From: Gemmatimonadota bacterium
Lineage (GTDB): Bacteria > Gemmatimonadota > Gemmatimonadetes > Gemmatimonadales > Gemmatimonadaceae
Assembly (NCBI GenBank): GCA_028287305.1
Contig: JAQBPX010000029.1
Span: 62,001 to 126,000 of the forward strand
Length of the DNA: 64,000 nt
Direction: 5' to 3'
A program made the translations under genes and the position numbers. Numbering within the stretch: position 1 is the stretch's first letter; every line of letters begins with the position of its first letter. The notes beneath the pieces are model-generated. The model searched no databases. It was not told where the DNA came from and was given only the letters and a program-made list of their open reading frames with translations. Positions 1 to 64,000 of the stretch are shown here, piece by piece.

Positions 1-27
1 GCCGGCGCCGAGGAAGAAATAGAAGTC

Positions 28-48
28 GTCCTGAGCGAAGCGAGGGAC
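28..48. repeat. Short dispersed-repeat-like word (CCTGAGCGAAGCGAG)
   Basis: The 21-bp stretch contains the word CCTGAGCGAAGCGAGGGAC, framed by GTCC and GGAC. Very similar words are scattered between genes in several bacterial phyla. It lies just downstream of the phosphatase stop codon on the minus strand. Only one copy is seen here, so calling it a repeat rests on recollection of such words elsewhere. Confidence 0.3.
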
Positions 49-65
49 CTGCCGTTGCAGTTGTC

Positions 66-1682
66 CTACCGCTTCTTGAGCGCCTTCCTCAGCACGTGAC
101 CATCCAGCGCCTCCGTGGGCGTGACGTCGACCAGCCACGCGAGCGTGGGCGCCATGTCCACCACGCGCGCGAACTCCGCAAACTTTCCCGTGGTGATCCC
201 CGGCCCGTAGAACAGCAGCGGCACGTGCGTGTCCTCGTCGTAGGGCGAGAGGTGGCTGGCCGTCCTCGTGCGCACCCACATGCTGCCCTTCCGGAGCGAC
301 ACCACCACCGCAACGGGGACGTCGGGGGGAATGGCGTGCCTCCAGCGACGGGCGACTGCGTCGTGCAGCGTGTCGGCGCGGAGGATCGCCGAGAAGAGGT
401 CGGCGCGCAGCACGCCGGGCTGGCCGATGGCCTGCTTCGCGAAGGCGCGCGCCACGGAGTCGCGGTCGATGCCGCGCGCCTGCAGCGCGCGCGGCTCCAG
501 GAACAGGATGCCGTCCACGAACGACAGCGCGGCGGTGTCCAGCGCCAGGGTCTTGCGGAAGCTCGCCGCGAGCGCCGAGAGGTCGGCGCGCTCGTGCGGC
601 AGCTGGCCCTTCTGCACGGGCAGCATCTCCGGCGGCATCGCGATGGCATGGTCGGCGGTGAGCGCGAAGATGATCGTGCTCGAGTCGCGCAGCTTGTACA
701 GCGAGTCGATCAGTACGCCGAGCGTGCGATCCAGGCGCACCATGTTGTCGTGCACCTCGCGCGACTGCGGGCCGAAGCGGTGACCGACCGCATCGGTGGT
801 GGAAAGCGAGATGGCGAGCAGGTCGGCCTGCGGTCCCTTGCCGAGTCCCATCGCCTGCACGCCCTCGAGTGCGAGCGCGACGTTCACCTCGTCCATCCAC
901 GGAAAGTTGGCGAAGTCGCGCGCCGCGGAATCCGGGTTCGCGGAGATGCGGTGCGGAAATGCCAGCTCGCGCGTGGCATGCTGCATGTCCTCGATGGCGA
1001 TCGAGTCCGGCTCCGGGTAGCGCGACAGTGGGAGCACTGGTTCCCACGCCTTGCCCGCGTACGACTGTGGCAGCTTTCGCTCGTTGAATCGCGTGAGCCA
1101 GGAGGGCAGCGTGTCGGCGTAGTAGCGGCTGGTGGTGAAGCGACCGTCCAGCGCATACCAGTACACGCCCTCGTGCGCGCGGCCGAGCGGCAGGATCGCG
1201 CCGCGATCCTTGCGCGACACGGAGAGCGCGTGCGACCGCTGGTCCTTCAGTCGCATCCAGTCGATCAGCGTGCTGCCGCGGAAGCGGTACGGCGACGCGC
1301 CCTGCTGGCCGGTGCGCGGGCCGATCAGTGGCGCGGAGGGATCGGGCACGCCGATGTCGTTCAGCACGATGCCCGTCTTCCACGGCTCGCGACCGGACAT
1401 CGTGGTCGCGTGACCGGGGGCCGTTTCGGAGTTCGCGTGATCCTGGAAGGCGTTCGTGAACACCGCGCCGCCGTTCGAGAGTCGCGCGAGCCCCGCGGTG
1501 AAGTCCTTCGCGAAGCGCTCCAGGTAATCGGCGCGCATCTGGTCGATGGTGATGAAGACGACCAGCTTCGGAGGGGCCGGCGCCGTCGCCGTCGCGGCGA
1601 TCGCCTTCGACTGCGCGGCGAGTGTCGAGAGGGGGAGCGTCGCGAGGGCGGCGAGCGTGAGGCGGCGCGTGAGGTGAAGCAT
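66..1682 (-). CDS. Alkaline phosphatase family protein (PafA-like), secreted
   Basis: The 538-residue protein belongs to the alkaline phosphatase / nucleotide pyrophosphatase superfamily, which uses two zinc ions to hydrolyse phosphate esters, here probably in the periplasm. A signal peptide covers about residues 1-23. The first metal-ligand motif is TIDQMRADY (Asp47). The nucleophile is probably Thr93 or Thr94 in APGHATTMSG. DAVGHRFGP, TADHAIAM and a late DEDTHVPLLFYGPG supply further Asp/His ligands. I chose the ATG that directly precedes the signal peptide; longer readings run into tRNA-Gln. The length fits PafA-type phosphatases. The family is clear, but the substrate (phosphomonoester or diester) cannot be told. 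Confidence 0.88.
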   Translation of the reverse strand: MLHLTRRLTLAALATLPLSTLAAQSKAIAATATAPAPPKLVVFITIDQMRADYLERFAKDFTAGLARLSNGGAVFTNAFQDHANSETAPGHATTMSGREPWKTGIVLNDIGVPDPSAPLIGPRTGQQGASPYRFRGSTLIDWMRLKDQRSHALSVSRKDRGAILPLGRAHEGVYWYALDGRFTTSRYYADTLPSWLTRFNERKLPQSYAGKAWEPVLPLSRYPEPDSIAIEDMQHATRELAFPHRISANPDSAARDFANFPWMDEVNVALALEGVQAMGLGKGPQADLLAISLSTTDAVGHRFGPQSREVHDNMVRLDRTLGVLIDSLYKLRDSSTIIFALTADHAIAMPPEMLPVQKGQLPHERADLSALAASFRKTLALDTAALSFVDGILFLEPRALQARGIDRDSVARAFAKQAIGQPGVLRADLFSAILRADTLHDAVARRWRHAIPPDVPVAVVVSLRKGSMWVRTRTASHLSPYDEDTHVPLLFYGPGITTGKFAEFARVVDMAPTLAWLVDVTPTEALDGHVLRKALKKR

Positions 1683-1723
1683 AAGAGTCAGGAAGGGAGC
1701 TCGAGTTGCTGCGAATGCCAAGG

Positions 1724-1758
1724 AAAACAGCCCGGCACCACGAAGGTGGCACCGGGCT
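1724..1758 (-). terminator. Intrinsic terminator of tRNA-Gln
   Basis: On the minus strand AGCCCGGTGCCAC pairs with GTGGTGCCGGGCT around a short loop and is followed by GTTTT. It begins about 19 bases after the tRNA 3' end, so it should end the tRNA transcript before the phosphatase gene. Confidence 0.75.
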
Positions 1759-1776
1759 GCTGAACGGCGGTTGAAG

Positions 1777-1849
1777 TTGCCCCTCCTGGGATCGAACCAG
1801 GACTCTTCTGCTCCAGAGGCAGACGTGTTGCCAGTTACACCAAGGGGCA
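1777..1849 (-). tRNA. tRNA-Gln (anticodon CTG)
   Basis: A full cloverleaf of 73 nt folds: acceptor stem TGCCCCT/AGGGGCA, D stem GTGT/ACAC, anticodon stem TCTGC/GCAGA, T stem CCTGG/CCAGG and loop TTCGATC. The anticodon CTG (plus-strand CAG at 1814-1816) reads glutamine codon CAG. The discriminator base is A and CCA is not encoded. The weak U1:A72 first pair is typical of glutamine tRNAs. It has its own promoter and terminator. Confidence 0.95.
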
Positions 1850-1900
1850 TCGATTGTCCGGCCGCGGAGCGCGACAGGCGCGATCCGGAACCGATGGGTA

Positions 1901-1929
1901 AATCTAGTGTGTCACTCGGTGGGCTTCAA
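1901..1929 (-). promoter_or_regulatory. Sigma-70-type promoter for tRNA-Gln
   Basis: Reading the minus strand, TTGAAG (1924-1929) and TAGATT (1901-1906) are separated by exactly 17 bases. The predicted start lies about 45 bases upstream of the mature tRNA. It overlaps the longest possible 5' end of the divergent plus-strand lipoprotein gene. Confidence 0.6.
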
Positions 1930-3232
1930 GTCTCGCCTGCCTACCCCAACAGGACGCCAATCCCTGCCACGTCATGGAGTTAGGAACACCGTAGCGGCGC
2001 TCGCGCTCCTCGCCGCGGGCGCCTGCCACGGCTTCGAGTCCCAGCTCACCGCCGGCGGCCCGGACGGCCGCGCCCGCGCCGACCAGCTCTTCTCGGCCCT
2101 GGGCGCCCGGTACACGCAGCTCATCCGCACCCCACGCTACGATTCCGCCCGCTTCCGGCTGGCGCATGCGTCGCTCATGCCGTCGCGGGTGTTCGACGAC
2201 AGCACCACCTGGACGGCGCGCACCGCCGACACGCGCACGCTCACCTTCGCGGGCCATGCCGTGAACGGGCGCTACGTGATGGACCTCGCCCCCGGCGCGC
2301 CGCTTCCCGTGCGCCCCGGCGACTCGCGCCACGTCGTGGCGCTCACGAAGCTCGATCACGACGGCTACGCGTGGGACACCGACGTCCACTTCTCGGTGGG
2401 GAGCATCGGCGCGCGCGACGTCGGCGACGCCATCGCCGCGCTGCTCTCCGCCGCCGAGGGACGCAGCGGAAGCGACGTCATCGCCGACGTCCACGCGTCA
2501 TTTCCGGCGACGTCGAAGGTCGCGTCGATGCTCTTCTCGCTGGACAGCGTGCGGCCGGTGCTGCTCGCCGATGGCTCGACGCAGAGCTCCCTGCTCATCC
2601 GCCTGCATCCCGACCGGATGCGCGCGCGCTTCCCCGACTACGGGGACTACCTCACGAAGTACCTGGCGTCGACGACCTATCACATCTCGGTCACCGACCG
2701 CGCGGGCGCGCAGTACCTGGAGGCGATCGCGCAGGGAAAGGCGCTGCGGATCCGGGTGCGCACCAAGGGCGGCGAGATGCTGCCGCTGGGTGGCGGCACG
2801 CGCGTGCGTCCCGATTCGCTGCTGCTCACGCTCGACCTCAGCACGAAGGTGAGGATGTTCACGCTCGGGCTGCGCAAGCTGGTGATGGACTTCACGGTGG
2901 GCCGCTCGGCGCACGAGCGATCGTGGACGTTCGTGGCGCACACGGACCCGGAGTGGGACCTGCCCTTCGTCACCGAGCGCCTGCTGCGCTCCCCGTTGCG
3001 GCGGCCCTTCCAGGGCGCGGGCTCGCAGTTCCGGCTGGCCGTGCGCGACAGCGTGAATGGCCCGACGCTGGTCTCGCGTCACCTGCACGTGGTAGTGCAG
3101 GAGAGCGCGATCTTCCGGTTCCTGTCGGCGCTGAGCGGGAATGCGATCGACGACTTCCAGAAGAAGGCGGACAAGGAAGAGGACGAGTGGCTGCGGATGC
3201 TGTTCGAGGCGTTGCGGGCGGATATCAGGTGA
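1907..3232 (+). CDS. Hypothetical lipoprotein, unknown function
   Basis: The 441-residue reading has a hydrophobic stretch VAALALLAAGAC near residues 29-40 that looks like a lipoprotein signal with a lipidated Cys. The mature part has no motif I recognise; it alternates beta-rich segments with Arg-rich turns and ends in a charged helix (DDFQKKADKEEDEWLRM). The start is uncertain. No ATG lies in frame near the signal, so GTG at 1907 or GTG at 1919 is the best option, and both sit inside or beside the divergent tRNA-Gln promoter. The coding frame is supported by its length and strong third-position G+C. Confidence 0.7.
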   Translation: MCHSVGFKSRLPTPTGRQSLPRHGVRNTVAALALLAAGACHGFESQLTAGGPDGRARADQLFSALGARYTQLIRTPRYDSARFRLAHASLMPSRVFDDSTTWTARTADTRTLTFAGHAVNGRYVMDLAPGAPLPVRPGDSRHVVALTKLDHDGYAWDTDVHFSVGSIGARDVGDAIAALLSAAEGRSGSDVIADVHASFPATSKVASMLFSLDSVRPVLLADGSTQSSLLIRLHPDRMRARFPDYGDYLTKYLASTTYHISVTDRAGAQYLEAIAQGKALRIRVRTKGGEMLPLGGGTRVRPDSLLLTLDLSTKVRMFTLGLRKLVMDFTVGRSAHERSWTFVAHTDPEWDLPFVTERLLRSPLRRPFQGAGSQFRLAVRDSVNGPTLVSRHLHVVVQESAIFRFLSALSGNAIDDFQKKADKEEDEWLRMLFEALRADIR

Positions 3233-3239
3233 GGGGCCT

Positions 3240-3599
3240 GAATGCGGAAGGCGGGCGCCTGCAGGCGCCCGCCTTTGTCATTGGATTTGTGTTCGATGTT
3301 GAGGGGGGCGGCAGTCGACTGGCCGATACCGAGTTACGGTTGCCTGAAGACTGAAGCCGGAAGCTCGAGCACTGACGCGGAACGCGGCGGCCTTCGGCCG
3401 CCGCTTCGTTATCCGTGAACATGTCAACCGAAAACCAATGACGAGGCGCGCAGCGCTTCGTTGTCAGTGCTCGAGCTTCTGGCTTCAGGCAACAGGCAAC
3501 CCGGACCTCGGTATCACTGTGCGCGGCCAGGCCCTCGAACATGTGAACCCCAGACCAATGACAAAGACGGGCGCCCGCAGGCGCCCGCCTTCCGCATCA
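3240..3599. repeat. 360-bp imperfect palindromic element with nested hairpins
   Basis: Bases 3240-3376 are an imperfect reverse complement of 3463-3599. Matching blocks include GCGGAAGGCGGGCGCCTGC, TTTGTCATTGG, GATACCGAG and GAAGCTCGAGCACTGAC. Each arm contains its own GC hairpin (3250-3273, a perfect 10-bp stem GGCGGGCGCC; and about 3567-3589). The centre carries a 9-bp hairpin (3384-3404) and the words ATCCGT and AACCAATGAC. The same core and hairpin recur at 12241-12317. No coding sequence is present. It fills the gap between the plus-strand lipoprotein gene and the minus-strand tRNA-Ala. It could be a bidirectional terminator or a non-autonomous mobile repeat. Confidence 0.85.
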
Positions 3600-3600
3600 C

Positions 3601-3738
3601 GTCCCGGCCACAGACCACAGACCACAGACCCCTGAAACGGCCGGGGAGGAGACAGCACGACACTCCCGGATACTCGAACGCCGCCGATCTCGAAAGAGAT
3701 CAGCGGCGCCTGAACAGGGGGCAGCAGCACCCCTGTTT
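3601..3738. repeat. Non-coding stretch with tandem 7-mers and three hairpins
   Basis: The 7-base word CCACAGA is repeated three times near 3608-3628, inside flanking CCCGGCC (3603-3609) and GGCCGGG (3639-3645). Two further hairpins follow: GCCGCCGATCTC with GAGATCAGCGGC around 3683-3711, and AACAGGGG with CCCCTGTT around 3714-3738. No gene is visible between here and tRNA-Ala. Confidence 0.55.
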
Positions 3739-3839
3739 GCCTCGCTCACCGTCATTGGAACTCTACGTCCTACCGAACGGCGGCGGGCAACTTCAACTAA
3801 TATAATGGCGAGAAGCATGCCAAACAAGCGTTTGTTTCA

Positions 3840-3912
3840 TGGAGCTGAGGGGAATCGAACCCCTGACCTCTGCAGTGCGATTGCAGCGCTCTCCCAACTG
3901 AGCTACAGCCCC
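3840..3912 (-). tRNA. tRNA-Ala (anticodon CGC)
   Basis: The 73-nt cloverleaf has acceptor stem GGGGCTG/CAGCTCC including the G3:U70 wobble pair that specifies alanine. Its D stem is GCTC/GAGC, anticodon stem CTGCA/TGCAG, and T stem AGGGG/CCCCT with loop TTCGAAT. The anticodon CGC (plus-strand GCG at 3877-3879) reads GCG, which fits the GC-rich codon use of the window. The discriminator is A; CCA is not encoded. Confidence 0.96.
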
Positions 3913-3960
3913 GGGACGTCGTCGCGACTGCCATCCTGCCGGTCTCGCGCCAACGAAAAC

Positions 3961-3978
3961 GACCCCGCGTGCGGGGCC
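3961..3978 (-). other. GC hairpin with T-tract between promoter and tRNA-Ala
   Basis: On the minus strand GGCCCCGC, AC, GCGGGGTC is followed by GTTTTC. It lies in the short leader between the predicted tRNA-Ala start point and the tRNA itself, so it resembles an attenuator or the end of a very short RNA. Its function is inference only. Confidence 0.45.
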
Positions 3979-3992
3979 GCTCCACTTCACAA

Positions 3993-4021
3993 AACGTAGC
4001 GGCCACCGGGGCTTCCGTCAA
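3993..4021 (-). promoter_or_regulatory. Sigma-70-type promoter for tRNA-Ala
   Basis: Reading the minus strand, TTGACG (4016-4021) and TACGTT (3993-3998) are spaced by exactly 17 bases. It points into tRNA-Ala and is the strongest promoter-like match I found in the window. Confidence 0.65.
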
Positions 4022-4084
4022 GAAGACGACCTCCCCCACCCAACGTCACGGGAACCTCCCCCACCCCGCCGCGCGTTCACCCGG

Positions 4085-5530
4085 GTGACCAGTCATCCAC
4101 TCGGCGCACCCTGGGTCCGCGACCAGCTTTCGTACCGAACCCAACCGCTGAACGAAAAGCGGACCCAGCCGGAGGGCGAGTTCGTCCTCTACTGGATGCA
4201 GTCGACCCAGCGCCTCGATGACAACTGGGCGCTCCGCTACGCCACGCTCGAGGCCGACCGGCTCGGCCGCCCCCTCCTGGTGCTCCAGCAGCTCGACGCC
4301 TCGTATCCGCACGCGTCCGCACGACACCACACCTTCCTGCTGCAGGGCACGCGCGACATCGCCCATCGCGCCCACGCGCTTGGCCTCGAGTACCAGCTCA
4401 CCTTCTCGCGCTCGCGCTTCCTCGCACCGCCCGTCGAGCGCCTCGCCGCGCGCGCCGCGCTCGTGGTCACGGACCTCTTCCCCACGTGGGGAGTGGCCGA
4501 GCGCTCCGGCGCATTCGCGGAGCGCGCGTGGTGTCGCGTGGTCGCCATCGACGGGACGTCGATCGTCCCCTCGGGCACCTTCACGCGAGAGGAGTACGCG
4601 GCCCGCACCATCCGGCCGAAGCTCCTCAAGCTGCTCGACCTGTCGCTCGAGCGCGTGGAGGATCGCGCGCCACGCAAGCCGCTGCCGGCGGGCATTCGCG
4701 CCATCGCCGGCAGCGACGAGGTCGACGCGGGCTCGCTGACCGACGCGCGCATCGCACAACTCGTGTCCGAGTCGCGCGTGGATCACTCCGTGGGCGCGGT
4801 GGCGACGCACGGTGGGTCGCGCGCGGCGGATGCTCGCCTCGCGGCCTTCGTGGACGGTGCACTGGCCGACTACAGCGAGCGACGTCGCCATCCCTCCGAC
4901 GAATGGGGATCCAGCCGCCTGTCCGCGTACCTGCATCATGGCCACATCGGCGCCGCCGACGTGGCGCGAACGGTGCTCGAGCGCGCGCCCCGCGCCGCGG
5001 CCGACGCCTACCTGAATGAGATGGTCGTCTGGCGCGAGCTGTCGCTCAACTTCTGCCTGCGCTCGCCCGACCCGCGTTCCCTCCTCGCGCTCCCCGACTG
5101 GGTCCAGCGCTCGATGGCGCGTCACGCCGGCGACGCGCGCGACTTCACCTACGGACTCGATGCGCTGGAGCGCGGCGAGACGCACGATGACCTCTGGAAC
5201 GCCGGGCAGTGCGAGCTCGTGACCACGGGCGCGATGCACAACGTCGTCCGGATGCTCTGGGGAAAGTCGGTGCTCACCTGGGCACCCACGTATGCGCAGG
5301 CGCTGGAGTGGCTGGTGCACCTCAACGACCGCTACGCACTCGACGGCTCGGACCCGAACAGCTACGCGGGAATCCAGTGGTGCTTCGGCAAGTTCGACCG
5401 CCCCTTCGCCGAGCGCGCCGTGTGGGGAACGATCCGCCCGATGTCGCTGGTGCGGGCGCGGGTGAAGTACGACGTAGCCGCGTACCTCGAACGCTTTGGG
5501 ATGCGAAAGGGGGAGTTGGCACTCAGGTGA
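4085..5530 (+). CDS. Class II deoxyribodipyrimidine photolyase
   Basis: The 481-residue protein matches class II CPD photolyases, FAD enzymes that use blue light to split cyclobutane pyrimidine dimers. The N-terminal alpha/beta domain opens with FVLYWMQSTQR near residues 37-47, the class II hallmark replacing the class I start. The C-terminal FAD/DNA-binding part has DDLWNAGQ, GAMHNVVRMLWGK, LNDRYALDGSDPNSYAG and PMSLVRARVKYD. The start is GTG 4085. A hairpin directly follows the stop and separates it from the next gene. Class II enzymes are the less common type in bacteria; UV exposure of soil surfaces would make repair useful. Confidence 0.9.
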   Translation: MTSHPLGAPWVRDQLSYRTQPLNEKRTQPEGEFVLYWMQSTQRLDDNWALRYATLEADRLGRPLLVLQQLDASYPHASARHHTFLLQGTRDIAHRAHALGLEYQLTFSRSRFLAPPVERLAARAALVVTDLFPTWGVAERSGAFAERAWCRVVAIDGTSIVPSGTFTREEYAARTIRPKLLKLLDLSLERVEDRAPRKPLPAGIRAIAGSDEVDAGSLTDARIAQLVSESRVDHSVGAVATHGGSRAADARLAAFVDGALADYSERRRHPSDEWGSSRLSAYLHHGHIGAADVARTVLERAPRAAADAYLNEMVVWRELSLNFCLRSPDPRSLLALPDWVQRSMARHAGDARDFTYGLDALERGETHDDLWNAGQCELVTTGAMHNVVRMLWGKSVLTWAPTYAQALEWLVHLNDRYALDGSDPNSYAGIQWCFGKFDRPFAERAVWGTIRPMSLVRARVKYDVAAYLERFGMRKGELALR

Positions 5531-5555
5531 GTGATGCAGTGAACCACTGTATCAC
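5531..5555 (+). terminator. Hairpin immediately after photolyase stop
   Basis: GTGATGCAGTG pairs with CACTGTATCAC around AAC (11-bp stem, one mismatch), starting directly after the stop codon. Only a weak T-rich tail (TATTGTT) follows, so it may attenuate rather than fully end transcription into the dehydratase gene. Confidence 0.5.
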
Positions 5556-5566
5556 TATTGTTCAGG

Positions 5567-6565
5567 ATGTTCTCTGACCTGAAAGCCACCGACGTGCTCG
5601 CAGCGGCCGCCCGCATCGCGGACACCGTGAAGCGCACGCCGCTCATCCAGAGCGAACCGCTCTCCGCCATCGCCGGCGTGCCGGTGCACCTCAAGCTCGA
5701 GACCCGCCAGACCACCGGCTCCTTCAAGCTGCGCGGCGCGACCAACGCGCTGGCCACCCTTCCCCCACACGAGCAGGCGCGCGGCGTGGTGGCGTCATCG
5801 GCCGGCAACCATGGCCTGGGCATCGCCTACGCCGCGCGCGCGCTCGGCATGCCCGCCCGGATCTTCGTGCCGGCCAGCGCGCCCGACGTGAAGAAGCGCG
5901 GCATTCGCGAGCTGGGCGCGGAGCTCGACGACTCGCAACCCGACTACGACGCCGCGATGGCGAAGGCCATCGCGTGGGGCGCCGAGCATCGGCGGACGTT
6001 CATCAATCCCTGCGACGGCGACACGCTGCTCGCGGGCCAGGGCACCGTCGCGCTCGAGATCCTGCAGGAGCTCCCCCGGCTCGGGACGCTCGTCGTGAGC
6101 GTGGGCGGTGGGGGACTGGTCGGCGGGTGCGCGAGCCTGGTGCGCCGCGTGGCGCCATGGGTGCGCATCGTCGGCGTGCAGAGCGTGCTCACCGCCGCGA
6201 TGGCGCGCTCGCTCGCGGCGGGACACCTCGTCGACATTCCCAGCGTGCCCACGCTCGCCGACGGACTCGCCGGCCAGGTGGATGAAGCGGGGCTGGATGT
6301 GGGGCGTCACGCAATCGACGAGATGGTGCTCGTGGAGGAGGCCGAGATCGCGGCGGCCATCGCCTGGATGTCGCGCGAGCACGGCGAGCGCGTGGAGGGC
6401 GCGGGCGCCGCCGGCGTCGCCGCGCTCCTGGGCGCGCACGTGACGAACCTGCGCGCGCCGGTCGCGGTGATCGTCTGCGGCGGCAACATCGACGACGCGC
6501 GGTTCCGGGCGATCACCGGCACTGGCGGACGAGAAAATGGGCAGGGGGGAATGGAGCCCGGGTAA
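5567..6565 (+). CDS. Threonine/serine dehydratase-like PLP enzyme (fold type II)
   Basis: The 332-residue protein is a fold-type II pyridoxal-phosphate enzyme of the threonine ammonia-lyase / serine racemase group. The PLP lysine is Lys54 in TTGSFKLRGATN. SSAGNHGLGIA binds the substrate carboxylate and SVGGGGLVGG is the glycine loop that holds the phosphate. There is no C-terminal ACT regulatory domain, so it is probably the catabolic type or a serine racemase rather than biosynthetic IlvA. I chose ATG 5567 over the upstream TTG. Whether it deaminates or racemises cannot be read from sequence. Confidence 0.85.
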   Translation: MFSDLKATDVLAAAARIADTVKRTPLIQSEPLSAIAGVPVHLKLETRQTTGSFKLRGATNALATLPPHEQARGVVASSAGNHGLGIAYAARALGMPARIFVPASAPDVKKRGIRELGAELDDSQPDYDAAMAKAIAWGAEHRRTFINPCDGDTLLAGQGTVALEILQELPRLGTLVVSVGGGGLVGGCASLVRRVAPWVRIVGVQSVLTAAMARSLAAGHLVDIPSVPTLADGLAGQVDEAGLDVGRHAIDEMVLVEEAEIAAAIAWMSREHGERVEGAGAAGVAALLGAHVTNLRAPVAVIVCGGNIDDARFRAITGTGGRENGQGGMEPG

Positions 6566-6651
6566 CGAGGTACCCTGCGACAACTTCCTGCCTGCCCACC
6601 TTCTGGTCTTTCCAGGCTGCGCGACGCCGGACGTGCCGGCGCCGGAACGTG

Positions 6652-7281
6652 CTAGTGCGAGTCGGTCGAGCCCTGCTCGGCGCGCGCGTTCTGCGAGCCT
6701 TCCACGCCGCCGGCGGCCGAGGAACCCGGGCGACGCTCGCCGCCGAGTGCCGAGCCACTGCGGGTGTTCTCACGGGAGCCGTTGCCACCCTGGACGCTGA
6801 TCCCGATCTCGCGATCGCTCACGCCGCGGGTGTTGTCGGTGCTGGAGCCGCGCGTGTTCTGCGCGCCGCCGCTGGAGCCACGCGGCGTGCCGTTGCCCTG
6901 CGCGCCACCCTGCGAGAGCGCCGCGCGACGCTGGCCGCGTGCCTCGCCGCCCTTGCGACCGATGGCCGCCATGTGCTCGCGGTTGCGGGAGACCGCCTGG
7001 CCTCCCTTGCGGCCCGCGTCGCGAGCCTCGCCCGAGTCGAACTCGTGAGCCGTACCCTTCGCGTGCGCCGCACGACCGCCCTTGCTGGCGATCTCCTTCT
7101 GCTTGCTGCGGTCCATGGAGGCGAAGCCGCGATTGCTGCGGCGGCTGCCATTGGTGCCGCTGCCGTTGGCGCTCGATCCGGACTGCGCGTCGCGATTGGT
7201 TTCGTCGCTCACTTCGCGGGTCCGTTCACGATCGCTTCCGCCGGCGTTGGTACGGTCATCGAATCCGGGTCTGTTGGCCAT
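6652..7281 (-). CDS. KGG-repeat general stress protein
   Basis: The 209-residue hydrophilic protein contains three KGG stress motifs (near residues 67, 93 and 110; for example IASKGGRAAH, AGRKGGQAVS, IGRKGGEARG). These belong to the stress-induced repeat family that includes YciG and GsiB. The rest is low-complexity Gly/Ser/Asn/Arg, with no signal peptide or membrane span, consistent with a disordered cytoplasmic stress protein. A good ribosome site (CGGAGGAG) lies 8 bases before ATG 7281. The role, desiccation or starvation protection, is inferred from the family. Confidence 0.8.
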   Translation of the reverse strand: MANRPGFDDRTNAGGSDRERTREVSDETNRDAQSGSSANGSGTNGSRRSNRGFASMDRSKQKEIASKGGRAAHAKGTAHEFDSGEARDAGRKGGQAVSRNREHMAAIGRKGGEARGQRRAALSQGGAQGNGTPRGSSGGAQNTRGSSTDNTRGVSDREIGISVQGGNGSRENTRSGSALGGERRPGSSAAGGVEGSQNARAEQGSTDSH

Positions 7282-7491
7282 CCGACTGCTCCTCCGTAGG
7301 TGACGCCGATGTGCATTGCAGCGCGCAATGCTGTCCGGCCGCGAATACTCCAGTTCCCGCTCCGCGGGTCGTCCCGGACCACACAATTGCAAACTGCGGG
7401 CCTACGGACTCATCCCCAGCTTTCCCGGCGCGTGGGGACGGCCGTCGCACGATCTGTTCCCCGCCACCAGCGACCTATATTTGACCCCGCC

Positions 7492-8412
7492 ATGTCCCTC
7501 TCCATCCGCCTCCTCGGCACCTCCGCCTCCCGACCCACCGTCGAGCGCAACGTCGCCTCGGCGGTGGTCGTGCGCGAAGGCGAGTCGCTGATGTTCGATT
7601 GCGGCGAGGGCACCCAGCGGCAGATGATGCGCTACGGCGCGTCGTTCGCCTTTCGCGACCTGTTCTTCACGCACCTGCACTCCGACCACGTGATCGGCGC
7701 CATCGGCCTGCTGCGCACCATGGCGCTGCAGGGGCGCACCGAGGGAATGACATTCTACGCTCCGCGCGGCGGTGCGCGGCTGCTGCGGAAGCTCGAGCAG
7801 TTCGGATTCGACCGGCTCACCTTTCCCGTGGAGATCGTGGAGCTGGCGCCGGAGGAGGCCCTGAAGCGCGACGGTTACGCCATCGTGCCCTTCGAGGTGG
7901 ACCACCGGGGCTCGGCGTCGCTCGGCTACGCCATCGTGGAAGAGGACCGGAAGGGGCGCTTCGATCCCGAGCGCGCGCGCGAGCTGGGGATTCCCGAGGG
8001 GCCGCTTTGGGGGCAGGTGCATCGCGGGCTGCCGGTGACGCTCGAGGATGGGCGCGTGATCGAGTCGAGTGAGCTGGTGGGCCCCAGACGCGCGGGACGG
8101 ACGCTGGTGCTCACCGGCGACACGCGCCCCTGCGCACGCACCATCGAGGCGAGCCGCGGCGCCGACCTGCTGGTGCACGAGGCGACCTTCGGCGACGAGG
8201 AGGCCGAGCGCGCGATCGAGACGGGGCACTCCACGGCGCGCGAGGCGGCGGTGGTGGCGCGCGAGGCCGGCGTGCGACGCCTGCTGCTCACGCACTTCTC
8301 GGCGCGCTACTCCCGGGACGCGGGCGAGCTGGAAAAGGAGGCGCGGCAGGCCTTCCCCGAGGTGCTGTGCGGCAGGGACGGGATGCTCATCGAGCTGCCC
8401 TACCGCGAGTAG
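7492..8412 (+). CDS. rnz: Ribonuclease Z (tRNA 3' endonuclease)
   Basis: The 306-residue metallo-beta-lactamase fold enzyme trims the 3' trailer of tRNA precursors. The zinc motif HLHSDH is at residues 61-66, preceded by MFDCGEGTQRQM, which is diagnostic for RNase Z. Later ligands lie in LTGDTRPC (Asp), a GHSTAREAA block and LLTHFSARY (His). Neither tRNA in the window encodes CCA, so both transcripts need such processing. ATG 7492 gives the standard compact N-terminus (MSLSIRLLGTSAS). The gene converges on the next minus-strand gene with only 7 bases between. Confidence 0.95.
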   Translation: MSLSIRLLGTSASRPTVERNVASAVVVREGESLMFDCGEGTQRQMMRYGASFAFRDLFFTHLHSDHVIGAIGLLRTMALQGRTEGMTFYAPRGGARLLRKLEQFGFDRLTFPVEIVELAPEEALKRDGYAIVPFEVDHRGSASLGYAIVEEDRKGRFDPERARELGIPEGPLWGQVHRGLPVTLEDGRVIESSELVGPRRAGRTLVLTGDTRPCARTIEASRGADLLVHEATFGDEEAERAIETGHSTAREAAVVAREAGVRRLLLTHFSARYSRDAGELEKEARQAFPEVLCGRDGMLIELPYRE

Positions 8413-8419
8413 CGGCTAG

Positions 8420-8740
8420 CTAGGTCTCGCGGGATTCCGGCGCCTTCGCGGGCGACCGCCACTTGAGCTTCAGCGGATCGGGACGCGAGATCCCGATGGA
8501 GCGCGAGAACAGCCGGGCGATCGTGGCCTGGTCCAGCGAGTCGAGGACCTTCTCCTTGTCCAGGCGCGAGGTGACGCTGCGCGCCTCGGGTCCGTTGGAG
8601 ATGTACCAGTTGTACCGGTCGAGCCGGGAGCCGGCGCCGTCGGGGTGGCGAAAGATCACCATCGCATTGCTGGAGCCGGGCAGGTCCACGTCCACGCCCC
8701 ACCGCGTGCCGTCGGGGGCGTCGAACTGCTTCATCTTCAT
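8420..8740 (-). CDS. Small conserved hypothetical protein
   Basis: The 106-residue soluble protein begins MKMKQFDAPDGTRWGVDVDL and has a predicted beta-strand N-terminus followed by a helical region (VTSRLDKEKVLDSLDQATIA). I do not recognise a named domain. Its start overlaps the stop of the DUF2203 gene by ATGA, so the two are probably translated together. Confidence 0.7.
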   Translation of the reverse strand: MKMKQFDAPDGTRWGVDVDLPGSSNAMVIFRHPDGAGSRLDRYNWYISNGPEARSVTSRLDKEKVLDSLDQATIARLFSRSIGISRPDPLKLKWRSPAKAPESRET

Positions 8741-9135
8741 ACGAGCGCCTCCTCGAGCAGCTGGCGCCCGGCGTATCCGGAATCGACGTCGTGCCAGTAG
8801 CGCACTTCCGGCTCCCCAAGGCGCCAGCAGAGCAGGATGCCGCGCCCGTCACGCTCGCTCGGGAAGTCGATCAGGCCGAGGCGGCGGTCCTTCAGCTCGA
8901 TGCCGAGGTCGGCCAGCTCGCGCTGGAAGGCGTCGAGGTCGCGCGCCACCTGCTGCGCCTCGCGCTCGAGCTGCTTCACGCGCTCCCGCGGCTCGTCGCC
9001 GCGAGCGGAGCTCGCGATGAGGTCGAGCTCGAGGATCTTCTCACGCCAGAGCCGGTGGTCGCGGACGACGTCCTCGACGATCCGGCGAACCAGTGGGAGC
9101 GTGCTGTTGGCCTGCTCGACGGTGAAGCGCTGCAT
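8737..9135 (-). CDS. DUF2203 family protein
   Basis: The 132-residue protein matches DUF2203: N-terminal MQRFTVEQANSTLPLVRRIV, a central coiled-coil helix (about residues 45-80, rich in Arg/Glu/Leu), and a C-terminal block GIELKDRRLGLIDFP with LCWRLGEPEVRYWHD. The function of the family is unknown. ATG 9135 begins at the conserved block. It shares ATGA with the small downstream gene. Confidence 0.82.
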   Translation of the reverse strand: MQRFTVEQANSTLPLVRRIVEDVVRDHRLWREKILELDLIASSARGDEPRERVKQLEREAQQVARDLDAFQRELADLGIELKDRRLGLIDFPSERDGRGILLCWRLGEPEVRYWHDVDSGYAGRQLLEEALV

Positions 9136-9225
9136 GCGGGGAAGATAGCCTGCGGAAAACGGTGCGGCAGGGCGGCCTGTTCCGCCTTGCGGGAAACGAC
9201 GAACGGCCGGCGATCCGCGCAACCT

Positions 9226-9699
9226 TCAGCGCTCGGAAAGGGCCTGCTCGCGGCGGCGGGCCGCCATCTCATGGAGGGCACGGTCCTCGGCCGTCTCCAG
9301 GCGGAGCGGAGGGACCGGGGCGGGCTTTCCGTGCTCGTCCAGGTGCACGAAGGTGAGCCAGCACTCATTGGTGTGGCGCCGGGTGCCGGTGCTCACCTGC
9401 TCGGCATAGACGTGCGCGACGACGGACATCGAGGTGCGCCCCACCCAGACCACGCGCGAGCGGATCTCCACCAGGTCGCCGACGCGGATCGGTTCCTTGA
9501 AGAGCACGCGATCGATCGAGAGCGTGGTCACCTGCCCACCGGCATGACGCATGGCCGCGAGCGCCGCGCCGCGGTCCACCATGCTGAGCACCACGCCTCC
9601 GAAGACCGACGGCTGGCGCAGCCCGTTGGCCTGGTGCGGCATCATGAGGTCGGCTACGACCGCTTCGGACTGGTTCGGGGTCTTGGTCTTGGGATCCAT
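9226..9699 (-). CDS. Acyl-CoA thioesterase, hotdog fold (YciA/BACH-like)
   Basis: The 157-residue protein has the hotdog-fold layout of acyl-CoA thioester hydrolases. It opens with SEAVVADLMMPHQANGLRQP, then GGVVLSMVDRGAALAAMRHA, whose Asp in MVDRGAA is the likely catalytic residue, and continues with VRVGDLVEIRSRVVWVGRTS. Such enzymes release CoA from fatty acyl-CoAs in the cytoplasm. The gene start lies inside the 3' end of the upstream lipoprotein gene (46-base overlap). Confidence 0.85.
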   Translation of the reverse strand: MDPKTKTPNQSEAVVADLMMPHQANGLRQPSVFGGVVLSMVDRGAALAAMRHAGGQVTTLSIDRVLFKEPIRVGDLVEIRSRVVWVGRTSMSVVAHVYAEQVSTGTRRHTNECWLTFVHLDEHGKPAPVPPLRLETAEDRALHEMAARRREQALSER

Positions 9700-10898
9700 G
9701 GGAGGTGCACGGGGATGTGCGGGCGGGAGTTCGACGCGTAGCGCGCGAGGGGCGGCACGTGGCGCGACGTGTGTCGCATGGCGGTGCGCACGGCTTCGTC
9801 GTAGCGCGCCGCTTCCTCGAAGGCGCGCTCGAGGTCCTTGAGCGTGCCGTCGCCAGTCGCCGCGCCGTCGAGCCAGTAGACGTGCACGGCGTCGCCCGAG
9901 ACCGTGGCCACGGCCGACTCCGCGCGGGCGCTGTCGACGAGCACGAGCTGCGAGCCGGTGCCGTCCGCGGTAGGGCGCGCGACGAGCGAGAGCGACCGAC
10001 GCTCCCAGCGGGCGGCACCCGTCGCGTCGGTCGCGACGGGCAGCGTCTCGCGCACCGCGGGCCATCCGGGAATCGAGTCCACGAGCACCGGCTCGAGCGG
10101 GATGGCGCTCCCGAGCGCGCCCTCACCCGCCCCGGGCACCGCGAAGGCGATGGCGGGCGCGCCGTCGATCGAGGTGATCGCGAAGCTGTTCTCATCGAAG
10201 TGGAAGGCATCGGAGCCCAGCGCGTCGCGCGCCGCGCTGTCGCGCGTGGCGAGCACCGAGTCGCGCGCGGCGGTGAAGCGCTCCTGTCCCTCGCGTTGCG
10301 CGCGCGCCGCACCGGAGCGCCCGAGCAGCGCGGCCAGCGTCACGCGCTCACCGGTGCGGGCGTCCACCACCAGGCGGCGCGTGGTGTGCCAGGTGCTTCC
10401 CTTCACCACGCTCGTGTCGGTGTGGTAGTCGAGGGAGACGTACGGGCCGTGCGCATCGAGGATCGTGATGTCGGCGGTGGCGACCACGGCGGGATCGTCG
10501 CTTCCGTTCTCGTCTTCGCCCAGCGGGCGGCGCCCGGGATGCGCGCGGCCGTAGCGAAGCGCGGCGCGGGGGGCGACCATGTCCTCGAAGACCAGGGTCG
10601 AGTCGTTGTCGTGCAGGTCGCGCGCGTACACGCGCTGGCCGATGAACAGCGCGTCGGCATAGGAACGGTCGTCGTCGGCCACGTACAGCTCGTGGAAGTG
10701 GCCATCGATGCGCGTGAGCTGCATCGGCACCCCGCGCACGCGCAGGGCGGAACCGTCGCTGGCCACCCAATAGGCCGAATCACTGGTCGTGACGAGGAAC
10801 TGGGCGAGCGGGGGACGAGCGCCCGCGTCCCCCTGCCTCCGGCAGCCGGCGGCAGCGAACGTCAGGGCGAGCGGCAGGGCCAGGCGACGGAATCGCAT
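9654..10898 (-). CDS. Hypothetical lipoprotein, periplasmic
   Basis: The 414-residue protein starts MRFRRLALPLALTFAAAGC, a clear lipoprotein signal with Cys19. The mature part has paired regions that repeat beta-strand patterns (for example VSLDYHTDTSVV and VVDARTGERVTLAALLG), but I recognise no named family. The long 3' end overlaps the thioesterase start by 46 bases, and its last residues are basic and Pro-rich. The true function is unknown; an envelope role is inferred from the signal alone. Confidence 0.75.
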   Translation of the reverse strand: MRFRRLALPLALTFAAAGCRRQGDAGARPPLAQFLVTTSDSAYWVASDGSALRVRGVPMQLTRIDGHFHELYVADDDRSYADALFIGQRVYARDLHDNDSTLVFEDMVAPRAALRYGRAHPGRRPLGEDENGSDDPAVVATADITILDAHGPYVSLDYHTDTSVVKGSTWHTTRRLVVDARTGERVTLAALLGRSGAARAQREGQERFTAARDSVLATRDSAARDALGSDAFHFDENSFAITSIDGAPAIAFAVPGAGEGALGSAIPLEPVLVDSIPGWPAVRETLPVATDATGAARWERRSLSLVARPTADGTGSQLVLVDSARAESAVATVSGDAVHVYWLDGAATGDGTLKDLERAFEEAARYDEAVRTAMRHTSRHVPPLARYASNSRPHIPVHLPWIPRPRPRTSPKRS

Positions 10899-10952
10899 GC
10901 GTGGCAAATATACTGCGTATGGGCAGGCGTCATTCCCCTCACACCGACCATC

Positions 10953-12161
10953 GTGCACCTCACTTCCCGCTCGCTCTCGATCGCCTTCGTCGTTCTCGCT
11001 TCGTGCACCGCGAGCGGGGAGCGGAAGCCGGGCGACTCGGCCGCCACGCTCCGCTCCGACAGCGTGGCTGCAAGGGCGCTGTCCAGCACCCCGTCGCAGG
11101 GAGCGACGGCCGCCACGCCGCAGGGGCAGCCTGCGGCGCCGACGCCCGGCGTGATCGGCACCGACCCGGTGCGCGCGCTCTACGTGAACCGGTTCGCGGC
11201 GCAGAGCAGGAAGAAGATGCACAAGCTCATCGCGCTGGCCGACAGCACCGAGATCAACGCGCTCGTGATCGACATGAAGGACGAGTTCGGGCTGAACTAC
11301 GCGCCGGCCAACGCCGACTGGGCGAGGAATGCGGGACACGGTGGCACCGTGCGCGACCTGAAGGGGATGCTCGACACGCTCAAGGCGCACGGCATCCTGC
11401 CGATCGCGCGCCTGGTGGTGTTCAAGGACTCGGTGACGGCGCGCGTGCACCCCGAGTGGACCATCCGGAAGCCCGATGGCACCGCGTGGCGCGACAAGAA
11501 GGGGCTCGCGTGGGTGAACCCGTACCACCGCGAGCTCTGGGAGTACAACATCGGGGTGGCGGAGGAGCTGGTGAAGCTCGGCTTCGGCGAGATCCAGTTC
11601 GACTACATCCGCTTCCCCGAGCCGTACAAGAGCCTGCCGCCGCAGGTGTTCCAGGGCGCGGATGTGCCGAAGCCGGTGGCGCTGCAGCAGTTCCTCTCCC
11701 TCGCGAAGAAGCGGCTCAACGCTCTCGGCGTGCGCTCGACGGCCGACATCTTCGGGCTGGTGACCACCGTGCGAGGAGCTCTGGAGGTCGGGCAGGACTG
11801 GGAGAAGGTCTCACCGGCGGTCGACGTCGTGCTCCCGATGACCTATCCAAGCCACTACCCGCCCGGCTCGTTCAACCTGCCGCACCCAAACGCCGAGCCG
11901 TACAAGGTGATCCTCACGGCGGTGCAGAGCGCGGCGACGCGCGACGCGGCGCTGGGCATCAAGTCGCCGGAGCACGTGCGCCCCTGGTTGCAGGCGTTCA
12001 CGCTCGGCGCGCCAGCGTATGGCGTGGAGCAGCTGCTCGCGCAGAAGAAGGCGGTGTACGACGCGGGCTACGATGGCTGGGTGCTGTGGAGCCCGGGATC
12101 GCAGTACGACATTTTTCGTGGGGCGCTGGAAGCGAAGTTCGAGAGCAGGAAGAAGAAATGA
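10953..12161 (+). CDS. Putative glycosyl hydrolase lipoprotein (DUF4015)
   Basis: The 402-residue protein resembles DUF4015 putative glycosidases with a TIM-barrel fold. GTG 10953 gives a lipoprotein signal with Cys18 (VVLASC), then a Ser/Thr/Ala-rich linker to about residue 70. The barrel begins with VRALYVNRFAAQS and includes NALVIDMKDEFG, LPIARLVVFKDS, GFGEIQFDYIRFPE and VDVVLPMTYPSHY. Asp and Glu residues in these strand ends are the likely acid/base pair. The substrate is unknown, but an outer-membrane or periplasmic anchor suggests cell-wall or exopolysaccharide glycans. Confidence 0.83.
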   Translation: MHLTSRSLSIAFVVLASCTASGERKPGDSAATLRSDSVAARALSSTPSQGATAATPQGQPAAPTPGVIGTDPVRALYVNRFAAQSRKKMHKLIALADSTEINALVIDMKDEFGLNYAPANADWARNAGHGGTVRDLKGMLDTLKAHGILPIARLVVFKDSVTARVHPEWTIRKPDGTAWRDKKGLAWVNPYHRELWEYNIGVAEELVKLGFGEIQFDYIRFPEPYKSLPPQVFQGADVPKPVALQQFLSLAKKRLNALGVRSTADIFGLVTTVRGALEVGQDWEKVSPAVDVVLPMTYPSHYPPGSFNLPHPNAEPYKVILTAVQSAATRDAALGIKSPEHVRPWLQAFTLGAPAYGVEQLLAQKKAVYDAGYDGWVLWSPGSQYDIFRGALEAKFESRKKK

Positions 12162-12178
12162 ATTGGTGATGCGGAACG

Positions 12179-12365
12179 GTGGCGGCGGCCGGTAGGCCCG
12201 TGAGCCCGTGGGCTCGAACACTGACATCGTGTGCGGCGGCCGCTGGCAGTCGCTTCGTCATCCGTTCCATGTTGACCGAGAACCAATGACAAAGGCGGGC
12301 GCCTTCAGGCGCCCGCCTTCCTTGTCACTGCTGTAGCCTACGGGCCTACGGGCCGGCCGCCGCAG
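12179..12365. repeat. 187-bp imperfect palindrome with the shared AACCAATGAC core
   Basis: The outer arms GCGGCGGCCGG and AGGCCCGT (about 12180-12210) recur in reverse complement at about 12336-12365. Inside are CGCTTCGTCATCCGT, CATGTTGACCGA, AACCAATGAC and then a perfect 10-bp hairpin GGCGGGCGCC, TTCA, GGCGCCCGCC (12294-12317). This core closely matches 3405-3433 and the arm hairpins of the 3240-3599 element. It fills the convergent gap between the DUF4015 and SufS-like genes. Confidence 0.82.
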
Positions 12366-13586
12366 TTACTTCGCCACCCTGGCAACAGCCCCGACGACGC
12401 GCGCGACTTCCTCAGCCGTTGTATAGACTGAACAGCCGAGCCTCACGAGTCCTTCCACCCCGAGCCGCTCGATGATGGTCGCGGCATAAAAGTCCCCATC
12501 CGAGACGTAGAGTCCATCGGGCACCAGCGCGCGCGCGACTTCCGTGCTGGTGTGGCCCTTCACCGTGAATGAGAGCGTCGGCGTGCGCGGCGTGCCGGGG
12601 CGCGGGCCGTACAGTGTCACGCCGGGAACCGCCTCGAGGCCGGTCCAGAGCGCGGTGAGAAGTGCGTCTCCGCGACGGTGCAACTCGTCGAAGGTGGCGG
12701 CCAGCCGCTCGCGGCGTGTTCCCTGGGAACCGGCGAGCGAAGCAAGGAAGTTCACCGCCGCGCCGGCACCCACGATCCCCTCGTGATTCTGCGTGCCGGT
12801 CTCCAGGCGATCCGGCGCATTGTCAGGCGCGGGCGCGAGCTTCGGCACGTCCACCCGCTCCAGCAGCTCGCGCTTCACCCACAGCACGCCCACGTGCGGG
12901 CCGTAGAACTTGTACGCCGAGCAACCGAGCGCGTCGCAGCCGATCGCCTGCACGTCCACCAGGTGGTGCGGCGCCCAGTGCACGGCGTCCACGAACACCA
13001 GCGCGCCCACGGCCTTCGCCATGCGCGTCACCGCTGCGACGTCCGTCACGGTGCCGAGCGCGTTGGATGCGGCGCCGATGGCCACGAGCTTCGTCTTCTG
13101 CGTGATGGCGCGCGCCAGCGCATCGAAGTCTGTGCGTCCATCCTCCACGCGCATGGGCACCATGCGCACGGTGATGCCACGCTCCACCGCGAGCGCCTGC
13201 CAGGGCGCCACGTTGGCGTGATGGTCCAGCTCCGTGACCACCACCTCGTCGCCCGGTCCCCACGCACGGCCGAGGCCGCGCGAGAGGTGGAACAGCAGCG
13301 TGGTCATGTTCGCCCCGAATGCGATCTCGTGCGGCGCGCCATTCACGAAGTCCGCCAGCGCGGCGCGTGCGTCGTCGATCAACGCGTCCGTCTCGGCGCT
13401 GGTCGGGTACGCCCAGTGGGTGTTGGCGTTGTGGTGATACAGGTAATCCACCATCGCCTCTGCCACCGACCGGGGCACCTGGGTGCCGCCCGGCCCGTCG
13501 AAGTAGGCGATGTGCTGGCCATCGGCCGCGCGACGCTCGAGCGCCGGGAATTGCGCGCGGATCGACTCGACGCTGGCGACCGTCAC
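12366..13586 (-). CDS. SufS-like cysteine-desulfurase-family PLP enzyme
   Basis: The 406-residue fold-type I enzyme belongs to the cysteine-desulfurase-like SufS family. PLP binding is shown by TELDHHANVAPWQ (His stacking), FVDAVHWAPH and the lysine Lys226 in CSAYKFYGPH. The C-terminal segment that carries the persulfide cysteine in true SufS reads YVSDGDFYAATIIERL, with no cysteine, so sulfur transfer through a protein persulfide is doubtful. GTG 13586 overlaps the upstream dehydrogenase stop (GTGA), so the two genes are coupled. Possible alternatives are a lyase or aminotransferase on a related substrate. Confidence 0.85.
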   Translation of the reverse strand: MTVASVESIRAQFPALERRAADGQHIAYFDGPGGTQVPRSVAEAMVDYLYHHNANTHWAYPTSAETDALIDDARAALADFVNGAPHEIAFGANMTTLLFHLSRGLGRAWGPGDEVVVTELDHHANVAPWQALAVERGITVRMVPMRVEDGRTDFDALARAITQKTKLVAIGAASNALGTVTDVAAVTRMAKAVGALVFVDAVHWAPHHLVDVQAIGCDALGCSAYKFYGPHVGVLWVKRELLERVDVPKLAPAPDNAPDRLETGTQNHEGIVGAGAAVNFLASLAGSQGTRRERLAATFDELHRRGDALLTALWTGLEAVPGVTLYGPRPGTPRTPTLSFTVKGHTSTEVARALVPDGLYVSDGDFYAATIIERLGVEGLVRLGCSVYTTAEEVARVVGAVARVAK

Positions 13587-14497
13587 GCGGAGTCCCCGCG
13601 CGCGGGACCGGCGATGATCTCCGTGCCTGCCCACTGCTCCACGATGCGCACCGCTTCCACATGATCGGCCACCTCGCCCAGCTCGGCGCGCGCCATGGTG
13701 AACAGCTCGGCCGCGAGCTGGGTGATCGGACTCGGCACGCGCAGCTCGCGCGCGATGCCGGCCGCGATGCCGATGTCCTTCTCCAGCAGCGCGAGGCGGA
13801 AGGTGCGAGGGAACGCGCGCGTGAGCACGCGCTCCGGGAAGAGGTTCATCGAGGTGTTGGAGCGTCCACTCGAGGCGTTGATGACGTCGAGCGCGATCGC
13901 CGGGTCCACCCCCGCCTTCGTCAGCGTGGCGAGGGCCTCGCCGGTGGACCAGACGTGAATCGCGAGGAGCGCATTGTTCATCGCCTTGAGCGCGTCACCG
14001 GTGCCCACGTCGCCGCAGTGCACGATTTTCTTGCCAAAGGTCTCGAGCACCGGGCGCACGCGCTCGAGCGTCTCGGCCTCGCCGCCGCACATCACCGTGA
14101 GCTCGCCCTTCACCGCGCCGGCCACGCCGCCGCTGACCGGCGCATCCATGAAGGAGACGCCGTGCACCTCGACGCGCTCCGCGATCATGCGGGAGTTCGC
14201 GGGGTCGCCGGAGGTGCAGTCGAGCAGCACGGCGCCACGCGCCAGCCCAGCCATGAGGCCCTGCTCGCCCGCCATCACCTCGAGCAGCTCGCGGGAGGAC
14301 GGGAAGCAGGTGATGACGATGTCCGCTCCACGCGCGGCCTCGGCAGGCGTTTCGGCGAGCCGCGCGCCGGACTCCCGGGCGAAGTCGGCGGCCTTGCTCG
14401 CGGTGCGGTTCCACACCGTGAGGGGCAGTCCGGCGCCGGCGATGCGGCGCGCCATCGGCAGGCCGATGGAGCCAAGTCCAAGGAAGGCGACGTTCAT
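13583..14497 (-). CDS. NAD(P)-dependent beta-hydroxyacid dehydrogenase
   Basis: The 304-residue protein is of the 3-hydroxyisobutyrate dehydrogenase / tartronate semialdehyde reductase family. It starts with the dinucleotide motif VAFLGLGSIGLPMA. The substrate-binding block is FMDAPVSGGVAGAVKGELT and the catalytic lysine lies in GTGDALKAMNNALLA (about residue 171). It oxidises or reduces a 3-hydroxy acid; which one cannot be read. It shares GTGA with the SufS-like gene downstream. Confidence 0.88.
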   Translation of the reverse strand: MNVAFLGLGSIGLPMARRIAGAGLPLTVWNRTASKAADFARESGARLAETPAEAARGADIVITCFPSSRELLEVMAGEQGLMAGLARGAVLLDCTSGDPANSRMIAERVEVHGVSFMDAPVSGGVAGAVKGELTVMCGGEAETLERVRPVLETFGKKIVHCGDVGTGDALKAMNNALLAIHVWSTGEALATLTKAGVDPAIALDVINASSGRSNTSMNLFPERVLTRAFPRTFRLALLEKDIGIAAGIARELRVPSPITQLAAELFTMARAELGEVADHVEAVRIVEQWAGTEIIAGPARGDSA

Positions 14498-14549
14498 GGC
14501 GATGGAGGCGAAGGCTGGAGAAGGAATCGCTCGCCATTACGTTAACGGG

Positions 14550-14774
14550 ATGATCACCCGGGTGACCATCGCCGGCATGAATTCTCCCTACGCCGTCCAG
14601 GCGGTCTTCACCGCGCTCACCCCGGTGCCCGGCATCTCGCGCGCCGAGGTGGTGCAGGGTGGCGCGGAGATCGAGCACGACGGCCGTGCGACGCCGGCGC
14701 TCCTGCGCGAGGCGATCGAGGTGTCGGGCTATGCAGTGACGGACGTGGTGGAGGACCGGCGGAGGCTGTTGTAG
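14550..14774 (+). CDS. HMA-like small protein lacking the CxxC metal site
   Basis: The 74-residue protein has the size and beta-alpha-beta-beta-alpha-beta pattern of heavy-metal-associated domains (MITRVTIAGMNSPYAVQAVF, VPGISRAEVVQGGAEIEHD, LREAIEVSGYAVTDV). At the position where metal binders have GMTCxxC it has GMNSPYA, so it cannot bind copper in the usual way. It may be a pseudo-domain with another role. It is divergent from the dehydrogenase gene and ends at a palindromic terminator. Confidence 0.7.
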   Translation: MITRVTIAGMNSPYAVQAVFTALTPVPGISRAEVVQGGAEIEHDGRATPALLREAIEVSGYAVTDVVEDRRRLL

Positions 14775-14795
14775 GAGCTTTGTGCGCTGGGGCTG

Positions 14796-14833
14796 AACAG
14801 CTTTGGCCGCGGACTACCGCGGCAAAGGCTGTT
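14796..14833. terminator. Bidirectional terminator palindrome, then GTTGCT-type repeats
   Basis: AACAGCTTTGGCCGCGG pairs with CCGCGGCAAAGGCTGTT around ACTA (17-bp arms, two offsets). It lies between the convergent HMA-like and DUF5916 genes. The 35 bases after it are short TTGCTG/TTGCCG words up to the DUF5916 stop codon. Confidence 0.6.
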
Positions 14834-14868
14834 GCTGTTGCTTTTGTCTTTGCCGTTGCCGTTGCTGG

Positions 14869-17442
14869 TTACATCGACACCCAGTACGACCCCTTCACCA
14901 GGAAGGTGTTCGTCGGGTGCGCCCGGAAGAGGTCCCGGTAGTCCCGCGTGGTGCTGAAGGTGCCGGGGTTCTCGAAGTCCGTCCGGCCCTGCGCCCACAC
15001 CACGTAGAGCGACGACCCCGGGCGGTACTCCCAGCGCATCACCGCGTTGGAGCGGAACTGCTTGAAGTTGAAGTCCTCCAGCTGGTCCTCGGCGCGGGCG
15101 AACGGCTTGAAGCGATCCGCGAACTTCGCGGCACCCGCGTCACGCAGCTCGCGCCAGTCGGAGTAGTGCCCGCTGGTGATGAACGGTGACACGTACACCT
15201 CGAACGACAGCGTCGGCGTCGCCGTGAAGTTCAGCCGGCTCGTGAGGGAGAGCGTGGTCTGCTGCAGGTTGGCGAAGGTGTAGTGCGTGGTGTCCGATCC
15301 GAGCGCGCCGAAGTTGTCGTACCACTGGCCGGCATTGTGGCGCTTGCTGTAGCCGAGGCCCACGCCCCCGTTGAAGCGGCTGCTCACGCGCACGCTCACG
15401 CCGGGATCCACTTCCCAGTTGCCCGAGCGCCCCTCGTCGCCGCCGCCCCAGCTGTAGTTCACGTTCGGCGACACGCGCATGCGGCTGTCGGCCTCGATCC
15501 CCGCCCAGCCCCATGGGGAAATGGACTGGCGCAGTGCCGGCCCGCCTCGCGTGCAGCTGGCGCAGTACGACGACACGAGCGCATTGCCGCCCTGGCCGAA
15601 GTGCAGCCACCAGTTGTTGTTCAGCTGCGCGTGCGCATTCACGTTGCCACCGACTTCCGTGCGGATGCCGCTCGTGGTGAAGTTCGACCACTGGTTGATG
15701 TTGAAGAACACTTGCCGGTAGTACTTCGTGGGCTTCGTGTAGTTGATGCCCACCCACCCCCACTGGTTCTGGTTGTCGGCCTGCGAGAGGAAGCCGACGT
15801 CGTTGATCTCGAACCCTGGCGAGATGCGCTGGTAGCCGGTGTTCCAGCGCACCTTGCCCACCAGCTTGTTGGCCGCCAGCTGCCAGCTGTCCCCGATCAG
15901 CGACGTGCGCGTGCTGTCATACGCGACGCCGTCGTCCGGGCGCTGGTAGAGGTGCGTCCCGCGGCGCTGCGTGAGCGCGATGGCCTTCGCGTCGCCACTC
16001 ACCTGGCTCGCCGCGTAGTAGCCGGTGACCTGGTAGTTGTTCTGCAGGAAGCGATGGCGGAAGTCCACGCCGCCGGCGTAGGCGCTTCGGTGCAGGTAGT
16101 CCTGGCTCCACTGGTCCGTGGCGCGCGACACCGCGGTGCCCATGAAGCCGATGCCGCTCATGCCGCCATTGGCGTCCTTCTGCACGCGACCCACGAGGTA
16201 GTTCGACTGTGGCTCGATGGTCTTGTTGCCGGGCGCCACCTCGCGCTGCGTCATGGCATCCAGCACGCCGACCGACACGCCCTTGCCCAGCTGGCCGGTG
16301 AGCTTGCCGGCGCCGAGGATCGTGGAATTCTGCTGGTTGGAGTCGTCGAAGTAGCTGCCCGAGAGCTGCGGGCTGCGGCCGATCCGCCGCGAGTAGAAGA
16401 GCCCGGAGCAGGTGCCGTCGTTGCAGTTCACGTCGAAGCGGAAGAGTCCCTGCCCTTCCAGGAAGAAGGGGCGCTTCTCCGGGAAGAAGGTCTCGAAGGC
16501 GGACAGGTTGAGCACCGAGGGATCGGCCTCCACCTGGCCGAAGTCGGGATTCACCGTGGCATCGAGCGTGAGGCTGGACGTCACGCCGTACTTGATGTCG
16601 GCGCCCATGGTCGTCTTGCCGCTCTGCTCGTACTTCGTGCCGCGCGGCACGTTGGTGGTCTGCGCCACCGTGTAGGGCGCGACCTCCAGGCGGCGCGGGG
16701 CCGACACGCCGCGAATGCCCTGCACGTCTCCGAACTGCGACGCAAACCCCGAGGTGTTGCGCTTGTAGACCGGCCACGAGAGCCGCTCGTTGTAGCGGGC
16801 GATCTCGCGAAAGATCATCACGCCGAAGGTGTGGTCGTCGTCATTCGAGAAGCGCAGCTGGTTGAGCGGGATCTGGAATTCCGCGGTCCAGCCCAGCGAG
16901 TCGATGCGCGTGGCGACGTCCCACACGCCGTCCCACGAGAGGTCTTCCTCGCTGTCGTTGAAGATGATCGCGTCGCGCTTCACCCCCGCCGGGTTGGTGG
17001 CGAACTCGTAGCCGCTGCGCTTGTCGTGATACCCGTCGATCGCGACCTTGATATCGTCGCTCGAGGTGCGGTTGTCGCGGCGCGCGAGCAGGCGCGCGAT
17101 GGAGTCAGGGTGCGGGTCGAACGCGCGAACGAACACGTAGACGTTGCGGCTGTCGTAGGCGATGCGCGCCTCGGTCCGGAAGCGAGGATCGGCGTCTTCC
17201 TTCGGGTCGTACATCCGGAAGGCGTCGATCGGCTTCGAGGTGGCCCAGACGGCATCATCCATCTTCCCGTCGATCACCGGCGCCTTCTCGGCGCGGCTCG
17301 CCGTTCCCATGCGGGCGGCCATCGCGCTGCTGGCCGGCGCGCCCGTGAGCGCCCCGCCCTGTGTGGTGACCGCCTGCGACTGCTGCGCGCCGGCGAGGGC
17401 CGGCAGGAAGAGGGCGACGAGATAGAGTCGGCTCGCACGCAT
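14869..17442 (-). CDS. DUF5916 outer-membrane protein with CBM9-like N-domain
   Basis: The 857-residue protein has a signal peptide (MRASRLYLVALFLPALAGAQ) and a family-9 carbohydrate-binding-like domain at about residues 50-230 (APVIDGKMDDAVW, GVWDVATRIDSLGWTAEFQI). The rest, starting near RRLEVAPYTVAQ, is DUF5916 and includes FGQVEADPSVLNLS and FETFFPEKRPFFLEG. Alternating aromatic strands follow to the C-terminus, which ends in a hydrophobic strand (LVKGSYWVSM), as expected for a beta-barrel. Length and order are typical. The family is probably an outer-membrane protein; its substrate is unknown. Confidence 0.88.
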   Translation of the reverse strand: MRASRLYLVALFLPALAGAQQSQAVTTQGGALTGAPASSAMAARMGTASRAEKAPVIDGKMDDAVWATSKPIDAFRMYDPKEDADPRFRTEARIAYDSRNVYVFVRAFDPHPDSIARLLARRDNRTSSDDIKVAIDGYHDKRSGYEFATNPAGVKRDAIIFNDSEEDLSWDGVWDVATRIDSLGWTAEFQIPLNQLRFSNDDDHTFGVMIFREIARYNERLSWPVYKRNTSGFASQFGDVQGIRGVSAPRRLEVAPYTVAQTTNVPRGTKYEQSGKTTMGADIKYGVTSSLTLDATVNPDFGQVEADPSVLNLSAFETFFPEKRPFFLEGQGLFRFDVNCNDGTCSGLFYSRRIGRSPQLSGSYFDDSNQQNSTILGAGKLTGQLGKGVSVGVLDAMTQREVAPGNKTIEPQSNYLVGRVQKDANGGMSGIGFMGTAVSRATDQWSQDYLHRSAYAGGVDFRHRFLQNNYQVTGYYAASQVSGDAKAIALTQRRGTHLYQRPDDGVAYDSTRTSLIGDSWQLAANKLVGKVRWNTGYQRISPGFEINDVGFLSQADNQNQWGWVGINYTKPTKYYRQVFFNINQWSNFTTSGIRTEVGGNVNAHAQLNNNWWLHFGQGGNALVSSYCASCTRGGPALRQSISPWGWAGIEADSRMRVSPNVNYSWGGGDEGRSGNWEVDPGVSVRVSSRFNGGVGLGYSKRHNAGQWYDNFGALGSDTTHYTFANLQQTTLSLTSRLNFTATPTLSFEVYVSPFITSGHYSDWRELRDAGAAKFADRFKPFARAEDQLEDFNFKQFRSNAVMRWEYRPGSSLYVVWAQGRTDFENPGTFSTTRDYRDLFRAHPTNTFLVKGSYWVSM

Positions 17443-17535
17443 GCGACACCTTCGGGGATGGAGGAACGGGGGTGGGGAGCTGGTCGATCTGACAGCTGGA
17501 CCTACGAAAGGGTTGAAGAAAGCGTGTCATCGAAG

Positions 17536-17564
17536 TTGTTCAGTTCTGGCAAGCGCTGTAACTT
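17536..17564 (+). promoter_or_regulatory. Possible sigma-70 promoter for mgtE
   Basis: TTGTTC and TAACTT are spaced by 17 bases, about 60 bases before the GTG start. The leader that follows shows no recognisable magnesium riboswitch fold by eye. Confidence 0.4.
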
Positions 17565-17626
17565 GACGCGCCCGCAGGGTTTGTCCTCCTGGAACGCCCC
17601 CCGATCTCGCTGCCGGAGGATCCCCC

Positions 17627-19045
17627 GTGTCGCTTTCCCAGCGCAATCCGGAAGACCGGCCGATCGCGGTGCTGCTCGCGCCCGACATCCTGGCGCTGCT
17701 GCTCGAGTCGCCGCAGGACATTCCGGGCGAGACCGAGGAAGTCCACCCGGCTGACCTCGCCGACGTCGCCGAGCTGCTGCCGGAAGAGCACGTCGCGGCC
17801 TTCCTCCAGGCGCTCGCGCCGGAGCGCGCGGCCGACCTGCTCGAGTATCTCGACGAGGACCTCCGTGTCCGCCTGATCGAGGCGATGAGCCCGGAGAGCG
17901 CGGCGGTGCTCATCTCGCGCATGACGCCGGACGATCGCGCCGACACGCTCGACGAGATCGACGAGGAGCACGCCGAGGAGATCGTCTCGGAGCTGAGCGA
18001 GGAGGCGCGCACCGAGACCGAGCACCTCCTCTCGTTCCCCGCCGATTCCGCGGGCGGCCTGATGACCACCGAGCACGTCTCGGTGCCGGCCGACACGACG
18101 GTCGAGGCCGCGCTCGAGAGCGTGCGCGTGGCGGCGCGGTCCGGGCGCCGCGAGGCGACGTATGCCGTCTATGCCACCGACGAGCGTGGCCGCCTGGTCG
18201 GCGTGCTCTCACTGCGCGAGCTGCTGGCGGCGGTGCCGGGCACCACGGTGCGCGACGTCGCGTGGACCGAGGTGATCACCGTGGGGCCGATGGCCGATCG
18301 CGAGGAAGTCGTGCGCGTGACGTCGAACTACGACCTCGTGGCGGTGCCCGTGGTAAGCGAGTCGGGACACCTGATGGGTGTCGTCACGGTGGACGACGTC
18401 ATCGACGTGATCCAGGAAGAGCAGACCGAGGACGTCCAGAAGCTGGGCGGCATGGAGGCGCTGGATGAGCCGTACATGCAGATCGGCCTGTTCTCGATGA
18501 TCCGCAAGCGCGCGGGGTGGTTGAGCATCCTGCTCGTGAGCGAGATGCTGACCACCGTGGCGATGCAGCAGTTCGAGGGCGAGATCAAGAAGGTCGCGGC
18601 GCTCGCGCTGTTCATCCCGCTCGTGATGAGCTCCGGGGGCAACTCCGGTTCACAGGCCACGTCGCTGGTCACGCGCGCCATGGCGCTCCGCGAAGTGTCG
18701 GTGGCGGACTGGTGGCGCGTCGCCCTGCGCGAGCTGCCCGCCGGCCTCGCGCTCGGCTCCATTCTCGGCGCGATCGGCATGACGCGCATCTACATCTGGC
18801 AGTCGTTCGGCATGTGGAACTACGGCGAGCACTGGCGGCTCATCGCGATGACCGTCGGGATCGCGCTGGTGGGCATCGTGACCTTCGGGTCCCTCGCCGG
18901 CTCGATGCTGCCCTTCCTGCTCAAGCGGGTCGGCTTCGACCCGGCGAGCGCATCGGCGCCCCTGGTCGCGACGCTCGTGGACGTCACGGGGTTGAGCATC
19001 TACTTCATCGTCGCGCTCATCGTGCTGAAGGGCACGCTGCTCTAG
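17627..19045 (+). CDS. mgtE: Magnesium transporter MgtE
   Basis: The 472-residue inner-membrane protein is a MgtE-type Mg2+ channel. A cytoplasmic helical N-domain (about 35-130; HPADLADVAELLPEE and RMTPDDRADTLDEI are typical) is followed by two CBS domains (about 140-260). Five membrane helices follow from about 290. The pore motif PLVMSSGGNSGSQATS is intact, and the last helix has LVDVTGLSIYF. When Mg2+ is high the N and CBS domains bind it and close the pore. GTG 17627 has a good ribosome site (CCGGAGGAT). The EamA gene follows after one base. Confidence 0.94.
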   Translation: MSLSQRNPEDRPIAVLLAPDILALLLESPQDIPGETEEVHPADLADVAELLPEEHVAAFLQALAPERAADLLEYLDEDLRVRLIEAMSPESAAVLISRMTPDDRADTLDEIDEEHAEEIVSELSEEARTETEHLLSFPADSAGGLMTTEHVSVPADTTVEAALESVRVAARSGRREATYAVYATDERGRLVGVLSLRELLAAVPGTTVRDVAWTEVITVGPMADREEVVRVTSNYDLVAVPVVSESGHLMGVVTVDDVIDVIQEEQTEDVQKLGGMEALDEPYMQIGLFSMIRKRAGWLSILLVSEMLTTVAMQQFEGEIKKVAALALFIPLVMSSGGNSGSQATSLVTRAMALREVSVADWWRVALRELPAGLALGSILGAIGMTRIYIWQSFGMWNYGEHWRLIAMTVGIALVGIVTFGSLAGSMLPFLLKRVGFDPASASAPLVATLVDVTGLSIYFIVALIVLKGTLL

Positions 19046-19046
19046 C

Positions 19047-19922
19047 GTGACGCAGCGCGACGGCGCCCGTTCCGGCGCCCTGCTGATCGCGCTCAGCGCG
19101 TGCGGCTTCGGCTCGATCCCGATCTTCGTCTCGTTCGCGACCGCCAGCGGCGCGCCGCTCCTCGCGATCCTGGCCTGGCGATTCATCATCGGCGCGCTGC
19201 TGCTCATCACGATCGCCGGACCGCAGCGGATGCGGCAGTACGCGCGCTTCGGCCCGCCGATCGTGCTCTTCGGCGGCGTGGGACAGGCGATCGTCAACGG
19301 CGTGAGCCTGTCGGCGCTGCGCTGGATTCCCGTCGCCACCCTCAGCTTCCTGTTCTACACGTATCCCGCGTGGGTCGCCGCGTTCGCCGCGGCGCGCGGC
19401 ACCGAGCCGCTCACCATGCGCCGCGCGGTCGCGCTGCTCATCGCGCTCGCCGGCGTGGCGGTGATGATCGGCAACCCGCTCTCCGGCCACGGCCCGAACC
19501 CCATCGGGCTGGGGCTCGCTCTCTTCTCGGCCATTGCCTACGCGCTGTACATCCCGCTGCTCGACCGATTGCAGAAGCCGGTGACGCCCGCGGTGGCGGC
19601 CGCCTACGTGGCGAGCGGCACGGCCGTGGTGATGACGACCGTCGCGATCACGACGAGCGTGTTCACGGCCACCTTCCATCGCGCGGCGTGGATCTCGATC
19701 GCCGGACTGGCCGTGGTCTCCACGACCATGGCGTTCATCGCGTTCCTGCGTGGCCTGGCGCGACTCGGTCCGGTGCGGACGGCGATCGTCAGCACGGTGG
19801 AACCGTTCTTCACCGCGATGCTCGCCGCGTGGCTGCTCGCGCAGCCGATCCCGAATCGCACCTTCCTCGGCGGCGTGCTCATCGCCACCGCGGTGATCAT
19901 GGTGCAGTGGCGCTCAGCGTGA
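19047..19922 (+). CDS. EamA-type (DMT) membrane transporter
   Basis: The 291-residue inner-membrane protein has ten predicted hydrophobic helices in two EamA halves, beginning SGALLIALSACGFGSIPIF. The second half has TPAVAAAYVASGTAVVM and the signature VSTVEPFFTAMLAAWLL. Such proteins export metabolites or amino acids; the substrate is not predictable. It begins one base after mgtE, so the two are likely co-transcribed. Its 3' end overlaps the convergent SURF1 gene by 9 bases. Confidence 0.86.
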   Translation: MTQRDGARSGALLIALSACGFGSIPIFVSFATASGAPLLAILAWRFIIGALLLITIAGPQRMRQYARFGPPIVLFGGVGQAIVNGVSLSALRWIPVATLSFLFYTYPAWVAAFAAARGTEPLTMRRAVALLIALAGVAVMIGNPLSGHGPNPIGLGLALFSAIAYALYIPLLDRLQKPVTPAVAAAYVASGTAVVMTTVAITTSVFTATFHRAAWISIAGLAVVSTTMAFIAFLRGLARLGPVRTAIVSTVEPFFTAMLAAWLLAQPIPNRTFLGGVLIATAVIMVQWRSA

Positions 19923-20618
19923 GTGCCGCTCCCGCATGGCGACGAGTGCAGCGCCCGCGAGCGCCACGAGCGCGAAGAAGAACCACTGGATCGCGTAGCT
20001 GAGGTGCGGTCCCTCGTCGAGCGCCGGCGCGGGCGTGCGCACGGGCCGGCCGACGTGGCCGCTGTCGCCGCGTGAGGGCGTGACGACCAGGTACCACGGC
20101 TTCACGGGGTAAGGCACTCCCGCCGCGATCCCCGCCGGCGTGATGAAGCGCAGCCGCTTCGGATCCACCGCACCGATGACCGGCACGCTGCTGAGCGCCT
20201 CGACGTATCCAGTGAGCGTATCGCGCTCCTCGCGCCACCGGGAGAGGTCGATGGACGAGCCATCGGGGGAATAGGCCCATCCGCGATCCACCAGCACCGC
20301 CGTGTCATTTCCAGCCGTCCGAACCGGCGTGACGATGTGCACGCCCGGCGAGCCGATGTTGGTGCGCGCGGTGATCACGAGCTCGTGCTCCCAGTCGGGG
20401 GAGCCCGCGACGGTGGCCTGGCGGTAGCGTGCCGCCGCGGCGTCGCGCGGCAGCCGCGCGACGTCGACTGGCGGCAATGCCATGCGGCCGCTCACCCGCG
20501 CGTTCAGCTGCTGCCGCTGCACCCGGCGCGAGAGCTGCCAGAAGCCGAGTCGCACGAAGATCGCCGCGAACACGATGGCAAGGAGGATGAACGCGGACGT
20601 GCGGCGTGACATGCGCAC
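19914..20618 (-). CDS. SURF1 family cytochrome oxidase assembly protein
   Basis: The 234-residue protein has the SURF1 layout. There is a TM helix near residues 9-26 and then LGFWQLSRRVQRQQLN. The periplasmic domain includes DTAVLVDRGWAYSPDG and KPWYLVVTPS. A second TM helix near 208-228 is preceded by HLSYAIQWFFFA. SURF1 helps insert heme into aa3-type cytochrome oxidase, which implies aerobic respiration. The start is GTG 20618 or ATG 20612. No oxidase subunits lie nearby. Confidence 0.9.
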   Translation of the reverse strand: MRMSRRTSAFILLAIVFAAIFVRLGFWQLSRRVQRQQLNARVSGRMALPPVDVARLPRDAAAARYRQATVAGSPDWEHELVITARTNIGSPGVHIVTPVRTAGNDTAVLVDRGWAYSPDGSSIDLSRWREERDTLTGYVEALSSVPVIGAVDPKRLRFITPAGIAAGVPYPVKPWYLVVTPSRGDSGHVGRPVRTPAPALDEGPHLSYAIQWFFFALVALAGAALVAMRERHSR

Positions 20619-20631
20619 AAGCTAGCGGGAG

Positions 20632-21441
20632 CTAGAACAGCGACATCTGCTCGCCGAGCTTCGCTGGATCCACGGCGCCCTGGCCCATGAGTCCCTGCAG
20701 CTCGCGAACGGACGAGGGGCTGTGGCCGGCGAAGTGATTGTTGACGTACCCGTACACGGTGACACCAACCTGCGTGAGGCGCAGCAGCACTTCGGCCCAG
20801 AGCTCCAGCTCGCGCGAGCGGTCCACCTGGATTCGTGAGTAGTCCACGATCGTGCGATCAGGCCCCATCCAGCGGACGTACGTGAAGTCGGCGGTGGGCC
20901 GCTCCGCCAGTGCGAGCATCTGCTTGCGTGGAATCCAGCGCGCGTCGGTGAGCGCGAGCGCCACGTGATGCTCGGCAAGCAGCGCGAGGATGCCGTCGTT
21001 GATCCACCCGCGATGCCGGAACTCCACCGCGCATCGCACGTCCTGCGGCAGGCGCGGCAGGAATTGCGCGAGCGCCGGGAGGTGGTCGGGGGTGAAGTCG
21101 GGACCGAGCTGCACCAGCACCGGGCCGAGCTTGTCGCCCAGCTGCCGCGCGACGGTGAAGAAGTCGTCCGTCTCCGCCTCGGCGTGCCTGAGCTTGCGCG
21201 CGTGGCTGATCTCCTGGGGAAGCTTGAGGGCGAAGGTGAAGCCCGGGGGCGTGCGCTTCGCCCAGCCCTGCACGTGCGTGCTCGGGGGCGTGGCATAGAA
21301 AGTGGAGTCGACCTCCACCGTGTCGAAGGCGCGCGAGTACGTCGCCAGGTAATCGGCGGGTCGCGTCCCCACCGGATAGAAGGGGCCGACCCACATGTCG
21401 TAGTTCCAGCCCTGCGTTCCCAATCGGAGGCGCGCCGTCAT
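20632..21441 (-). CDS. DUF72 family protein
   Basis: The 269-residue cytoplasmic protein matches DUF72 (YecE-like TIM barrel): LRLGTQGWNYDMWVGPFYP at the start, FDTVEVDSTFYATPP, FTFALKLPQEISH, CAVEFRHRGW and VYGYVNNHFAGHSP near the end. The biochemical role of this family is not established. ATG 21441 puts the conserved block at residue 3. It sits 13 bases upstream (on the minus strand) of SURF1 and may share its transcript. Confidence 0.88.
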   Translation of the reverse strand: MTARLRLGTQGWNYDMWVGPFYPVGTRPADYLATYSRAFDTVEVDSTFYATPPSTHVQGWAKRTPPGFTFALKLPQEISHARKLRHAEAETDDFFTVARQLGDKLGPVLVQLGPDFTPDHLPALAQFLPRLPQDVRCAVEFRHRGWINDGILALLAEHHVALALTDARWIPRKQMLALAERPTADFTYVRWMGPDRTIVDYSRIQVDRSRELELWAEVLLRLTQVGVTVYGYVNNHFAGHSPSSVRELQGLMGQGAVDPAKLGEQMSLF

Positions 21442-21581
21442 GCATGGAATCGGCGGGGTGGCGGCCGGCACGTCAAGCGTGCGCTGCCCATCGGAGTTCC
21501 GGGCACAGCCGTCACCATGGGCCTGCTCCTTGCCCATTCTGTCGTGCTCTGACCGACGTAAACCCCCAGGAGGCTTTCCCA

Positions 21582-22184
21582 ATGGATTCGACCGACGGCA
21601 AGATCGAGCGCGCGAAGGACAACGCGCTTGGCAAGCATGACAGCAATCCCAGCGCAGGCGACCAGGTTGGCGAGGCAGCGGGCGGAATCTCCGGCGTGCT
21701 CGCGGGCGCCGCGATCGGCTCGGCAGGCGGTCCCGTCGGCACCCTGATCGGCGGAATCGCCGGCGCCATCGGCGGCTGGTGGAGCGGACGCGCGGTCTCC
21801 GAGGCAGCCGGCGCCATCACGCACGATGACGATGGCCACTACCAGAAGCATTACGAGTCCTCCTCGAAGCTCGCCGATCGCAGCTACGAGCAGGCGCGCC
21901 CGGCGTATCACATCGGCCACCTGGCCGGCAACAACCCGGACTACCAGGGCAAGAGCTGGGACCAGGTCGAGCCCGACCTGCAGAAGGGATGGAACAAGGC
22001 CGCCGGCACGGCGCATGGCGAGTGGAATACCATGAAGTCGTACGCCAGCGAGGGGTTCAATCGCAGCCGCTCGACGCTCGCCAACGCGGGCAACAAGGTG
22101 GCCAATGCGGCCGATGACATGAAGGATCGCGTGGACGGCAACCCGGCGAGCAAGCCGGGGCCGGACGCTACGGACCGCAGGTAG
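21582..22184 (+). CDS. Glycine-zipper stress-type protein
   Basis: The 200-residue protein has a hydrophilic N-terminus and a glycine-zipper hydrophobic segment at about residues 30-70 (GISGVLAGAAIGSAGG, GTLIGGIAGAIGGWWSG). A charged helical region follows with DHYQKHY-like and YHIGHLAGNNPDYQGK motifs, as in general-stress proteins of soil bacteria. No cleavable signal is seen. AGGAGG is 7 bases before ATG 21582. A terminator hairpin follows. The role is inferred: membrane-associated stress protection. Confidence 0.75.
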   Translation: MDSTDGKIERAKDNALGKHDSNPSAGDQVGEAAGGISGVLAGAAIGSAGGPVGTLIGGIAGAIGGWWSGRAVSEAAGAITHDDDGHYQKHYESSSKLADRSYEQARPAYHIGHLAGNNPDYQGKSWDQVEPDLQKGWNKAAGTAHGEWNTMKSYASEGFNRSRSTLANAGNKVANAADDMKDRVDGNPASKPGPDATDRR

Positions 22185-22241
22185 CGGGAAGCAGGTAGTG
22201 GGGGGCTGAGGGGCTGGGGACAGCCACTTCGGCTCTTCGAG

Positions 22242-22273
22242 AGGGCCCGCGACGCTACGGCTTCGCGGGCCCT
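22242..22273 (+). terminator. Intrinsic terminator after glycine-zipper gene
   Basis: AGGGCCCGCGA pairs perfectly with TCGCGGGCCCT (11 bp) and is followed by TTTCC. The hairpin overlaps the last codons of the convergent AttH-like gene. Confidence 0.75.
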
Positions 22274-23736
22274 TTCCTGTAGGTCTCGAAGAATCCGCTG
22301 CCATCCAGGGTAAGCGGTTGCCCGCTCACGCGGCCGGTGACGTGCGCGCGCCCCTTCATCTGCACGAACCACTGATCGGAGCGCACTCGGCCCGCGTTCG
22401 CGACAGCGTCGTCGATCATGAGCTCCACGCGCACCGTGTCGTCGCCGCGGATGTCGGCGAATTCAGCACGGCTCGGTACCGCGATCTCGCGGGTGCCCGC
22501 ACGCGCGCGACGGCCATCCTCGTACGCGATGCGCTTCGGGCGAAAGAGCGCGCGGAATCCCAGCGAGTCCGTGAGGTAGAGGAAGAGCGGTTGTGATTCG
22601 GCCAGTGAATCGGCAGGCTGCACGCGACCATACAGCATCGCCCACTTGCCGAGGCGGGCCGAGCCCCATTCCCACGTCACGCCACGCCACGTGCCCCAGT
22701 TGTGGTCGTGATAGCCCTGCGCCCTCGCGAATCGCTCACACTCGGCGGCCACGCAGATCGTGCCATCCGCGTCGGCGCGGAGTGCCGGCACCGCGTAACC
22801 GCTCGCGACTCCACTGCCACCCACCGCGGCGCCGGGGAAGTATGCCCCGGGTGTCGGGTCGAAGGTGAGGTCGAGTCGAAGCCGCGCGCCGGTTGCCGCT
22901 TCGGTGGCACTCGCCTGGATTGCGTATCGCCCGTCGGGCTCCACCTGCACCGTCGATTCGCCGAGCACCAGGTTGGCATCAGCGGTGGAGAATCGCACGT
23001 CCCTGCTTCGCACGGTGCTGGTGAAGCGGCGTTCCGGCCTGCCCTGTTCGTGCAGGGTGACGAGCACCTGTCCGCCCCATCGCTCGCTCGCACGCTCCTG
23101 CACGGCGCCTGCGAGGATGTACGAGATGAACGCCCACCTCCTGCCATCGGCGCTCAGCACGTTGAAGTAGTGCCACTCGGCCCAGCTGCTGTCGTCCTTC
23201 GCCAGTGCAGGCGGAAGGTGAAAGCGGTCGACCTGGTGGCGTAGCTCCAGCGGCGTGGGCGAGACCCAGCGGCGGTCGAGGGAGTCGTCGCCCCAGCTTC
23301 CCTCCGAAACGCTCGGACCCGCACCCACCGCCAGTGAGGCCGAGGGAATCTCGCCCGCGCCCTTCACCGCCCACTCGCGGCCGTCCATGGCGCGAACGTA
23401 GAGCAGCTTGCCTTCTATCTGCGGTGCGGCGCTCGTCACCCTCGACGCGAGACGTGGTGACGCGAGCAACTGGTGATGGACGAATCGCGCGTGGTCGATC
23501 GAGAAGTACAGCCCGCCCAGGCCGCCCGTCTTCATGACCTCCACGTCCAGCCCCTCGGGCAGCACGGTCACCTCGCCGCCGCCCACGAGCTTCTCGTCGC
23601 GCGCCTGGGTAAGGAGTGCTTCACCAATCGATAGCAGCACGATCATTACGCTGACGCCCATGCCGTAGCCGAGCAGCAGGAACAGCGTGCGCCCTGGGCG
23701 CAGCGTGATGTTCCGGGCGGCGAGCAATGCGAACAT
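22255..23736 (-). CDS. AttH/CrtC-like lipocalin domain fused to a permease-type N-terminus
   Basis: The 493-residue protein starts like an FtsX/MacB permease (MFALLAARNITLRPGRTLFL, one TM helix to about residue 40). It has a periplasmic stretch to about 190, then an AttH/CrtC domain of the carotenoid 1,2-hydratase-like lipocalin superfamily: AEWHYFNVLSADGRRWAF, GYHDHNWGTWRG and KWAMLYGRV. No second membrane helix is seen. In AttEFGH systems the AttH protein is a separate partner of an ATPase and two permeases, and those three genes lie directly upstream here. It is probably the envelope substrate-handling subunit. The fusion is unusual. Confidence 0.78.
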   Translation of the reverse strand: MFALLAARNITLRPGRTLFLLLGYGMGVSVMIVLLSIGEALLTQARDEKLVGGGEVTVLPEGLDVEVMKTGGLGGLYFSIDHARFVHHQLLASPRLASRVTSAAPQIEGKLLYVRAMDGREWAVKGAGEIPSASLAVGAGPSVSEGSWGDDSLDRRWVSPTPLELRHQVDRFHLPPALAKDDSSWAEWHYFNVLSADGRRWAFISYILAGAVQERASERWGGQVLVTLHEQGRPERRFTSTVRSRDVRFSTADANLVLGESTVQVEPDGRYAIQASATEAATGARLRLDLTFDPTPGAYFPGAAVGGSGVASGYAVPALRADADGTICVAAECERFARAQGYHDHNWGTWRGVTWEWGSARLGKWAMLYGRVQPADSLAESQPLFLYLTDSLGFRALFRPKRIAYEDGRRARAGTREIAVPSRAEFADIRGDDTVRVELMIDDAVANAGRVRSDQWFVQMKGRAHVTGRVSGQPLTLDGSGFFETYRKGPAKP

Positions 23737-23737
23737 C

Positions 23738-24444
<707 letters not shown>

Positions 24445-24448
<4 letters not shown>

Positions 24449-25641
24449 CCGATGGCCTCCTGGCGAAGCGTGGTGGCGATCGGCTGGGACGCGCCCCGCC
24501 ACGATGGATACACCCCGGCCAGCACGCCACTCACCGCGAGCATCCCCAGCGAGGCCCATGCGGCCGACGGCTGGAAGAGGAAGAAGTCGATCGCCTCAGG
24601 CAGCCCCGGGAAGGCCGCGAGGATGCCGTTCAGCCATCGCGCGGTCATGAGGCCGAGCGCGAGCCCGAGCGGGGTCGCCACCGTCATGATGGCCACGCCC
24701 TCGAGCACGATCTGCGTCACCACGCGATGGCGCGCGACACCGATCGCGCGCAGCACGGCGATCTCGCCGAGCCGCTCGTTCACCGAGACGGTGACCAGCG
24801 TGGTCACGAGGAGGAACCCCACGATCAGGCTGACGCTGCCCAGGATGAACGCGAGTTGCCGGAAGTAGCTCAACCGCTCGTCCACCTGGCGCATGGCGGT
24901 CTCCGTGGAGATCGCGGCCGAGCGCGGGAAGGTGCGCTCGATCCAGAGCCGCGTGCGCTCGACGTCGGCGCCCTCGCGCGCCCGGACCATCACCAGCGAG
25001 GATCGGTCGGCGCGTGCTGCGCCGCCGAGCGACTGCAGCGTGGCCAGTGGCATGGCGACGGCGCGCTGCCCGGCCGCGAGGTAGAGGAAGCGCGCGCGAC
25101 CCGTGAGTCGCATCAGTCGCGTGCCGGCGTAGGCGCGCAGCTGCGGGTCGTAGTCCACGGCCACCGTGAGGGAGTCGCCAATCCGGCGATGCGACGCCGC
25201 GAGGAACGCGTCGTTCACCACCAGCGCGTCATCGGCGGTCGCATCCCCACCGTTGAGCAATTCATAGTCTCCCTGCACCGTGCTCTCGACGCCGAGCGCC
25301 ACCGAGGTGAGCGCGGCACCGTCGCCGGACCTCGGTCGCACGTGCACGTGCCCGCCGAGGACCGGGCTCACCGACACGACATCGGGATTCGCTCTCAGGC
25401 GCGCGGCCAGTGCCGAGGTGGAGTCGAGCGTGGCTTCCGTGTCGAAGGGGAGCGTGCCCTTCGGTGCCACGCGCAGCTGGAAGCCGCGTGACAGCAGCAG
25501 GGACCGGAGCGACTGTCGCATGCCGGTGGCGAGCATCACCATGTCGAGCAGCATCGCGGCCGACACCGCCACGCCGAGCACCGCGAGCATCGTGCGGGAG
25601 CGGTGGCGAACGAGCGAGGCCATGGCGAGGCGTGCGATCAC
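24445..25641 (-). CDS. FtsX-like ABC permease (AttF/AttG type)
   Basis: The 398-residue permease has one N-terminal TM helix (MLAVLGVAVSAAMLLDMVML), a periplasmic domain (about 45-260) and three C-terminal helices. The FtsX signature VNERLGEIAVLRAIGVARHRV follows the second helix. I prefer GTG 25641, one base after the upstream permease stop; ATG 25623 is possible. It is the full-length permease of the cluster and shares ATGA with the ATPase gene. Confidence 0.87.
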
Positions 25642-25642
25642 G

Positions 25643-26392
25643 TCAGCGCCCGAACAGGGTGAGGGGCGCCGTGCGCGCGAGGCGCCGCGCGGCGAGCCAG
25701 CCCGCGCCGATTCCCAGCACGAGGGAAAGCGCAACGGACATGGCAACCGTGCGTGGCGTGAGGATGGAGAACGCGAGCGGGGTGCGATATACGGCCCGGT
25801 AATGCCAGTTCACGAATGCCGACGCCACCGCTCCGAGCGCCGCCCCGGCCACGCTGCCGAGCGAGGCGACGAGCGCAGCTTCCACGACCACCGACTTCGT
25901 GATGGTGCGCGACGAGATTCCCAGCAGTCGCAGGGCCGCTACGTCACGGCGGCGCTCGTCCACCTTGAGCAGCATGATGCAGAGCAGGAAGATCGCGCTC
26001 GCCACGATGGTGATGATGCCGATGGCGCGATGAAAGCGGCTCACCACGAGGAAGGTCTGCGACGTCTCCACCGCGATCTCGCGCGAGCGATGGGCGCGAA
26101 AGCCGAAGGCCGCCGCGTTGATCGCGTCGACCGCTGCGCGCGTGACACTCGTGTCGCGCACCTTCACGGCGAAGCGATCCACGCGGTCGCCATATCCCGT
26201 GACGGACTGCAGCTGGTCCAGGTGCAGCCGCACGCGATACTCGCTGCGCGCCACCTCGGAGGGATCGGCGGCGCGGCTCTCGAAGCCGGCGATCACCACC
26301 GTGTCGCCCGCGCCGCCAGGCGTGGCGGAGACCACGAGCCGGTCGCCGACCCTCAGCCGCGCGTCAGTGCCGAGGCGTGCATCCACAAGCAC
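25643..26392 (-). CDS. FtsX-like ABC permease, N-terminus unresolved
   Basis: From GTG 26392 the protein has 249 residues: a periplasmic part, then three TM helices with DERRRDVAALRLLGISSRT, the FtsX signature. This start lacks the first membrane helix. The same frame runs open further upstream and reads IRPLLLAFALAALVVPRAAPAQ (about 26408-26473), an excellent signal or anchor segment. However, no ATG, GTG or TTG precedes it before the neighbouring gene. The real start may be a rare codon (ATC 26473) or the N-terminus may be damaged. It pairs with the next permease as AttF/AttG. Confidence 0.75.
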   Translation of the reverse strand: MLVDARLGTDARLRVGDRLVVSATPGGAGDTVVIAGFESRAADPSEVARSEYRVRLHLDQLQSVTGYGDRVDRFAVKVRDTSVTRAAVDAINAAAFGFRAHRSREIAVETSQTFLVVSRFHRAIGIITIVASAIFLLCIMLLKVDERRRDVAALRLLGISSRTITKSVVVEAALVASLGSVAGAALGAVASAFVNWHYRAVYRTPLAFSILTPRTVAMSVALSLVLGIGAGWLAARRLARTAPLTLFGR

Positions 26393-26492
26393 GGTGCGCG
26401 GGCCGCCCTGTGCTGGGGCGGCCCGGGGGACGACGAGTGCTGCGAGGGCGAAGGCGAGAAGGAGCGGTCGGATGCGCGAAAGGTACGGACTT

Positions 26493-26888
26493 TTACGTAA
26501 CGCGCGCGTCCGACACCCAGTTCCTGGTGTCCTTGAGCGACTCCCGGGTCTGCGGGAGCGACTTCGGCGCGCCGAAGGCCGTCACGCCCTTCCTGAAGAG
26601 TGAGAAGCCCAGCGCGAGCTCCGCGATGCCGGTGACCACGGCCCCGATCCACATGTGACCGTTCGCCACCCGGCCAATCAGCGTGGCAAGCATGAGCGTG
26701 AGGGCCACGAGCATCACGGTCATCACCCCGAACGCCAGCACCAGGCGAATCCCGCCGCGCGCCGCGCGCGCGAGGCTCTCGTGCATCTCGAGCTTGGCGA
26801 GCTCGACCTCGTCGGTCATGAGTCGCTTCGAGTCGTCGCCCAGCCGGCGAACGAGGTCCGTGATTCCCGCGTCTGGATCGATCGGCAT
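26493..26888 (-). CDS. Holin-X-like small membrane protein (PF07332 type)
   Basis: The 131-residue protein has an amphipathic N-terminus (RLGDDSKRLMTDEVELAKLEMHE broken across the first 40 residues), two TM helices at about 47-70 and 78-97, and a polar tail. This matches the putative actinobacterial holin-X / DUF1469 family. These are common chromosomal membrane proteins and not evidence of a phage. It starts 3 bases after the mntR stop, so it is probably in the same transcript. Confidence 0.78.
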   Translation of the reverse strand: MPIDPDAGITDLVRRLGDDSKRLMTDEVELAKLEMHESLARAARGGIRLVLAFGVMTVMLVALTLMLATLIGRVANGHMWIGAVVTGIAELALGFSLFRKGVTAFGAPKSLPQTRESLKDTRNWVSDARVT

Positions 26889-26891
26889 GGA

Positions 26892-27596
26892 CTACCCGCC
26901 GAGCAAGCTCCGTTCCGGTGTCGCCACCAACACGTGGGCTGCCAGTGCGGGGCCGATCGTGCGCTCATCGCCGTCCACTCGCAGCGTGAGTGGCCCGTCG
27001 AACGGTGCCCTGTTCACGACCTCCACGCGCGCCCCCGGCAGGATCCCGAGCTCAGCCAGGTAGCGCAGGCGCGCCGCATCCTCGTCGCCCACGCGCGCCA
27101 CCACGGCCACGGCGCCGGCACCGAGCGCCTCGAGCGCTATTACCGGCCGCTCGGTGACGCTGCCGTCGCGCGCCGGGATCGGCGCACCATGCGGGTCGGT
27201 GGCCGGCTCCCCGATCGCGGCGGCCATGCGGTCCACCAGTTCGTCGCTCGCCGCATGCTCGAGCAACTCCGCTTCATCGTGCACGCGATCCCAGGGATAG
27301 CCGAGCGCGGTCGCGAGGTAGGACTCGATCACGCGATGTCGGCGGATGGTGCGCAACGCGGCCATGCGTCCCTGCGGCGTGAGGCGCACCCCGCGATACG
27401 GCTCGTGCTCGATCAACCCATGCTCCGCCAGGCGACGGATCATGCCGCTGACGCTCGCGGCTGCAATGTCGAGGCGCTGCGCGATGTCGTTCGTCGCCGC
27501 GCCCGCGCCGCGCGTCTGCTCCAGGTCGTAGATGGCCTTCAGGTAATCCTCGGCGGGCCCGCTGAGGCTGTCGGCTGGATGGCGCGCGGCGGACAT
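26892..27596 (-). CDS. mntR: DtxR/MntR-family metal-dependent repressor
   Basis: The 234-residue regulator has an N-terminal winged helix (LSGPAEDYLKAIYDLEQT, TNDIAQRLDIAAASVSGMI) with recognition helix near residues 42-57. A metal-sensing dimerisation domain follows (about 70-145; RRHRVIESYLATALGYPWD and EAELLEHAAS hold ligand residues). The C-terminal FeoA/SH3-like domain starts near ALGAGAVAVVARV. It sits in the same operon as mntH, and an inverted-repeat site lies at the operon head, so Mn2+-dependent autorepression is the likely logic. Its ATG shares ATGA with the universal-stress gene. An iron-sensing IdeR role is possible. Confidence 0.88.
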   Translation of the reverse strand: MSAARHPADSLSGPAEDYLKAIYDLEQTRGAGAATNDIAQRLDIAAASVSGMIRRLAEHGLIEHEPYRGVRLTPQGRMAALRTIRRHRVIESYLATALGYPWDRVHDEAELLEHAASDELVDRMAAAIGEPATDPHGAPIPARDGSVTERPVIALEALGAGAVAVVARVGDEDAARLRYLAELGILPGARVEVVNRAPFDGPLTLRVDGDERTIGPALAAHVLVATPERSLLGG

Positions 27597-28075
27597 CACG
27601 CCAGCTTCGGCTGCGCGCTGCTGATGCGCGGGTCGGTACGCGGCTCGGAGCGGCGCTCGCCCCGCACGAGCAGCACCGGGACCTTCGAGCGGTGCTTGAC
27701 CTCGTTGCTCACGCTCCCGCGCAGCACGTCCTGGATGAATCCGTGGCCGTGCACCGCCATGGCAATGAGGTCGCAGGACTCGCGCTGCGCGGCCTCGCTG
27801 ATCTCCTTGCCCGCGTCGCCACCGGCAAGCAGGCATTCGGTCTCGATGCCCGCGTCGCAGAGCTCCTTGCACACGCCCTCGAGATAGACGCGGTCCTCGC
27901 GCATCTCCTCCGACTCCCGCAACGCGAGCTGGTGCTGGTTGCGCGCGGCCCACCCGTCGGCCACGTGCATCACGACCACCTCGGCCTTGCAGAGCGCTGC
28001 GAGCGCGCTCACGTGGTCGATGATGGCGCGATCGTACCCCGAGTTCTCGAGGGGCATCAGGATCCTGGTGTACAT
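27596..28075 (-). CDS. Universal stress protein (UspA family)
   Basis: The 159-residue cytoplasmic protein starts [20 protein letters not shown] and has the Usp fold with the nucleotide-binding block near MAVHGHGFIQDVLRGSVSNE followed by KVPVLLVRG. It lies between mntH and mntR with one-base stop/start overlaps on both sides, so it is co-regulated with manganese uptake. Usp partners are often linked to membrane transporters; the specific role here is inferred. Confidence 0.88.
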   Translation of the reverse strand: MYTRILMPLENSGYDRAIIDHVSALAALCKAEVVVMHVADGWAARNQHQLALRESEEMREDRVYLEGVCKELCDAGIETECLLAGGDAGKEISEAAQRESCDLIAMAVHGHGFIQDVLRGSVSNEVKHRSKVPVLLVRGERRSEPRTDPRISSAQPKLA

Positions 28076-29436
28076 CAGGTCATCCACCCATGAAGAGTCT
28101 GGTATAGCAGCCAGGCGTTGAGCACGGCGATCACGATCGCGACCGTCCACGCGAGCAGCTTGAGCCACATCGCGTTCGCGAACTCCCCCATCTTGGCACG
28201 ATCCGAGGTGAAGCGCACGAGGGGAAACACGGCGAAGGAAAGCTGGAGGCTGAGGATCACCTGGCTGAAGACCAGCAGGCGCGCCGTGCCACTCTCGCCG
28301 TAGAGCACGGCGGTGATCACCGCGGGCACGATGGCGATGAGGCGGGTGATCAGCCGCCGCAGCCAGGGGCGCAACCGGATGTTCAGGAATCCTTCCATGA
28401 CGATCTGGCCGGCAAGGGTGCCGGTGATGGTCGAATTCTGGCCACTCGCGAGCAGCGCCAGGGCGAAGACGGCGCTCGCCCCTGCGCCGAGCAGCGGCGT
28501 GAGCAGGTGGAAGGCGTCCTGGATCTCGGCGACGCCCGTGTGGCCGCTGGTGTGGAAGGTGGCCGCCGCGATGATCAGGATCGCCGCGTTGATGAAGAGC
28601 GCCATGGACAGCGCGATGGTGGAATCGATGAAGGCGAAGCGCACCGCCTCGCGCTTGCCTGCCGCCGTCTCTTCGTACCGCCGCGTCTGCACGATGCTCG
28701 AGTGCAGGTAGAGGTTGTGCGGCATCACGGTCGCGCCCAGGATGCCGATGGCGATGTAGAGCATGCTCGGGTCGCTCACGATTTGCGTCGTGGGGATGAA
28801 GCCGCGCATCAACTCGGCGACCGGCGGCTTCGAGAGCATCAGCTCGAAGATGAAGCAGACGCCGACCGTCGCGATGAGGGTGATCACGAGGGCCTCGAGC
28901 ATCCGGAATCCCTTGTTCTGCAGGAACAGCAGCACCAGCACGTCGAGCGCGGTGATGATGACGCCGGCCGCCAGGGGGATGTGAAAGAGGAGGTTGAGCG
29001 CGATGGCGGAGCCGATCACCTCGGCCAGGTCGCAGGCGGCGATCGCGATCTCGCAGAGGAACCAGAGCGCGATGCCGACCGGCTTCGAATAGTGATCGCG
29101 ACACGCCTGCGCGAGGTCGCGTCCAGTCACGATGCCGAGCTTGGACGCGAGCCCCTGCAGCAGCACGGCCATCAGGTTCGACAGCAGGATGACGGAGAGC
29201 AGCGTGTAGCCGAACTGCGACCCGCCGGCGAGGTCCGTGGCCCAGTTGCCGGGATCCATGTAGCCAACGGCCACGAGGTATCCCGGTCCCGCGAAGGCGA
29301 GGATCTTCCGCCAGGTGCCCTTTCCCTGCACGGGAACCGTGCGGTAGACCTCGGCCAGGCTTGGGGCGACGCGGGCGCGACGCCAGCCGGGCTCGGGAAG
29401 GGACGATTCTGGATCGGGCGGGTGCGGTAAGGCCAT
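28075..29436 (-). CDS. mntH: Nramp divalent metal (Mn2+) transporter
   Basis: The 453-residue inner-membrane protein is a proton-coupled Nramp transporter. TM1 carries the metal-binding motif [11 protein letters not shown] and TM6 carries [13 protein letters not shown], both intact (Asp, Asn, Met). Eleven hydrophobic helices are visible. ATG 29436 lies 17 bases after an MntR-like operator. The operon order mntH, usp, mntR supports manganese as the substrate rather than iron. Confidence 0.93.
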
Positions 29437-29453
29437 GACTCCGGGGACACAAG

Positions 29454-29471
29454 GTTTAGGGAAGCCTAAAC
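29454..29471. promoter_or_regulatory. MntR/DtxR-type operator
   Basis: GTTTAGG, GAAG, CCTAAAC is a perfect 7-bp inverted repeat with a 4-base spacer. It resembles DtxR/MntR boxes (TTAGG...CCTAA). It covers the predicted -10 region of the mntH promoter, so bound repressor would block RNA polymerase. Confidence 0.72.
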
Positions 29472-29491
29472 TTTTCTTACGTCCATAGCAA
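29463..29491 (-). promoter_or_regulatory. Candidate mntH operon promoter
   Basis: On the minus strand TTGCTA (29486-29491) and TAGGCT (29463-29468) are spaced by 17 bases. The -10 lies inside the inverted-repeat operator. The match is moderate. Confidence 0.45.
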
Positions 29492-29528
29492 GTCTGGCTC
29501 CGCCTGCGCCTTTTTAGTAGGATCGGGG

Positions 29529-29894
29529 ATGCGCATAGGACAAATCGCGGTCGCCGCCCAGGACATCGACCGGTGCACGGCATTCTACCGGGACGTCGTG
29601 GGGCTCAAGCACCTTTTCTCCGTGCCGCCGAAGATGAGCTTCTTCGACGCGGACGGGGTGCGGCTCATGTTCTCCCTGCCCGAGGGGAACGAGCACGATC
29701 ACCCGAGCTCCATTTTCTACTTCAAGGTGGACGACATCCAGGCGACGCACGCGCGCATGGTCGCGGGGGGCGCCGAGTTCATCGAGACGCCGCACATCGT
29801 GGCCCCGATGCCCGACCATGACCTCTGGATCGCGGCGTTCAAGGATGGCGAGGGAAACACGATGGCGTTGATGGAGGAACGGAAGAGGGTGTGA
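29529..29894 (+). CDS. VOC (glyoxalase/bleomycin-resistance) family protein
   Basis: The 121-residue protein has the paired beta-alpha-beta-beta-beta fold of vicinal oxygen chelate proteins: [53 protein letters not shown] and [20 protein letters not shown]. His and Glu residues at canonical ligand positions are partly present. It could be a lyase, dioxygenase or binding protein; the substrate is unknown. It is divergent from mntH. Confidence 0.85.
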
Positions 29895-29911
29895 GGGGCA
29901 AACCTCACACC
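29888..29911. terminator. Bidirectional terminator hairpin
   Basis: GGTGTGAGG pairs perfectly with CCTCACACC around GGCAAA. The stem contains the stop codons of both convergent genes (VOC and Nudix), so one hairpin can serve both directions. Confidence 0.55.
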
Positions 29912-30516
29912 TCGTCCATTCGCTGCATCAGGTTCCGCAGCACTCGCTCCGTGAGGCCCCACACGGTGTAGCTGTCGTGCGTGAACGTCGAGACCTCGCG
30001 CTCCACGCCGCGCACGTTCACCACGCCCTGTCCCCAGCGCGCGCGCTCACGCAGGGCATCCAGCGGCACCCAGAATGCCTCGGCCACCTCGGGACTCGCG
30101 ACGATCTCCACGTCCGGTCGGACGACCGCCACGTACGGCCGGATGAGGATCGCGGGCAGTGACGGCGTGCGCGGATGCAGGTCGTCCAGGGTGCCAAGCA
30201 CGCGTCCGTTCCTCGCGATGTCCACGCCGGTCTCCTCCCACGTTTCGCGCAGCGCCGTTGCCTCGAGGTCGCGGTCACCGGGCTCGTGACGACCGCCGGG
30301 GCATGCGATGTGACCGCTCCACGGATCGCGCTCGACCTCCGCGCGCTTGATCATGAGGAGCTCCGGCACGCCACCCGCCCCGGAACGCAGCACGCATGCA
30401 ATGGCCGCCAGGCGCGTCCCCTCCTCGGGCTGCTCCTCACGCCCGGGATGGAGTGCCAGTGCCGTCGCGAGTCGCGCGACGTCCGCATGCGCCAGGAGCG
30501 CGTCGAGCGGTGTCAC
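29905..30516 (-). CDS. Nudix hydrolase (CoA pyrophosphatase-like)
   Basis: The 203-residue protein has a complete Nudix box (GGRHEPGDRDLEATALRETW followed by EETG) near residues 75-98. The preceding MIKRAEVERDPWSGHIACPG and the size resemble the NudL/CoA-diphosphatase group, which cleaves CoA and related dinucleotides in the cytoplasm. GTG 30516 overlaps the rhodanese stop (GTGA). Confidence 0.87.
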   Translation of the reverse strand: MTPLDALLAHADVARLATALALHPGREEQPEEGTRLAAIACVLRSGAGGVPELLMIKRAEVERDPWSGHIACPGGRHEPGDRDLEATALRETWEETGVDIARNGRVLGTLDDLHPRTPSLPAILIRPYVAVVRPDVEIVASPEVAEAFWVPLDALRERARWGQGVVNVRGVEREVSTFTHDSYTVWGLTERVLRNLMQRMDEV

Positions 30517-30866
30517 CCCTCGACCTCGCCTCCCGCCTGGGCCCAGCCCCGGAAGCCGTCGATCATGGAGACGACCTTCGTGTACCCCATCTGCTGCATG
30601 ACGTCGGCGGCGAATGCCGACCGATTGCCACCCGCGCAGTAGATCACGACGGGCGTGTCGTGCGGGAGCTGCCCCTCCACCTTGCTCTCGAGCGTGCCGC
30701 GCGAGATGTGCAGCGCACCCGGCACCTTGCCGAGGTTCACCTCCTGCTGGTCGCGCACGTCGAGGAACGTCCACTGCTTCTCATCGTGGAGCTTCTTCGC
30801 CGCCTCGGGGGTGATCTCGGTGATCTTCGACTTCGCGTCGGCCAGCAGTTCGGAGTAGCTCTTCAT
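30513..30866 (-). CDS. Rhodanese-like sulfurtransferase domain protein
   Basis: The 117-residue single-domain rhodanese carries the active-site cysteine in VVIYCAGGNRSAFAAD (about residue 77) and the FLDVRDQQEV strand. The final part GYTKVVSMIDGFRGWAQAGG is typical. It is predicted cytoplasmic and transfers sulfane sulfur to a thiol acceptor. It is coupled by GTGA to the Nudix gene. Confidence 0.9.
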   Translation of the reverse strand: MKSYSELLADAKSKITEITPEAAKKLHDEKQWTFLDVRDQQEVNLGKVPGALHISRGTLESKVEGQLPHDTPVVIYCAGGNRSAFAADVMQQMGYTKVVSMIDGFRGWAQAGGEVEG

Positions 30867-30903
30867 GGCGAGGGGATGAGGGGAAGCGCGCCTTGGGAAA
30901 TTA

Positions 30904-31803
30904 CTACGGCACGCTTGCGATGGTCAGCGCGCACCGGTCGGCGTCCAGCTCGGCCTCGGCGCCGAGTGGAAGGGTCCACTGGTCACCGATGTGACCCACC
31001 GGCACGCCCGCCAGGCAGGGCACGCCAGCCGCGGCGGCTGTCTCGGCGAGCACGTCGAGGAGCCGGCGCGAGCCGTCATCGGATTCCTCCGGCGCGTTCG
31101 TGAACTGGCCGAACACCAGCCCGGCCAGCCGCGACAGTGAGCCGCCGAGCCGGAGTGTCATCAGCATCCGGTCGATTCGGTAGACCGCCTCATTCACGTC
31201 CTCGATCACGAGGATTGCGCCATCGTACGACGGCGCCCACGGGGTGCCGGCGAGTGCGGCAAGCAGTGCGAGGTTGCCGCCCACCAGTCGTCCACGCGCG
31301 CGGCCGGCGCGCAGCGTGAGCGCTTCAGGCGCGATACCGCATGAGTCGCTGCCCTGCACCACCGCGCGCTCGAGCGACGCACGCGCGAAGGGAGTGATCA
31401 CGGCGCGAGCCGTCGGCGCATGGTAGGTCACCACGCCACACCGTGCGCCGAGTGCAGCGTGCAGCGCGGTGATGTCGGAGTAGCCGAGCAGCGCGCGTGG
31501 GCGGCTGCGAGCCGCGTCGAGGTCGAGTCCTTCCAGCAGCCGCATCGCACCGTAGCCGCCGCGCACGCACCAGACGCCATCGATCGCCGGATCCGCGAAC
31601 GCGGCGTTGAGGTCGGCTAGTCGATCCGCATCGGCGCCGGCGAAGTATCCGTCGCGTGACAGCGCGTGCGGAAACACCACGGGCTCCCATCCGAAGCTGC
31701 GCACGTTCTCGCTGGCGCGCTCGAGCTCGTGCTCGCCCGCGAGTGGACCGGACGGTGCCACGAGTGCGACGCGTGCGTCGGGTGCGAGCAGCGGTCTCAG
31801 CAT
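30904..31803 (-). CDS. LD-carboxypeptidase (peptidase family S66)
   Basis: The 299-residue enzyme has the S66 triad: Ser in RALLGYSDITALH, Glu in LVIEDVNEAVYRIDRML and His in GVPVGHIGDQWTLPLG. It removes the terminal D-amino acid from murein tetrapeptides during peptidoglycan recycling, or it could be a microcin-immunity type. The ATG at 31803 is preferred because an upstream TTG at 31827 overlaps the predicted -10 box. Confidence 0.9.
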   Translation of the reverse strand: MLRPLLAPDARVALVAPSGPLAGEHELERASENVRSFGWEPVVFPHALSRDGYFAGADADRLADLNAAFADPAIDGVWCVRGGYGAMRLLEGLDLDAARSRPRALLGYSDITALHAALGARCGVVTYHAPTARAVITPFARASLERAVVQGSDSCGIAPEALTLRAGRARGRLVGGNLALLAALAGTPWAPSYDGAILVIEDVNEAVYRIDRMLMTLRLGGSLSRLAGLVFGQFTNAPEESDDGSRRLLDVLAETAAAAGVPCLAGVPVGHIGDQWTLPLGAEAELDADRCALTIASVP

Positions 31804-31825
31804 TTTTTGTTCGTCATCGTGCGCC

Positions 31826-31855
31826 AACGTACGTCACAAATCCGTGATCGGTCAA
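31826..31855 (-). promoter_or_regulatory. Promoter of LD-carboxypeptidase gene
   Basis: On the minus strand TTGACC (31850-31855) and TACGTT (31826-31831) are spaced by 18 bases, and the -10 is identical to that of tRNA-Ala. The predicted start gives a short leader before ATG 31803. Confidence 0.5.
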
Positions 31856-31974
31856 TTCGTACGATGGCCGGACAAATGGCATTGCATATGCGCGTGCGAG
31901 TCCCGCGCGGATCGACGCATCCGGGATGAGGATGGTCACCCGCATCGTTGACATCAAACCGTGGTGGAGGAATC

Positions 31975-32550
31975 ATGGCCGATCGCAACAGCAGCAATTC
32001 GGGCAACACCGGCAACTCGGGCAATACCGGCGGCAGCGGAAGCACCGGTGGTTCGAGCAACAGTGGAAGCTCGGGCGGCTCGGGTGGCAACTCAGGTGGC
32101 AGCTCGGGTGGCAACTCGGGTGGCATGAGCGGATCGTCGGGCGGCAGCTCGAAGAGCGACCAGCAGTCCGGCTCGGGAAGCTCCGGCTCGTCCGGCTCGT
32201 CGGGCTCGTCCGGTTCGAATCGCAGCGTGCAGGGTGACGAGAGCGAGAGCCTCGGCAACTCGCAGGGCGGCATGAGTGGCTCGTCAGGCTCGTCAGGCTC
32301 GTCAGGCTCGTCGGGCTCGTCAGGCTCGTCGGGCGATGCGAACTCCGGAAGCTCGGGAAGCTCCGGCAACTCGGGCGGCATGAGCGGCTCCTCGGGATCG
32401 TCGTCGGGCAATTCTGGTGGGATGAGCGGCTCCTCCGGCTCCTCCGGCTCCTCCGGCTCCTCCGGCTCGTCCGGTTCGTCCGGCGGCTCGAGCTCCGGCA
32501 AGTCGGGCGGCTCCGGCAGCTCCGGCTCGTCTGGCGGCTCGAACCGCTAA
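31975..32550 (+). CDS. Gly/Ser-rich low-complexity repeat protein
   Basis: The 191-residue protein is almost entirely SGSSG, NSGG and GGMSG repeats with a few charged residues (SVQGDESESLGNSQGG). It has no signal peptide, Cys or hydrophobic helix and would be disordered. A good ribosome site (TGGAGGAAT) precedes ATG 31975 and a terminator follows, which supports a real gene. The opposite strand is open as a Pro/Glu/Asp repeat frame, but that frame has no ribosome site. A stress or desiccation role, like the KGG protein, is only a guess. Confidence 0.65.
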   Translation: MADRNSSNSGNTGNSGNTGGSGSTGGSSNSGSSGGSGGNSGGSSGGNSGGMSGSSGGSSKSDQQSGSGSSGSSGSSGSSGSNRSVQGDESESLGNSQGGMSGSSGSSGSSGSSGSSGSSGDANSGSSGSSGNSGGMSGSSGSSSGNSGGMSGSSGSSGSSGSSGSSGSSGGSSSGKSGGSGSSGSSGGSNR

Positions 32551-32582
32551 CCGCGGCGCACTCCGCAAAGGGAACGGAGCTG

Positions 32583-32610
32583 GGCGCCCTCCACCCGGGG
32601 GGCGCCTTTT
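32583..32610 (+). terminator. Intrinsic terminator of Gly/Ser-rich gene
   Basis: GGCGCCC pairs with GGGCGCC around a 14-base loop and is followed by TTTTCC. It separates the repeat-protein gene from the glycosyltransferase gene. Confidence 0.75.
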
Positions 32611-32691
32611 CCTTTGCCCCATTCCGCCCCAGCTTACCGGCGTGAACCGTAAGCGGCCGGCGCGCGTTGCTCCCTTCATGATGGAGCGAAC

Positions 32692-33837
32692 GTGAATCCC
32701 CTCACCAGTTCCCTTCCCTGGCTCGCCCTTCCCCTGATTGGACTGGCGAGATCCCGATCGCGTGCGCTCGCCGAGGAGCCTGCTGAGCCCCCGGCGAATG
32801 CCCCGCGCGTGAGCGTGGTGATCCCGGCCCGCAACGAGGCCCGCAACATCGATCGCTGCGTCCGCTCCATGCTCACCTCCACCTGGCCAGCGCTCGAGGT
32901 GCTGGTGGTGAACGACCATTCCACCGACGACACCGCTGCCGTGGCGCGCTCGGCGGGAATCGGCGATGCGCGGCTCCGCGTGATGGAGAACCCCGACCTG
33001 CCCGCAGGGTGGATGGGCAAGCAGTGGGCATGCTGGAATGGCGCCCGCGCTGCCACAGGCGAGATCATCCTCTTCCTCGATGCAGACACATGGTCGGCGC
33101 CTGACCTCGTGACGCGCACGGTGAGTGCGATGCGCTCACGAGCTGTGACGCTGCTCTCCGTGGCGGGCTGGCAGGAGCTCGGCACGATATGGGAAAAGCT
33201 GGTCCAGCCACAGATCTTCTCGATCCTGTTCGTGCGGTATGGTGGCACCGAAACCATGAACCGCGCGACGCGCGCGAGCGACGTGATCGCGAACGGCCAG
33301 TGCCTGATGGTTGAACGAGCAGCATACGAGGCCGTGGGTGGGCACGAGCGCGTGCGCAACTGCGTGGCCGAGGACCTCATGCTGGCCCAGGAATTCTTTC
33401 GGGCGGGGCGCCGGCCCATGGTGGTGGTCGGTCTCGAGCAGCTGCGCACCCGCATGTACCAGTCGCTCGACGAGTTGATCAAGGGCTGGGGGAAGAACGT
33501 GTATGCGGGCGGGCGCGAGTCCGCACCCGGCGGCCGCATCGGACGAGCGCTGTATCCGCTCATGCTGCTCTCCGTTCCGCTGGGAGCGCTCGTGCCCCCC
33601 GTGATTGCAATGCTCTCGATATTCAGTCTGGTGCCGAGCGACTGGGCACTCTGGTCCTGGATCACGAGCAGCCTGCTGCTCGCATGGTGGATGCTCATCT
33701 ATCGCTTCCTCCGCGAGTCCGCCTGGCTTGCGTTCCTGTATCCGCTGGGAGCGCTGCTCCTGCTCTGGATCACCGTCAGGGCGATTGCGCACGGCAAGCA
33801 GGTGGCATGGAAGGACAGGGAATACACGGCGGCCTGA
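32692..33837 (+). CDS. Family 2 glycosyltransferase, membrane-bound
   Basis: The 381-residue GT-A enzyme has SVVIPARNEARNIDRCV, the nucleotide/metal motif ILFLDADT, and acceptor-site VAEDLMLAQEF. A QxxRW-like motif near KGWGKNVYAGG precedes three or four C-terminal TM helices. The layout resembles carotenoid or hopanoid-associated glycosyltransferases (CrtQ/HpnB type), which add sugars to lipids at the inner membrane. GTG 32692 has GGAGCG upstream. No carotenoid or hopanoid genes are nearby, so the acceptor is open. Confidence 0.85.
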   Translation: MNPLTSSLPWLALPLIGLARSRSRALAEEPAEPPANAPRVSVVIPARNEARNIDRCVRSMLTSTWPALEVLVVNDHSTDDTAAVARSAGIGDARLRVMENPDLPAGWMGKQWACWNGARAATGEIILFLDADTWSAPDLVTRTVSAMRSRAVTLLSVAGWQELGTIWEKLVQPQIFSILFVRYGGTETMNRATRASDVIANGQCLMVERAAYEAVGGHERVRNCVAEDLMLAQEFFRAGRRPMVVVGLEQLRTRMYQSLDELIKGWGKNVYAGGRESAPGGRIGRALYPLMLLSVPLGALVPPVIAMLSIFSLVPSDWALWSWITSSLLLAWWMLIYRFLRESAWLAFLYPLGALLLLWITVRAIAHGKQVAWKDREYTAA

Positions 33838-33906
33838 TCATCGTTTTGCGCCGGCCGGCGTTGGGGCGGTGACGGCGAATGCCTGCGACGGACGCACCGT
33901 CGCGGG

Positions 33907-36900
33907 GTGCAGACACTACGCGCAGTGGCCGCGCTCCTCCGCGGCATGGACTCGGTGGCCTCCGCCGCCCCCTTCGCCGCCGCGCTCGAGGCGGAACCGT
34001 TGACCCAGGTCGAGCCGGACCACGGGGAGCGCCTCGGCATTCCATCGGCATTTCCCCACCGCGCCGCCGCCTTCATCAGCCGAGAGCGACGACTGCTCGT
34101 CGCGGCCGGCCGCGCGCCGACCGGGATGCGCGACGCCATGCGCAGCGTGGCGGCCAGGCTCGCGCAGCGCTCGCCCACCCTGCGCTGGCTCGTCGTGCTC
34201 GTCGACGACAGTGGCGAGCTCGCCATCGGCACCGCGCTCCTCACGGGCGAACGGCCATCGGTGGCCATGCTCGCCCTGCGCCGCGACGGTGTCACGGAGG
34301 GAGATGCGGAGACCGTACGGGCGCTCCTCACGGCGACCGGCGCGACCGACGCAGCCGTGCATGCGGCCTGGCACGAGGTGCTCGGGCGCGATGCGCTCAC
34401 CAGGCGCTTCTATCGAGTGCTCGAGCACCAGGTTGGCGCGCTCGCGTGCAGCAGCACCATGGGACGCGAGCCGGAGCGGCGCGAGGTGGCACTGCTGCAT
34501 GTGTCTCGCCTGTTGTTCCTGTCGTTCCTCCAGGCGAAGGGGTGGCTGGACGGCTCCTACCACTACCTGGCCGAGCGGTTCGACGAATGCATGGCCGGCG
34601 GGGGACGCTACCATCGCCGCGTGATCATGCCGCTCTTCTTCGGCACGCTCAACACGCCCGCCAGCCAGCGCGCCCCCGCGGCACGCGCGCTCGGGCGCAT
34701 TCCCTTCCTCAACGGCGGATTGTTCGCCCCCACGCCGGTCGAGCGCTCCCTGCGCGGGCTCACCTTTCCCGACGACGCATGGGGCTCGCTCTTCGGCGAG
34801 CTGCTCTCGCGCTTCCGCTTTACCGCGCACGAACAGGCGGCTGACTGGAGCGAGGCCGCGGTGGATCCGGAGATGCTCGGGCGCGCGTTCGAGTCGCTCA
34901 TGGCGCCTGCCGATCGCCGCAGCAGCGGCACCTTCTACACGCCGCAATTGCTCGTGAGCCGCGTGCTCGAGGAAGCCCTCGACTCGGCCATCGGCAATGC
35001 GCCCACGCGAGCCGAGGTCGCCGGCCTCACCATCCTCGATCCGGCGTGCGGGTCGGGCGCCTTCCTGGTGCACGCGCTCGAGCGAGTGGCACACATGCTC
35101 GGCACGCTCGGCGACGATCGCCCCACCTGGCGCATTCGACGGGACGTGTTGTCTCGCCAGCTGTTCGGCGTGGACCGGAACGCCACGGCCGTGTGGCTGT
35201 GCGAGCTGCGACTGTGGCTCTCGACGGTGGTGGACCATGCCGCTTCGGATGGCGGCGCGGTGCCACCACTGCCGAACCTCGACCGGCAGGTGCGCGTGGG
35301 CGATGCGCTTGCCGGCGCGCTCATGCCATCTGCGCGCGGCGGCGGCCGCGCGCTCACCGCGCTCCGGTTGCGCTATGCACGCGCGAGCGGGCACCGAAAG
35401 CGGACGCTGGCCCGGCAGCTCGATCGCGAGGAGCGCGCCGCCGCAGTCGCGCGCATCGACCGCGCGATCAGCTCCGCAGTGGCCGTGCGACGCGAGCTCG
35501 TGCTCGCGCAGCGGGCGCGCGACCTCTTTGGGGAGCGCACGACACTGGATAGTGCACAGCGCGCCACGCTCGACTCCGCGCGCGCCCGGGTGCGCGCACT
35601 CCGGCGCGAGCGCACGTCGCTGGTCGCGGGAGCGGCACTCCCCTTCTCCTTCGACATCCAGTTCGCCGACGTGGCCGCCGGCGGCGGATTCTCGATGGTC
35701 ATCGGCAATCCGCCTTGGGTGCGACTGCACCAGATTCCGCCGACGGAGCGCGAGGGCCTCAAGCAGGAGTTCGTGTCGTACCGCCGCGCGGCCTGGGAGC
35801 GCGGTGCCGTGGCCGCGCGCGCCGGTCGCGGGTTCTCGGCGCAGGTGGACCTGTCCGCGCTGTTCATCGAGCGCTCGCTGCGACTGGCACAACCGGGAGG
35901 CACGGTGGCACTCCTGGTGCCTTCCAAGCTCTGGCGCTCGCTCGCCGGCGGCGGCATTCGCTCGCTGCTGCAATCCGAGAGCGAGCTGCAGTGCGTCGAG
36001 GACTTGAGCGACGCACCCGGCGTGTTCGACGCAGCCGTCTACCCGTCGCTCGTGGTCACGCGCCGCAACGCCGCTGATGCCGGGCGCGCGACCGAGACGC
36101 GCTGCGTGGTGCAGCAAGGAGAGCGTCGCAGCTGCTGGTCGGTGCCGGCACGGGCCATCCCGCTCGACGACTCGCCTGGCGCGCCCTGGATCCTGCTCCC
36201 GCCCGCGGCGCGCGATGCGTTCGACCTCGTCGCCGCGTCCGGCCCGCCGCTGGCCGAGACGATGTTCGGTGCGCCCCTCCTCGGCGTAAAGTGCGGCTGC
36301 AACGAGGCGTTCGTGGTGACCGTGATCGCGACTGACGGCGATCTCACGGTGATCGAGGATGATGCCGGCAGGCGGGGCGAGGTCGAGCGCGCGATGGTGC
36401 GCCCCCTTCTCCAGCGCGCGAACGAATCGCCCCGCTCGATCCTCTGGCCCTATGACGACAGCGGTGCCGTGCTGCGAAAGCTTCCCCCGCGCGCGGAGGC
36501 GTGGCTCGCTCCCTGGCGCGTGCGACTGCGGGCGCGGGCCGACGCGAGAAGCGGCAGCGCGCCATGGTGGTCGCTCTTCCGCACGGAGGGCGCCTCGTGC
36601 CGCTCGCCACGAGTTGCGTGGCCGGACTTCGGGCGGACACCGCGCCCCGAAGTGCTGGCAGCGGGCGACGATCGAATCGCGCTAAACAACTGGTACGTGC
36701 TGCCGGCGCCGACCGAGTGCGACGCGGTGGCCCTGCGCGCCTGGATCGCATCACCGCTCGTCGATGCGTTCACGCGAGCGCTGGCCGAGCCTGCCCGCGG
36801 CGGGTGGCACCGTTACCTGGGCTGGACCATGTCACTGCTTCCCGTCCCGCGGGACTGGCCTCGCGCGCGCTCCGTGCTCGTCCACGCCCGGCTGGACGAT

Positions 36901-36984
36901 CCCGCGCAGCTGCTCGAGTGCAGCCTCGACGCGAGCGGACTGGCGCTCGATGCGGTCGCTCCATTGCTGGAGTGGGGAGGGTGA
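33907..36984 (+). CDS. Eco57I-like N6-adenine DNA methyltransferase, large
   Basis: The 1025-residue protein has an N-terminal region (1-160) with no motif I know, then a helical block ([31 protein letters not shown]). The methyltransferase core includes [10 protein letters not shown] (about 335), AdoMet motif [17 protein letters not shown] (from 375) and catalytic motif IV NPPW at 601-604. A basic coil (about 480-540) and a C-terminal target-recognition-like region to 1025 complete it. I see no PD-ExK or other nuclease motif. The stop overlaps the helicase GTG (GTGA), so the pair is coupled. GTG 33907 was chosen as first start; ATG 33946 is possible. Confidence 0.85.
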
Positions 36985-39230
36985 TCGAACTGGCCGCGGC
37001 GCGCTCAGGCTGCAGCGCGCTCCATGCCGTTGGCAGGCTCGCCGCGCTGCTGCTGCCGGCGCGCGCGCCCCTCACGCTCGGCCGCGTGACACTCCGGGAC
37101 CACCAGGCGAGTGCGGTGATGAGGCTCGACGCGATCCTCGCAGCTCGCGGTGTCGCACTCCTCGCGGACGAGGCAGGACTCGGAAAGACCTTCACCGCGC
37201 TCGCGTGCAACCGCGCGTGCCGGCGGGTGATGGTAGTGTGCCCCGCCGCCCTGGTCGCGATGTGGCGAGCCAGCGCGGAGCGCGCGGGAAGGACTGTACA
37301 GGTGGTCTCGCAGGAGCGGTTGAGCCGGGGCGTCCCCCTGTTTCCCAACCTCCATGACCAGGAGCCCTGGCTGCTCATCGTGGACGAGGCGCACGGCTTT
37401 CGAAATCACGCAACGCGGCGATGGTCATCGCTCTCCGCTCTCGCGCGCGGATCGCAGCTTCTGCTCCTCTCGGCCACGCCCATCCACAATCGCTTGCGGG
37501 AGCTGCAGTCGCAGTTCGCGCTCGGCCTGGGCGAGGCGGCGCTGTCGATGAGCGCCGCCCAGCTTTCCTCGTTGATCGTGCGCCGCACCGCATCCGCCGG
37601 CAGCGCGGCGCTCCCCGCGCTTCACGTGGTGCCGCCGCTGGTGATCGGGGAAGATGAAGCCTGCCTCGACGCGCTGCTCGCGCTTCCACCCGCGCTCTCC
37701 GCGCGCGATGCGGGCGACGCACCGACACTCGTGCTGTGGGGACTGGTGCGGCGATGGGCGTCGTCGCGCGCGGCGCTGGTGACTTCGCTCAAGGCCCGGC
37801 TTCGCATGGGCCTCGCGCTCTCGCAGTCGCTGGAGGATGGCCGGTGGCCCACGCGTCGTGAGCTCCGCGCGTGGGCAGGCGACGATGACGCCATCCAGCT
37901 GGGATTCGCATCACTGCTCGTGCCGGATCCGCTGGAATCCGGAATCGACGCAGCGGAGCTCGCGTCGCGCATCGCTGCCCACGGTGCTGCACTACGTGCC
38001 TTGCTCGATGCGCTGCGGCGCAGCAGCGACCCGGACGACGCCCGGGCCGCAGCGCTCCAGCGGATCCGGGCCACCCACCCGGGCGAACGCATGCTGGTGT
38101 TCACCGAGCATGCCGACAGTGCCCGCGCCATGTATCGCCGCATCGAGCGCTTCGGCGGAGTGGGGTTGCTCACTGGCGAGGAGTGCAGGGTGTCGGGTGG
38201 GTCGATGAGCCGAGCCGAGCTGCTTCGCCGGTTCGCTCCGCGCGCGCACGGCGCGGCGGAGCCGAGAGTCGCTGAGCGCATCGCCTGCCTGGTCTCCACC
38301 GACCTGCTGAGCGAGGGCGCCAACCTGCAGGACGCGAGCGTCGTGGTGCACCTCGACCTTCCATGGAGTCCCATGCGACTGGAGCAGCGCATCGGCCGGC
38401 TGCGCCGGATGGAGAGCGAGCATGCCACGATCACGTCGTGGTCCTTCGCGCCACCGGCGGAAGCGCAGCGGCTCCTGCGCGTGGAAGAGCGCCTGCGCGA
38501 CAAGAGCACCACCGCCGCGCGTGCGGTCGGCATCGCCGGTGGAGTCCTTCCGGCGGTGTTTCCCGAGGCCAGGCTACAAGCCGGCGACGCCCCATCGGCC
38601 TCTCGCGAGCTATTGATGGAGTGGCTGGAGCGCCAGCCTGGCTGCGACCCGGCGGCGCATCACGACGGGCCCTGCCTCGCGGCAATGCCGGGGTCGCAGG
38701 CGGGCGCCATCGCGCTGATCGCGCGCGGCTCCGAGCGGGCCCTGGTGGTGCGCGACTGCGCTTCGCAATGGCGCCGCGACGATTGGCAGGTCGCGTGGCG
38801 ACTCGCTGCGGATTCCCGCCCACGCGACATGACGGCTCGACATGACCCCGCGCTTCTCCACGCGCTGGCCAGCCTCGAGGGTTGGATCTCATCGGCTCGC
38901 GCGACGGGCGAGGGCCGCGACGAGCTGTCACTCGCGCGAACCCGGCGCAACGCCCTCGCCCGCGTGGAGCGAGCGACGCAAGACGCACCGCGACACAAGC
39001 GCGGCACCGCGGGCACGCTCGCCGCTCGCGTTCGTGGTGCGCTCCAGCGCGCAACGAGCGCGGGAATCGAGTGCGAGATGGCCGAGCTGAGCCTGCGTGA
39101 GAACGACGACCAGCGGTTCGTGCTCGCCCTGGATGCGCTGCTGTCGGGTTGCCACGGCCCGGCGCGCGACGAGCGCTGGACGGTGGAAGTCCTGCTCGCC
39201 TACTTCGTGGACAGCTCGATCAGGTGCTGA
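36981..39230 (+). CDS. SNF2/DEAD-like helicase, partner of the methyltransferase
   Basis: The 749-residue superfamily 2 helicase starts at GTG 36981 inside the methyltransferase stop. Motif I is [13 protein letters not shown] (from about residue 61), motif II DEAH is at 135-138, motif III SAT at 164-166. The second RecA domain has [27 protein letters not shown] and motif VI QRIGR (469-473). This is the SNF2-like translocase layout. After about 520 there is a long region ([17 protein letters not shown]) that I cannot assign. ATP-driven DNA translocation in partnership with the methyltransferase is inferred from the coupling. The 3' end overlaps the convergent M20 gene by 31 bases. Confidence 0.85.
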
Positions 39231-40663
39231 TAGAACCGGATTGCCTCGAGATAGTCCTTCGCCGGCACGCGCTCGTTCGTCCCGTGCAGCCGGGCAAGGT
39301 CCGACTTGCCAAAGGCGAAGGGGGAGAACCGGTACACGTTCCTCGCAATCCTCGAATACGCGCGCGCGTCGGTTCCACCGACCACCAGGTACGGCACGGC
39401 GGATACGCCGAACACGTCGCCGATCGCAGTGGTGAGCGTGTGGAACTCCGGGGAGTCGGAGGGCGAAACGGGTGCCGGCTCGCGCGCGAGGCCCTCGAGG
39501 GGCTCCGCCACCACGCGTGGGTCATTCACCGCCTTCGCGATGTGCCGCATGACGGTCGCCACGCTGTCACCTGGCAACAGGCGGAAGTTGACGACCGCCT
39601 TCGCCTGCTGCGCGAGGACGTTGTCCTTGGGGCTCGCCTCCAGCATGGTCGGCGCCGTGGTGGTGCGGATCATGGCGTTGCTGCTCGGAGTGCCCGCCAG
39701 GATCCGTCGGAGCAGCGGGTCGAACAACCAGAGGTTCGCGAAGATCATGCGGCGCCCGAAGGCGACGTCGGGCGCGAGCTGCTCGAACATTGCGCGCGTG
39801 CCGCCGTCTATGCGGCTGGGCATCGGATCGTTCTCGAGCCGGTCGAGCGCGCGTGCGAGAATGCCCACCGCGGTGTGTTGCGGAGGCATGGACGAATGCC
39901 CACCCTCCGCCCTCGCCGTGAGGCGCACGCTCATGTAGCCCTTCTCGGTGATCCCCACCAGCGCGCGCCGTCCACTCATGCCGGGAAGCAGGTCGTCGGC
40001 GATCACGCCGCCTTCGTCCACCACCAGCGAGGGATGCACGCCGCGGCGCTCGAGCTCCGCCACCACCGCCAGCGCACCGCTCCCGCCGCGCTCCTCATCG
40101 TGCCCGAACGACAGCATCAGCGTGCGTCGCGGCGCGAACCCGCGCTTCGCGAGCGCCTCGGCGGCCTCGAGGATCGCCATCACGTTGCCCTTGTCGTCGA
40201 GCGTGCCGCGGCCCCACACGAAGCCCTCGGCCAGGTCGCCGCTGAACGGCGGGTGTGTCCACTGCGCCTCCGTCCCTGCCTCCACCGGCACCACGTCCTG
40301 GTGGGCCATGAGCACCACGGGCGAGAGCGACGCATCCGTACCCTTCCATGTGAACAGCAGGCTCGCGGTGTCCAGGATCTCGCGGGTCATTGCCGCGTGC
40401 GCACGAGGGAACTGCTGCGCCAGGAAGGCGTGCAGCTCGTCGAAGCGCGCGACGTCCACCGGCTGGTCGAGCGTGGTGACGGTCGGGATGCGTACGGCGC
40501 CCGCCAGGCGCTCCACCGCGCCACTGTCGGCCAGGATCGCGGGCAGCGAGGCGCGGGTCACCGAGGGACTGGCCGGAACGCGCAGCGTGCGGGCCACCAC
40601 CACCGCCACCAGCACCACGACGGCGCCGAGCAGCCCGAGCGCGATGCCGCGCGCGTGCCTCAC
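39200..40663 (-). CDS. M20-family metallopeptidase (carboxypeptidase S-like)
   Basis: The 487-residue protein has an N-terminal TM anchor ([16 protein letters not shown]) and an M20 dizinc peptidase domain. Its motifs are LMAHQDVVP (His), [10 protein letters not shown] (bridging Asp), [12 protein letters not shown] (catalytic Glu), VVDEGG and the final [10 protein letters not shown] (His). A dimerisation domain lies between about 240 and 360. It probably cleaves C-terminal residues or acyl amino acids in the periplasm. GTG 40663 overlaps the cyclophilin stop (GTGA). Confidence 0.9.
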
Positions 40664-41319
40664 TTGATCACTCGCGCGCTGATCACGTAGTCCATCTTCG
40701 GATAGTCGCGCACCAGGTAGGCATTCCCTTCCTTCTCGATGCGGTCCTGGTCGGGACCCTTGCCGCGCGGCGGGCCCTCGCCGTAGCTGAAGAGCGAATC
40801 CGCTACCGCCATCCCGTCGGTCACGCGCCCGAAAGGCGAGAAGCCCAGCCGGTCGAGTCGCGTGTTCCCGTCGCTGTAGTTGATGAACAGCTGGGTGGTG
40901 CGCGTGTTCGGGCCGCCAGTGGCAAAGGTGATGGTGCCGCGCGTGTTGGGCACGCGCACCGAGTCATCCTTGATCACGAGCTTGTCCCACGCGCGCGAGA
41001 CCGCGGTGTCGCCGCTGATGCCGAACTGGGCCACGAATCCCGGCAGCACGCGAAAGAAGCGGGTGCCGTCGTAGTAGTTGTGCCTCACCAGGTAATAGAA
41101 GCGATCTGCGCCGAGTGGCGACCACTCGCGGATGGACTCCACCGTGAAGCCGCCGCGGCTGGTCTCGAAGCGCACGCGCACCGTGTCCGGCGCGCGCTCG
41201 GCGAGTGACCTGGCCGATGGCGCGAGCAGCGGCTTGCCGCGGTGGCATCCGGCGGCGGAAAGCGCCGCGGCAAGGACGATCAGCATGCTGCGTCGCGTGT
41301 TGCGCATGACCATGTTCAC
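40660..41319 (-). CDS. Cyclophilin-type peptidyl-prolyl isomerase, lipoprotein
   Basis: The 219-residue protein has a lipoprotein signal (MLIVLAAALSAAGC) and a cyclophilin domain whose active-site strand is TRFFRVLPGFVAQFG (Arg and Phe kept). It continues TITFATGGPNTRTTQLFIN and FGRVTDGMAVADSL. It speeds proline isomerisation during envelope protein folding. GTG 41319 overlaps the upstream lipoprotein stop (GTGA) and its own stop overlaps M20, giving a three-gene coupled unit. Confidence 0.9.
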   Translation of the reverse strand: MNMVMRNTRRSMLIVLAAALSAAGCHRGKPLLAPSARSLAERAPDTVRVRFETSRGGFTVESIREWSPLGADRFYYLVRHNYYDGTRFFRVLPGFVAQFGISGDTAVSRAWDKLVIKDDSVRVPNTRGTITFATGGPNTRTTQLFINYSDGNTRLDRLGFSPFGRVTDGMAVADSLFSYGEGPPRGKGPDQDRIEKEGNAYLVRDYPKMDYVISARVIK

Positions 41320-41834
41320 TTCCTGGGCTGGGGCGGGCCGGCATTGAGTGCGTCGGAAACTCGCTCACGTTGATGATCGTTGCGGCTCTCGAGGATGGCC
41401 AGCAGGTTGGCGTTCTGGATGAGCGTGGGCTCGCCCTTCATGGTGAGCATCGCGGCGGGCGCGACGAAGCGCCCAGTGGGTAGCGCCGCGGCCGCGGCCA
41501 CTCGCGCCAGCGAATCCGGATAGAGGTAGACGTGGAGCACGGCGTTGCCGAGCCGATAGTGAGCGCCGCCGTGCGCGACACCTTCCACGTCGGTACGCTC
41601 CGTCTCGATGCGCGGCGCGAGGCCCGCGCTCTCCAGCCGCACATTCACTGCACACTCGTTCCAGAGTCCGGTGGCTGGACATGCCGGCCGGGGCTTCGCC
41701 GATGTTGCGGTACCAGTAGAGGGCGCCGCGATCGCAGCACTGTCGGAAGGCCGCTGCTCGCGCCCTCCACATGACTCCGCCACGCCGGCCAAGGCAAGCA
41801 TGGCAGCGCACATAAGGATAGAGGTAACCCTCAT
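41316..41834 (-). CDS. Hypothetical lipoprotein
   Basis: The 172-residue protein begins MRVTSILMCAAMLALAGVAE with a Cys at about 22 (ESCGG), so it is a likely lipoprotein. A Ser/Thr/Pro linker follows, then a compact domain with two Cys (CPATGLWNECAVNVRLESAG) and the block YRLGNAVLHVYLYPD. It is first in a unit with the cyclophilin and peptidase. I recognise no family. Confidence 0.72.
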   Translation of the reverse strand: MRVTSILMCAAMLALAGVAESCGGREQRPSDSAAIAAPSTGTATSAKPRPACPATGLWNECAVNVRLESAGLAPRIETERTDVEGVAHGGAHYRLGNAVLHVYLYPDSLARVAAAAALPTGRFVAPAAMLTMKGEPTLIQNANLLAILESRNDHQRERVSDALNAGPPQPRK

Positions 41835-42065
41835 TATCGGACCTTGACGTGGCGTACGGTAGAGCCCGCCGCAGCGGATCGCGTCCAAGATAGTGCCCTG
41901 ATGGCTTCGTTGCGGCACGGGGGATGCCTTAGAGGATTGTGGCGCAGCGACGTAACCGTCGCCTGGGACGTACCACCGAACACAATCGCTACGCGCCTGC
42001 AGCGTCCCACCCGCTACCGCCCGCGGGAGAACCAAAAAATCTGGGCGACAGCGACGGAGGACACT

Positions 42066-43100
42066 ATGCGTCTCAACAATCGTAGCACCGCGCTCGGCCT
42101 GGCCGCAGCGTTCACCCTCGGGATCGCCGCTGTGGCTTCGGCCCAGACGACGACCCCGCAGGACAGCGCCACTGCAGCAGGAGCTCGCGGCACGGCAGGG
42201 TCGGCAACGACCACCGCCCGCCCCTCGAGCACGAAGACCTCGAGCGGCACCGCCAGCGGTTCGGCGATGGGCACGAGTGGCTCCATGAGCAACATGAGCA
42301 GCGGCACCAGCAGCTCGAGCAGCCTCACCGATTCCACCAAGCGTCGCGCCACTTCGTCGACCCGCATCAAGGTCTCGAAGAACGAGTCTGCCGGTGAAGT
42401 CGAGCCCACGCCGGCGCCCGCGCCGACGCCTGCTCCCGAGCCCACCCCGGCTCCCGCACCGATGCCCGAGCCCACCCCGGCTCCCGCCCCGGCGCCCGCT
42501 CCGGTAGTGGACACCACGCCCGCGATGGCCTCGGCCGTGATGCCCATGGTCAAGCGCTACGGCATGGGTTGGTACCTCGGCCTTGGCGGCGGCGCCAGCA
42601 TGCCGAGCAACGCCACGCTTCGCAGCGCCTACTCCACGGGCTGGAACGTCACGGTCCCGTTCGGATACGATTCGCCGACCTCGATGTTCGGTCTCCGCTT
42701 CGACGTCTCCTATGATCGCCTGATGGGCCGCGACTTCCGCACCGTCGTCGGTGGCGTGACCACCGCCGGCACGAACGAGGATCTCGGCATCTGGTCGGGT
42801 TCGGCCGACGCGAAGCTTCGCTTCCCGCTCCCGTCCGCCCGCTCCGCCTTCTATGTGGTCGGCGGCGGCAGCGCTCATCGCTACAAGAACGCCAGCACCA
42901 TCCTCACGAGTGGCCAGAACACCGGCAACAACCTGGACAACAGCGTGAACGACTTCGGCTGGAACGCCGGCGGTGGCTTCTCGTTCGGCTGGGGCAAGTC
43001 GGAGCTCTTCGTCGAGTCCCGCTACTTCTCCATGCAGAAGGAGAATCCGTTCGGCGAGAAGGCTCGCTTCCTCCCGGTCGTGCTCGGCTTCACGTTCTAA
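42066..43100 (+). CDS. Outer-membrane beta-barrel protein with Pro/Ala linker
   Basis: The 344-residue protein has a signal peptide (LGLAAAFTLGIAAVASAQ), a Ser/Thr-rich disordered part to about residue 105 and a Pro-Ala-Glu repeat linker (PTPAPAP units, about 115-155). A small eight-strand-like barrel follows, from YGMGWYLGLGGGASMPS to the C-terminal FLPVVLGFTF, whose final Phe is the usual barrel signal. The linker may cross peptidoglycan. GGAGG is 6 bases before ATG 42066. The 230 bases upstream hold a small hairpin (about 41945-41960) but no gene. Confidence 0.82.
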   Translation: MRLNNRSTALGLAAAFTLGIAAVASAQTTTPQDSATAAGARGTAGSATTTARPSSTKTSSGTASGSAMGTSGSMSNMSSGTSSSSSLTDSTKRRATSSTRIKVSKNESAGEVEPTPAPAPTPAPEPTPAPAPMPEPTPAPAPAPAPVVDTTPAMASAVMPMVKRYGMGWYLGLGGGASMPSNATLRSAYSTGWNVTVPFGYDSPTSMFGLRFDVSYDRLMGRDFRTVVGGVTTAGTNEDLGIWSGSADAKLRFPLPSARSAFYVVGGGSAHRYKNASTILTSGQNTGNNLDNSVNDFGWNAGGGFSFGWGKSELFVESRYFSMQKENPFGEKARFLPVVLGFTF

Positions 43101-43116
43101 GTCGGACGTATGGCTC

Positions 43117-43143
43117 GCCGCCCCGCGAACTTCGCGGGGCGGC
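43117..43143 (+). terminator. Hairpin after beta-barrel gene
   Basis: GCCGCCCCGCG pairs with CGCGGGGCGGC around AACTT (11-bp perfect stem). There is no T-tract, so it may terminate weakly or protect the 3' end before the transpeptidase gene. Confidence 0.5.
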
Positions 43144-43175
43144 GCGCTGTACACCCCCCCACGCGGTCGTTGTAT

Positions 43176-44024
43176 ATGCGTCGTTCCTTCCTCACGTTGC
43201 TCTTCGCCGCCTCCGCGATCGCGCCGAACCTGGCGTGCGCGCAGCAGGGCTTCCATCGCGGACCCTTCGGGCTGCTGAGCGCTCGAGACACGAGTGACAC
43301 CACGGTCCGCCCCGAGGTCAAGCTCGACTCGATCACGGTGGACCTCTCGGCCGTCCACATCCTGCACTTCAAGGGTCGCGCGGATAGCCTCTCGTGGGAG
43401 CGCGCGCGCAGCGCCGCTGAAAGTGCCGACGGCTATCGCCTGGTGGTCTCGCTGCAGGATCGCCGCATCTGGGTGATGGCGGACCAGGACACCATCCTCA
43501 CGGCGCCCGTTGCCGTCGCCAAGGGCACCACGCTCGAGTACCAGGGGCGCAGCTGGAAGTTCGAGACGCCGCGCGGCCGCCGCACGGTGCGCATGAAGGA
43601 AGCGGATCCCATCTGGATCCCGCCCGACTGGCTCTACGCCGAAGTCGCGGTGGAGCACTCCCTCAAGCTCGGCCGGATCCCCGATCGCGGCGTGAAGCTG
43701 AGCGACGGTCGCACCCTCAAGGTGCAGGACGGCGAGGTCGGCGTGTTCTCGGCCGATTCAGGGTTCACGCCACTCCTGCTCGACGAGCACATCGTCTTCG
43801 ACAGCACGCTGTACATCCCGCCGCAGGGCACGAAGAACCGTCGCGTGAACGGCGCGCTCGGCAAGTTCCGCCTCGACCTCGGCGAGGGCTACCTGCTGCA
43901 CGGCACGCCCTACAAGGACTCGATCGGGCTGGCCGCCACGCATGGCTGCATCCGCCTGCGCGACGAGGACATCAGCTGGCTGTACGACCACGTCCCCGTC
44001 GGGACGCACGTCTACATCTACTGA
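43176..44024 (+). CDS. L,D-transpeptidase (YkuD family), secreted
   Basis: The 282-residue protein has a signal peptide ([18 protein letters not shown]) and a C-terminal YkuD domain with [20 protein letters not shown] and [12 protein letters not shown]. The HGCIR motif holds the catalytic cysteine. It crosslinks peptidoglycan stem peptides or attaches proteins to them, in the periplasm. The N-terminal half is a strand-rich domain with [10 protein letters not shown] and [12 protein letters not shown]. Its last 7 bases overlap the convergent LOG gene. Confidence 0.9.
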
Positions 44025-44566
44025 CGCCACAGCCGGTCGAGCATCGCTCCCGGCTCCTGCTCCACCACCAGCGCATCGACGTACGCCGGGCGGATGAACC
44101 CCTCCGTGACCGCGTGCCCCAGGAACGCCAGCATCGGCTGCCAGTAGCCATTCACGTCGAGCAGCCCGTACGGCTTGTCGTGGATCCCGAGCTGCCCCCA
44201 CGTCCACACCTCGAACAGCTCCTCGAGCGTGCCGATGCCGCCGGGCAGCGCGATGAACGCGTCGCTCAGCTCCGCCATCTTCGCCTTCCGCTGGTGCATG
44301 GTCTCCACCACGTGCATGGCGCCCAGCGCATCGTGGCCGACCTCGCGATCCCATAACAGCTGCGGCATGACGCCCACCACGTCGCCCCCCGCGGCGAGTG
44401 CCGCATCGGCGAGCGCTCCCATCACGCCGACGCGCGCGCCGCCGTATACCAGTCGAATTTCCCGCTCGGCGAGCAGGCGGCCGAGGGTGCGAGCGGCTTC
44501 GAGATATTCAGGGGCGCGGCCGGGACTCGACCCGCAGAACACGCAGGCGCTACGCACCATGCGCAC
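44018..44566 (-). CDS. LOG-family (TIGR00730) Rossmann-fold nucleoside monophosphate hydrolase
   Basis: The 182-residue protein has the LOG motif PGGIGTLEE at 108-116 and VCVFCGSS-like start [12 protein letters not shown]. Such enzymes release cytokinin bases or hydrolyse AMP/GMP-type nucleotides in the cytoplasm; bacterial copies are mostly housekeeping. It is the last gene of a twelve-gene minus-strand run and overlaps its upstream neighbour by 17 bases. Confidence 0.9.
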
Positions 44567-44837
44567 GATCGGTGTGCCCGAGCGCGCGATCAGGGTTCAC
44601 CAGGTCCCGCACGCGCTGCTTGAGCTCCCTGATGTCGGGAAATCCGCCGTCCTCCACCCTCGACCAGACGCGCGCCTGGTCGACGCGAACCTCGAACACG
44701 CCATCACGACCCGGCTTGAGCGACACCGACTCGAGCTCCTGTTCGAAGGTGACGAGCAGTTCCTGCTGCATCCACGCCGCCCGCAACATCCAGCGGCAGC
44801 CGGTGCAGTACTCGATCTCGACGCGCGGCTTGCTCAC
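44550..44837 (-). CDS. SelT/SelW/SelH (Rdx) family thioredoxin-like protein
   Basis: The 95-residue protein has the thioredoxin-like fold start [20 protein letters not shown], with CxxC in place of the CxxU of selenoprotein W, then [14 protein letters not shown] and [15 protein letters not shown]. It probably acts as a small redox protein in the cytoplasm. GTG 44837 overlaps the rpiB stop (GTGA). Confidence 0.86.
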
Positions 44838-45265
44838 GGCGCGTCGATCTCCTCGATGCGTCGTGCGTGACGTCCCCCCTCGAACGGCGTGTCGAGCCAG
44901 GTGCGCACGATCTCGAGCAGGATCTCGCGCGGCACCAGCCGTTCCCCGATCGAGATGACGTTCGCGTCGTTGTGCGCGCGGCCGAGGCGCGCGGCCTCCA
45001 CGCTCCAGGTGAGCGCGCATCGCACCCCCTTCACGCGATTGGCCACGATCGCCTCGCCGTTGCCGGATCCGCCGAGCACCACGCCGCGATCGAAGTCGCC
45101 GCGCGCCACGGCCTCGGCTACGGGGCGAATGAACGTCGGGTAATCGACCTGCTCCGTGGAGTCGGTCCCCATGTCCGTGACGTCATGCCCCCACTCGCGC
45201 AGGGCATCGCGAATGATTGCCTTGTACGCGAATCCCGCGTGGTCCGACCCGATGGCGATGCGCAT
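44834..45265 (-). CDS. rpiB: Ribose-5-phosphate isomerase B, Glu-base type
   Basis: The 143-residue enzyme has the RpiB/LacAB fold: MRIAIGSDHAGFAYK, VDYPTFIRPVAEAVARGD, VLGGSGNGEAIVANRV and RCALTWSVEAARLGRAHNDA. At the position of the catalytic Cys of the E. coli enzyme this one has Gly (LGGSGNGE), and the glutamate of GNGE should act as base, as in mycobacterial RpiB. It interconverts ribose 5-phosphate and ribulose 5-phosphate. Overlaps couple it to both neighbours. Confidence 0.92.
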   Translation of the reverse strand: MRIAIGSDHAGFAYKAIIRDALREWGHDVTDMGTDSTEQVDYPTFIRPVAEAVARGDFDRGVVLGGSGNGEAIVANRVKGVRCALTWSVEAARLGRAHNDANVISIGERLVPREILLEIVRTWLDTPFEGGRHARRIEEIDAP

Positions 45266-45918
45266 CAGCGACTCGCCCTGCGCATGCCGGCGAAGGCGAG
45301 CCGCGCGCCAAGGCCGAGGAAGATCACGCCCGTGGCGCGATCGAGTCGGCGCTTCCACGGTCCCGAGTTGCGCAGGCGACTGGCCGCGCTGCTCGCACCG
45401 AGCACGATCACCATCAGCACGAGCATTCCCTGCACGTCGAACAGCAAGCCAAGCGTGAAGATCTGGGCCACGGTGCTCCCGCGAGCGGGGTCGATGAACT
45501 GAGGAAAGAAGGCGAGGAAGAACAGTGCAACCTTGGGGTTGAGCACGTTGGTGATCACGCCCTGGCGGTAGATGCTCCACAGCGACGCAGTGGGCCGCGC
45601 GACGGCATCGGCGCCCTTGACGTCGGCAACTCGACTGCGCAGCGCGCGAATGCCCAGCCAGGCGAGATACCCCGCACCGCTCAACCGCACCAGGTCGTAC
45701 GCGAGCGGCACTCGCTCGAGCAGCACGGCAAGGCCGGCCGCAAGCAGCGAGATGTGCACCAGGCATCCGGTGCCGATGCCGAGCGCGCTCACGAGTCCCG
45801 CCTTGCGCCCCTCGCTCGCCGAGCGAGTGGCTACGTAGAGCATGTCGGGTCCGGGCGCGAGGTTGAGTGCGAGCCCCGCGGAGAGGAACAGCAGCAGCGT
45901 GCGGATGTCCGGCAACAC
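45265..45918 (-). CDS. LysE family amino-acid exporter
   Basis: The 217-residue inner-membrane protein has six hydrophobic helices and the LysE/RhtB features LNLAPGPDMLYVATRSASEG, GTGCLVHISLLAAG and ITNVLNPKVALFFLAFFPQF. It probably exports an amino acid or derivative. One-base overlaps join it to the phosphatase gene before it (TAGTG) and rpiB after it (TGATG). Confidence 0.9.
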   Translation of the reverse strand: MLPDIRTLLLFLSAGLALNLAPGPDMLYVATRSASEGRKAGLVSALGIGTGCLVHISLLAAGLAVLLERVPLAYDLVRLSGAGYLAWLGIRALRSRVADVKGADAVARPTASLWSIYRQGVITNVLNPKVALFFLAFFPQFIDPARGSTVAQIFTLGLLFDVQGMLVLMVIVLGASSAASRLRNSGPWKRRLDRATGVIFLGLGARLAFAGMRRASR

Positions 45919-46511
45919 TACATCTTCCCGGCGCGACAGTTGGCGGCGTCGGCAGGATCCGCTGCGCCGTAACTCGCCTGGACCAGGCGCGCCGGCTTTC
46001 CCGCAGCCAATGTCAGGATGTACAGGTGATCGAACTCGGGCTCGCAGAGTGGGCCGAGCGCCGGTCCGCCCAGGGCACCGATGATCGCGGGCACCGTGTT
46101 GCTGTGGCCGACCACGAGCACCACCTCTCCCGCGTGCGCACGAACGGCGTCGGCCACGATCTTCACGTGCTCGGCGGCCGTGCCGTTGTTCACGATCACC
46201 TGGGGCGTGAGCGCGAGCCGCTCCGAAAGCGGCGCCGCGGTCAGTCGCGTGCGCTGGAATTGCGTGACGATCACCGCGTCGATCCGCTCGTCGCGCAGCG
46301 CGGCATCGAGCGCGCGAGCGCGCGCCATTCCGGCCTCGCTGAGCACCGGATCCGCCGCACTCGCCGACGCCTTCTCGGCGTGCCGCACCAGGATCACCGT
46401 CGTGACGGCCGCGTCGTCGGCCGGCTTGGCTCGCCCCATCGTCATGGAGGCGTGGCAGCCGAGGGTGGCAACCATGAACGGCAGCAGCAGGGCGCGAAGG
46501 GAATGTCTCAT
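45918..46511 (-). CDS. Histidine phosphatase family lipoprotein
   Basis: The 197-residue protein has a lipoprotein signal (LLPFMVATLGC) and a phosphoglycerate-mutase-like phosphatase fold: VILVRHAEKAS holds the phosphorylated His, TQFQRTRLTAAPL the second Arg, and LVVGHSNTVPAII the second His. It dephosphorylates an unknown substrate in the periplasm. Confidence 0.87.
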   Translation of the reverse strand: MRHSLRALLLPFMVATLGCHASMTMGRAKPADDAAVTTVILVRHAEKASASAADPVLSEAGMARARALDAALRDERIDAVIVTQFQRTRLTAAPLSERLALTPQVIVNNGTAAEHVKIVADAVRAHAGEVVLVVGHSNTVPAIIGALGGPALGPLCEPEFDHLYILTLAAGKPARLVQASYGAADPADAANCRAGKM

Positions 46512-46520
46512 GGCATCAGG

Positions 46521-47270
46521 CTAGCGAGGACGGGATGCGGAGTCCAGCGCCTGCTGCTCCGCGTCGGTCAGGTTGCGCCAGGCGCCCTTCGCCAGGTCGC
46601 CGAGCGCGAGGGGGCCCACCGAAACGCGCACCAGGCGCAGCACCTCCAGGTCGTGCGCCTCGAGCAGGCGGCGGATCTGGCGATTGCGCCCCTCGTCGAG
46701 CACGATCTCCAGCCAGCCGTGTCGCTCGCCGCTACGCAGCACCGACGCCCGCCTGGCGGAGAGGTGGCCCACGTCGCTCTCGATGCCGTTCACCAGGCTC
46801 GTGATGAGCGCCTCGTTGGGCACGGCGTTCACCTGCACGTGATACACCTTGTCGAGGTGCGTGGCCGGGTCGGTGATGCGCGCCGCCCATCGCGTGTCGT
46901 TGGTGAACAGCAGCAGGCCCTCGCTCGCCTTGTCCAGCCGGCCCACGGGCGAGACGAACGGCAGGTCGGGATCATTCAGGCAGCGGTAGACGGTCTCGCG
47001 ATCCTGCTCGTCGCTGCGCGTGGTGACGAGGCCTCGCGGCTTGTTCAGCATGAGGTACGTGCGCGCCGCGGCCTTGGCGGGTGTTCCATTCACGGTGATG
47101 CGATCGGCCCGCAGGTCCACGCGGAAGCTCGGCTCCCGGCGCACGGTGCCGTTCACGCTCACCTGTCCAGCGCGGATCATCGGCTCCGCCTGGCTGCGGG
47201 AGCAGGTGCCGAGCTTGGACAGCGCGCGACCCAGGCTCACGCGAGGGTCGCCCTGTTTCGGGAGCGTCAC
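46521..47270 (-). CDS. rRNA pseudouridine synthase (RsuA/RluB family)
   Basis: The 249-residue enzyme has an N-terminal S4 RNA-binding domain (VSLGRALSKLGTCSRSQAE) and a RsuA-type catalytic domain with SPVGRLDKASEGLLLFTND, catalytic Asp113. NRQIRRLLEAHDLEVLRLVR is the other hallmark. It makes pseudouridine in ribosomal RNA; 16S or 23S target (RsuA, RluB, RluE, RluF) is not decided by sequence alone. GTG 47270 overlaps the neighbour's stop. Confidence 0.9.
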   Translation of the reverse strand: MTLPKQGDPRVSLGRALSKLGTCSRSQAEPMIRAGQVSVNGTVRREPSFRVDLRADRITVNGTPAKAAARTYLMLNKPRGLVTTRSDEQDRETVYRCLNDPDLPFVSPVGRLDKASEGLLLFTNDTRWAARITDPATHLDKVYHVQVNAVPNEALITSLVNGIESDVGHLSARRASVLRSGERHGWLEIVLDEGRNRQIRRLLEAHDLEVLRLVRVSVGPLALGDLAKGAWRNLTDAEQQALDSASRPR

Positions 47271-47602
47271 CAGTCGCCGCGCTCTTCCCCTCGCCGGTAC
47301 GCGCCATGAATCGTGAGCGCGATGCCGCCGACCGTGACCATGGTGCCGCACGCCAGCAGGGCTCGGCCGAGCTGTGGATCGGTGACGTGGAACGCCCACG
47401 CCCCTGGCACCAGTCCCAGCAGTGCGGAGAGAATGCAGAGCCCGCACGTGCGGAGCAGGTCGCGCAGGTAGATGCCGTCGGCCTCGCGCGACGCCTCCTC
47501 TCGCTCGCGGCCGATGCGCTCGTATTCCGCCTTCCGGTCGAAGGTCGAAGGCTTCACTCGCGCCGTGCGCCGGCCCCGCTCGTCGCCCATCCCGTGGCTC
47601 AT
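47267..47602 (-). CDS. Two-TM hypothetical protein
   Basis: The 111-residue protein has a charged N-terminus with a coiled segment (DRKAEYERIGREREEASREA) and two TM helices (about 50-72 and 80-100). I recognise no family. It is coupled on both sides by ATGA and GTGA overlaps. Confidence 0.68.
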   Translation of the reverse strand: MSHGMGDERGRRTARVKPSTFDRKAEYERIGREREEASREADGIYLRDLLRTCGLCILSALLGLVPGAWAFHVTDPQLGRALLACGTMVTVGGIALTIHGAYRRGEERGDW

Positions 47603-48000
47603 CGTTCCTGGTCCAGGATCCGCTGGGTCACCACCCAGCGCGTGCCCCGCTTCTTCAGCACGAAGCGCTCCCGCCGCCAGTACGTGCTGCTCCTGATCCG
47701 GGCGGTGGAGCTGCAGTAGATGGACGCGAGCACCGCCGCGTTTTCCCCTTCCACCGCGAGCTCCTCGATTGCCATGAAGTAGCCGCCGTTGCCCTCAGGC
47801 GGCACTTCCCATGGGCAGCGCGGCATGTTGACGGGCGCGCGCGTCACCGGTGTGCTGCTCACGCCCCGCACGCTGTCGCCGTACGCCTGGCGCACGCGGC
47901 GAATCACGTCGTCGCGCGGGTCGGACGGCCCGGTTCCGGCCGCGGCGCAACCGACGATCGCGATCGTGACCGGCAGCAGCGCAGCGTGGCGGAACATCAT
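47599..48000 (-). CDS. Hypothetical lipoprotein
   Basis: The 133-residue protein has a lipoprotein signal (LLPVTIAIVGCAA). The mature part holds two further Cys (CPWEVPPEGNGG; ASIYCSSTAR) that could form a disulfide, and ends in an NTF2-like beta pattern (ERFVLKKRGTRWVVTQRI). The DinB gene precedes it by 3 bases. Confidence 0.7.
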   Translation of the reverse strand: MMFRHAALLPVTIAIVGCAAAGTGPSDPRDDVIRRVRQAYGDSVRGVSSTPVTRAPVNMPRCPWEVPPEGNGGYFMAIEELAVEGENAAVLASIYCSSTARIRSSTYWRRERFVLKKRGTRWVVTQRILDQER

Positions 48001-48003
48001 GAG

Positions 48004-48522
48004 TCAGGTACCGCGCTCGTCCGCGGAAGGTCCGTAGAGGCCGGGGACCGGCACGTCCAGCAACCGCAGGTACACGCTCAACTGCCCGCGATGGTGCACG
48101 ATGTGGTTGATCCCCATGCGACGGAGCATCTCCTCGCGAGTGCCCCCGATGACCACGGTCTCACCGTTCCGGATGGACCAGTCACTCGCGAGCTGCTCCG
48201 GCGTGAGGGCGGACAGCGACTCGAGCAGCTTGGCGTTGCGCTCGTCGAACGCCTTCAGCAGTTCCTCGCGGTCGCTCGGCTGCGCTGGCGGCTTCGGCGG
48301 ATTGGTGGCGAAGTCGATTCCGTCGCTGTCGATGATGCGCTGGGCCAGCCCGGAAAGATTGGCGACGTGCGCGGCGAGCTGGCCCAGCGTGGCGCTCTTC
48401 GCGTGCGGCTTCCAGTCCTTCTGCTCGAAGGGAACGCGCTCCAGCATGCGGCGCGTCTGGGCGAGCTCGAAGGGGAACTCGCAGAGCGAGGCGGTGATGT
48501 TGGAGGTGCTTTGTGCGGTCAT
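48004..48522 (-). CDS. DinB family metal-dependent enzyme-like protein
   Basis: The 172-residue protein has the four-helix DinB fold: an early FELAQTRRMLERVP, LGQLAAHVANLSGL (His), and GINHIVHHRGQLSVYLRLLD with the two His that complete the metal site. Bacterial DinB-like proteins include thiol-dependent transferases; the substrate is unknown. Its start shares ATGA with the upstream gene. Confidence 0.86.
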   Translation of the reverse strand: MTAQSTSNITASLCEFPFELAQTRRMLERVPFEQKDWKPHAKSATLGQLAAHVANLSGLAQRIIDSDGIDFATNPPKPPAQPSDREELLKAFDERNAKLLESLSALTPEQLASDWSIRNGETVVIGGTREEMLRRMGINHIVHHRGQLSVYLRLLDVPVPGLYGPSADERGT

Positions 48523-49061
48523 GGTGGGGATGGGTGGGGTGGGTCGCTCGCTGCCAAGCTGTGGTCCAGCGAGGGTGCCGACAAGTAGGCGAGGAACTCC
48601 GCGGGATGGTCCACGTGGAGCCCAAGCGTCCGGGCCTGCCGGTCCAGCGCCCCGAGCATCCTGATCGTCACCGGCTCGTGAAAGGTCAGTCGCACGTTCG
48701 GCTCCGCGGGCTTCGTGGCGTTCAGGGCGTCGCGCGGGATGACGTCAGGCACGTCTCGCCAGGTCACCGCCTCCACGCGGAAGAGTGCGCGGCGAGGGAT
48801 CACCGCGGAGAAGCGCTTGCCGATCGCGAGCGTGATGGCCTCATCGCCTACGATCACCGCGCTGCGGGCCATCGAGCGGTAATCGGAGAGCAGCCACCAC
48901 AGCGTGGAGAGTGTCGAGAGCGTGAGCGCCCAGGCGACCAGCGGATGGCGCTGCGCCAGCCAGAGGTGGAGCACCAGCGTTTCCACCGAGAGCACGATGC
49001 CCACTCCGGCCATCAGGCTTCCCGATCGTGCGCCAGCGCAGGAAAAGCGCTGGCCGCTCAC
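48519..49061 (-). CDS. Membrane-anchored PH-like hypothetical protein
   Basis: The 180-residue protein has two TM helices (about 15-32 and 42-60), then a beta-rich cytoplasmic domain (SAVIVGDEAITLAIGKRF, RALFRVEAVTWRD) that resembles bacterial PH-like domains, and a Pro-rich tail. The exact family is uncertain. It is coupled at both ends. Confidence 0.65.
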   Translation of the reverse strand: MSGQRFSCAGARSGSLMAGVGIVLSVETLVLHLWLAQRHPLVAWALTLSTLSTLWWLLSDYRSMARSAVIVGDEAITLAIGKRFSAVIPRRALFRVEAVTWRDVPDVIPRDALNATKPAEPNVRLTFHEPVTIRMLGALDRQARTLGLHVDHPAEFLAYLSAPSLDHSLAASDPPHPSPP

Positions 49062-49282
49062 GAGGCGCGCAGGTACGACTGTCGCACCTTGGCGGTGCCG
49101 CCCGATTCGTGGAACTCCACCAGGTAGACCGGCGTCGGCTCGAGGGCCAGCAGGAGCGCGATGCGGCCTCGGCGCCCCTCGGAGGCGCCGAGCATCACCT
49201 CAACCTCCTGGTGGTGCGCGAACTCGACGCCCGGAAGCGACTCGCCCGCCAGCCAGCGGTCACCCGCACCGCGCACGGTCAT
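49058..49282 (-). CDS. Small hypothetical protein
   Basis: The 74-residue protein is predicted beta-rich (VEVMLGASEGRRGRIALLLA, PVYLVEFHESGGTAKVRQ), which resembles a small SH3-like barrel. No named family is recognised. It is supported by ATGA and GTGA overlaps with its neighbours. Confidence 0.6.
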   Translation of the reverse strand: MTVRGAGDRWLAGESLPGVEFAHHQEVEVMLGASEGRRGRIALLLALEPTPVYLVEFHESGGTAKVRQSYLRAS

Positions 49283-49518
49283 GGCGTGTCCGCGGGCGGC
49301 ACCGCGGGCGGCACCGACGGCGGCACTTCACCGGGATGGCCGAGGCTGCTGGTGAGCGCAGTGAGGGCGACCATCAGCTCGCGCAGGTGTGCGAGCATCA
49401 GTCGCGCGGTGGCCGGCACGTCGTCACCGCGCGCATCGGCCTCGGTGATGTAGCGCTCGAGCTCGGCCAGCTGCGCCTGTCCGGCAGCAAAGGTGGCCCT
49501 GGGGTCCGGTCCGTCCAT
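49279..49518 (-). CDS. Small helical hypothetical protein, operon head
   Basis: The 79-residue protein begins MDGPDPRATFAAGQAQLAEL and is two helices followed by a Pro/Val tail (GEVPPSVPPAVPPA). ATG 49518 is preferred to an upstream start. It is the first gene of the twelve-gene minus-strand run ending at 44018. The 212 bases upstream of it, up to the SET gene, hold no gene. Confidence 0.58.
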   Translation of the reverse strand: MDGPDPRATFAAGQAQLAELERYITEADARGDDVPATARLMLAHLRELMVALTALTSSLGHPGEVPPSVPPAVPPADTP

Positions 49519-49730
49519 GCACAAAAGCTGAGGAGGGGAGCGGAAAGCAACAAGGCCCACCACGCGCCCTTAACGCATGGCAGGCCCTGTCTTCAGACCA
49601 ACGGCGCGGAGTCGTCGGTCCAGCGGCTTCGGAGCCTTACCGGCTCACGGCAATCCGCGCCGTACGTTGATCAGTAGACAAAGGATCACCTCCTGAAGAA
49701 ACGGGTGACACGAAAAGGGCGGAACGACGC

Positions 49731-50267
49731 ATGATACACCCGGCGTCGCGGCGGGGTTCCTCCATGTATATCGTGCGGGATTCACTCACGCAACAATCAC
49801 GCAACTATCTTGCTCGCGTGCCACGATTTCCATTCGAGATTCGCGCATCTCCCATGCAGGGGCTCGGTGCCTTTGCCACCGAGCACATCCCTTCGGGCAC
49901 GCGCCTGATCGAGTACGCCGGAGCTCGCCTCACGCCGGATGAGGCCGACGCGAACTATCCCGAGGTCGCCGGCGAGCGCCATCACACCTTCCTGTTCGCG
50001 ATCGACGACGACATCGTGATCGACGCCGCCGTGAACGGCAACGAGGCGCGCTTCATCAACCACTCCTGCGACCCGAACTGCGACGCGGTGATCGAGGACG
50101 CCCGCATCTGGATCGACACGATCCGCGACATCGAGCCGGGCGAGGAGCTCGCGTACGATTATGCGTACGAGCTCACGGAGCGGCACACGCCCGCGGCCAA
50201 GAAGCGGTTTCCATGTTCGTGCGGTGCGCGGTCGTGCCGGGGCACCATCCTGGCGAAGAAGCGGTAA
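49731..50267 (+). CDS. SET-domain protein-lysine methyltransferase
   Basis: The 178-residue protein has a full SET domain: PMQGLGAFATEHIPSGTRL, GERHHTFLFAIDDDI, the AdoMet/pseudoknot motif EARFINHSCDPNCDA, catalytic EELAYDYAYE, and a post-SET zinc cluster PCSCGARSCRGTIL. It would transfer methyl groups to lysines. A lysine-rich H1-like protein is encoded at 54433 and is one conceivable target. ATG 49731 has GGCGGA upstream; ATG 49764 or GTG 49818 may be the real start. Confidence 0.87.
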   Translation: MIHPASRRGSSMYIVRDSLTQQSRNYLARVPRFPFEIRASPMQGLGAFATEHIPSGTRLIEYAGARLTPDEADANYPEVAGERHHTFLFAIDDDIVIDAAVNGNEARFINHSCDPNCDAVIEDARIWIDTIRDIEPGEELAYDYAYELTERHTPAAKKRFPCSCGARSCRGTILAKKR

Positions 50268-50272
50268 GGCTT

Positions 50273-50482
50273 GGGCCTCGGCAACAGCGCGGCTTCAGGC
50301 TTCTGGCGCGGGCGACTGACTTGAGGCTACGGTAAGGACGGCTTCAGGCTCCAGGCGCGAGCGTCAACTGCTCGCAGGAACCCGGCGTTCGGGACGCAAC
50401 GCCCGAAGCCCGTCGCCGACGTTACCGACGCCCGATGACCGAAGCCAGCGCCAGGAGCCCGAAGCCATCAGTTACTGAGGCC
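50273..50482. repeat. 210-bp imperfect palindrome in convergent gap
   Basis: The left part (GGGCCTCGGCAAC, GGCTTCAGGCTTCTGGCGC) is imperfectly reverse complementary to the right part, which in reverse reads AGGCCTCAGTAACTGAT and GGCTTCGGGCTCCTGGCGC. The centre has GGCTTCAGGCTCCAGGCGCG again and a TTCGGG/CCCGAA hairpin. It contains no gene and runs into the last codons of the convergent DUF2127 gene. Its words differ from the 3240-3599 element, but the layout is the same. Confidence 0.75.
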
Positions 50483-50986
50483 TGGCTTTTTTACGGCCGA
50501 GTGCCGCCGGAGCTCCCTGAGGAGGTACACCACGATCACCGCATTCACCACGAGCATCAGCGCCCGGATCGCCGTCACGCGATAGGTGAGCGCCACCAGC
50601 TCGAAGGGGATGAACGACGCGGTCACCACTACGGTGAGGTACTCCGCCCACCGCTTCGCCAGCCAGAGCCCCACGCCCTCCACGAGCAGCAGCAGCGCGT
50701 ACCCGAACGCGCCCACCGCAATGCCCGACAGCCGCCGCGGCGTGAGGCCCATGGCCCCGTTCACGATCATCAGCACCAGCCGATGGTCGGTGCCGAGCGA
50801 CAGGCGCTGCATCCAGAGGTAGAACCGCTGGAACATGTCGGGGTCGAGCAGGCGCAGGGCACCGAGTCCCACGATGACCAGCACGCTCCCCTGGAACAGC
50901 TTGAGGAGCGCGATCAGCCGAAGGCCGACGGGGCGCGGAGATGCGGATGGGGCCACGGACGGCAATCTAGCCGTCCCTGGCCCCAT
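50468..50986 (-). CDS. DUF2127 membrane protein
   Basis: The 172-residue protein has four TM helices and the DUF2127 pattern: GLRLIALLKLFQGSVLVIVG, RRLSGIAVGAFGYALLLLVE, and GLWLAKRWAEYLTVVVTASF followed by PFELVAL. The function is unknown. Start ATG 50986 lies within a strong hairpin; GTG 50956 is the alternative and loses only a Pro/Ser/Ala stretch. Confidence 0.83.
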   Translation of the reverse strand: MGPGTARLPSVAPSASPRPVGLRLIALLKLFQGSVLVIVGLGALRLLDPDMFQRFYLWMQRLSLGTDHRLVLMIVNGAMGLTPRRLSGIAVGAFGYALLLLVEGVGLWLAKRWAEYLTVVVTASFIPFELVALTYRVTAIRALMLVVNAVIVVYLLRELRRHSAVKKPGLSN

Positions 50987-50988
50987 CC
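50945..50988 (-). promoter_or_regulatory. 19-bp hairpin over the DUF2127 start codon
   Basis: GGATGGGGCCACGGACGGC pairs with GCCGTCCCTGGCCCCATCC with one mismatch around AATCTA. In the minus-strand RNA it buries ATG 50986. It may end transcripts from the upstream M28 gene or control translation of DUF2127. No T-tract follows. Confidence 0.6.
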
Positions 50989-51035
50989 GGTGTGCGGTGC
51001 ATTACCATCACTGCGCTCGCAGCCACGTGATGTCG

Positions 51036-53300
51036 CTACGGTCGCAGCGCTGCCGTCGCCTCATCGAGCAGCGTCGCCTCCCGCTTCAACGCGTCCGCCA
51101 CGCGCACGATCTCGCGCTCGGCCTCCGCCCACTTCCCCTGCTCGATGGCCTCGCGCACCGCGGGCATCGTCTTCACGCCGTACCCCGTGTAGTAGCCCGG
51201 CGCATAGAGCATGTGCCGGAACCAGGGCCTGCCCGGCAGCCCATCGGGCGACAGCATCGCGCGCTCCGACTGCAGCAGTTTCACGTTCGCTGCCCGCAGC
51301 TGCGCAGCTGCGTTGCCCTGCGACGCCAGCGTCACGCCGCCGGCACCCGCCGTCGCGCCAGCCGCGGCGGCATCGTACCGGCTCGCCGCCGCCTTCAGCG
51401 CCTCAACTGCATTCAGCAGCGGCGCAAAGTTCAGCTGCGGCGCGGCAGCCAGCCTTGGCGGTGCCTGCGTGGGCTGCCGCGGATCGCTCGCCGCCGCATA
51501 CGCGCCCTCGTCGATCTGCGTGTTGCGCTCCGTGATCTCGCCCGCTCGGCGGTCACGCAGGGACTGCAGCTCCTTCGCATAGTCGCCCGCCGTCTCCGCC
51601 AGGTTGCCGAAGGTGAACGGCAGGAGGTCCGCGTCAGCGAGTCGCATCACCATCAGCCCCACCACCTGCGACAGCGCCTTGCCATACACGAACGACGTGT
51701 CGCTGTAGGTCGTGTACCAGTGGAAGCTGTCGTAGATCGAGTGATAGATCCCCTGGTCGCCCTCGCCCGCGAACCCCACGTTGAGCGTCGGGACGCCGGC
51801 GTGCTGCAGGAAGGGCGTGAAGTCCGAACCCGAGCCCAGGGCATCCAGTCGAAGGTCCGCGCGCGTGCGTGCCTCGGCCGTGCCGCCGGCGATCGTCGCA
51901 AGCCTGAGCCGCTTCGCGACGTCCATCTTCGTCTCCGGATCGGTGACGTCCTGCGCGGCCGCCGTCACGAAGTTCTCGAGCGCGTGCGAGCCCTGCGCGC
52001 CAAGGAAGCCACGATCGTTGCCGTCGGTGTTGATGTACGCGGCAGCGTGCTCGCGCAGCTCCGCCTCGTGCGTTTCCACCCACTCGGTCGAGCCGAGCAG
52101 TCCCGGCTCCTCGCCATCCCAGGCGGCGTAGATGATCGTGCGTCGCGGGCGCCATCCCTGCTTCCACAGCTCGCCCATCGCGCGCGCCTCCTCGAGCTCG
52201 GGCACGAGACCCGAGATCGGATCCTCGGCGCCATTCACCCATGCATCGTGATGGTTGCCGCGGATGACCCACTGGTCTGCCTGGTCGCTGCCCGGAAGCT
52301 TCGCGATCACGTCGTACAGGGGCGCCTGCTGCCAGTTCGACTTCACCACCAGGTGCACCTTCGCGGCGCCAGGCCCGAAGTGATAGCCGATGCCCAGCCC
52401 GCCGCGCCATGCGGCCGGCACGATCTCGCCGCCGAGCGCGCGGAGCAGCGGCTCCGCATCCGACCAGGAGATCGGCAGCACGGGCACCTTCGTGATCGTC
52501 GTGGCCTCCGCGAGCGACAGGCGCTTCGCGCCGGGAGTCGCGCCCACGCCTGGCGTGAGCGGGTCGCCCGGATAGGTGGGCATGTCGGCCACGCTGCCGC
52601 GCTGCACGCCGGTCGCGGGCCGCATCGGGCCGTTCGGGTACGCCTCGCCGGTCTGGTATCCGTCGTCGCGCGGGTCCGAATAGATGATGCAGCCCACCGC
52701 GCCATGCTCGGCTGCGAGCTTGGGCTTGATGCCGCGCCACGACTGCCCATAGCGCGCGATGACGATGGCGCCCTTCACCGACACGCCGTGCCGTGCGAGC
52801 TCGTCGTAGTCGGCGGGAATGCCGTAGTTGACGTACACGAGCGGCGCCGTGACGTCTCCGTCGCCGGAATAGGCGTTGTAGGTCGGCAGCTGCTCGTCAC
52901 GCTGGCCGGAGGTCGCGTCTTCCTTGAGCGTGGGCTCCTGCAGCGAGGCCCGGAAGTGCGTGGGCGCCACCAGCTCGACCACGCGCTCCTTTGGCGTCGG
53001 AAAGAGCACGTCGAATCGCTCGATCTCCGCCTGCCATCCATAGGAGCGGAACTGGTCGCGCAACCACTCCGCGTTGTCCTTGCCATACACCGAGCCCACG
53101 TGATGCGGGCGCGCGGCCAGCCGCCGCATGCTCTCGCGCATGCGCGCCGGCTCGGGGATGGCCTTGAACTTGTCCTCCCATTCGCGCTGCACACGGGAGC
53201 TCGCAGCGGTGAAGCCGCGTAGCTGCGGCGGGTCCACGGCAATCGGCGTGAGGGCGAGCGTGCCCAGTGCGAGCAGCGGGACGAATGCGAAGGGGCGCAT
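51036..53300 (-). CDS. M28 metallopeptidase with PA and TfR-like domains (glutamate carboxypeptidase II-like)
   Basis: The 754-residue protein has a signal peptide and the three-part layout of glutamate carboxypeptidase II. A PA domain (about 120-330; VNYGIPADYDELARHGV, GKAIVIARYG-like) is followed by the M28 dizinc peptidase with VIRGNHHDAWVNGAEDPISG, AAWDGEEPGLLGSTEWVE, INTDGNDRGFLG and HSIYDSFHWYTTYSD. A C-terminal helical dimerisation domain covers about 590-750. It cleaves C-terminal acidic residues from peptides outside the cytoplasm. An unusual tandem-repeat leader precedes it. Confidence 0.92.
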   Translation of the reverse strand: MRPFAFVPLLALGTLALTPIAVDPPQLRGFTAASSRVQREWEDKFKAIPEPARMRESMRRLAARPHHVGSVYGKDNAEWLRDQFRSYGWQAEIERFDVLFPTPKERVVELVAPTHFRASLQEPTLKEDATSGQRDEQLPTYNAYSGDGDVTAPLVYVNYGIPADYDELARHGVSVKGAIVIARYGQSWRGIKPKLAAEHGAVGCIIYSDPRDDGYQTGEAYPNGPMRPATGVQRGSVADMPTYPGDPLTPGVGATPGAKRLSLAEATTITKVPVLPISWSDAEPLLRALGGEIVPAAWRGGLGIGYHFGPGAAKVHLVVKSNWQQAPLYDVIAKLPGSDQADQWVIRGNHHDAWVNGAEDPISGLVPELEEARAMGELWKQGWRPRRTIIYAAWDGEEPGLLGSTEWVETHEAELREHAAAYINTDGNDRGFLGAQGSHALENFVTAAAQDVTDPETKMDVAKRLRLATIAGGTAEARTRADLRLDALGSGSDFTPFLQHAGVPTLNVGFAGEGDQGIYHSIYDSFHWYTTYSDTSFVYGKALSQVVGLMVMRLADADLLPFTFGNLAETAGDYAKELQSLRDRRAGEITERNTQIDEGAYAAASDPRQPTQAPPRLAAAPQLNFAPLLNAVEALKAAASRYDAAAAGATAGAGGVTLASQGNAAAQLRAANVKLLQSERAMLSPDGLPGRPWFRHMLYAPGYYTGYGVKTMPAVREAIEQGKWAEAEREIVRVADALKREATLLDEATAALRP

Positions 53301-53312
53301 GAGAGACTCCGG

Positions 53313-53373
53313 TATGCGGTGTGCGGTGTGCGGAACTGCGAACTGCAAAACTGCAAAACTGCAAAACTGCGGA
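53313..53373. repeat. Short tandem repeats upstream of the M28 gene
   Basis: GCGGTGT is repeated, then (A)AACTGC is repeated five or six times (the 8-mer AAAACTGC three times in tandem). It lies in the leader between the minus-strand genes 53393-53845 and 51036-53300. It could vary in copy number between strains. Confidence 0.75.
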
Positions 53374-53392
53374 CCTGCCGCACTGCGGCTGG

Positions 53393-53845
53393 TCAGGCGG
53401 CGCACGGCGGAGGTGAGCTCCCCACCTGCGCGGCCTTGTGCCTCTGGTACTTTCGCATGGTGGAGAGCCGCGCCTCGGCTTCTGGCATCGCGAGCACGAG
53501 CCCCTCGAGCTGCAGCAGGTAGTCGGGCATGCGCGAGAGTCGGCGCAGCTCGCCAAGAAAGGGGCCGAGCTTCGCGATGACCGCCACGTGCTCGGTGTTC
53601 GCCGCGTGGAACATCACCTCGTCGATTGCGCCATGGCGCACGAAGGTGGCCGCCATCTCCCAGTACGTCGTCACCTGCCGGTACGACGCGCTGTCCTTCG
53701 ACATCCACATCGCGAACGCCTCCTCGGCATCCTGCGGATGGAAGCCGTGCACGAACCACTCTCGCGACGCGCGCAGCGCGGGATCGGTGCGCAGCTCGTA
53801 CAGCCTGAGCAGCAGCTCGGCGCTGCCGGCGGGCGTGGCGCTCAT
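53393..53845 (-). CDS. Conserved hypothetical helical protein
   Basis: The 150-residue soluble protein is mostly helical (SAELLLRLYELRTDPALRAS, YWEMAATFVRHGAIDEVMFH, MPDYLLQLEGLVLAMPEAEA) with a Cys-Ala-Ala end. No family name is recognised; the pattern resembles DUF4760-like helical proteins. It is coupled by ATGA to the DinB gene before it. Confidence 0.72.
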   Translation of the reverse strand: MSATPAGSAELLLRLYELRTDPALRASREWFVHGFHPQDAEEAFAMWMSKDSASYRQVTTYWEMAATFVRHGAIDEVMFHAANTEHVAVIAKLGPFLGELRRLSRMPDYLLQLEGLVLAMPEAEARLSTMRKYQRHKAAQVGSSPPPCAA

Positions 53846-54369
53846 GCGCGCACCGCGCGCGGAAGCAGCGCCAGCCCGGTGAGCGCCTCCACCTGCACCA
53901 TGTGGTGCTCGAGGTGCTCGATGTAGTCGCGCATGAAGTACTCCAGGGTCGTGGGCTCGCCGGCCGGCACGGGCTTCCATGCCACCCTGTCGAGGTTGTG
54001 CTTCGCGCGCGGTGCGCGCAGCACGTCGTCCGGCGTGGTCCGCATGACGTGGGCGATGTGGAGGTTGAACGAGCGCCAGAGCTCCACCGTTTCCCTCCAC
54101 GGCGACTCGGCGTAGCGCTGGGCCGCGACCCACTCGTCCTGCTGGTAGCCGCCGAACACCAGGTCGGGCTGCCAGCGCGCGCGCACGAAGCGCTGGTGGT
54201 TGTTCGACGCCGAGTCGATCAGGTGCCCGAGGATCTCGATCGCCGACCAGCGGCCAGGGGGCGCGGTGCGGACGCGGGCGTCATCAGGCAGTTCCTCGAG
54301 CAGGATCGCGGCGTGACGCACGTCGAGGTCGAGGCGATTGGCGAAGTGTTCCACGCCTGAGGATGCCAA
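53842..54369 (-). CDS. DinB family protein
   Basis: The 175-residue protein shows the DinB-2 pattern: GRWSAIEILGHLIDSASNNH, HRFVRARW-like segment, GYQQDEWVAAQRY and YIEHLEHHMVQVEAL, whose His residues form the metal site. It probably acts on thiols or small molecules; the substrate is unknown. A terminator separates it from the H1-like gene. Confidence 0.88.
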   Translation of the reverse strand: MASSGVEHFANRLDLDVRHAAILLEELPDDARVRTAPPGRWSAIEILGHLIDSASNNHQRFVRARWQPDLVFGGYQQDEWVAAQRYAESPWRETVELWRSFNLHIAHVMRTTPDDVLRAPRAKHNLDRVAWKPVPAGEPTTLEYFMRDYIEHLEHHMVQVEALTGLALLPRAVRA

Positions 54370-54377
54370 GCGAAAGG

Positions 54378-54413
54378 CCCGCGCGCCACCCCCCTTGCGG
54401 GGTGACGCGCGGG
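54378..54413 (-). terminator. Terminator after the H1-like gene
   Basis: On the minus strand CCCGCGCG.CACCCC pairs with GGGGTG.CGCGCGGG and is followed by CCTTTCG. It stops transcripts from 54433-54780 before the DinB gene. Confidence 0.6.
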
Positions 54414-54432
54414 TGTTCGCTGCGGACCTGCC

Positions 54433-54780
54433 TCAGCGCTTCGAGCCCTTCTTCGCGGAGCGCTTGCGGGTGGCCGCGCCCTTCTTCGCGGCGCTGCTGC
54501 GCTTCGAGGCGGCGCGCTTGCGCGTGGCGGCGCCCTTCCTCGCCGCGGCGCTGCGCGAGTTCGAAGCGCGCTTTGCGGCGGTCTTCTTCGAGGTGGACTT
54601 CTTCGCGCCCTTGCGCCCCGACCCCGACTTCTTGCCGCCGCCGGTCTCCTTGTTCACGGTGGCCCAGGCGCGAGCCTCCGCCGTCTTCTTCGAGACGCCC
54701 TTCTTCTCGTACCCCTCCTCGATGTGCTCCGCCTGCCGCTTCTGCTTGTTCGAGTATGCGCCCTTGTCGCCCTGTGGCAT
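54433..54780 (-). CDS. Lysine-rich histone-H1-like protein
   Basis: The 115-residue protein has a conserved 50-residue start (MPQGDKGAYSNKQKRQAEHI, ARAWATVNKETGGGKKSGSG). Databases often label this 'plasmid stabilization', but it is common on chromosomes. A highly basic C-tail of Ala/Lys/Arg repeats (ARKGAATRKR, AKKGAATRKR) follows and resembles eukaryotic H1 and bacterial Hc1-type tails. It should bind DNA and compact it. Its lysines are possible targets for the SET protein at 49731 (inference). Confidence 0.82.
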   Translation of the reverse strand: MPQGDKGAYSNKQKRQAEHIEEGYEKKGVSKKTAEARAWATVNKETGGGKKSGSGRKGAKKSTSKKTAAKRASNSRSAAARKGAATRKRAASKRSSAAKKGAATRKRSAKKGSKR

Positions 54781-54818
54781 GGCCTATCCCCGGTGAAAAG
54801 TCGGGGGCCGGGCGTGCA

Positions 54819-55085
54819 TCAGGCGTGCCGTCGCCCCGTCACGAGCGCGTACACCCGCAGCAGCATGAAGCCCACCACGAGCCCGAGCAGCAGCGGCTCG
54901 ATGTAGCTGAGCGCCGAAAGGGGCAACGCCACCGAGTGACCTCCCGCGGTGCACACGCGCGACGCCGAGTTCCACGCGCCGCCGGCGTTCTCGCACGCGC
55001 TGTTGCGAAGCCGGTCGAAGGAGAGCAGCGCCGTGAGCGTGGCGATCGTGCCCACGAGCAACAGCACGAGCGAGCGCTTGTTCAT
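54819..55085 (-). CDS. Small membrane protein
   Basis: The 88-residue protein has two TM helices (LVLLLVGTIATLTALLSF and IEPLLLGLVVGFMLLRVY) and between them a short loop with two Cys (ACENAGGAW; RVCTAGG) that could form a disulfide outside. Function unknown. It overlaps the next gene start (ATGA). Confidence 0.65.
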   Translation of the reverse strand: MNKRSLVLLLVGTIATLTALLSFDRLRNSACENAGGAWNSASRVCTAGGHSVALPLSALSYIEPLLLGLVVGFMLLRVYALVTGRRHA

Positions 55086-55312
55086 CGTGGCTCCTCGAAC
55101 TTCGCGGGCATTCCGTGGCGGCGGATGTAGCGGCCCGTTGCCAGCCACACCAGCCAGAGCATCGCGAACGCGCTCGACCACCACCAGCGACCCAGCACCG
55201 CGTTCACCACCGCGAACAGCGCCGCCACCCACGCCGCAGTGAACATCAATCGCGCGGCGCTCTTCGCCTTCTCGGTCTGCGTTGGGGGCGTGTCCCCTTC
55301 GGGTTGCTGCAT
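55082..55312 (-). CDS. Small two-TM protein
   Basis: The 76-residue protein has a polar start (QQPEGDTPPTQTEKAKSA) and two helices (TAAWVAALFAVVNAVLG and SAFAMLWLVWLATG), then a basic end. Function unknown. Its stop overlaps the start of 54819-55085. Confidence 0.65.
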   Translation of the reverse strand: MQQPEGDTPPTQTEKAKSAARLMFTAAWVAALFAVVNAVLGRWWWSSAFAMLWLVWLATGRYIRRHGMPAKFEEPR

Positions 55313-55334
55313 CCCCGAATCTAGGCGCGCGATG

Positions 55335-55805
55335 CTACTTCGCGCTGCCCACCGCCCGCAGTCGCGCCGCCATCTCCTCGGGCCGGTCGGCGCTCATGAT
55401 CACCGAGTAGCCGAGCGTGGTCGGCACGTACACGGCCTGCTCCCGCGACGTGAGGTAGAGCAGCGCCTTCTCGCCGTTCTCCAGGCGGAACCACCCCGCC
55501 TGGTAGCCGGGGAGCGCCGTGCCCATCGTGCGCAGCGCCGGCTGCAGCTTCTGCTCCCTGCGCATGTCCACCACGCGCACGCCCTCGCCACGAATGGCGC
55601 TCGCCGCTACCTGCCGCCCATACAGGTCACCCGAGATGCGCAGCCCTTGCGCATCCACGGTGAACGTGGACGTCCGCGAGCCCCGCACGGACAGGCCGAG
55701 CATCACGCCCACGCCCACGAGGATCGCGAACAGCAACCCGATCACCGGAATGAGCATGCTCGCGGTGCGAGAGCCCGCCGGCACGATGTGGAAGACGTCG
55801 CTCAT
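55335..55805 (-). CDS. PH-domain-like membrane protein
   Basis: The 156-residue protein has one TM helix (about 18-40) and a C-terminal beta domain (FTVDAQGLRISGDLYG, GYQAGWFRLENGEKALLYLT, YVPTTLGYSVIMSADRPEEM) typical of bacterial PH-like domains. Its start overlaps the stop of the SRPBCC gene (ATGA). Confidence 0.75.
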   Translation of the reverse strand: MSDVFHIVPAGSRTASMLIPVIGLLFAILVGVGVMLGLSVRGSRTSTFTVDAQGLRISGDLYGRQVAASAIRGEGVRVVDMRREQKLQPALRTMGTALPGYQAGWFRLENGEKALLYLTSREQAVYVPTTLGYSVIMSADRPEEMAARLRAVGSAK

Positions 55806-56329
55806 CGCGCGCCCACGCCAACTCCCGCGATGCGCGGGCCCGCGGTGACGTGCGCCGCGAGCCGCTCGAGCTCCTCGCGGTACAGCGGCGTGAGCAGGTT
55901 CGAGATCATCCGCCGCTCGATCGCGCCGAACAGTCCCGCGCGCCCCGGGATCGCCGTGTCGATCGTCACCATGGTCGTGCCCGCGGCATCCTCCGGCTCC
56001 ACCGTGAAGGTGGTCACGGTGCCCGACGCGCGATCTGTCTCGCGCAGCACGCGCCCCGGCTCCGGCTCGGTGATGAACGCGCGAAAGGAGCGACGGAACC
56101 CGAACACCCGCATGCCGACCTTGATCTCCGTGCCGGCTCCATAGCCCCCGTGCTCCACTTCGACGGAGGTGAACACGCGCGGGGGCACGATGCGCGCGTG
56201 GCCGTCACGATAGTCGGCGATCACCGAGTAGACCTCCGCTGCCGGGGCGCGCACGGGAGCGGAGACCGAGATGCGATGGGTAGTCACGCCATCACCTACG
56301 TCGCCCTTCGCCGCACGGGTTTCAGTCAC
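55802..56329 (-). CDS. SRPBCC-fold (START-like) protein
   Basis: The 175-residue protein has the helix-grip fold of the polyketide-cyclase/START superfamily: HRISVSAPVRAPAAEVYSVI, VEVEHGGYGAGTEIKVGMRV and a long final helix (GAIERRMISNLLTPLYREEL). It should bind a hydrophobic ligand or lipid. GTG 56329 gives an 8-base overlap with the Nudix gene; GTG 56287 is a shorter option. Confidence 0.82.
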   Translation of the reverse strand: MTETRAAKGDVGDGVTTHRISVSAPVRAPAAEVYSVIADYRDGHARIVPPRVFTSVEVEHGGYGAGTEIKVGMRVFGFRRSFRAFITEPEPGRVLRETDRASGTVTTFTVEPEDAAGTTMVTIDTAIPGRAGLFGAIERRMISNLLTPLYREELERLAAHVTAGPRIAGVGVGAR

Positions 56330-56804
56330 GCGCCAGGATCTCCTCCAGCCGGCCCACCAGCTCCGCCTGCGCCGCGTTCAGCTTCCCGCGCGACTCGGCC
56401 GGCGTGAACCAGCCGCAGCGATCCACCTCCGGATACGTCATCCACCGGCCGGACCCGCGGGGCCACTCGGTGCGCGCGTCGTTGCTCTTCACGGCGTCGG
56501 CGTCCGCATCGCCCTCCCATGCCCACGCATGCACCACCTTCCCCGCCTTCTGCCGCACGCTCCCCAGCTCGATGAAGGGCGGCTGCGCCACGATCCCCGT
56601 CTCCTCCTCGAACTCGCGACACGCCCCATCGAGCAGCGCCTCGCCCTCGTCCACGATCCCCTTGGGAATGGTCCAGGCGCCCGCGTCGCGCCCCGCCCAG
56701 AATGGCCCGCCCGGATGCGCCAGGAACAGCTCGAGCCCGCGCGCGCCGCCGCGCGCGGCGCGACGGAAGAGCAGCAGGCCGGCACTGACACCCGCACGAG
56801 ACAT
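56322..56804 (-). CDS. Nudix hydrolase (small, Ap4A-hydrolase type)
   Basis: The 160-residue enzyme has the Nudix box in GIVDEGEALLDGACREFEEE followed by TGI, preceded by GAWTIPKG as in dinucleoside tetraphosphate (Ap4A)-type hydrolases. A later WRGSGRWMTYPEVDRCGWF is also seen. The substrate is a nucleoside diphosphate derivative, unspecified. It starts the minus-strand run to 55335. Confidence 0.88.
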   Translation of the reverse strand: MSRAGVSAGLLLFRRAARGGARGLELFLAHPGGPFWAGRDAGAWTIPKGIVDEGEALLDGACREFEEETGIVAQPPFIELGSVRQKAGKVVHAWAWEGDADADAVKSNDARTEWPRGSGRWMTYPEVDRCGWFTPAESRGKLNAAQAELVGRLEEILARD

Positions 56805-56874
56805 GCTTCACCAGGCTGAAGGGAGCTCGTCAATACTATCGCAACAGGGCACCCCGAATCCATATACTGAAGGA

Positions 56875-57525
56875 ATGCCCACCGCCCTGCTCTTCGACCT
56901 CGACGGCACGCTGATCGACTCGATCACCCTGATCGTGGAGTCCGCCCGCCACGCCTTCAGCTCCCGGGGCTGCGTCGCCCCGAGTGACGCCGAGTGGGTC
57001 GCCGGGGTCGGGATGCCGCTCCGCACCATGTTCGAGCTGCACGCGCCGAGCCTCGACCGCGTGGACGACCTGATCGCCGGCTACCGCGAGTACCAGCTGG
57101 AACACCACGATCGGCTCGTGACGCCCTACGCCACGGTGGTGGACACGCTCTCCCTGCTCCATTCCCGCGGGCACGCAATCGCGGTCGTCACCTCCAAGGC
57201 CGACTGGCTGGCACTCCGCGGACTCGAGCACGTAGGGCTGAAAGGCGTGGTGGACCTGATCGTCGGCTGCGACTCCACCACGCGCCACAAGCCGGACCCG
57301 GAACCGGTGCTCCACGCCCTGGAAAAGCTCGGGCGCGAGCCGCACGAAGCGCTCTTCGTGGGAGACTCACCCTACGACATCCAGGCCGGCAACGCCGCCG
57401 GCGTCACCTCGGTCGCCGCCCTCTGGGGCCCCTTCACCCGGGAACAGCTGGAAAGCTCGGAACCGGATTTCTGGCTGGATGAGATGGCCCAGCTGCCAGC
57501 GCTGGTAGATGGCCTAAGTCGTTGA
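56875..57525 (+). CDS. HAD-superfamily phosphatase (phosphoglycolate phosphatase-like)
   Basis: The 216-residue protein has the HAD motifs: nucleophile in LLFDLDGTLIDS, motif II VVTSK, motif III lysine RHKPDPEP, and motif IV VGDSPYDIQAG. A helical cap sits at about 17-85. It probably dephosphorylates phosphoglycolate or a related small ester. A TATACT box lies only 6 bases upstream, so the leader is very short. Confidence 0.92.
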   Translation: MPTALLFDLDGTLIDSITLIVESARHAFSSRGCVAPSDAEWVAGVGMPLRTMFELHAPSLDRVDDLIAGYREYQLEHHDRLVTPYATVVDTLSLLHSRGHAIAVVTSKADWLALRGLEHVGLKGVVDLIVGCDSTTRHKPDPEPVLHALEKLGREPHEALFVGDSPYDIQAGNAAGVTSVAALWGPFTREQLESSEPDFWLDEMAQLPALVDGLSR

Positions 57526-57682
57526 CCTGACGAGTGATGCAGTGGTGCAGTGGTGAGATGATGCAGAAGGGCGGAGGCAGTTGCCAAAGCCCAGGTCCCA
57601 AAGCCCAAAGCCCGCAGTTTCAAACCTTCTGCTCCCAGCAGGTATCTGTTCCCATGCAGGGAACGCTGATCCCCCGGAGCAC
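57526..57682. repeat. Repetitive intergenic DNA before the sigma factor gene
   Basis: Words such as GATGCAG, TGGTGCAG, AAAGCCC and CCCAAAGCCC are repeated. The start (GTGATGCAGTG) matches the hairpin arm at 5531-5541. No gene is seen; a ribosome site (CCGGAGC) precedes ATG 57683. Confidence 0.5.
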
Positions 57683-58264
57683 ATGTCCGCAGTGGCGCTG
57701 ATCGAAACGACGCCTTCCTCCCCGATGCACGATGCCGATTCCGACGTGGCCATGGCCGCGCGCGGTGACCGGCGGGCGTTCGAACGGCTCTACCGCACGC
57801 ACGTATCCCGGATCTTCACGCTCTGCGCTCGCATGACCGCCGATCGCACGCGCGCCGAAGAGCTCACGCAGGACGTCTTCGTTCGCGCCTGGGAAAAGCT
57901 GCACCTCTTCCGCGGCGAAAGCTCCTTCGCCACCTGGCTGCATCGCATGGCCGTGAACGTGGTGCTGAACGAGCGGAAGTCCGACGGGCGACGCAAGTCG
58001 CGCTTCGAGGAAGAGACGGACGAGGGAATGGACGTACACGCCGACGCGGGACCTTCGCTTCGACCGATGGCGCCGGGAGACATGCTGGACCTCGAGGCAG
58101 CGATCGCGAAGCTGCCGCCGGGAGCACGGCGCGTATTCACGATGCACGACGTGGAAGGCTACAAGCACGAGGAGATCGCCGGCATGCTCGGCGTCACCAC
58201 CGGAGCCACCAAGGCCCAGCTGCACCGGGCCCGCATGCTGTTGAGGGAGGCACTGAACCGATGA
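57683..58264 (+). CDS. ECF RNA polymerase sigma factor
   Basis: The 193-residue sigma factor has region 2 (about 25-90; GDRRAFERLYRTHVSRIFTL, AEELTQDVFVRAWEKL) and region 4 (about 140-190; LPPGARRVFTMHDVEGYKHE and GVTTGATKAQLHRAR). It overlaps the anti-sigma gene (ATGA) and heads an operon with four secreted repeat proteins, so an envelope signal is the likely trigger. Confidence 0.94.
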   Translation: MSAVALIETTPSSPMHDADSDVAMAARGDRRAFERLYRTHVSRIFTLCARMTADRTRAEELTQDVFVRAWEKLHLFRGESSFATWLHRMAVNVVLNERKSDGRRKSRFEEETDEGMDVHADAGPSLRPMAPGDMLDLEAAIAKLPPGARRVFTMHDVEGYKHEEIAGMLGVTTGATKAQLHRARMLLREALNR

Positions 58265-59085
58265 GCGACATGCACCGCGACATGCACCAGGTCACCTGCA
58301 GCGAATTCTCCGAGCAGCTCTCGGCCCACCTCGAGCTCGAGCTCGACGCGGCCGCCGCTGCCGGCATGGACGCACACGCCGCGACCTGCGCCGAGTGCGG
58401 CGCGCTGCTCGCCGACCTCCGCGCGCTGCAGGCTCACGCCTCGGCGCTCCCGCTGCTCACGCCCTCGCACGACCTCTGGAACGGCATCGCCAGCCGCATC
58501 GACGCAGCCGTGGTTCCGCTCGACACGCGACGCCAGTCAGCGATGACTGCCCCGCGCCGCAGCAGCTGGCAGCTGGCGGCCGTTGCCGCCGGACTCATGG
58601 CCGTTACGTCGGCGCTCACGTGGATGGCGGCCTCGCGCCGCGCGCCCGCCGTGGCCGTCGTGGCCGTGTCGCCAGGCGCCACCCGCCCTGCCGTTCCTGA
58701 AGCAGTCACGACCACCGCTCCGGCGCCGGAGCCCGTGATCACCCCGGCACCGACCGAGCGCCGCGAGGCGCTTCGCTCCTCGCCGGCTCCCACCGCGAAC
58801 GTGTACCTCGCCAGCGCGGTAAAGCACGCCGCCGCGGAGGCGGTGTACGACCGCGAGATCCGCACGCTGCGCAGGATCATCGAGACGCGCCGCAACCAGA
58901 TCGACCCGGTGACGCTCGCCATCATCGAGAAGAACCTGTCCGTGATCGACACGGCGATCGCCGAGTGCAAGCTCGCCCTGGCGCGCGACCCGGCCAGCCG
59001 CTTCCTCGTCGAGACGCTCAACTCATCGCTCAACAACAAGGTGGAGCTGCTGCGCAGCGCGGCGATGTTGCCGACGCGCAGCTGA
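58261..59085 (+). CDS. Zinc-finger anti-sigma factor, membrane-bound
   Basis: The 274-residue protein has the ZAS motif HxxxCxxC in MDAHAATCAECGALL (about 36-50), one TM helix (LAAVAAGLMAVTSALTWM, about 105) and a Pro/Ala linker. A helical periplasmic end follows (TLRRIIETRRNQIDPVTLAI, EKNLSVIDTAIAECKLALAR). It should bind and block the ECF sigma factor until a signal frees it. Confidence 0.9.
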   Translation: MSDMHRDMHQVTCSEFSEQLSAHLELELDAAAAAGMDAHAATCAECGALLADLRALQAHASALPLLTPSHDLWNGIASRIDAAVVPLDTRRQSAMTAPRRSSWQLAAVAAGLMAVTSALTWMAASRRAPAVAVVAVSPGATRPAVPEAVTTTAPAPEPVITPAPTERREALRSSPAPTANVYLASAVKHAAAEAVYDREIRTLRRIIETRRNQIDPVTLAIIEKNLSVIDTAIAECKLALARDPASRFLVETLNSSLNNKVELLRSAAMLPTRS

Positions 59086-59090
59086 CTTAT

Positions 59091-60095
59091 ATGACCAACC
59101 GACACTATTTCCTCCTCGCCGTCGCGCTCGGCGCGCTCACGGCCCCGGCCGCCGACGCGCAGTCGAGCAGCAGCAACAGCAGCAGCAGCAGCAGCACGCG
59201 CACGCGCAGCTCCTCGTCCTCGTCCAGCTATTCCCGCAGCGACGACGAGGATTACGTGGCCGCGCTCGACACCACCGTCAAGTTCGACCGCAAGGGCACC
59301 GTGTCGCTCAACATCCCGCGCGGTGACGTGATCATCCGCTCATGGGGGCGCGACGAGGTGCGGGTCCATGCGCGCAGCGACCAGGGCGCGATCAAGTTCG
59401 ACGTCTCCTCCAGCCGCATCACGGTCGATGGCTATGGCGCACGCAACCACGGCGAGACCGACGTGGAGGTCACCGTGCCAGAGGGCGTGTCGATCATCGC
59501 GCGGACGCAGAGCGGCGACCTCACTGTTCGCGACACGCGCGGCGCGGTGGAGGCCCATGCGCAGAATGGCGACGTGGTGGTGAGCGGCGTGCGCGGCCGG
59601 CTCGACGTCTCGACCTTCAGCGGCGACGTGCACGTGGACGACGTGGAGGGCGACATCGAGCTCTCCGCGCTCTCGGGTGACGCGCACATCAGCAGCGCGA
59701 AGGGCGACATCGACGTGAAGACGGTGAGCGGTGACATCACCATGGAAGGGATCACCGCCAAGAACGTCCACGCGCAGACCACCAGTGGCGACGTGGAGTA
59801 CGACGGCACCATCGACGCGCAGGGGCGCTACGAGCTCGTCTCCCACTCGGGCGACGTCAGCTTCAGCGTGCCCAAGGGCTCCGGCGCGCAGATCTCGGTG
59901 TCGACCTGGAGCGGGGACATCGAGAGCGACTTTCCGATCACCCTCAAGCCGGGTGAGCACGGCTTCGGCGGCAGCAGCGGGCGCAAGATCACCTTCGAGG
60001 TTGGCAACGGCAGTGCACGCATCATCGCCGAGTCGTTCAGCGGCGACATCACCATTCGCGATCGCGGCACGAGCCGCGGGAGAACCGACCGATGA
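59091..60095 (+). CDS. DUF4097 secreted beta-repeat protein, SGD type (copy 1)
   Basis: The 334-residue protein has a signal peptide (LLAVALGALTAPAADAQ), a Ser-rich linker (about 24-52) and repeated beta units built on SGD (VSGVRGRLDVSTFSGDVHVD, IELSALSGDAHISSAKGDID, VKTVSGDITME). This is the DUF4097 adhesin-like pattern, which folds as a right-handed beta solenoid. It is first of four copies in the operon. Confidence 0.87.
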   Translation: MTNRHYFLLAVALGALTAPAADAQSSSSNSSSSSSTRTRSSSSSSSYSRSDDEDYVAALDTTVKFDRKGTVSLNIPRGDVIIRSWGRDEVRVHARSDQGAIKFDVSSSRITVDGYGARNHGETDVEVTVPEGVSIIARTQSGDLTVRDTRGAVEAHAQNGDVVVSGVRGRLDVSTFSGDVHVDDVEGDIELSALSGDAHISSAKGDIDVKTVSGDITMEGITAKNVHAQTTSGDVEYDGTIDAQGRYELVSHSGDVSFSVPKGSGAQISVSTWSGDIESDFPITLKPGEHGFGGSSGRKITFEVGNGSARIIAESFSGDITIRDRGTSRGRTDR

Positions 60096-60928
60096 TCCGC
60101 ATTCGCCAGCACACGATGGGCGTGCTCGCCCTCCTCGCCGCCTCCGCGCTCACCGCGCCCGCGGCCTCGGCCCAGAACGGGCGCCACACCGGCACCCCTG
60201 ACTTCACCTGGTCCGGCGCGCTCGCCAGCGGCAAGTCGGTGCGCCTCCGCAACCTCAGCGGCGACGTGAACGTCAGCGTCGGCACCGGCGACAAGGCCGA
60301 GATCACCGGCTGGATCCCGCGCGGCGACCGCAACCGCGACGAGGTCACCATCGAGGTGCACCAGCTTTCTGGTGGGGGCCTGATCGCCTGCGTGGTGTAC
60401 AAGGACATGGACAGCAGGTGCGATGACGACGGCTACCACGTCAGCAGCCACAACGACGATCGCTGGGGCCGCCACGACCACCCGAGCATGGACATGGAAG
60501 TGAGGCTGCCGCGCGGCACGATCGTGGACGCCAGCTCGGTGAGCGGCGACCTGGTGATCATCGGGGCGGAGGGCGACGTCCGCGGCACCAGCGTGAGCGG
60601 CGACGTGCGCCTCGAGGGACTGCACGCCACGAGCGTCGAAGCGCGCTCCGTGAGCGGCGACGTGAAGGTGGAGGTGCTCTCGCTCGCCGATGGGCGCGGC
60701 GACCTGACCTTCAAGTCGGTGAGCGGCGACATCGAGGTCTCGCTTCCGCGTGACCTGAACGCGAACGTGACGATGAAGACCGTGAGCGGGGACTTCAACT
60801 CCGACTTTCCGCTCACGCTGGATGGACGCATGAATCGCCGTTCCATCGAGGGTCGCGTGGGCAAGGGTGGACGCGAGCTCGAGCTGACGACCGTCAGCGG
60901 CGACGTGAAGCTCCGGATGACCAGGTGA
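60092..60928 (+). CDS. DUF4097 secreted beta-repeat protein, SGD type (copy 2)
   Basis: The 278-residue protein has a signal peptide ending ASAQ and SGD units (DASSVSGDLVIIGAEGDVRG, TSVSGDVRLEGLHATSV, RSVSGDVKVEVLSLADG). Two Cys (IACVVYKDMDSRCDDDG) may pair. It shares the FTWSGALASGKSVRL start with copy 3. ATGA couples it to copy 1. Confidence 0.87.
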   Translation: MIRIRQHTMGVLALLAASALTAPAASAQNGRHTGTPDFTWSGALASGKSVRLRNLSGDVNVSVGTGDKAEITGWIPRGDRNRDEVTIEVHQLSGGGLIACVVYKDMDSRCDDDGYHVSSHNDDRWGRHDHPSMDMEVRLPRGTIVDASSVSGDLVIIGAEGDVRGTSVSGDVRLEGLHATSVEARSVSGDVKVEVLSLADGRGDLTFKSVSGDIEVSLPRDLNANVTMKTVSGDFNSDFPLTLDGRMNRRSIEGRVGKGGRELELTTVSGDVKLRMTR

Positions 60929-61767
60929 AGACGGCCATGACCATGACCTCGTTCCGCTATATCCCGCTGGTCGTCGCGCTCGCGACGGCCCCAGCACTCG
61001 CCCAGGGTTCCGGCAGCAATGCCACCGTGGCCTCCGGCACCGCGAAGGACTTCAGCTGGTCGGGCAAGCTCGCCGACGGCGCCTGGATCACCGTGCACGA
61101 CATCAACGGCACCGTGCAGGTGATGCCCGGCACGAGCGACAAGGTGGAGGTCACCGCCACCAAGCGCTCGCGCCGCGGCGACGAGGACCGCGTTCGCATC
61201 GAGGTGGTGCGCACCGGCAAGGGCGACGCCGACGTCGTGATCTGCGCGCTCTGGACCGAGCGCGCGACCTGTGACGACGAGGGCATCCACCAGAACAACA
61301 GCCGCGGCTCGTACAACGAGCGCAACGACACGCAGGTGGACTTCAAGGTGTACGTGCCGAAGAACGTGAAGGTCGGCGCGCATTCCGTGAACGGTCGCGT
61401 GGGCGTTGAGGGTGCCGGCCTCGAGGTGGATGCGTCGTCGGTGAACGGCTCGGTGGAAGTGACCACCGAGGGCGGGCCCGTGTCGGCCACCACGGTGAAT
61501 GGCTCGGTGACCGCGCGCATGGGCCACTTCACGCCGAAGAACGACATGGAGTTCACCACCGTGAACGGCACCGTGATCGCCGAGTTCGCGGACGACATCG
61601 ATGCGAACATCGAGCTCGAGACCGTGAACGGGCACTTCGCCACGTCGTTTCCCGTGACGCTCTCCGGCAAGATCAACCCGCGCCACCTGAAGGCCACGCT
61701 CGGCAAGGGCGGCCCCAGGCTCAAGCTGACCACCGTGAACGGGAACGTGGAGCTGCGAAAGCGCTAG
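60925..61767 (+). CDS. DUF4097 secreted beta-repeat protein, NG type (copy 3)
   Basis: The 280-residue protein has a signal peptide ending ALAQ, the shared FSWSGKLADGAWITVHDING start, and repeats built on VNG instead of SGD (HSVNGRVGVEGAGLE, SSVNGSVEVTTEGG, TTVNGTVIAEFADDI, ETVNGHFATSF). Cys pair in VVICALWTERATC. GTG 60925 overlaps the copy 2 stop. Confidence 0.87.
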   Translation: MKTAMTMTSFRYIPLVVALATAPALAQGSGSNATVASGTAKDFSWSGKLADGAWITVHDINGTVQVMPGTSDKVEVTATKRSRRGDEDRVRIEVVRTGKGDADVVICALWTERATCDDEGIHQNNSRGSYNERNDTQVDFKVYVPKNVKVGAHSVNGRVGVEGAGLEVDASSVNGSVEVTTEGGPVSATTVNGSVTARMGHFTPKNDMEFTTVNGTVIAEFADDIDANIELETVNGHFATSFPVTLSGKINPRHLKATLGKGGPRLKLTTVNGNVELRKR

Positions 61768-61799
61768 GCGAAACTCCGCCGGTCGCGGGCTCGTCGTGA

Positions 61800-61833
61800 G
61801 GGGGGAGGCGCCATCACGGCGCCTCCCCCCTTT
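61800..61833 (+). terminator. Strong intrinsic terminator inside the DUF4097 cluster
   Basis: GGGGGAGGCGCC pairs perfectly with GGCGCCTCCCCC around ATCAC and is followed by CTTT. It sits between copies 3 and 4, so copy 4 is expressed less or separately. Confidence 0.8.
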
Positions 61834-61846
61834 CCGCCGAGGCACC

Positions 61847-62533
61847 ATGCGTCGCCCCTCGATTCGCTGGATCGCGCCCCTGTTGCTGCTGCCGGCGCTG
61901 ATCGCCTGCAGCCGGGAGCGGCGCAACGACGACGCGTGGTCGGCCAGCCAGCCGCTGGCCGCCGGCACGCGACTGCACGTGCGCAACCTGAATGGCGACG
62001 TGCGGCTGGTGTCCGGCACGAGCTTCCGCGCGCGCGGCGGCACCGTGTGGCATCATCGCGGCGACGCGCAGGTGCAGTTCCAGGTGGTGCGCTCGGGGAA
62101 CGACGTCTACGTCTGCGCGCTCTGGTCGAGGAATGGGAGCTGCGGACCGAACTACCAGCCGAACTATCGCGGCCGCCACTCGTTCCTCGGGCTGGCGACC
62201 TGGGGGAGCGATGCGCGCGCCAGCATCGACGTCGTCGTGCCCCCGGGCGTGGACGTCGACGCCAGCACCGTGAATGGCGACCTGGTGGTGAGCGGCGTGG
62301 ACGCCGGGCTCGAAGCCGGCACCGTGAACGGCAGCGTGCGCGCCACCATTCCCGGAACCTTTGCCGGCAGCGTGGAGCTGAACACCGTGAACGGCTCGGC
62401 CACCACCGACTTCCCCCTGGTGGCAAGCTCCGTGGGATCCGACAAGCGGCACCTGGCGGGCACGATCGGCACCGGCACGGGGCGCGTGCTCATGAAGACC
62501 GTGAACGGGTCGGTCTCGCTCCGGAAGGGGTGA
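61847..62533 (+). CDS. DUF4097 lipoprotein, NG type (copy 4)
   Basis: The 228-residue protein has a lipoprotein signal (IAPLLLLPALIACSRE) and NG units (LHVRNLNGDVRLVSGTS, STVNGDLVVSGVDAG, EAGTVNGSVRATIPG, NTVNGSATTDFPLVA). The Cys pair VYVCALWSRNGSCG is at the same place as in copies 2 and 3. Lipidation makes it the membrane-tethered member. Confidence 0.86.
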   Translation: MRRPSIRWIAPLLLLPALIACSRERRNDDAWSASQPLAAGTRLHVRNLNGDVRLVSGTSFRARGGTVWHHRGDAQVQFQVVRSGNDVYVCALWSRNGSCGPNYQPNYRGRHSFLGLATWGSDARASIDVVVPPGVDVDASTVNGDLVVSGVDAGLEAGTVNGSVRATIPGTFAGSVELNTVNGSATTDFPLVASSVGSDKRHLAGTIGTGTGRVLMKTVNGSVSLRKG

Positions 62534-62626
62534 GGAAGGGCCGACGCAATCGTGATGCGCCCGGACTGGCACCCGGCGCGCGCATCCGGGTAGAATTCAA
62601 CGACCTCAACGGAGTCGTTCGTCCAG

Positions 62627-63301
62627 ATGGGCATGTCCTATTCTCTGCCGGTCCTCACCGGAGCCGATCGCGCGACGCTCGTGCGCCGCACCTATGGCCT
62701 GGTGTTCGTGGGCGTCCTCACGACCATCGCCGGCGCCGCCTTCGGCATGACGCAGCCAGCGCTGATGGATGCCGTGCGCGCGCATCCCTTCATCACGTTC
62801 ATCGCGATGATGGCGCCCCTGCTCATGGTGCGGACGGCGCCGCGCGTGTTCCCGCGGAACGTGCTGCTCACGCTGGTCTTCACGTTCATCGAGGGGGTCT
62901 GGATCTCTCCGCTGATCTCCATCTACGGCCGGCTGTATCCGGGCGTGGTGCCGCAGGCGGCGCTGCTCACGCTGTGCACGTTCGGCGCGCTCTCGCTGTT
63001 CGCGATGCTGAGCCGCCGCGACTTCAGCGCGTGGGGCAGCTTCTTCATGGTGGGCCTCTGGGTGCTGATCGCCACCTCGCTGATCAGCATGTTCTTCCCG
63101 AGCACGCTCGGCTCCCTCTGGATCGCGGGCGGCACGCTGCTCGTGTTCAGCGGGCTGCTGGTGTTCGACACCTGGCGCCTGGTGCGCTCCGGCCAGTTCG
63201 GTCCCGATGACTACGTGATCGCCGCGGTGCAGATCTACCTGGACCTGCTCAACATGTTCCTGGCGATCCTCAGCCTGCTCGGCGCCGGGCGGCGGCGCTG
63301 A
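62627..63301 (+). CDS. Bax inhibitor-1 / YccA family membrane protein
   Basis: The 224-residue protein has seven TM helices and BI-1 features: RRTYGLVFVGVLTTIAGAAF, VFTFIEGVWISPLISIY, FSGLLVFDTWRLVRSG and a final IAAVQIYLDLLNMFLAILSL with its Asp. Bacterial members affect calcium leak or membrane protease FtsH; role here unproven. A TAGAAT box (62591-62596) with weak -35 lies upstream. Confidence 0.88.
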   Translation: MGMSYSLPVLTGADRATLVRRTYGLVFVGVLTTIAGAAFGMTQPALMDAVRAHPFITFIAMMAPLLMVRTAPRVFPRNVLLTLVFTFIEGVWISPLISIYGRLYPGVVPQAALLTLCTFGALSLFAMLSRRDFSAWGSFFMVGLWVLIATSLISMFFPSTLGSLWIAGGTLLVFSGLLVFDTWRLVRSGQFGPDDYVIAAVQIYLDLLNMFLAILSLLGAGRRR

Positions 63302-63316
63302 TCGTCGCAACTTCCT

Positions 63317-63532
63317 GGGGCGGCGGTAACAGCGAGGCGTGAGGCTTGTGGCTGGGGCGGGGGTCTTCTGGCCAGGGTAACCCCGGCATGAGGCGGATGG
63401 CCTGAACCTCTGGGCCTGGGGAAAATGCCTCACGCCATGTGGTGCAGGCCCGCAGCCACAGGCCGTCGTTACTCAGGCCCTCACGACCCACGCCCCAGCC
63501 TCACGCCTCACGCCAGCAGTTACTCGGGCCCC
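63317..63532. repeat. 216-bp imperfect palindrome in convergent gap
   Basis: Left GGGGCGGCGGTAACAGCGAG, GGCGTGAGGCTTGTGGCTGG match the reverse complement of the right (GGGGCCCGAGTAACTGCTGG, GGCGTGAGGCGTGAGGCTGG). GTAAC occurs at both outer ends and again at both inner positions. No coding sequence. It separates the BI-1 gene from the convergent HExxH protein. Confidence 0.8.
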
Positions 63533-63533
63533 G

Positions 63534-64000
63534 TCACTTCACCTCGAACCCGACGTTGGTCCCTCCCCGCGACGTGGGCCTCAGGAAGAAGTTGGCGTAG
63601 CGCCCATTGTGGTGAATGCGCACGATGTGCAGCGTCGCGATGCCGCCATAGATCAGCGTGAGCTGCGTCTTGTTCAGCGACGACAGCCGCGCGATGAAGT
63701 CGATGTCGCTCACCTTCCCCGAGCGGCCGAGCGTCACGTAGAAGAGCTGCGTCGCGATGCCGCCGGCCAGCACGCCGCGCTCGAACGGGCTCGACGTTTT
63801 GTGCGGCACGTCGAGGATCACCTCGTCCAGCACCGACTGCGCCACGAGCCCCGCGCTCGAGAAGAGCAGCTGCTTGTGCGGGTCCGCGGCGTCGTCGATC
63901 CCCGAGTAGATCGTGGGGCGCAGCCGGTTGAACCCGAAGCTCGGCCTCGCGCCCACCAGGTAGCTGGTGGCCACGTGCCCGCCCTCGTGCACCAGGATGC
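63534..64000 (-). CDS. HExxH membrane protein, 5' end outside window (partial)
   Basis: The visible 155 residues begin at the window edge with ILVHEGGHVATSYLVGARPS, whose HEGGH is an HExxH zinc motif as in membrane-linked metallopeptidases. Hydrophobic stretches follow (LLFSSAGLVAQSVLDEVILD, RGVLAGGIATQLFYVTLG). It ends GRYANFFLRPTSRGGTNVGF. GTG 63992 is probably an internal Val, not a start, because the frame stays open beyond it. Function uncertain. Confidence 0.7.
   Translation of the reverse strand, partial: ILVHEGGHVATSYLVGARPSFGFNRLRPTIYSGIDDAADPHKQLLFSSAGLVAQSVLDEVILDVPHKTSSPFERGVLAGGIATQLFYVTLGRSGKVSDIDFIARLSSLNKTQLTLIYGGIATLHIVRIHHNGRYANFFLRPTSRGGTNVGFEVK

Follow-up and report, generated by a model that had tools for sequence, protein, structure and literature searches.

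A nested composite of REP/BIME-like palindromes and heptamer arrays at gene ends in a Gemmatimonadaceae bacterium

The genome of a bacterium of the Gemmatimonadaceae carries a family of palindromic repeats with a modular anatomy, whose layers also occur free-standing, which lie at the 3' ends of genes, mainly between convergent ones, and in which the flanking arrays are matched and the stems keep their pairing. One copy is the 360-bp inverted repeat at 3240-3599 of the window, by which we mean the whole stretch of 64,000 nucleotides that was analysed (C37:62001-126000 of a 4.37-Mb genome in 39 contigs, rated 100% complete). We favour, with a probability of roughly 0.55, the reading that this is a lineage-restricted, non-coding composite repeat of the REP/BIME-like kind that has spread by recombination and copying. 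In class it is an unusual variant of the known REP/BIME-like intergenic palindromes, combined with heptamer repeats, and it does not look like a gene or a long functional RNA.

Results

The inverted arms that had been described from the letters of the DNA are real. The repeat finder returns them at 3242-3376 and 3463-3597, with small indels, as the pairs 3242-3294/3545-3597 (53 nt, 89%), 3325-3339/3501-3515 (87%) and 3338-3376/3463-3501 (39 nt, 90%). Each arm has its own hairpin, as had been noted, in the form of a GGCGGGCGCC hairpin at each outer end (3248-3275 and 3564-3591); the centre, where one hairpin had been seen, does contain a hairpin but in fact holds two (3384-3404 and 3440-3464), giving four GC-rich hairpins, each stable alone. 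The repeat also runs past the right end first given to it, through (ACAGACC)3 to about 3650. Aligned with the eight end-to-end copies described below, the whole composite spans 3236-3650; its left outer flank is lost and it abuts the stop of the ORF at 1907-3232, and its right outer flank is present. From the left, it consists of an outer hairpin of B type (AAGGCGGGCGCC-TGCA-GGCGCCCGCCTT, 3246-3277; -30.9 kcal/mol, z -4.8), a spacer (3278-3321) that is common to the aligned four-hairpin copies and consistently unlike its counterpart on the right, and a nested inner element. The latter comprises a left terminus, GCCGATACCGAGTT (3322-3335, plus strand), a degenerate GCCTGAA-type heptamer array of about three copies (3340-3366, plus), a two-hairpin core (3364-3469, plus), an array of the same unit inverted (3474-3501, minus) and a right terminus, CTCGGTATCAC, placed by repeat finder and alignment (3507-3517, minus). 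The core is the basic repeat unit, present 31 times in the genome (match to model R1, E 8e-28), and includes inner hairpin 1 (GCGGCGGCC-TTC-GGCCGCCGC, then TTCGTTATCC; 3384-3404, plus) and inner hairpin 2 (GACGAGGCGC-GCA-GCGCTTCGTTGTC; 3440-3464, plus). The right spacer, which includes CCCTCGAACATGTGAACC (3518-3559), the outer right hairpin, also of B type (3564-3592, from repeat finder and fold), and the outer right heptamer array (ACAGACC)3 (3610-3632, minus) complete the copy.

No convincing gene lies in the element, in agreement with the first description; the overlapping ORFs are mechanical only, and the codon-based caller puts none there. An Rfam scan of the window returned two tRNAs, with no curated family matching the element. 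On the left, the ORF at 1907-3232 ends 13 bases ahead of the outer hairpin, and on the right a tRNA-Ala gene on the minus strand (3840-3912) is read toward the element, which thus lies between two converging transcription units. The predicted RNA fold of 3230-3610, a check that had been proposed, reaches -258.9 kcal/mol against -156.5 +/- 5.5 in shuffles, 18.5 standard deviations below them (z -18.5, 0 of 100).

A DNA search of the genome gave eight matches to the whole core and many partial ones, and for eight copies an end-to-end alignment spans 344-349 bp, with 78-90% identity. Twenty copies served to build a covariance model of the two-hairpin core, which finds 31 distinct loci at E about 1e-8 or better; by reading of their flanks, these are nine four-hairpin copies (the eight end-to-end ones and the diverged C21:231440), four three-hairpin copies, two halves and 16 two-hairpin elements. 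Chance or a one-off duplication, for which an absence of further copies would have argued, is contradicted by these 31 loci, though relatives are without copies. Indeed, the search through the complete genome and its relatives that the sequence-only reading had proposed gave many copies in the former and no convincing one in the latter: a DNA search of 58 further genomes, all outside the genus and 34 of them from within the family, found no copy, and only three matches to the covariance model arose in relatives, all marginal (E 5e-4 to 9e-3) and treated as chance. Plasmid and phage collections gave no match. A single match to the inner terminus in Shimia, from a pattern scan of named genomes, was likewise taken as chance, and an impression that the centre is inverted in some copies was dropped, as it came from unoriented loci. 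A literature search on nested and palindromic repeats, including Gemmatimonas, turned up no relevant work other than the REP/REPIN papers.

Each basic unit measures about 190 bp and runs from an array of three 7/8-mers through a linker, a GC hairpin, the centre, a second GC hairpin and a linker to the array inverted. The inverted pair of hairpins sits in a constant frame, with GCTCGAGCACTGACaaGG and CTTCGTCATccGTTC around the left one and GAACnnATGACgAAG and CTTCCTTGTCAGTGCTCGAGC around the right one; about three copies of a 7- or 8-base unit bracket it on the left, and that unit in inverted orientation closes it on the right. These units are GGCCCGTA/GGCCCGCA (O8), GGTCTGT (C7), GCCTGAA (S7) and, once, GGCCTGAA. 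The window copy has an S7-type inner element whose termini are GCCGATACCG/CGGTATC; an inner element of that type with the same termini stands solo at C10:95851/95893, and C7 elements without an inner one are found at C16:338134, C24:224273 and elsewhere. Since the inner type occurs alone and the outer type occurs without it, we read the composite as a unit that sits in the middle of a second one. The left and right spacers differ consistently across the aligned copies, and therefore the nesting probably took place once and the composite multiplied afterwards. To judge from their alignment, the eight end-to-end copies would share one ancestral composite, and the three-hairpin forms fit deletions that may have occurred between repeated CTTCCTTGTCAGTGCTCGAG linkers. 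In several copies, among them at least four with four hairpins, both nested units are enclosed by a further pair, that of the common GTCATCCTGAGCG repeat, here called E (GTCATCCTGAGCGnnGCGAnGGATCT). The window holds a second, free-standing two-hairpin element at 12177-12366, with inverted GGCCCGT octamers as brackets, between two convergent genes whose ends are at 12161 and 12366; its distances to the two gene ends are 35-51 bases.

The two arms of a single copy resemble each other no more closely than do arms from separate copies (hairpin 87.2 v 88.4%, spacer 78.8 v 76.9%, inner array 80.4 v 80.5%). Thus pairing over the 137 bp has drifted while the short hairpins alone have been kept, a pattern that goes against the long stem or cruciform that had been suggested from the sequence. 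A functional structured RNA or cruciform, in which the long 360-nt stem is selected, would account for the very low folding energy and for outer arrays that match across the element, but it is largely refuted by these arm identities, with the long pairing not restored, and by a family whose majority is two-hairpin only and which has no Rfam match; we consider it very improbable. In contrast, at least six stem sequences fill one frame across elements, and each stem is a closer match to its own partner than to a swapped one (p 5e-5 on the left, less than 1 in 20,000 on the right). Because the stems vary yet pair, while the long arms show no co-evolution, it is the local hairpins and the matched flanks that are maintained, and not the long stem.

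With types assigned by eye, the flank arrays are of the same type on both sides in 11 C7/C7, 11 O8/O8 and one S7/S7 elements, against two C7/O8 (Fisher p 1e-4). Within types, too, the left and right arrays of an element resemble each other more than permuted ones do, with the two mixed elements left out (p 1e-4 overall, 5e-4 for O8, 0.06 for C7), and O8 elements with GGCCCGT and with GGCCCGC are almost wholly separate, each unit occurring on both sides. Matched arrays could be produced by arm-to-arm copying or by subfamilies moving whole, and in the latter case could merely mark those subfamilies. The arms of inverted repeats are known to be homogenised by template switching between them (PMC8604942, PMC7202029). 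In the core tree, c3, with octamers on both flanks, is placed between groups with heptamer flanks, at 99% support on either side; core and flank histories thus disagree, which favours exchange between core and flank by recombination. The mixed-flank elements C37:50535 and C4:203883 look like crossovers, and may be such.

Y1 transposases are the usual agents of REP-like repeats. Our transposase search, which covered the Y1/RAYT class (PF01797), gave 0 matches in this genome, and control genomes do match. This bears on a second account, in which the palindrome with its hairpin ends is a MITE- or REPIN-like non-autonomous element, moved whole by a trans-acting transposase that is now lost or unrecognised, and in which the array types mark subfamilies. 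The full-length copies with defined hairpin boundaries would be expected of it, as would the matched flanks, an inner element that has GCCGATACCG/CGGTATCGGC as its inverted termini and is found both nested and solo, and inverted hairpin pairs that resemble REPINs (PMC3116915). However, the Y1 class is missing from a genome rated 100% complete, the copies are 10-22% diverged, with even the closest differing by 10%, and plasmid and phage records hold no match. Alignment of the copies for ends and target duplications, a step that had been recommended, did yield the inner GCCGATACCG termini, but the outer ends are octamer, heptamer, E or none depending on the copy, and inspection of the aligned flanks by eye showed no target duplication. 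As no copy occurs in another genome, no empty site or new insertion is visible, and spread is judged from copy number alone. We regard this account as a distinct possibility, if well short of even odds; of the non-autonomous mobile repeat first proposed, the dispersed copies stand and active mobility is unproven.

By the gene caller, 18 of the 31 loci lie between convergent genes, 12 are in tandem, none is divergent and one is without a right neighbour on its contig; the convergent total becomes 19 of 31 once the tRNA-Ala is counted for the window copy. Convergent gaps number 8 of 57 in the window (enrichment p 2e-9) and make up 30% by length (p 3e-4), and the absence from divergent gaps has p 0.009, all of these being rough values from a home-made codon-based caller trained on the window and a null from that one window. 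None of the 31 two-hairpin loci is called within a gene, save for a doubtful 49-base overlap at C4:219591. The convergent excess and the lack of divergent loci indicate that the elements stay out of promoter regions and prefer the ends that two genes share. Such a location makes bidirectional termination or 3'-end protection a likely role as far as sequence can tell, and the elements probably act as bidirectional transcript ends; the convergent bias could also reflect tolerance, not function. A terminator scan found one terminator-like site, inner hairpin 1, against 0.9 in shuffles, with weak T runs. That the elements are plain bidirectional terminators which converged in shape, with no common repeat ancestry, would agree with the convergent location, the GC hairpins at gene ends and the covarying stems, but unlinked copies are 78-90% identical over 346 bp and share spacers outside the hairpins, which demands common descent. 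Convergence of this kind is refuted as the sole explanation and seems to us hardly credible, with a terminator function possible alongside descent.

The E repeat (GTCATCCTGAGCGnnGCGAnGGATCT) has 128 sites in this genome at up to 3 mismatches (reversed control 0). Its distribution across the phylum is patchy, with 24 of 150 genomes carrying it, some in up to about 100 copies; a literature search with its string found no paper. It also occurs at 25-50 of the window. Alone, it forms palindromes of 65-83 bp in genomes from other genera of the order (G056, G039). The free-standing E palindromes of G056 (L124-L130) are 83 bp long and have a variable dinucleotide that is equal in both arms in six of seven, and at G039:C6:56540-56900 (L131), in another family of the order, a 65-bp E palindrome sits within (GAGAGGT)3 and its inverse. 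Intergenic tandem arrays in an 864-kb sample of the genome number 16 for period 7 against 1.6 expected, and 19 for period 8 against 0.0. A strict scan of the arrays found no inverted partners and a relaxed one found five in periods 7-8, partly outside the hairpin family. Arrays of an unrelated heptamer, TTTGGGC, form inverted pairs without the double hairpin core at C4:127084 and C4:212983 (loci C4:126981-127300, L140, and C4:212881-213190, L144). Together, the period-7/8 excess, the TTTGGGC pairs, the G039 brackets and the inverted heptamer pairs known from Xanthomonas suggest that bracketing by matched arrays may be a general architecture. A bolder version, which we find doubtful though worth stating, is that matched inverted 7/8-base arrays of many unrelated units (GGCCCGTA, GGTCTGT, GCCTGAA, GGCCTGAA and TTTGGGC here, GAGAGGT in G039) surround hairpin palindromes in intergenic DNA across the order, and that template switching between the palindrome arms, together with slippage, would make these arrays, keep them symmetrical and grow the palindromes as nested shells with no transposase.

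Discussion

REP, BIME and REPIN sequences are dispersed extragenic palindromes that occur as inverted hairpin pairs and in higher-order clusters, as singlets and as doublets (PMC3116915, PMC2817692). The present family resembles those of Pseudomonas and the Enterobacteria in its dispersed extragenic palindromes and in hairpin pairs arranged as inverted doublets, but it differs in a unit of about 190 bp with array brackets and several exchangeable stems, in nesting at the centre where the known repeats form tandem clusters, and in a genome without the RAYT/Y1 transposase; with that transposase missing, the element lies outside the REPIN-RAYT system as tested. The short intergenic heptamers of Xanthomonas (GGGAATC) and Nostoc (GGGGATT), often in two close inverted arrays according to the part of the source used here (PMC4692102), are similar in being heptamer arrays in inverted pairs. 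Xanthomonas, however, has a single G-rich unit, whereas here at least five units occur, four of which bracket hairpins with a left-right match; only 16% of the Xanthomonas heptamers lie between convergent genes, and the description in that same part contains no hairpin core (PMC4692102). MITEs are likewise short, non-coding, dispersed and built of inverted repeats, but here no parent transposase was recognised (Y1 being the class sought), no duplication was seen by eye and the outer ends are inconstant. The E repeat forms the outermost layer in several copies, yet is a separate repeat with its own patchy distribution and is absent from the window copy of the element.

In the recombination and copying that we favour, a unit with GCCTGAA arrays and GCCGATACCG termini came to be nested in the centre of another unit, and the four-hairpin composite probably arose once and multiplied later. 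Copies would spread and exchange parts through recombination or gene conversion between scattered hairpins; arrays would be built by slippage and kept matched by template-switch copying between the arms of the palindrome. Selection may tolerate copies only downstream of genes, where their hairpins could terminate or protect the transcripts arriving from either side.

The usual explanation for small bacterial repeats is a trans-acting transposase. Here, nested palindromes, exchangeable hairpins and matched arrays are found, yet the genome is without the expected transposase. The family thus offers a natural test of whether arm copying and recombination suffice to build and spread repeats, and it also bears on whether bacteria end transcription between converging genes with repeats of this kind.

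Follow-up and report, generated by a model that had tools for sequence, protein, structure and literature searches.

Ravi et al. (2024, PMC11237479) describe Toastrack domains (DUF4097/DUF2154/DUF2807) as partners in the phage-shock and Lia systems, and the parts of that paper that concern the domain also mention a sigma factor operonically linked in the DUF2089 context and multiple Toastracks in some Alphaproteobacteria. LiaX, according to the portion of PMC11601895 that deals with it, is made by the regulator that it controls and has an inhibitory C-terminal domain. In B. subtilis, sigma-W controls yvlABCD, which the regulon sections of PMC3498285 present as one member of a larger sigma-W regulon and list as an operon without a sigma gene. 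In systems of RpoE/RseA-like logic, a zinc-finger membrane anti-sigma factor adjoins the sigma gene and a promoter lies before the pair. We take the -35 of the promoter before the pair to be of the AAC type; YvlB is presumably a DUF4097 protein and, to our knowledge, one without a signal peptide.

The window analysed here, by which we mean the whole stretch of 64,000 nucleotides of Gemmatimonadota DNA, holds on its plus strand the genes for a sigma factor, an anti-sigma factor and four exported DUF4097 (Toastrack) proteins, with the lipoprotein gene last:

57619..57646, + strand: putative ECF-type promoter, TTCAAACC-N16-TATC (-35 at 57619-57626, -10 at 57643-57646)
57683..58264, + strand: ECF sigma factor, 193 aa from the ATG at 57683; ATG 57725 is an alternative start
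58261..59085, + strand: membrane anti-sigma factor with zf-HC2 domain, TM helix, Pro-rich linker and periplasmic three-helix domain
59091..60095, + strand: D1, exported Toastrack, DUF4097 80.2 bits (Pfam)
60092..60928, + strand: D2, exported Toastrack, DUF4097 73.5 bits (Pfam)
60925..61767, + strand: D3, exported Toastrack by its similarity to D2; start GTG 60925 or ATG 60937
61799..61831, + strand: perfect 14-bp hairpin preceding the lipoprotein gene D4, folding z -4.4
61847..62533, + strand: D4, Toastrack lipoprotein from ATG 61847, DUF4097 28.0 bits (Pfam), lipobox LIAC

D1 to D4 resemble the Toastracks of PMC11237479, as its sections on the domain present them, in fold, Pfam family and linkage to envelope-stress regulators, but differ in their signal peptides, the cysteine pair of D2-D4, the control by an ECF/anti-sigma pair and the defined promoter; the string 'Gemmatimon' does not occur in the main text of that paper. 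A Pfam scan of nine proteins around the cluster gave no PspA, PspC or LiaF over cut-off, the first two being the proteins either of which would mark a phage-shock (PSP) locus. LiaX of Enterococcus shows weak profile similarity to D1-D4 (21.8 of 350 bits at best with the NCBIfam model, under the cut-off; the LiaG model gave 49.3 of 285 bits, likewise under the cut-off), but it is under LiaFSR, whereas control here is by an ECF sigma factor. The yvlABCD operon, driven by an ECF sigma factor according to the regulon sections of PMC3498285, is alike in that it presumably encodes a Toastrack protein, YvlB. The RpoE/RseA-like arrangement recurs here as well, but with a periplasmic three-helix domain for which we found no solved relative and with an output consisting mainly of one protein family. 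No description of this ECF-Toastrack operon was found among the open-licence titles and abstract openings listed. In what follows we argue that the gene cluster of this soil bacterium is probably a self-adjusting alarm for envelope damage.

Results

The sequence-only reading had described a sigma/anti-sigma unit followed by four tandem DUF4097 genes, and gene calls, Pfam and the alignment of D3 with D2 bear this out. The sigma factor matches Sigma70_r2 (59.1 bits) and Sigma70_r4_2 (62.5 bits), both over the Pfam cut-off, and scores 90.3 bits with TIGR02937 against a cut-off of 42.9; at 193 aa, with sigma regions 2 and 4 only, it has the make-up of an ECF protein. The anti-sigma gene, which overlaps the sigma gene by 4 nt, encodes a zf-HC2 domain at aa 13-46 (24.2 bits against a Pfam cut-off of 22.2), a TM helix at about 103-126, a Pro-rich linker and a periplasmic three-helix domain at about 180-268, and the AlphaFold2 model has helices at 103-126, 180-209, 216-242 and 247-268. 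The zf-HC2 domain together with helix 103-126 gives the HxxxCxxC domain and TM segment of a zinc-finger class I anti-sigma factor. Residues H39, C43 and C46 are unchanged in 10/10 close relatives, and in a wider set of 53, which leaves out the incomplete row of L078, the zinc finger is absent from the 90% conserved columns. Compared with solved structures, the C-terminal domain gave two chance-level matches only in a sequence search, and a Foldseek search with the model found no relative (best E 1.3).

DUF4097 (PF13349) scored over cut-off in D1, D2 and D4; D3, for which the Pfam scan gave no DUF4097 match, is 34% identical to D2 in an alignment that spans residues 11-276 of D2. Signal sequences, judged by eye and with a simple hydrophobicity score, are clear on all four proteins, as had been proposed, and the lipobox LIAC agrees with the earlier designation of D4 as a lipoprotein. 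By cysteine counts, the mature part of D1 has none and D2-D4 carry a conserved pair; Cys100 and Cys110 are unchanged in all 59 rows of the D2-like alignment (7 of 66 D2-like or later copies were left out), an invariance that we count in support of the export of the D2-like proteins. The AlphaFold2 model of D2 (mean pLDDT 89.7) has the right-handed beta-helix fold of 4QRK, its best solved match (4qrk; Z 13.8, rmsd 3.4, 198 aligned), and a sequence search with the D2 profile against solved structures gave no match.

D1 forms a separate clade in the tree. D2 is an extra type common to G001, G034, G013 and G019 (support 100/99), D3 clusters with D2 from G012 and with the third copy in each of those same four genomes (99/99), and D4 lies within a clade of 12 rows, 11 of them with a lipobox (96/89). 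This lipoprotein grouping is read from the drawn clade, the tree's own 'lipo' statistic being a comparison with D1 only, and L065 and L082, false tags of a regular expression, are not counted as lipoproteins. A local expansion to four copies, as previously suggested, does not hold up: relatives of each D type are found in other genera, copy number varies, and the four types are old lineages. A recent tandem duplication is rejected by the tree.

The idea of a strong internal terminator before D4 survives in part. The hairpin at 61799-61831 is strong, but its stem is followed by three T only and it is not among the calls of a terminator scan, so that a canonical intrinsic terminator finds no support. 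With z-scores from shuffles that preserve single-base composition only, the gaps before lipoprotein copies (n=10) reach -1.9 or lower in the window and four other loci and do not in five, and among 15 gaps before other copies one is low (L035, -2.0); strong hairpins before a lipoprotein copy are thus a feature of some loci only. Because of the hairpin, D4 would probably be made in lower amount.

Upstream of sigma, all 54 scored operons have the promoter motif TTCMAACC-N16-YRTC at a fixed spacing of 16 nt. The matrix was fitted to these sigma operons, of which the strict seed alone matched 34/54; the second sigma on L064 was left out of promoter scoring, and the 54th operon, L051, has a site of 23.6 bits with an earlier start. 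The sigma promoter of the window scores 26.6 bits, and TTCAAACC N17 RTC has two exact matches in the 4.37-Mb genome, one of which is this promoter. Among the named loci scored, 22/23 have the promoter, or 20/21 when the training loci L098 and L104 are removed. ECF sigma factors typically read promoters with an AAC -35 and a short -10, in many cases the promoter of their own gene, and we infer that the sigma factor recognises this one.

The same promoter also precedes numerous single Toastrack genes at other places in these genomes. Secondary DUF4097 loci (n=69; 638,034 nt, both strands) contain 35 matrix sites, of which 33 fall within 700 nt upstream of a DUF4097 gene on the same strand, a zone that makes up 7.8% of the sequence (binomial p 1.4e-34 for the enrichment); 60 column-permuted matrices gave a mean of 0.58 sites and a maximum of 2 over the same 638,034 nt. 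At the chosen threshold, 36 of the 69 loci have no upstream site, and many Toastracks may therefore lie outside the regulon. Within the window's own genome, a site of 23.7 bits (C24) precedes its other DUF4097 gene and is the only near-match outside the operon above 10 bits (C21 scores 9.5 bits, C4 below 8). The promoter, conserved before sigma and before dispersed DUF4097 genes, upholds the proposed tie between the ECF sigma/anti-sigma pair and exported DUF4097 proteins. It was through this promoter that the refuting condition of no response to the sigma factor, set beforehand, was addressed. From these patterns it seems highly probable that the sigma factor would regulate itself and a Toastrack regulon.

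Whether Toastracks are the main output or a minor, conspicuous part of the large regulon of a broad envelope-stress sigma factor bears on how this regulon is read. By hand count, 55 sites in 37 genomes matched the exact pattern and 6 its reversed control; for the strict pattern, which fails to catch the window's own promoter, the numbers were 60 sites in 59 genomes and 3. Some of these 60 precede other exported proteins, and the matrix test covered the surroundings of DUF4097 genes, both of which leave room for a broad regulon. Good sites are also found before a serine-hydrolase-like protein, two DUF5916-like proteins, a membrane protein and another ECF, and the same genomes also contain paralogous ECF systems (L182, L186, L193, L198, L203), which could be reading a like motif. 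When 26 pattern loci were scored with the matrix, 19 gave a row and the other seven, C4 and C21 included, did not rise above 12 bits. However, the strict pattern yields 0 to 5 sites per genome (its reversed control totals 3), and of the three sites that a two-mismatch search found in the window's genome, two precede Toastrack genes; we regard a broad regulon as improbable.

Neighbourhood conservation in Gemmatimonadota had been set beforehand as a test of the cluster, which proves to be kept: the sigma/anti-sigma pair is accompanied by one or more D genes in 53 of 62 loci and, counted by genome, in 53 of 59, and by two or more D genes in 45 loci. The 53 complete loci hold one D gene in 8 cases, two in 27, three in 16 and four in 2, these counts including some contigs that break off within the cluster; in 53/53 the D gene nearest downstream of the anti-sigma gene is of the D1 type. 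With the C-terminal domain of the anti-sigma factor as the only query, 31 loci of named records were recovered; 29 of these carry D1, and in the remaining two the sequence stops no more than about 220 nt from the anti-sigma gene. Hand counts of the distribution, at E 1e-25 or better, are 71/87 for the family, 54/58 for the rest of the order, 46/98 for the rest of the class and 0/6 for other classes. The sigma-Toastrack linkage is far beyond chance because it recurs across the order, and the comparison shows sigma, membrane anti-sigma, D1 and mostly D2 as well to be a single conserved operon that follows an ECF-type promoter.

Anti-sigma and D1 occur, or are missing, together. By hand count within the family, and among the matches listed, they are together in 70/71 and both absent in 16/16; G066 and G088 are scored without D1, which is absent among the matches listed, three genomes without a match are not individually named in the count, and G003 has Toastracks without an anti-sigma match. 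In G007, the one genome in which this was seen (82% complete), the two are a predicted single protein, a 425-aa frame that fuses an anti-sigma segment, the TM helix and the D1 Toastrack. Among the matches listed only G186 extends before the membrane helix of the fusion (from residue 36); the match of G266 runs from residue 102 and stops inside. Anti-sigma and D1 are separate frames in G186, G311, G104 and G271, and also in L097. Co-occurrence, adjacency in 29/31 named loci and the fusion together indicate a physical tie between D1 and the anti-sigma factor.

These observations bear on what the Toastracks do. They might be effectors only, induced by the sigma factor to brace or shield the membrane or wall and making no contact with the anti-sigma factor; dispersed single Toastrack genes do carry the promoter without a neighbouring anti-sigma gene, and ECF regulons usually contain effectors. 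We find this unlikely, though worth taking seriously, since the tie just described argues against it for D1 at least. Far less probable, in our judgement, is a role as adhesins or a surface coat, for which one could cite the export of the proteins, the lipoprotein D4, which could reach the outer membrane, and several solved relatives titled putative adhesins. Those titles are untested names, however, each protein is a single small domain with no further domain found by Pfam, and the fusion locates the fold of D1 on the periplasmic side of the inner membrane. Where the sequence-only reading had left adhesin, stress coat and signalling ligand side by side, the G007 fusion and a Pfam search of the cluster proteins that found no surface-sorting or further domain speak against the first two, and the evidence favours signalling as the best fit.

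Discussion

The reading that we prefer, and consider reasonably likely, is that of a self-regulating ECF sigma system with exported Toastracks as its main output and with feedback on the anti-sigma factor. In unstressed cells, the anti-sigma factor would keep the sigma factor at the inner membrane. Envelope damage would be sensed by its periplasmic three-helix domain jointly with the periplasmic Toastracks, and release of the sigma factor would then lead to more sigma, anti-sigma and Toastracks, the lipoprotein copy D4 being presumably anchored on a membrane. The Toastracks probably act back on the periplasmic domain of the anti-sigma factor, and direct contact between the two seems to us slightly favoured. 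Most likely they would bind that domain and so turn the system off when the envelope is intact again, a negative feedback that is modelled on the C-terminal domain of LiaX in Enterococcus; the negative sign itself we propose only tentatively, at somewhat less than an even chance. It is possible, and we hold this more loosely still, that the exported Toastracks form the periplasmic half of a thermostat built around the sigma factor: the sigma factor would have them as its chief product, and they in turn would be the ligand by which the anti-sigma factor is set. A cell so equipped would count free Toastrack as a measure of the state of its envelope, and the anti-sigma-Toastrack fusion would be a shortcut form of the same circuit.

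The function of the common DUF4097 family is not settled, and a sigma factor with mostly DUF4097 genes as recognisable targets and a promoter legible in the sequence itself would offer a direct route to the role of the family. The Toastracks described here are predicted to be exported, in contrast to the published view of the domain as intracellular. The cluster is a possible marker system for envelope stress in Gemmatimonadota and, if the thermostat reading is true, a widespread family of 'putative adhesins' would gain a signalling function outside the cytoplasm.

Organization and conservation of the cluster

A reading made from sequence alone had proposed a unit of ECF sigma factor, anti-sigma factor and four exported DUF4097 proteins, and gene calls with Pfam matches bear this out as a single plus-strand cluster, in which the four DUF4097 (Toastrack) genes are designated D1 to D4 in gene order.

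57619-62533, + strand: whole cluster (promoter, ECF sigma, membrane anti-sigma, D1-D4)
57619-57626 and 57643-57646, + strand: promoter, the conserved element upstream of sigma (-35 TTCAAACC; -10 TATC)
56830-57525, same strand as sigma: HAD-family hydrolase gene, upstream of sigma
62627-63301, same strand as the cluster: Bax1-I (Bax inhibitor-1 family) gene, directly downstream

The junctions from sigma to D3 are 4-nt overlaps or 5-nt spacings (taking GTG 60925 as the start of D3), and D4, a lipoprotein, is preceded by a 79-nt gap containing a perfect 14-bp hairpin. Beyond the signal peptide, D1 has no cysteines and D2, D3 and D4 have two apiece, a pair that is invariant in 59 of 59 aligned D2-like proteins. 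AAAGCCC-type short repeats lie at 57584-57613, just 5' of the operon, and also just 3' of the DUF4097 gene on contig C24 of the same genome (L094, 5848-5879); they may be an interspersed repeat in this genome.

When the window's genome was compared with 58 relatives from its family (Gemmatimonadaceae) and order (Gemmatimonadales), DUF4097 was found in 58 of the 59 genomes and an anti-sigma match, full or partial, in 52. Neighbourhood conservation had been one of the checks proposed with the sequence-only reading, and the cluster is indeed kept: of 62 loci drawn from 58 genomes of this set, 53, each in a separate genome, have a sigma and an anti-sigma gene clustered with one or more D genes. 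These complete loci have at least two D genes in 45 cases, at least three in 18 and four in two (the window's and that of genome G013), the higher counts being lower bounds because some contigs stop within the cluster; four D genes also occur in L096 and L097, both named records. In 15 of 54 loci a HAD-family gene is found no more than 400 nt 5' of sigma, and in 18 of 54 a Bax1-I homologue follows downstream on the same strand (the window's locus counted in both); these flanking genes mark the loci bearing them as positional orthologues.

The anti-sigma profile was also run on 249 genomes sampled from the phylum; by hand count, at a cut-off of E 1e-25 it matched 71 of 87 genomes in the family, 54 of 58 elsewhere in the order, 46 of 98 elsewhere in the class (Gemmatimonadetes) and none of the six outside the class. 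Sigma, anti-sigma and D1 also occur in one record labelled Acidobacteriota (L116) and one labelled Latescibacterota (L119), labels that may reflect MAG misbinning. Five relatives have diverged second ECF sigma / anti-sigma / Toastrack modules (L182, L186, L193, L198 and L203); the module seems to duplicate as one unit.

The idea of an expansion to four copies is not supported by a maximum-likelihood tree built from 75 proteins. In it, D1 forms a separate group (support 100/100); the window's D3 clusters with D2 of G012 and the third copies of G001, G034, G013 and G019 (99/99), the window's D2 is another type common to the second copies of the latter four genomes (100/99), and D4 falls within a 12-row clade with a lipobox in 11 rows (96/89). 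The four therefore constitute a set of distinct types, old separate lineages by this tree, and the grouping rules out recent local duplication as their source.

A conserved promoter and its predicted targets

The element conserved 5' of sigma reads TTC(A/C)AACC, 16 nt, (T/C/G)(A/G)TC, with -35 variants outside the family; the AAC core usual in ECF -35 elements is present in the window's. A strict seed matches 34 of 54 sigma upstream regions, and the refined matrix finds a site in 53, and in the 54th with a corrected gene start, which is not a test of the matrix because it was fitted to those regions. Among named loci, a site is present in 22 of the 23 scorable ones, or 20 of 21 once L098 and L104, whose DNA is that of the training loci L051 and L038, respectively, are set aside. 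The sole named locus without one at 14 bits or more is L119, where sigma and anti-sigma are accompanied by a D1-like gene.

The matrix, built from sigma promoters alone, was then scanned over 69 loci (638,034 nt) around DUF4097 genes outside the main operon. Of the 35 sites that it returned, 33 lie no more than 700 nt 5' of the start of a DUF4097 match and on its strand, such that 33 of the 69 loci have an upstream site; the remaining two are one in L178, 2 nt into the match, and an unexplained one in L210. With 60 column-permuted matrices the mean was 0.58 sites (maximum 2), and the reversed matrix gave one, near a DUF4097 gene. About half of the dispersed Toastrack genes tested have no site. 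Over the 59 genomes the strict pattern yielded 60 sites versus 3 for its reversed control.

In the window's genome, a search allowing up to two mismatches returned three sites: the operon, C24:79929-79957 (23.7 bits), which ends 32 nt 5' of the ATG of the genome's other DUF4097 gene, and one on contig C21 (9.5 bits) with a damaged -10. A looser exact pattern returned the operon and one site on contig C4 (below 8 bits). Across genomes, sites also precede genes for a large membrane protein, another ECF, a serine-hydrolase-like protein and, in two genomes (L266/L234 in G001; L251 in G019), large exported DUF5916-like proteins. As sites also occur at such non-Toastrack genes, the recognisable output of the promoter, as read from the scanned DUF4097 loci and the pattern matches, is mainly, not solely, Toastracks.

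Coupling of D1 to the anti-sigma factor

Among 31 named loci picked by the anti-sigma C-terminal domain alone, D1 is present in 29, and the contigs of the other two (L114 and L126) end within ~220 nt. In genome G007, sigma is followed by one 425-aa frame that begins like the anti-sigma, with its conserved DLWPGIAARI segment and then a membrane helix and linker, but has a D1 Toastrack where the anti-sigma three-helix domain would be. By the layout of this fusion, the D1 fold is predicted to be periplasmic and to adjoin the anti-sigma; no second such fusion was found among the matches listed for 179 family genomes. With the fusion as a D1-bearing query, 70 of the 71 family genomes whose anti-sigma match is strong (E <=1e-25) also match at E <=1e-20, the exception being G235 (4.7e-13), and none of the 16 without a strong anti-sigma match does so among the matches listed (best G003, 3.0e-14), in a hand count in which related genomes are not independent.

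In the AlphaFold2 model of the anti-sigma (mean pLDDT 79.7, pTM 0.42), a helical domain at the N-terminus is followed by a membrane helix and then by a linker modelled with low confidence; the C-terminal domain is a confidently modelled bundle of three helices, for which no relative was found among solved structures. The AlphaFold2 model of D2 is beta-rich (mean pLDDT 89.7); its closest solved structure is 4qrk (Z 13.8), which Ravi et al. 2024 (PMC11237479) cite to illustrate the Toastrack beta-helix. That paper defined Toastrack, and in it the domain is predicted to be intracellular and proposed to help assembly of sub-membrane signalling complexes. B. subtilis yvlABCD is described as controlled by sigma-W (PMC3498285). 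A literature search at the title and abstract level found no description of this sigma / anti-sigma / Toastrack operon, its promoter or its regulon.

Comparative genomics thus supports conservation of the operon and its promoter, a link of that promoter to dispersed Toastrack genes, and coupling to the anti-sigma. In the mechanism we propose, the window's sigma would recognise the conserved promoter, stress would be the signal, and a Toastrack would contact the anti-sigma; its feedback would be negative in sign by analogy with LiaX, because the C-terminal domain of that protein is described as inhibitory (PMC11601895).
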